The position numbers were made by a program, and so were the translations under genes. From an uncultured Pirellula sp. (lineage in GTDB: Bacteria > Planctomycetota > Planctomycetia > Pirellulales > Pirellulaceae), in assembly GCA_903892365.1 (NCBI GenBank), contig CAITIF010000070.1, positions 1 to 15,225 on the forward strand: a stretch of 15,225 bases of DNA, written 5' to 3'. Shown in pieces: positions 1 to 15,225 of the stretch (the first letter of the stretch is position 1; each line of letters begins with the position of its first letter). Below the pieces are notes generated by a model. That model was given only the letters and a program-made list of their open reading frames with translations, had not been told where the DNA came from and did no database searches.

Positions 1-107
1 AGGAGTTGGGGTTGAAATTGGATTTGGTTCATAAGTCTATTTTGCTCCGCTGACGGGTTAGTAGTGCAGCTACCGCCCCGTTCCAGGCGCAAAAAACCGA
101 AAAATTG

Positions 108-175
108 GCACCCCAGGATAATGGGTGCACACAACTTCGCACCATGGTGTTGGTTGGGAAAAGCGCTAGGCTTTT
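108..175 (+). promoter_or_regulatory. Two consecutive hairpins in the esterase leader
   Basis: The first hairpin has perfect 6-bp arms, GCACCC at 108-113 and GGGTGC at 123-128, with a 9-nt loop. The second has AAAAGC at 159-164 and GCTTTT at 170-175 around a 5-nt loop and resembles a small intrinsic terminator. Both lie just upstream of the start at 202. They may belong to the leader, or to the 3' end of a gene outside the window. The arms are short, so chance is possible. Confidence 0.25.
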
Positions 176-201
176 CTGTCAATCGGGCTATCATCCATGG
201 G

Positions 202-1350
202 ATGAGATCCAATATTTTTTTGCTTTTGGCGGGTTGTTTCTTCTCCATCGCGACGGCTTCAGCCTCGGATTTTGAGCTGTTGTCTCCGTTGGACTACCAA
301 GTGATTCAGCGGGCGACAGCCGCTGCTGGCGAAATCCCTATTTCCATTCGACATCCCGCTGATCTGCCACCTCAATGTTTGTTGCAGGCGAGAATCATTG
401 CGGATTCGAATCCTGAGCCATGGCAAGTTTTGACGGTCGCTCGCACGGACGGCGCATTGCGGACCCAATTGGACTGGAAGTCGGGAGGGTGGTTTCAGCT
501 AGAACTTCGTGTAACCGTCGACGAGAAAATTGTCTGGGAGGATTCGGTGGCTCATGTTGGTATCGGGGAAGTGTTTGTCGTAGCCGGCCAGTCCAATTCA
601 GCCAACCATGGTGAAGAACGGCTGAAGACAAAAACCAATATGGTATCGGCTTTCGACGGCCATCATTGGCAGATCGCCAATGACCCGCAACCGGGTGCGA
701 GCGGACAAGGAGGCAGCTTCATGCCCCCTTTTGGAGACGCAATGGCGAAGCAATTGAACGTTCCCATTGGTATCCTTGCTTGTGGGATCGGCGCGACAAG
801 CGTTCGCGAGTGGCTACCGGAGGGGGATACCTTTCCCAACCCACCCACGATTGAAGATCGAGTGATTCGGTTGCCAAATGGGAATTGGCAATCCAAGGGG
901 GCGGCCTTTGCCAATCTGATTGCATCGCTCCAGTCGCAAGGGCCCGGAGGTGTTCGAGCCGTTCTGTGGCATCAGGGCGAAAGCGACGCAAACCAGCGCG
1001 ACCCATCTCGAACCCTGGAAGGTACTCGATACCGTGCGAGTCTTATCAGGCTCATCGAGGCTTCGAGAAAGGAGATCGCATGGGACGTTCCATGGTTTGT
1101 CGCTCAAGTCAGTTATCACGTTCCAGGCGATGAAGCATCACCTGACATTCGAGCAGCCCAAGCCTCCTTGTGGAACGCCGGAATCGCTTTGGAAGGTCCC
1201 GATAGCGATTCGCTGAAGGGAGATTTGCGAGAAAACAATGGCCAAGGTGTTCACTTCAGTTCCCAAGGTCTGAATGCACATGGCGAGGAATGGGCCAAGA
1301 AAGTAGCCCCATGGCTCAAGTCTGAATTAGCAAAAGAAAAAACAATGTAG
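202..1350 (+). CDS. Secreted sialate O-acetylesterase-like (SASA/SGNH) carbohydrate esterase
   Basis: This predicted exported esterase probably removes acetyl groups from sialic acid or other acetylated glycans outside the cytoplasm. The chosen ATG gives 382 residues that begin with a clear signal peptide: MRSN, a hydrophobic run, then a likely cleavage after ATASA. An in-frame GTG at 64 would add 46 residues in front of the signal peptide, so I reject it. An Ig-like domain seems to fill residues 25-120. The SGNH-type motifs follow: GQSNS near residues 129-133 with the nucleophile Ser131, GIGATSVREW, WHQGESDAN, and a late GVHFSS carrying the likely catalytic His. This order is typical of the family found in planctomycete glycan-degrading gene sets. 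No clear Shine-Dalgarno sequence precedes the start. The gene stands alone and converges on the sigma fragment. The family is fairly sure, the substrate is not. Confidence 0.85.
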   Translation: MRSNIFLLLAGCFFSIATASASDFELLSPLDYQVIQRATAAAGEIPISIRHPADLPPQCLLQARIIADSNPEPWQVLTVARTDGALRTQLDWKSGGWFQLELRVTVDEKIVWEDSVAHVGIGEVFVVAGQSNSANHGEERLKTKTNMVSAFDGHHWQIANDPQPGASGQGGSFMPPFGDAMAKQLNVPIGILACGIGATSVREWLPEGDTFPNPPTIEDRVIRLPNGNWQSKGAAFANLIASLQSQGPGGVRAVLWHQGESDANQRDPSRTLEGTRYRASLIRLIEASRKEIAWDVPWFVAQVSYHVPGDEASPDIRAAQASLWNAGIALEGPDSDSLKGDLRENNGQGVHFSSQGLNAHGEEWAKKVAPWLKSELAKEKTM

Positions 1351-1371
1351 AACAGTTGTCCTCAACTGTTC
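1350..1371. terminator. Probable bidirectional terminator between convergent genes
   Basis: A perfect 9-bp inverted repeat, GAACAGTTG and CAACTGTTC, encloses the 4-nt loop TCCT and overlaps the last base of the esterase stop codon. On the plus strand an A-rich tract precedes it. On the minus strand the same tract reads as a T-rich stretch beginning six bases after the stem. It therefore fits best as a terminator for minus-strand transcripts from the sigma fragment and possibly also for the esterase. Confidence 0.5.
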
Positions 1372-1463
1372 CCGAATCTTGCAACAATCCCCTAGCTCAA
1401 GTCCACATTCGCCGGCACTAAAAGCCAGACGAAAAATCGGCTGACAAAAGCACCCTAGATTCA

Positions 1464-1961
1464 CTAGATCGGTCGTTCGCCGTTGGCTACAACGCCTTGA
1501 TAAGGAGTCATGTCCAAACCATCGATGAAGCTGGTCAACGACTTGCTTCGTTGTGGGTGCTGTAGCTTCTTAACAGCCTTGCTTTCAATTTGACGAACGC
1601 GTTCGCGAGTCACTTGGCGTACTTTGCTCATCGTGTCGATCATGTGCACAGGAACACGAATGGTACGGCTTTGATCGGCGATAGCGCGTGTGATCGCTTG
1701 ACGAATCCACCATGTGGCATAGGTCGAGAACTTGAAGCCTCGTTCGTATTCGAACTTATCGACGGCTCGCATCAGACCTGTGTTCCCCTCTTGAATCAGG
1801 ACCAAGAAGCTGAGCCCACAGTTGCGGTACTTCTTAGCGATTGAAACAACCAAGATGCAATAAGTGGGTGGCGCCGTTTTGCTGGTTGAAATTTGATGAT
1901 TGTTGAGCTTTGCTGAATTTGCGACGATATGATGACGATCAATAGCACCACTTTCGACCAA
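1464..1961 (-). pseudogene. Truncated, internally deleted rpoD copy (sigma region 2 joined to the end of region 4.2)
   Basis: An open reading frame of 165 residues whose last ~128 residues match the RpoD encoded at 3026-4684. Residues from about 38 on cover regions 2.1-2.4. The frame then jumps at QVTR straight to [15 protein letters not shown], the recognition helix of region 4.2, and continues to the same C terminus. Region 3 and the first half of region 4 are missing. The matching DNA is 1471-1854 against 3033-3764, about 94% identical by eye and without indels apart from the 348-bp deletion. Residues 1-37 are unrelated to RpoD and come from DNA that overlaps the next gene's 5' end. Two highly conserved residues are changed, Arg to Cys in the RNRGLSF motif and Asp to Val in LDLIQEG. 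The deletion argues for a remnant, but the frame is intact and an expressed mini-protein cannot be excluded. Confidence 0.85.
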
Positions 1962-2798
1962 ATTTCAGGCAGTCATCAAGTAGTCATGATTCAGAAGAAG
2001 CTCCATCGACTGAAGCACCGAACCATTCCGTTTTCGACTTGCGGTGTGGGGCAACCCCTGCTGCTGCTTCATGGCTATCCGCTTGATAATCGACTTTGGT
2101 CGGGCGTCATGCCTCTTTTGGCCAGCAGTTTTTTTTGCATCGCTCCTGATTTTCGCGGATTTGGAGAATCGTCAGAGGAAACAAAGTCTTTTTCGATAGC
2201 CGACCTTGCAGATGATTGCGACTCCCTTCTTCAGGGGCTGGGTATTCGCAACCAAGTTTTTGTTTGCGGATTATCGATGGGTGGCTATGTCGCGATGGAG
2301 TTGATAGAACGCCATCCGGACTTGTGCTCGATGGCCATAATGACAAACACAAGATGCAATTCGGATGAACCCACGGTGGTATCGCATCGTCGATCGGTTG
2401 CAAACATCGCGCTTCGCGATGGGGCGGTCGAGGCCGTCTTGCCGATGCTTTCAAAACTTTTAAGTCAGGACACTTTCACCAACAATCCAACCATCGTCGA
2501 ATTCGTTAAGGATATGATGACTTCTACCAAAGCATCAACGATCGCGTGGGCTCAGTTGGCAATGTCGCATCGCGCAGATTTTTCGCTACGAATGAAAAGC
2601 TGGACAATCCCAGTTGTCTGTATAGGCGGACGCGACGACACTATTTGCCCACCCACGTCACTCGAGCAGATGTCAATGGCGATCCCAAAAGCCACGACCT
2701 TTCTGGTGGATAATACGGCACACTTGACTCCATTGGAAGCTCCGAGAACATTTGCTTCCATTTGCCAACAAGCCCAACGTAAGACCGATGGGCGGTGA
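1929..2798 (+). CDS. Alpha/beta-fold hydrolase
   Basis: A cytoplasmic alpha/beta hydrolase of 289 residues with no signal peptide. The visible family signatures are the oxyanion-hole motif HGYP near residue 48, the DFRGFGES strand-turn after it, the nucleophile elbow GLSMG with Ser116, a probable acid in GGRDD (Asp236), and the catalytic His265 in [10 protein letters not shown]. The overall pattern resembles esterases and 3-oxoadipate enol-lactonase-like enzymes, but the substrate cannot be told. An alternative ATG at 1986 (residue 20) would remove the overlap with the sigma-fragment frame and still keep the whole fold. Neither start has a good ribosome binding site. The gene is enclosed by the two rpoD-derived direct repeats and is read opposite to them, which suggests it arrived or was rearranged together with the duplication. 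Confidence 0.85.
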
Positions 2799-2968
2799 AG
2801 ATTACTTGATTTAAGTCCGCTCTTGCTCAATGCTGGCGCAACAACACTTTTCATGAATCGAGCACTCGAGCGGTCAGGCTACTTGAAGAGATTGCGAACC
2901 CAATGTCCAACCGCGTCTCTTGGAGCAGGAAAAATGATCTGCTCCAGGGAAAGATCACGGGTGAGTCA

Positions 2969-2996
2969 GATCAAGTTCGCACCTATTGCCTTGATC
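2969..2996. terminator. Weak hairpin between the hydrolase and rpoD
   Basis: Perfect 7-bp arms, GATCAAG at 2969-2975 and CTTGATC at 2990-2996, enclose 14 nt in the gap between two convergent genes. No T-run follows on either strand. It is a possible shared terminator. The rest of this 227-bp gap shows nothing I recognise. Confidence 0.25.
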
Positions 2997-3025
2997 GAGT
3001 AGAGTAACCTTCCATAGTCGCTGAT

Positions 3026-4684
3026 CTACATTGGTCGTTCGCCGTTGGTTACAATGTCTTGATAAGGAGTCATATCCAAACCATCGATGAAGCTGGTCAA
3101 CGACTTGCTGCGTTGTGGGTGCTGCAGCTTTTTGACTGCTTTGCTTTCAATTTGACGAACACGTTCACGAGTCACTTGGAAAATCTTGCCCACTTCTTCC
3201 AACGTGTAAGCATAACCGTCTGCCAAGCCGTATCGTAGTTTCAAGATCTCTCGCTCGCGGTAGTTCAGCGTTTGCATGGCTTCTTGAATCTGCTCTCGCA
3301 ATGTTTGCTGATTGGTTTCGTACAACGGGTCATCGTCTCGGTAGTCTTCCAAGAATTCGCCAAAGAAGCTGTCTTCATGGTCGCCAACAGGTTGGTCCAA
3401 AGATAGCGGCTGACGAGCCATCTTGATGACAACTCGAGCATCGTCGAGCGACAAGCCAGCTCGTTGTGCTGTTTCTTCGACGGATGGTTCGCGTCCCAAT
3501 TCTTGAATCAGATCGCGAGTCACTTGGCGTACTTTGCTCATCGTGTCGATCATGTGCACAGGAACACGAATGGTACGGCTTTGATCGGCGATAGCGCGGG
3601 TGATCGCTTGACGAATCCACCATGTGGCATAGGTCGAGAACTTGAAGCCTCGTTCGTATTCGAACTTGTCGACAGCTCGCATCAGACCTGTGTTCCCCTC
3701 TTGAATCAAGTCCAGGAAGCTGAGCCCACGGTTGCGGTACTTCTTGGCGATCGAAACGACCAAGCGAAGGTTGCCAGCCGACAGTTCACGCTTGGCTGCG
3801 TCGTACTGGAGTCGGAATCCATGGACTTTTTCGCAACGGCGAGCAAGGGTTGCAGGTGTCTCGTAAGTGATTCGCATCAAGTATCGAATCTCTTCCTTGA
3901 GCTTGGACATCGGCACACCGTCGGAAAAGCCGGTTTCTTCAGCATTTTTCATTCGACCCTTGAGCAATTGCATTTGGTTCGAGATGGTCGCAAGCTTGGC
4001 AAAGATGGGCTCAAGTCGGTTCGTTCGCAAGTTCATTTCTTCGATAAGACGAACTGCTTTGTTGCGTCGGCAAACCAAACGCTTCCAAGCCAACCGTCGC
4101 TCGTCCATAGGCTGGCTCTTGTTGATCGCAACGTGGTAGTCGCCGTGGTTGCGAAGGAGCAATTGGCGAAGAGTCTTGATGTTCGGACCAATGCGACGCA
4201 TGATCGCAACCTTTTCTGTTGCGTTGGTCACGCTAACTTCAATGGTTCGGTCCAATCGTAGCTTGCTGTCGCGAACTTGCTCGAGCAATTTTGTCGCCCC
4301 TTGTAGGACGAAATCCGAAGCGAGCATCCATTGGCGGTAGTCGGTGCGGGTGAATTCAATCTTCTTCGCAGCACTGACTTCTTCCTGACGAGTCAGCAAA
4401 GGAATCTCGCCCATCTGGATCAGGTACATTCGAACTGGGTCGTCCGTGGCATCGACAACTTCATTGTCGTCCGACTCTGGGAAGAAGTCGTCTTCGATTC
4501 CATCGTTTTCAAGCGAATCCTCATCGACGATGCGATCCGAGTGGTCGGCATCTTCCTCTTCCTCTTCTTCGAAGCCAAAACCTTCTACCTCGCCACCCAC
4601 GAAGTCTTGGTCTTCGCTAATATACGAATAGCCCGATTTTTTACCGGCGTTGTTCGAAGTCGTTCGATTGAATCGCTTGGTCAT
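3026..4684 (-). CDS. rpoD: RNA polymerase primary sigma factor RpoD (sigma-70)
   Basis: The housekeeping sigma factor that directs RNA polymerase to -10/-35 promoters. The ATG at 4684 gives 552 residues starting MTKRFNRT. A longer frame reaching 4876 would run into the divergent comEC start and is not family-like. There is no classic region 1.1; instead residues 39-80 are strongly acidic (six Glu in a row at 39-44). Region 1.2 begins at DDPVRMYL near residue 81, then comes a long non-conserved region. Region 2 starts near residue 305 ([20 protein letters not shown]) and includes the [14 protein letters not shown] promoter-melting helix. Region 3 follows, and region 4 begins near 470 with the helix-turn-helix at about 494-514 ending in [11 protein letters not shown]. 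About 25 extra residues follow region 4. The gene has no Shine-Dalgarno sequence and a truncated copy lies downstream. Confidence 0.97.
3168..3527. repeat. 12-bp direct repeat pair inside rpoD that marks the deletion endpoints of the copy
   Basis: The 12-mer CGAGTCACTTGG occurs at 3168-3179 and at 3516-3527, 348 bp (116 codons) apart. Both copies encode the QVTR peptide, once in region 3 and once in the region 4.2 recognition helix. The truncated copy holds it once, at 1606-1617, flanked on one side by sequence matching the left repeat and on the other by sequence matching the right repeat. Confidence 0.85.
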
Positions 4685-4793
4685 GGCTGGTTGTGTTTGG
4701 TTAAGGTTGACTACTTTGGATGACCTGATTCGCCACAGGTTCCTTTTTGTAAAAAAATAGAGTTGCATTCCCCATGCCGAGTGATTAGTCCTT

Positions 4794-4823
4794 TTGAGTC
4801 GCGAAGTGTTTTCCCTGTAAAAT
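4794..4823 (+). promoter_or_regulatory. Predicted sigma-70 promoter of comEC
   Basis: A -35-like TTGAGT at 4794-4799 and a -10-like TAAAAT at 4818-4823 are separated by 18 bp. They place a start about 35-40 nt before the GTG at 4867. The 182-bp gap must also hold the rpoD promoter on the other strand, for which I see no convincing match. Confidence 0.4.
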
Positions 4824-4857
4824 CGTTGGTCGAACGTGAAATTGTGTTCCGGGCTGT

Positions 4858-4862
4858 GGAAG
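4858..4862 (+). promoter_or_regulatory. Ribosome binding site supporting the GTG start of comEC
   Basis: GGAAG lies 4 nt before the GTG at 4867. It is the only purine-rich stretch near a start in this frame. Confidence 0.4.
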
Positions 4863-4866
4863 TTGC

Positions 4867-7521
4867 GTGAATACAAAACGCAACCTGAATGTCTTCGAAA
4901 TGCAACAAGTGCTGCCTCAAGTCAACGGAATTCGCCGTTTCCGCCGTTTCCTGCCTCACCCAGCTGCCGTCCGAAGGCGGCTTTTTGCCCTTTGGGCCCT
5001 GTATCCCATGGTATGTCTGTTGGCGGTCGCATTGGCCACAATCGGGATGCAAGAACTTCTACCGGACATTTGGGAAAAGCTTCTCGCGGTTGCGTTGGTT
5101 GGCTCCCTCGCAGCCGGGCTCGTGGCCTGGTATCGCAATTCGCCTCGGCGTTCGTATTGGCCTCAGGTATGCCTGATCCTTGGTATCGCGATTGTCTTGA
5201 GTTTCCTTCATGCGCTCAATCAACGCAAAGCACTGGAGCAATTGCAAGCATGGCATGAATCGCTGAAGCAAATGGAACTCGATGCGGACGATGGTCCCGC
5301 TGGTTGGAAGCCAGTAGCCTGCCGAGCCCAAATCGATGCACCGCTGCGATATCGCAAGGCCAGTCTACCGAGCGGCAATCAGGAGATCGGGGAGGTTAGT
5401 TGGCAAACGATCACGGTTCTGCGTGTAAACCAAATTCGCATCGGGGGGAGATGGTCACCGTGTTCCTTTCTGGTTCCTCTTTCCGTTGATGGAAAGATCA
5501 CGGGCTACTACCCTGGTGATGCTTTGGAAGTATACGGACAGTGGAGACTTCCGAGCAAGCCTTCCAACCCAGGGCAGTACAATCAAGCGAAGCGATTTGC
5601 AGAGCTTGGATACGCCGCTCAAGCCCGTGCAGATTCTCAAGATCAATTGGTTCGAAGCGATGGGACAGATCGTTACCGATTCGATCGTTTCTTAGCTTGG
5701 GTTTCCGCATGCTCGCTCCGTGCAATCGAACGCTATGTCGTCCTGGAGCAAACCGAACTGACCGCCGCATTGGTCCTTGGTCAGCGCGAACAGGTGGAGT
5801 GGCGGCTGCAAGAAGAATTGCTTGCCACCGGTACCATTCACATGCTGTCCATCTCGGGGATGCATATCGAGATGGTGGCGATGTCGCTGTTCCTTCTGGG
5901 TACTATTCTGTATGTTCCAAACAGAAGCTTGCTGGTGGGTGTTTGTGTGATTGTGCTCGGCTACGCAGTGCTGTGCGGAGCCAATCCGCCAGTGGCTCGC
6001 GCTGCAATCATGCTTGTGGGTATTTGCTTCGCCAAGTGGATGGGCTGGAGATTCTCTAGCATGAATATGCTTGCGTTTGCAGGTGTCGTTCTTATCCTGT
6101 ACCGAACCAGTGTCGTTTTTGAAACAGGGACGCAGTTGTCTTTCTTGGCCGTGGCTGTTCTGATTTCTTCCACCAAAGCGACCTTTCCCAAGCAAGACGC
6201 ACTGCAAAAGCTGATCGAATCCAAGTCCAATCGCTGGCGCAAGAATGCCAGGAAGCTTCGAGGCTGGGCATTCGAAATGTTGCGAACCAGCTTCTGGGTT
6301 TGGTTCATAACCGCACCACTTGTATGGACCAGTTTTCACGTCATCAGCCCGATCGCAATTCTCTTGAACCTGGTCCTTTGGGTACCGATGTTGATTGCCC
6401 TGATTTCTGGCTTGGGATTGATTGTTTTGGGCTGGTTTCCACCGACGGGTTGGCTGTTTGGAATCCTGTGTGGAACTTCTTTGTGGATGGTGGATGGTGC
6501 TGTTGGGATTGGGGAGAGTGTTCCTTTCGGGCACTTTTGGCTGCGTTCACCGCCCGCTTGGTGGCTTTATTCCTTTTATTTCTTTGGGCTTGCAGCTGCC
6601 TTGGGGGGTGGGGTCAAGCAGTCTCGTGGTCGACGGCGATTGCTGTGGGTGCTTGGTGGTTGGTTTCTGATCGGTCTGGTGCTGCAGCCTATCGCCGATT
6701 GGATCGCACGTAGCGGCGATGGCAACGCGTCCAAGCTGTGCTTTACCTTTATCGATGTCGGACATGGTACGAATGTCATTATTGAAACACCCGATCATGA
6801 AACTTGGCTGTATGATGCGGGTCGCATGGGGGACCACCAACGTAGTTACCAAGTCATGATCGAAGCCTTGTGGGCCATGCAGATTCCCAAGCTCGATACG
6901 GTGGTGCTGTCGCACGCGGATGCGGATCATTACAACGGTCTCGAAGGAATCGCCAAACGAATTCGCATCGATCGCATTGTTTCCACCCAACAAGTTTTCG
7001 AGCACTCCAGTCCATTGCTGCAACGCAACCTAGCGATTGCGAAGCGTTTCGGATCAAAGACAGAAGTTCAGGAGCGAGGCGATCTCCATCAAGGCAAGGG
7101 TTGGAGCACGCTCGCAATTCATCCGCCTTTGCAAGGAGTTCTTGGCTCGGACAATGCCAATAGTTTATGTTTGTTATTCGAATTTGCAGGCAGAAAAGCA
7201 TTGCTGCCGGGTGATTTAGAACCACCGGGCTTATCGATGCTGGTGGCTCAGGACGCGACCAACGTCGATCTGTTGATGGCTCCACATCATGGTTCTTTAA
7301 GCTCCAAGGCAGAACTGCTGTTGAAGTGGTGCCAGCCAGAGACCGTGGTCATCAGCGGATCAACCCGCGCGATGTCGCCGCGAGTCTTGCAGTTGTTTGA
7401 AGCCCCACAGCGTCAGATTTTGGTGACAGCTCGTGACGACGCGATACGCTATGAAATTGCAAGCGATGGATCTGTTCTAGTACGTCAGTGGTCCACGGAT
7501 CGCTGGGTAGATTGTCAGTAA
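4867..7521 (+). CDS. comEC: ComEC/Rec2 family DNA internalization protein with MBL domain
   Basis: An inner-membrane protein of 884 residues, the family that forms the channel for single-stranded DNA uptake in natural transformation. Two or three membrane segments occupy residues 40-115, followed by a DUF4131-like soluble region to about 270. The Competence domain comes next; its hallmark [10 protein letters not shown] is near residues 326-335, followed by [10 protein letters not shown] and a series of membrane segments to about 620. A metallo-beta-lactamase domain fills residues 624-840, with [19 protein letters not shown] (metal-binding HxDxDH), PGDLE and APHHGS. All three domains of a full-length ComEC are present. 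It is divergent from rpoD and converges on the unknown gene at 7570. No other competence gene is in view, so transformation ability is inferred only. Confidence 0.95.
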
Positions 7522-7569
7522 ACGCAGGGGTTGGCGGAATCGGTTTTTCGCGAGATAGGTAGCTTAGCG

Positions 7570-8313
7570 TTACCGAGTTGCAATGCAGCTTTGCAAGGGT
7601 TTTAAGATGTTTTCGACGATGTAATTGTCCATCAACTCGCGGATCATAGTGTCTAACCGCATGAGCTCTGTCTTAAAATCTTCATCCGGCCCCAACGAAT
7701 CGAATCGACGAACGGTTACGTAAACGCTCAGCAGTTCGTCGCCGAATTCGCCAGCCTTCGCTTGGAATACGGTTGTGCGCGTTTCAAAGTTGATACGGGC
7801 ATGAGTTCGAAAGGTGTCATCCAAAGACATTTGAATCACGGGTTCGTAGCTCATCAAATGCGAGCCAACCCGGCGAGACATTGCATCAAAACCGGCTGGC
7901 ATCCCAAGCGCCTCGGCTAAGATCTGGTTGTGGTTTCCTTTACATGCATAGTCAAAGCCATACATGAGCCCAATGGATTCGCAATCGAGCTTGCTGATCG
8001 ACATCGCGTAAGGGACTACGTCCAGGACTTCGCGGTGTTGGTCCATAGCTTCGTCCAAGGTGTTGGGATTGACGATCCCGCTGCACATCCGTTTGGGTTC
8101 GGCCGCAACCCAGCGGTATGCACCGTGATCCTTGTCTTCTTCCAGGACGAACTCCCCTTTGTCGCGTTGGTAGAAGTGTCGTAGCTTTGGAAATCGACGC
8201 TGCATTTGTTCAAAGAAATGAAGGACGGTTTCGCGTTGCGTGGGCAAATCCATTTCGGTATGCAAGTGCATGTTGACGTAAAAATCATCGCTGAGGGAGC
8301 TGTAGGGATGCAT
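7570..8313 (-). CDS. Conserved-looking protein of unknown function
   Basis: I do not recognise this family. The protein has 247 residues from the ATG at 8313, which has an AGGAG 11 nt upstream; an ATG at 8334 would add seven residues but has no ribosome binding site. There is no signal peptide or membrane segment, so it is probably cytoplasmic. The sequence is mixed alpha/beta in feel, with an aromatic and His-rich start (YVNMHLHTEMD), a long charged helix-like stretch (VLHFFEQMQRRFPKLRHFYQRD), and a C-terminal helical end (ELMRLDTMIRELMDNYIVENIL). Two Cys occur in the middle and one near the C terminus. It lies 87 bp after the MBL gene on the same strand, so joint transcription is possible. 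The regular composition and good start site support a real gene. Confidence 0.75.
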   Translation of the reverse strand: MHPYSSLSDDFYVNMHLHTEMDLPTQRETVLHFFEQMQRRFPKLRHFYQRDKGEFVLEEDKDHGAYRWVAAEPKRMCSGIVNPNTLDEAMDQHREVLDVVPYAMSISKLDCESIGLMYGFDYACKGNHNQILAEALGMPAGFDAMSRRVGSHLMSYEPVIQMSLDDTFRTHARINFETRTTVFQAKAGEFGDELLSVYVTVRRFDSLGPDEDFKTELMRLDTMIRELMDNYIVENILKPLQSCIATR

Positions 8314-8324
8314 CTTGATGGGTT

Positions 8325-8329
8325 CTCCT
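8325..8329 (-). promoter_or_regulatory. Ribosome binding site deciding the start of the gene ending at 7570
   Basis: AGGAG on the minus strand sits 11 nt before the ATG at 8313. It lies inside the frame if the upstream ATG at 8334 were used, which argues for the downstream start. Confidence 0.45.
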
Positions 8330-8400
8330 AGCATGTGCGCAAAAGTGGCCTGAACACAGAAGCCGTTCGGCCGTAAGTATAGAGCTCAATGACAAACGAT

Positions 8401-9171
8401 TCAAAGGCTTGAAATGTCAAGGATCAAGGAATCGCTAGCCACGATCAGTTCTTGGAGATCGTGGCTGGCGGCTTTTTCGTTCAAGTCGCCCAGCCCCAGC
8501 GGGTCAGAATTCGCAGCTAAAGGGTTGATATGCGTCAGGATAAGACGCTGAACGCCTGCTTTGGTCGCGCTTTCCAGAACGCCCGTGGTCCAGCTGTGCC
8601 CCGTCTTGATGGCCAGTTCGATCCACTCATCCGAAAAGTTGCATTCATGAAGCAACCAATCGACACCTTGAATCTCACGCCAATAGCTAGACTCTGGCGA
8701 TGCGGTAGTATCGGTAACATAGGCAAGAGAGAGGTCTTTTCCCATGAATCGATAGCCAACGCTGCCGCCCGGATGTTCCAAGGGGAACCAACGGCAATGC
8801 GTTTCGCCGATCCAGAATTCCGAACCTAAATCCTCCAAGATGTGCCATTCGATCGGCGGCAAAACGGGGAAAATTGCTTCGGCAAAAAGATGCTTTTGGA
8901 TGGATTGAATCTTGGCTCGTTCGCCGTAGACGTGAACTTTCTTGAGGGATGTGACCGCAACAAAGTCCAACAAGAAGGTCAGCCCAAGAATGTGATCCAA
9001 ATGGGCATGACTGAGCACAATAGAAAATTCGTCGGAATCGATCAGCGATTGGACGCGGAACATGCCGCTTCCGGCATCAAGCATTAAGTTTGCTTCTGGG
9101 ATGAAATAGCAACTCGTGTGCCGCGTTGAACTAGGATGATAACCTGCTGTTCCTAAGCAGTACAACTTCAT
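8401..9171 (-). CDS. MBL-fold hydrolase, RNase Z-like
   Basis: A cytoplasmic metallo-beta-lactamase-fold hydrolase of 256 residues related to ribonuclease Z and its relatives. The N terminus MKLYCLGTAGYHPSS matches the first strand and loop of that group. Metal-binding residues visible in order are His55, His57, Asp59 and His60 in SHAHLDH, His133 in LEHPGGS, Asp154 in YVTDTT and His214 in LTHINP, with GHSW (His192) as a further conserved site. The extended exosite arm of tRNA-processing RNase Z is not evident, so the substrate may be a phosphodiester other than pre-tRNA. A GGAG lies 9 nt before the ATG. It is the middle member of a three-gene minus-strand group. Near its 3' end the coding sequence contains a strong inverted repeat. 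Confidence 0.88.
   Translation of the reverse strand: MKLYCLGTAGYHPSSTRHTSCYFIPEANLMLDAGSGMFRVQSLIDSDEFSIVLSHAHLDHILGLTFLLDFVAVTSLKKVHVYGERAKIQSIQKHLFAEAIFPVLPPIEWHILEDLGSEFWIGETHCRWFPLEHPGGSVGYRFMGKDLSLAYVTDTTASPESSYWREIQGVDWLLHECNFSDEWIELAIKTGHSWTTGVLESATKAGVQRLILTHINPLAANSDPLGLGDLNEKAASHDLQELIVASDSLILDISSL
8433..8477 (+). terminator. Intrinsic-terminator-like hairpin inside the MBL gene, plus orientation
   Basis: Arms of 14 bp at 8433-8446 and 8457-8470 pair with one mismatch around a 10-nt loop, and GCTTTTT follows on the plus strand. The T-run is on the plus side only. It would stop transcripts running antisense to the minus-strand genes, such as read-through from comEC. The structure lies in the last codons of the MBL gene. 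Confidence 0.4.
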
Positions 9172-9180
9172 TCCAACAGG

Positions 9181-9184
9181 CTCC
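9181..9184 (-). promoter_or_regulatory. Ribosome binding site of the MBL-fold hydrolase gene
   Basis: GGAG on the minus strand lies 9 nt before the ATG at 9171 and confirms that start. Confidence 0.5.
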
Positions 9185-9262
9185 GTAGGTTGAATTTGAG
9201 ACAGTCTCTTGTTTGCGGGCAGAGACCATCATAACTCATTCCTAGCGAAGCGGGCGTTCACA

Positions 9263-9517
9263 TCAGTCCCTTCGATATCCCAAGTCGGTCAAAACACTAA
9301 GCATTTCGTCCGTAGTAATGTATCGGCGGCGATATTCTAGTTTGTAGGCATCAATAGCCTCCGCTAGTTCTTTCCCTGCGGAAGAAAGATTGTGATAAGA
9401 ATTTCCGAATTGGCGACGTTCCCCAGTTCCGTTTGCGTTCGCGCTTGTCTGGCGACGGTCCACAAACGGCAACTCGGGTGCCGCAATGGTTGGAAATTCA
9501 GATTGAGCCATGTTCAT
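9263..9517 (-). CDS. Small protein of unknown function, planctomycete-like
   Basis: An 84-residue protein. The N-terminal half is low in order (ELPFVDRRQTSANANGTGERRQFGNSYH). The C-terminal half looks like a compact helical unit, AGKELAEAIDAYKLEYRRRYITTDEMLSVLTDLGYRRD written here as two overlapping pieces: ELAEAIDAYKLEYRRRY and ITTDEMLSVLTDLGYRR. This arrangement, ending in a 'mLsvl..LGYR' pattern, resembles short conserved planctomycete proteins I have seen, but I know of no function. A second ATG follows two codons after the first. It is 91 bp upstream of the MBL gene and reads the same way, so it may head that group. No signal peptide is present. Confidence 0.65.
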   Translation of the reverse strand: MNMAQSEFPTIAAPELPFVDRRQTSANANGTGERRQFGNSYHNLSSAGKELAEAIDAYKLEYRRRYITTDEMLSVLTDLGYRRD

Positions 9518-9724
9518 TGCTTGGAAGCTCTCTTTGGAAATAGGTGTTGGACGAATGGTTTCAAATCCATGCGAAGCGAAAGTTAAAAACCATCCAAACT
9601 CTAAGTCGGCTTCAGTACCTCGCCAAAATTGTTTTTGGAATCTAGGATCAGTGTTCCTAAACCAAGGTCTAGATCTTCGGTCTATTCCAGTTTTCCGGCT
9701 TCCAACTCAAGAAGGGTGTTGTCG

Positions 9725-9752
9725 TTGACGTTAGGGTCTTGCGGGATATACT
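9725..9752 (+). promoter_or_regulatory. Predicted sigma-70 promoter of the Cys-rich exported protein
   Basis: TTGACG at 9725-9730 and TATACT at 9747-9752 match five of six consensus bases each, with a 16-bp spacer. This is the best promoter match in the window. Transcription would begin near 9759, about 60 nt before the TTG start. Confidence 0.55.
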
Positions 9753-9801
9753 GATTACGTGGAGGGCGAGCTGACGACTTTTGCCGGATTGAGATCGCGG
9801 C

Positions 9802-9808
9802 GAGGAAG
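9802..9808 (+). promoter_or_regulatory. Ribosome binding site favouring a TTG start
   Basis: GAGGAAG ends 9 nt before the TTG at 9818. The alternative GTG at 9875 lacks a comparable site. Confidence 0.45.
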
Positions 9809-9817
9809 CTAGTTTCG

Positions 9818-10498
9818 TTGAAGAAGAAAACCGATTCCTTGAGAAAAGGTACTGATTCCTTGAAATCAGGTACCGTGTGGACAAGAGCAACCGCGATGTT
9901 GCTCCTGGTATCGTTCTGCGCCTCTTCCTTACCCATCCCCATTCAATTCTTCGCCCCTCTTGGAATCGATTCTTCTGAATCCTACCCTTGCAAGGGTGGT
10001 GCTTGCGGTTGTAAGTCGGCACGTCAATGTTGGACCAGCTGCTGCTGCAATTCCCCCACCAAACGTGCTGCGTGGGCCAGGAAAAATGGCGTCACTCCCC
10101 CTTCCTACGCCATCCTGGAAGAACCGACCAAGGTAATTCATCATTCCGATGCAGCCCTACGAAAGAAGATTTCTTCGAGCGTTCCGGGCGATTCCTGGTG
10201 TGGGGCCAGCAACAAGAAAGACAAAGAGGCAAACCTGCTTGCATCATGCACTTCCAAAACGAAGGTCCCAGTTGTTCATCGCAAAACCAACAAGAACCTC
10301 GTTTTGACCATGCTCGCCCTGAAGTGCCAAGGCAAAGATTCCGTGTTCACGCATTTGCCCTGGATGGCCCTGTCGATCGAACAGCCGGCCGTTGCTTTGG
10401 AAGACGTGCGGGTGGTGTTCGACCGCCCTCGCGTGAGTGTCTTGACTTCTGTTTCGTTGGATCTGGATCCTCCCCCGCCGAAAGCGACCTTCGCTTAG
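9818..10498 (+). CDS. Cys-rich exported protein of unknown function
   Basis: A 226-residue protein from a TTG start supported by GAGGAAG. A GTG at 9875 (residue 20) would give a more usual signal peptide, MWTRATAMLLLVSFC. The n-region is basic, a hydrophobic stretch covers residues 24-38, and export is likely. A Cys cluster follows at residues 58-77: C58, C63, C65, C71 and the triple C75-C77 in YPCKGGACGC and QCWTSCCC, then AAWARKNGVTPPSY. This 'PC..g.CGC..a.qCW.sCCC......WAr.ngVTPP' pattern recalls a family I associate with planctomycete genomes. The rest carries three more single Cys and no domain I know. The cluster could bind metal or form disulfides. It is followed by the DUF1559 and DUF4198 genes on the same strand. 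Confidence 0.75.
   Translation: MKKKTDSLRKGTDSLKSGTVWTRATAMLLLVSFCASSLPIPIQFFAPLGIDSSESYPCKGGACGCKSARQCWTSCCCNSPTKRAAWARKNGVTPPSYAILEEPTKVIHHSDAALRKKISSSVPGDSWCGASNKKDKEANLLASCTSKTKVPVVHRKTNKNLVLTMLALKCQGKDSVFTHLPWMALSIEQPAVALEDVRVVFDRPRVSVLTSVSLDLDPPPPKATFA
9833..9874 (+). repeat. Two-unit 21-bp tandem repeat with an embedded inverted repeat
   Basis: GATTCCTTGA starts both units, at 9833 and 9854, and the units encode DSLRKGT and DSLKSGT. The segment 9848-9874 is also an imperfect palindrome: GGTACTGATT on the left against AATCAGGTACC on the right, with one extra base. If translation starts at the GTG at 9875 this would be leader DNA directly before the start. Confidence 0.5.
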
Positions 10499-10830
10499 CC
10501 AGGATCTTCTTTTAGGGATCCCTTCTCTAGCAAGGTTGTTGCCATTCCATCGTCTGTTATCGCAGACCGAATGAGTTGCAGCCTGTTCGTAGCCTGCTAG
10601 CAACTGCCGTTCATTGGAACCGGTTCGATATGGCATGCTTGCGCGGAGCTCCACTCGCCCTCCACAAGCGGGTTTGTTTTCCGCATCAAGCATGCCGTTT
10701 CGGATCGCTGAAATGAATTGCAACTTAACTGCTGCTGAATGGCTGCATTCGCATACGGCTGACCACCTTGGATTGCTGTAGGCGGAATCAATCCATTTCT
10801 CCATGACGAATCAATACCCAACCATAGATC
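10499..10830 (+). promoter_or_regulatory. 332-nt gap with several hairpins, possible structured leader of the DUF1559 gene
   Basis: No gene is visible here. Three inverted repeats follow one another. The first is a stem at 10574-10582 and 10596-10605 (9 bp with a 1-nt bulge, 13-nt loop). The second is a perfect 10-bp palindrome, GAACCGGTTC, at 10617-10626. The third is a long stem with GGCATGCTTG at 10632-10641 and its complement at 10687-10696, which extends inward by GCGG pairing after a small bulge. I match it to no known riboswitch. Confidence 0.4.
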
Positions 10831-11919
10831 ATGAATACAACTTTCATTTCACCTCGGAATTTCCGACCACGCCGCGCCTTCACTCTTGTTGAACTCCTTG
10901 TCGTGATTGCCATCATCGGCATTCTTGTGGGGCTGTTGTTGCCCGCGGTACAGGCGGCTCGCGAAGCTGCTCGTCGAATGCAATGCGGCAACAACATTCG
11001 CCAGCTTGCACTTGCCATGCACAACTATGAATCGGCGCATCGACGTCTTCCTACGTTTTGTTCGATCAATACGGGAAACGCAGGCAACTTTTCGATCCAC
11101 TCCAACTTGTTGCCTTTCTTGGAGCAATCGAATTTGCAAAGCACCTTGGATTACAATCAAAGCTTGACGGTAGGCTGTTGCCCAGGAACGCTTCGTCCAC
11201 AGTTTGTTCAACCGGCCAAGACGATCGTAAGTTCGTTCCGATGCCCCAGTGATAACGGCCCCGATCTCTTTGATGTGATCACGCTGAGCGGTCGAGGCCC
11301 AACGGAACAATATGCTGGCAACAATTACCATATCAATACAGGCACGGCGGTTGGTACGTTGTACGACTCTCGGCTTCCTACCGATGGCATTGCGTGGACC
11401 AACTCGCGTCTTCGATTTGCGGATGTAATCGATGGACTGAGTAACACAGCCGCTTTCTCCGAATCGCTGCGCGGACTTGCGACCAATAACGTACCTGCGC
11501 CAACAACCCAGGCCGACCGGTTGCGCACGATGGTCAACGTTGCCTGCGTTTGGTCTTCTTCCTCGGTGCCACCCGCACAAGCGGGATTAGCCAACGGATT
11601 TCAAGCACCGGTTGACCCAAGTCTTTTTGAAACGGCGGTGGTTGCCATCAGTCGTGGCTTCAATGGGCAACGTGGTGGCGGCTGGATCAACGGTCGCGAG
11701 TACTACACAGCCTACAACCATTACCATGCCCCGAACTCGCCTATTCTTGACATGAACACCTGCGGCTATGGAATCTTCGCAGCAAGAAGCCTGCATACGG
11801 GTGGGGTGCATGTTGCTCGCTGTGATGGCAGTGTTGGATTCATCAGCAGTGCGACGGAGCTCGCAGTCTGGCGCGCTTTAGGGACTCGAAATGGCGGCGA
11901 AGTTTCCGCCATCGACTAA
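10831..11919 (+). CDS. DUF1559 domain protein with prepilin-type N-terminal signal
   Basis: A 362-residue pseudopilin-like protein of the large DUF1559 family that is expanded in planctomycetes; its exact role is not established. A basic leader (residues 1-16, ending RPRRA) precedes the cleavage site A16/F17 and the [16 protein letters not shown] helix with the usual Glu at +5. This site has Ala rather than the common Gly at -1. After the helix comes the family signature [17 protein letters not shown]. Near the C terminus lies the H-X9-DG motif, His322 to Asp332-Gly333 in [15 protein letters not shown], and the usual end [11 protein letters not shown]. It would be processed by a prepilin peptidase and anchored in the membrane by its helix. 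It sits between the Cys-rich gene and two DUF4198 genes, all on one strand. There is no Shine-Dalgarno sequence. Confidence 0.93.
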
Positions 11920-11939
11920 CAAAGGGGTCAGGCCTCTTT
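11891..11939 (+). terminator. Two hairpins at the end of the DUF1559 gene
   Basis: ATGGCGG at 11891-11897 pairs perfectly with CCGCCAT at 11906-11912 inside the last codons. Just after the stop, AAAGGGG at 11921-11927 pairs with CCTCTTT at 11933-11939 (one G-T pair, 5-nt loop), followed by a T-containing stretch. It may end or attenuate transcription before the DUF4198 pair. Confidence 0.45.
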
Positions 11940-12027
11940 GATTGGCTTTTGGGCTTGGGCGTATCACAGGCTCTTTGGGCAAATCACGTTTCTTCCATTT
12001 CTAATTTTAAAACGAAAGACATTTTAG

Positions 12028-12822
12028 ATGAAAAGAACATTTTTATTGTTAGCATCGGTTATCGTTGCTCTGACGTCATCTTTGGTGCGAGCGCACGATA
12101 CCTGGGTCCAATCGGGCTCATTGGTAACTCGGTATCAAGACGTAGTGCATATCGATCTGATGTTGGGCAATCACGGCAACAATCACCGCGATTTCAAACT
12201 AGCTAGCAAGATTACCTTAGCTCCTTGCACTTTGGAGATCATTGCCCCCAATGGGTCTCGAACGGATCTCAAGTCCAAAGTGGTCGATATGGGCTCCGCT
12301 GAGAAAGAGGGCTTTTGGACAGCCAAGATGATTGCTGATCAGAAGGGAACCTATCAGGTCGTGCACACTTTGGATACGCTGCATGGCAAGACGCGAGCCA
12401 TCAAGTCGGGGAAGTCGTACTTCATCGCATCCGACCGCTTTGACGCCATTCCCAAAAGTGGAAAAGACCCAGTGCAACCATTAGGCAAAGGCCTTGAATT
12501 CCAGTTGGATACCCCGCTGGAAACGATTGCTGCCAATCGCGAAATCAAGCTTCGAGTCCTTTGGAATGGCAAACCGTTGCCCAATACATCGGTCGCGTTT
12601 GTTCCGCGAGGTGCAAAACTGGCGGAGGACACAGACCCGCAGTTCGAACGTGTCTCGGACGCAGGTGGTTACGTCACCTATACACCCTCCGAAGGTAACT
12701 TTTTACTAGCTGTGACGCATTACGTAGCGGCAGACGAAAAGGGGGAAGGCTACGACAAGACCCACTACGGTGCGACCCTTGTTCTGCCTGTTCCGCAAAC
12801 CCCTTTCACACCCTCGCTCTAA
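12028..12822 (+). CDS. DUF4198 domain periplasmic protein, paralogue 1
   Basis: A 264-residue exported protein of the DUF4198 family, some members of which accompany nickel or cobalt uptake. A signal peptide of about 22 residues ends VRA, which would leave His23 as the mature N terminus (HDTWVQSG). Further histidines that could act as ligands are His41 (VVHIDL), His49 (GNHG), His53 (NNHRDF) and His246 (KTHYGATLVL). Two beta-rich halves are suggested: residues 23-140 and an Ig-like part from about 160 (EIKLRVLWNGKPLPNTSVAF) ending in the family-like FLLAVTHYV. It lies 108 bp after the DUF1559 gene and 55 bp before its paralogue, probably with joint transcription of the pair. Metal binding is inferred from the residue pattern only. 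The start lacks a clear ribosome binding site. Confidence 0.88.
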   Translation: MKRTFLLLASVIVALTSSLVRAHDTWVQSGSLVTRYQDVVHIDLMLGNHGNNHRDFKLASKITLAPCTLEIIAPNGSRTDLKSKVVDMGSAEKEGFWTAKMIADQKGTYQVVHTLDTLHGKTRAIKSGKSYFIASDRFDAIPKSGKDPVQPLGKGLEFQLDTPLETIAANREIKLRVLWNGKPLPNTSVAFVPRGAKLAEDTDPQFERVSDAGGYVTYTPSEGNFLLAVTHYVAADEKGEGYDKTHYGATLVLPVPQTPFTPSL

Positions 12823-12877
12823 TCAGCGACGGGTTCAACCGAGCTACCCTTTCTATTAGCAAAGAAAACTAGACATC

Positions 12878-13702
12878 ATGCGAACTTGCAAGTGCGTCAT
12901 CATCGCGATCGTATTAAGCTGCTGTGGACCCATCTGCCGCGCGCACGATCTTTGGATCGAGCCCTCATGCGCGATGGTGCGCACTGGTGAGAAGGTGCAT
13001 GTCAATTTCAAGTTGGGAAACTGCAATCAAGGACGAAGGGACTTCACGACAAGCGGGCTAATTGATCCGAAGGATACCTTAACCGGAGTTACATTACCGA
13101 CAAGAACATCCATGGATATGGTTCAGAATTTCTATCGCACCGCAAAAGAGGAAACGGAGGGGTATTGGAGCAAGGATCTGTTGATCCAGGAGTCGGGTGT
13201 GACCTGGATTGAGCAGTCGCTTGATCAGATCATTGAACACGATGGTGTGACCATGCGAGGGATTCTTACCGCCAAAGCCTTTGTGATTGGCTGTGATTCT
13301 CTGGACCAGCCGGATTCGACCTTAACCAACGCAACGTTAGATCTACCAATAGAATTGGTTTTGGAGAGTTCGCCCCTACCGAGTCTGGATAGCGGCGCTG
13401 AGATTTGTGTCCGGCTTTTGCGGGACTCCATTCCTCAACGTTCCGTTCAAGTGAGTTTTCTTCCGCAGGGGATCGATCTTCAGACAGAAGACGACGCGTC
13501 TTTTGAACGCGAAACCGATGGAAATGGCATCGCTCGATTCAGACCCGATCGAGCAGGTTTGTTTTTGATCTCGGCGCGTATTCTCGCAACAAACAAGAAC
13601 GCCCGTGGCCCGAAAGAAACCTACTATTCGACTTCGTTGACTCTGCAGGTTACTAATCGAGCCGCTGCGAATGACCGTATCAGCAATGCCTTACCCGACT
13701 AA
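12878..13702 (+). CDS. DUF4198 domain periplasmic protein, paralogue 2
   Basis: A 274-residue exported protein and tandem paralogue of the previous gene. The first 56 residues align without gaps: RAHD falls at 21-24 in both, so cleavage after Ala22 again exposes His23 (HDLWIEPS). His41 (KVHVNF) is kept, but His49 is Cys, His53 is Arg, and the late His of the THY motif is Tyr249 (ETYYSTSLTL). The block F(V/L)P.G......D..FER.(S/T)D..G is shared, as is the closing hydrophobic strand. The signal peptide has four Cys, and further Cys occur in the mature part. The pattern suggests that this copy has lost part of a metal site or changed its ligand set. It shares the operon position of copy 1. Function is inferred from the family. 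Confidence 0.82.
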   Translation: MRTCKCVIIAIVLSCCGPICRAHDLWIEPSCAMVRTGEKVHVNFKLGNCNQGRRDFTTSGLIDPKDTLTGVTLPTRTSMDMVQNFYRTAKEETEGYWSKDLLIQESGVTWIEQSLDQIIEHDGVTMRGILTAKAFVIGCDSLDQPDSTLTNATLDLPIELVLESSPLPSLDSGAEICVRLLRDSIPQRSVQVSFLPQGIDLQTEDDASFERETDGNGIARFRPDRAGLFLISARILATNKNARGPKETYYSTSLTLQVTNRAAANDRISNALPD

Positions 13703-13780
13703 TCTGTTTCGGCTTCGCCACATTTTGAGAAGAATGTCGACTACGCAATCCCAGCAATGTTCGATCAAAAAAAATAACAA

Positions 13781-13817
13781 AACTGAAGATGCCGCGGTGC
13801 TCCGTTGGCATCCAGTT
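13781..13817 (-). terminator. Strong intrinsic terminator in minus orientation
   Basis: AACTG pairs with CAGTT, GATGCC with GGCATC and CGG with CCG around the loop TGCT, 14 bp in all with small internal loops. On the minus strand the stem is followed at once by a T-rich tract containing eight T in a row, as in a classic intrinsic terminator. On the plus strand there is no T-run. No minus-strand gene ends close by. Confidence 0.55.
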
Positions 13818-14003
13818 CTAGGAGTGTGAGAAGTGGATATTGCTTCGGAACTCACGGACGATGCTCCTGCATTGGTTTGACTCTATTGCCGCTGCATGTC
13901 GGCGCGATTATGATCCAACGGTAGTTTCGGATCAATCGCTGGACCTTGTCAAAAACAGCAAGTTCGCAATTGCGTTCCGGAATCCGTTATCAGTTTCTTT
14001 CAT

Positions 14004-14007
14004 GAGG
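14004..14007 (+). promoter_or_regulatory. Ribosome binding site deciding the start of the small Cys-rich gene
   Basis: GAGG lies 9 nt before the ATG at 14017 and favours it over the in-frame ATG at 14002. Confidence 0.45.
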
Positions 14008-14016
14008 TACATCTTG

Positions 14017-14421
14017 ATGTTTCGTAGATTTGCAGTTGGAATAACTCTCGCATTTTGCATGGTTGCTTTCTCGGTCGGATCGTTGCAGGCCCAAAGCCCG
14101 GTTCCCGTTGAGTCATATACTGCAAGGGCGTGCGTCTGGACCATATTTACAGGAGAAGTCTGTGCAGATGGTAGTGGATCCACGCCCGAAGAAGCCCTCG
14201 AAGACGCCTGTAAGAATGCGAACCGTTTATCTGGAGTTGTTTTTTCGCGACCATGTTATACCAAGGATGAATCCATGATGTCGGTATCCTCTTGTGGTTG
14301 TCCCACGGAAAACGTTTGCGTGACGGAAACCATTTGTGCTTCCGAACAGGCAATCTCTGCTTCATGCGGTGCACCCAAACGCGCTCGACTGCAGCTTCTT
14401 CGTCGACGCTGTGGCCGATAA
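14017..14421 (+). CDS. Small secreted Cys-rich protein of unknown function
   Basis: A 134-residue protein whose first 26 residues form a good signal peptide (MFRRFAVGITLAFCMVAFSV, then GSLQAQ before cleavage). An ATG at 14002 would add five residues. The mature part of about 108 residues has ten Cys, an even number that suits disulfide bonding: ACVW, VCAD, DACK, PCYT, SCGCP, VCVT, ICAS, SCGA and RCGR. The segment DGSGSTPEEALEDACKNAN looks like a short helix, similar in feel to small exported proteins with a 'stpeeA...A...C' motif. The end is strongly basic (KRARLQLLRRRCGR). I recognise no family. It follows the DUF4198 pair after 314 bp and converges on the WD40 gene, with 19 bp between the stops. 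Confidence 0.65.
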   Translation: MFRRFAVGITLAFCMVAFSVGSLQAQSPVPVESYTARACVWTIFTGEVCADGSGSTPEEALEDACKNANRLSGVVFSRPCYTKDESMMSVSSCGCPTENVCVTETICASEQAISASCGAPKRARLQLLRRRCGR

Positions 14422-14440
14422 CCTTGGTAAGCCTGAACGT

Positions 14441-15225
14441 TTAAAAGCCAGGAGAAGCATTTGTCAACGGAATTCTGTCCACCTGATATCGTTCTCTTTC
14501 GTCTTCGGTAAGCATACGAGGAGCATGTTTCTTGGCAAATGCTTCAAGCCCAATCGGTAATGCATGCAGGGCTTGCCCTCCCTTCATAAGCCAGTCGTCA
14601 TTGTCCGCGAAAGGCTTCCATTGATGGCGGAATATGGCATCTTGTCCAAGCACTGATCGCGTTCGATTCTCAAACTCGCTCACAAGCTGACCAAGTTCAG
14701 AATTCCATACCGCAACCGAAACATCCTTCGAGAGAGTTGCAATCAAAGAGCCATTGCTCGAAGAGGCAATTGCGATGGGTTGGCGAGTGGCCGTTTTGAT
14801 GGTTCGCAACACTTGTTGAGTTGCCGGATCAATGATCACAACATTTCCTTCCTTGGTAAGAAGTGCGACGGATTCATGATCCGAAAGAACCGTACCTGCG
14901 GTCACCATTTCAGGAAATATCTGCGTGGATTTCATCGTGCTCAAATCGATCCATTGAGCCATCCCGGTTATTGCATTGGACTTGAAAATGCTTATGTCGT
15001 TTCGCATCTTAGTTGATTTAACCTCCACGAAGTCCGCGCCCTCGATCAATAAAACGTTTTTGCCCGTCTTGGTCAAGGTGAATGTATGGATGCCCTCCTT
15101 GGAAACAAACTCACTTGTTTTCAGAGTTCGCAAATCAAACTGTAAAAACCGTTTGTCTTCGCCAAGCGAAACAACGGTGTTGCTCGCGGGGCCAAACTGA
15201 ATCTGCTTCACGGGGGCAGTGTGCA
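14441..15225 (-). CDS. WD40 repeat protein, partial (N terminus outside the window)
   Basis: The last 261 residues of a WD40/beta-propeller protein; the frame stays open to the window edge. The residues before the first possible start, HTAPVKQIQFGP, continue a typical 'GHtapV..i.F.p' repeat opening, so the GTG at 15211 is not the true start. Later blades are seen in VVSLGEDKRFLQFDLRT, in a central blade around VAQWIDLS-like sequence (MAQWIDLSTMKSTQIFP), in VALLTKEGNVVIIDPAT and in LIATLSKDVSVAVWNSELGQ. The end, HAPRMLTEDERERYQVDR, resembles the 'R.LT..Er.rY' tail found after WD40 repeats in many planctomycete proteins. Such proteins usually act as scaffolds, often with a kinase or cytochrome domain at the other end, which cannot be seen here. 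Confidence 0.85.
   Translation of the reverse strand, partial: HTAPVKQIQFGPASNTVVSLGEDKRFLQFDLRTLKTSEFVSKEGIHTFTLTKTGKNVLLIEGADFVEVKSTKMRNDISIFKSNAITGMAQWIDLSTMKSTQIFPEMVTAGTVLSDHESVALLTKEGNVVIIDPATQQVLRTIKTATRQPIAIASSSNGSLIATLSKDVSVAVWNSELGQLVSEFENRTRSVLGQDAIFRHQWKPFADNDDWLMKGGQALHALPIGLEAFAKKHAPRMLTEDERERYQVDRIPLTNASPGF

Follow-up and report, generated by a model that had tools for sequence, protein, structure and literature searches.

The window, by which we mean the whole stretch of DNA analysed here, comprises 15,225 nucleotides of the genome of an uncultured Pirellula sp. (G000). It contains the intact gene for the housekeeping sigma factor RpoD and, in the space between an esterase gene and an alpha/beta hydrolase gene, a second, partial copy of it. 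The features on which the discussion is based are the following:

1347 to 1371, forward strand: REP hairpin GTAGAACAGTTGTCCTCAACTGTTC with a GTAG tag, overlapping the esterase stop codon; the REP-like repeat given below is at the opposite end of the fragment
1464 to 1854, reverse strand: partial, very probably decaying rpoD copy, recognized by its match to the intact rpoD and by Pfam
1464 to 1961, reverse strand: open frame of 165 amino acids over the copy, with a TTG start at 1961 and without the rpoD start
1606 to 1617, forward strand: 12-mer CGAGTCACTTGG, in which the deletion junction falls; no exact repeat of the fragment is longer
1857 to 1875, forward strand: REP-like repeat GCAATAAGTGGGTGGCGCC, 2 nt past the end of the rpoD homology
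1929 to 2798, forward strand: alpha/beta hydrolase gene between the copy and rpoD, in synteny with G002
3026 to 4684, reverse strand: intact housekeeping rpoD, the parent-type gene, with an ATG at 4684 (the longest ORF reaches 4876)
3168 to 3179, forward strand: 12-mer CGAGTCACTTGG in region 4.2 of the intact rpoD, encoding the QVTR before ERVRQ
3516 to 3527, forward strand: 12-mer CGAGTCACTTGG in the intact rpoD, encoding the QVTR at the start of region 3

The original prediction held that the copy had arisen by an in-frame deletion between two 12-bp repeats, and the alignment with the intact gene that it proposed as a check bears this out. Two matching blocks are obtained, between which the offset changes by 348 bp: positions 1464-1617 of the copy match 3026-3179 of rpoD with 14 differences in 154 nt, and positions 1603-1854 match 3513-3764 with 10 differences in 252 nt. 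With each base counted once, the copy differs from the intact gene at 23 or 24 positions, depending on where the junction is placed. One limit of the homology is the rpoD stop codon, and the other is position 1854 (3764 in the intact gene). The 12-mer CGAGTCACTTGG occurs three times in the window (1606, 3168 and 3516, each time on the forward strand), and the two occurrences in the intact gene are indeed 348 bp, or 116 codons, apart, which is the length missing from the copy. No longer exact repeat is present in the 738-nt stretch that begins with LVVSIAK and ends with the stop codon, so that the junction lies at the expected site of a repeat-mediated deletion; a repeat of 12 nt or more was found in 53 of 2000 codon-shuffled versions of this stretch. 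The reading frame survives the deletion because both repeats encode QVTR in the same frame.

As to the protein that could be made, only 1464-1854 of the open frame is derived from rpoD, while 1855-1961, corresponding to about 36 codons, is flanking sequence that includes the REP-like repeat. The Pfam search finds region 2 from position 8 to position 71 of the 71 of PF04542 (67.6 bits), which means that the copy begins inside this region. Region 3 is absent in the same search, and region 4 is represented only by positions 31-50 of the 50 of PF04545, at a score of 21.4, below the curated cut-off of 24.1. In the copy, region 2 is thus fused in frame with the second half of the helix-turn-helix of region 4.2, a motif whose first helix is missing, and the tail and the stop codon follow. 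The earlier description of the copy as region 2 plus the region 4.2 recognition helix is therefore right about the fusion, but region 2 is partial and the region 4 remnant falls below the cut-off. Compared with RpoD and other group 1 sigma-70 factors, region 2 is nearly identical to that of the intact gene and the tail and stop are kept, whereas regions 1.2, 3 and 4.1, half of the 4.2 helix-turn-helix and the gene's own start are gone, and the R and the D of the NRG..LDLIQEG stretch have been replaced. We take it that these two residues could have a role in core binding, but it is their invariance alone that is considered here; a literature search on core-binding residues returned nothing. A functional RpoD-type factor has regions 2, 3 and 4 together with a start codon and upstream signals of its own. 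Here, the start is a TTG in unrelated flank, and what is found is a truncated derivative of a gene that is intact elsewhere, which is one of the marks of a pseudogene.

A scan of 1300-2300 with the sigma-70 consensus gave no promoter-like site, which is a weak test because shuffled sequences average 0.8 matches and other promoter types lie outside the scan. The openness of the frame is weak evidence for function as well. Of neutral substitutions 3.9% create a stop, and a neutral frame of 165 codons with 9-11 substitutions would stay free of stops about 65-70% of the time, with substitutions counted and indels left aside.

We now consider the relatives that carry the fragment. Two public proteins were retrieved in a protein search, among the best 120 of 7999 matches. 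The first, P0001, has 165 amino acids and is 95% identical to the window frame over 100% of it, with the same fusion and the same flank but different substitutions. The arrangement that the original prediction proposed to look for in relatives is thus present. P0001 represents a 90% cluster of 7 sequences on 15 contigs, the longest of 84,625 bases, and the fusion is known from the representative alone. The window's own sequence may be among these 7, but P0001 itself is distinct from it, since the two are 95% identical. The second protein, P0002, has 202 amino acids and is known as one sequence, which one source names 'RNA polymerase primary sigma factor'. Its flank and its entry point into rpoD are those of the window, but its internal deletion is another one: DHEDSFF is followed directly by DGMDMTPYQ, with a loss of about 92 codons as measured on the intact gene. 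It retains region 3, lacks the 12-mer fusion, and continues for 11 residues past GERPM, beyond the end of rpoD. Over its region 2-3 part (134 residues) it differs from the G000 RpoD at one residue. When the P0002 flank was used as the query, P0001 and P0002 were the two candidates out of two. The copies have VVAN in common, where the rpoD genes of G000 and G002 encode VVTN or IVTN; YQG and RPI are likewise common to the window copy and P0001. Since P0002 has the same flank and entry point and a different deletion, probably one longer fragment was inserted, and pieces of it were lost separately in related lineages.

Outside these proteins the copy is rare. The nearest rpoD among 59 other genomes is that of G002 (99% identical in protein), which is syntenic with the window (1871-7521 matches at 93.5%); no second rpoD piece is found at the corresponding G002 locus, and a RAYT-like transposase gene is there instead. 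Among 241 genomes of the family, the P0001 query has an end-to-end match in one, namely G000 itself (338 bits, residues 1-165). The best matches in the other genomes have E values of 2.2e-49 or worse and at most 168.6 bits among those listed, and one genome has no match at 1e-30; in such a scan a decayed fused copy that scores below the intact rpoD of the same genome would not stand out. Patterns for the junction and for the boundary between the REP-like repeat and the rpoD homology gave no match in genome_contigs, although the window's own genome, or genomes very close to it, may be missing from these scans. The idea that the fusion is widely present was rejected on the basis of the single family genome and the two empty scans.

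The changes in the copies were next compared with the variation in rpoD itself. The comparison set consisted of 26 genes, that is, G000 and 25 of 29 loci; G027, G029, G033 and G034 were dropped because the motif search missed them. Of 118 codons compared, 98 columns are invariant. The window copy has R12C and D18V, and P0001 has L14F, R38W, A53T and T64M, all in columns that are invariant in 26 of 26 rpoD genes, and none of these six changes is common to the two. Between the window copy and P0001, 6 of 129 residues are different, as compared to 1 of 130 between the G000 and G002 RpoD (Fisher p 0.066). With G015 as outgroup, the changes confined to the copy are 3 nonsynonymous and 4 synonymous, while those on the resident side (resident-only, G000-only and G002-only taken together) are 0 and 12 (Fisher p 0.036). 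This test leaves out the sites that G015 does not resolve or that fall in its unaligned tail, which are 2 nonsynonymous and 2 synonymous differences between the copy and the residents, 1 and 5 changes shared with one resident, and 1 three-state site. When the unresolved copy-versus-resident sites are included, the numbers become 5:6 against 1:12 (p 0.061).

Other results speak against a loss of constraint. In pairwise comparison, the copy differs from the G000 rpoD by 6 nonsynonymous and 17 synonymous changes in 130 codons, with far fewer nonsynonymous ones than under neutrality (p 1.5e-6), and from the G002 rpoD by 5 and 20; the ratio of 6:17 is not significantly different from the 1:12 between G000 and G002 (Fisher p 0.38). 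The nonsynonymous share of the copy-only changes is, if anything, somewhat below the neutral 75%, at 3 of 7 (p 0.075) or 5 of 11 (p 0.038). Because the copy agrees with G015 against both residents at 6 synonymous sites, it is likely that much of its divergence predates the freeing of the fragment, or is on the resident side, where selection limits the changes to synonymous ones. The P0002 remnant shows little decay beyond its deletion and the lost stop. Given the mostly synonymous changes, the little-changed P0002 and the open frames, the fragment may be young or may once have been under some constraint.

The surroundings of the fragment are rich in repeats. The hairpin at 1347-1371 has a 9-bp stem and a folding z of -6.69. 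Its 24-nt pattern (1348-1371, up to 3 mismatches) has 26 matches in G000 and 88 in G002, with 0 in the reversed control, and many of the copies listed have stem changes that are paired on both arms. At the same tolerance, 19 of the 27 genus genomes contain the pattern, and 1347-1371 is hence a GTAG-tagged hairpin present in many copies. Another 24 partial matches to the stretch 1340-1463 occur in G000. On the other side, motif ATAGGTGGGTGGCACC (up to 1 mismatch) has 9 matches in G000 and 12 in G002, with 0 in both reversed controls, and occurs in 13 of the 27 genomes of the genus. In the window itself the REP-like copy is more divergent (a looser pattern gave 7 matches in G000, control 0), and 1857-1875 folds no better than shuffled sequences (z +1.07, 177 of 200).

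Within G002, 9 of the 12 motif matches are located in the 5' part of a RAYT match or no more than 40 bp away from it, a count that used the 14 listed of 16 RAYT matches. A related repeat, GTGGGTGGCACC, is present at the 5' end of RAYT-like genes in G002, and the RAYT-like gene at the locus corresponding to the window adjoins GCAATAGGTGGGTGGCACC. The product of the latter gene matches NF047646 (REP-associated tyrosine transposase) with an E value of 8.3e-10 and 38.7 bits, the cut-off being 80, and a 385-aa part of it matched no Pfam family. As they score below the NCBIfam cut-off, the RAYT-like genes are perhaps a divergent RAYT group. One of the 16 RAYT-like matches in G002 is at L058, 935-2260, and the family has a match in 26 of 27 genus genomes, with up to 45 in a single one. 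GTAG-tagged REP families have been described from several phyla, including Planctomycetes (PMC3733652). The present locus resembles such REP/RAYT (TnpAREP) systems in the GTAG hairpin of the window and in the GTGGGTGGCACC repeats beside the G002 RAYT-like genes. It is unlike them in that no RAYT gene was found in the window by tblastn with the G002 protein (best E 0.13) and that this protein falls below the NF047646 cut-off. The flanking repeats and the comparison with the G002 locus thus place the fragment in a spacer that is rich in repeats and is not the same in the two species. Elsewhere in G002, a dispersed repeat of about 80-130 bp lies beside a REP motif (L112, 1526-1724, contig C82), with 74 matches in G002 and 37 in G000, the query itself included.

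In view of these data, we consider the copy to be, very probably, a decaying pseudogene fragment of rpoD and not a working mini-sigma factor. Two proposals concerning its origin are compatible with this reading. One is that the fragment came by transfer from the rpoD of a sister lineage instead of from the neighbouring gene, which we regard as a serious possibility, though less likely than not. When both parts are joined in one tree, the copy branches just outside G000 and G002, which form a pair with 81% support; in a tree of the 3' part alone (105 nt) its partner is G015 (95%, with near-zero branch lengths). Five of the six synonymous sites at which the copy agrees with G015 are in the 3' part (p 0.012 for this uneven spread), and by our own arithmetic the copy's own changes are fewer than expected of unconstrained sequence over the time that separates the residents. 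On the other hand, the region 2 part alone groups with G000, though weakly (46%), and G015 is not the nearest by distance, since 9 sites separate it from the copy in the first 105 nt of the 3' part, compared to 7 for G002 and 8 for G000. The NGERP tail is moreover of the G000/G002 type, and a duplication just before the species split fits the joined tree as well. Accordingly, either a sister lineage or, if the copying preceded the separation of the two species, the neighbouring rpoD may have been the donor. The two parts of the copy also differ in their divergence from the resident rpoD (14/154 in the 3' part, 10/252 in the region 2 part, p 0.049), which may reflect recombination of rpoD or a mixed origin of the copy. 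The other proposal is that REP repeat activity placed the fragment, an rpoD piece having served as template for the repair of a break made by the REP transposase. The end of the rpoD homology is 2 nt away from the REP-like repeat, the same spot in G002 has a RAYT-like gene beside a related repeat, the REP motifs of G002 cluster at RAYT matches as described above, and the fragment is flanked at its opposite end by another REP, the one with the GTAG tag. However, this is one locus only, the window's REP-like copy shows no preferred folding, and insertions also survive in repeat-rich spacers simply by being tolerated. At one G002 REP-motif site without a listed RAYT match (14 of 16 listed), it is a dispersed repeat that adjoins and no single-copy gene piece, while at another such site the first 246 nt have no second match in G002 or G000. 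We therefore find this placement unlikely. Somewhat more doubtful still is the broader notion that the REP/RAYT system of these planctomycetes opens DNA at REP repeats and that pieces of host genes from nearby are at times used to mend the breaks. If it were true, the rpoD piece would be a caught example, with its end 2 nt from a kind of repeat that in G002 adjoins a RAYT-like gene. A general rule of gene-piece capture at REP sites was looked for at two more G002 sites and not seen there.

The remaining alternatives would do away with the pseudogene reading altogether. According to the original prediction, the fused peptide of region 2 and the -35 helix could, if expressed, compete for the core enzyme or act as a decoy. 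Such a functional mini-sigma factor would compete for core RNA polymerase or promoter DNA, and this reading would draw support from the open in-frame fusion, found also in P0001 (the one member examined of its cluster of 7 sequences on 15 contigs), from the recognisable region 2 (67.6 bits for PF04542), and from the mostly synonymous pairwise differences from rpoD. Shortened RpoD derivatives can work: an engineered truncated RpoD containing region 2 was used to test binding of a -10 motif (PMC12340547), so that such an action is possible in principle, and RpoS is described as an RpoD duplicate with the N-terminal part lost (PMC7527412). The likeness to RpoS lies in an RpoD duplication followed by segment loss, but RpoS is functional and lost the N-terminal 1.1 region, while the copy is also without region 3 and most of region 4. 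For the copy, the frame starts in unrelated flank, the promoter scan, weak as it is, was empty, half of the helix-turn-helix is gone and the remnant of region 4 lies below the Pfam cut-off. Furthermore, different invariant residues have been changed in the window and in P0001, P0002 has lost another segment, and the end-to-end match is confined to one of 241 family genomes. The competitor or decoy role thus finds no support, and we rejected it as the main reading on the Pfam result for regions 2 to 4, the invariant-site changes and the promoter scan; a functional mini-sigma factor appears very improbable. A chimeric contig that joins pieces of rpoD is more improbable yet, to the point of being negligible. 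The assembly is a draft of 971 contigs, 77.88% complete and 4.97% contaminated, which would make such an error conceivable, but P0001 has the same fused frame and flank with other substitutions, at 95% identity, and the copy differs from the intact gene at 23-24 positions. The concern that the junction might be an assembly artefact was rejected on these grounds.

Pseudogene debris is thus the best reading, given the private changes at invariant sites, the separate P0002 deletion, the missing start and region 4 helix, and the rarity of the copy. Among the points that speak against it are the open frames of the window and of the two public proteins, and the fact that neither deletion disturbs the frame. 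A plausible course of events would be that a piece of rpoD, starting in region 2 and ending with the stop codon, was copied to a site beside the REP-like repeat, between the esterase and hydrolase genes. We infer a single such insertion, which would have occurred in an ancestor common to at least two other lineages known only from public proteins. The P0002 line would have parted first, with its separate loss of about 92 codons, and in the line leading to the window and P0001 slippage or recombination between the 12-bp repeats, of which we favour slippage, would have removed 348 bp with the frame kept. The window and P0001 remnants would then have gathered damaging changes, as expected of a piece that presumably has no function.

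Pseudogenes from partial duplication, with deletions between short direct repeats, are a known general kind. The present case is like them in the truncated paralog beside the intact gene, the deletion at the longest direct repeat, the private changes at invariant residues and the patchy presence. It is unlike them in that the parent is a housekeeping sigma gene and in that two in-frame deletions have occurred in related carriers. Among the titles listed in a literature search on truncated, partial, duplicated or pseudogene rpoD, most concern isolates and typing. What makes the case a clean one is that two different deletions are seen in what is apparently one inherited fragment, at a REP/RAYT site. 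It also calls for caution, as a sigma fusion that looks intact, keeps its frame and occurs in more than one lineage can be nothing but debris, which automated annotation may label as a sigma factor.

Further along the window, an ORF at 10831-11919 is prepilin-like, presumably of the DUF1559 type, and the stretch encoding its N-terminal part (10873-10994) resembles a many-copy stretch in both genomes.
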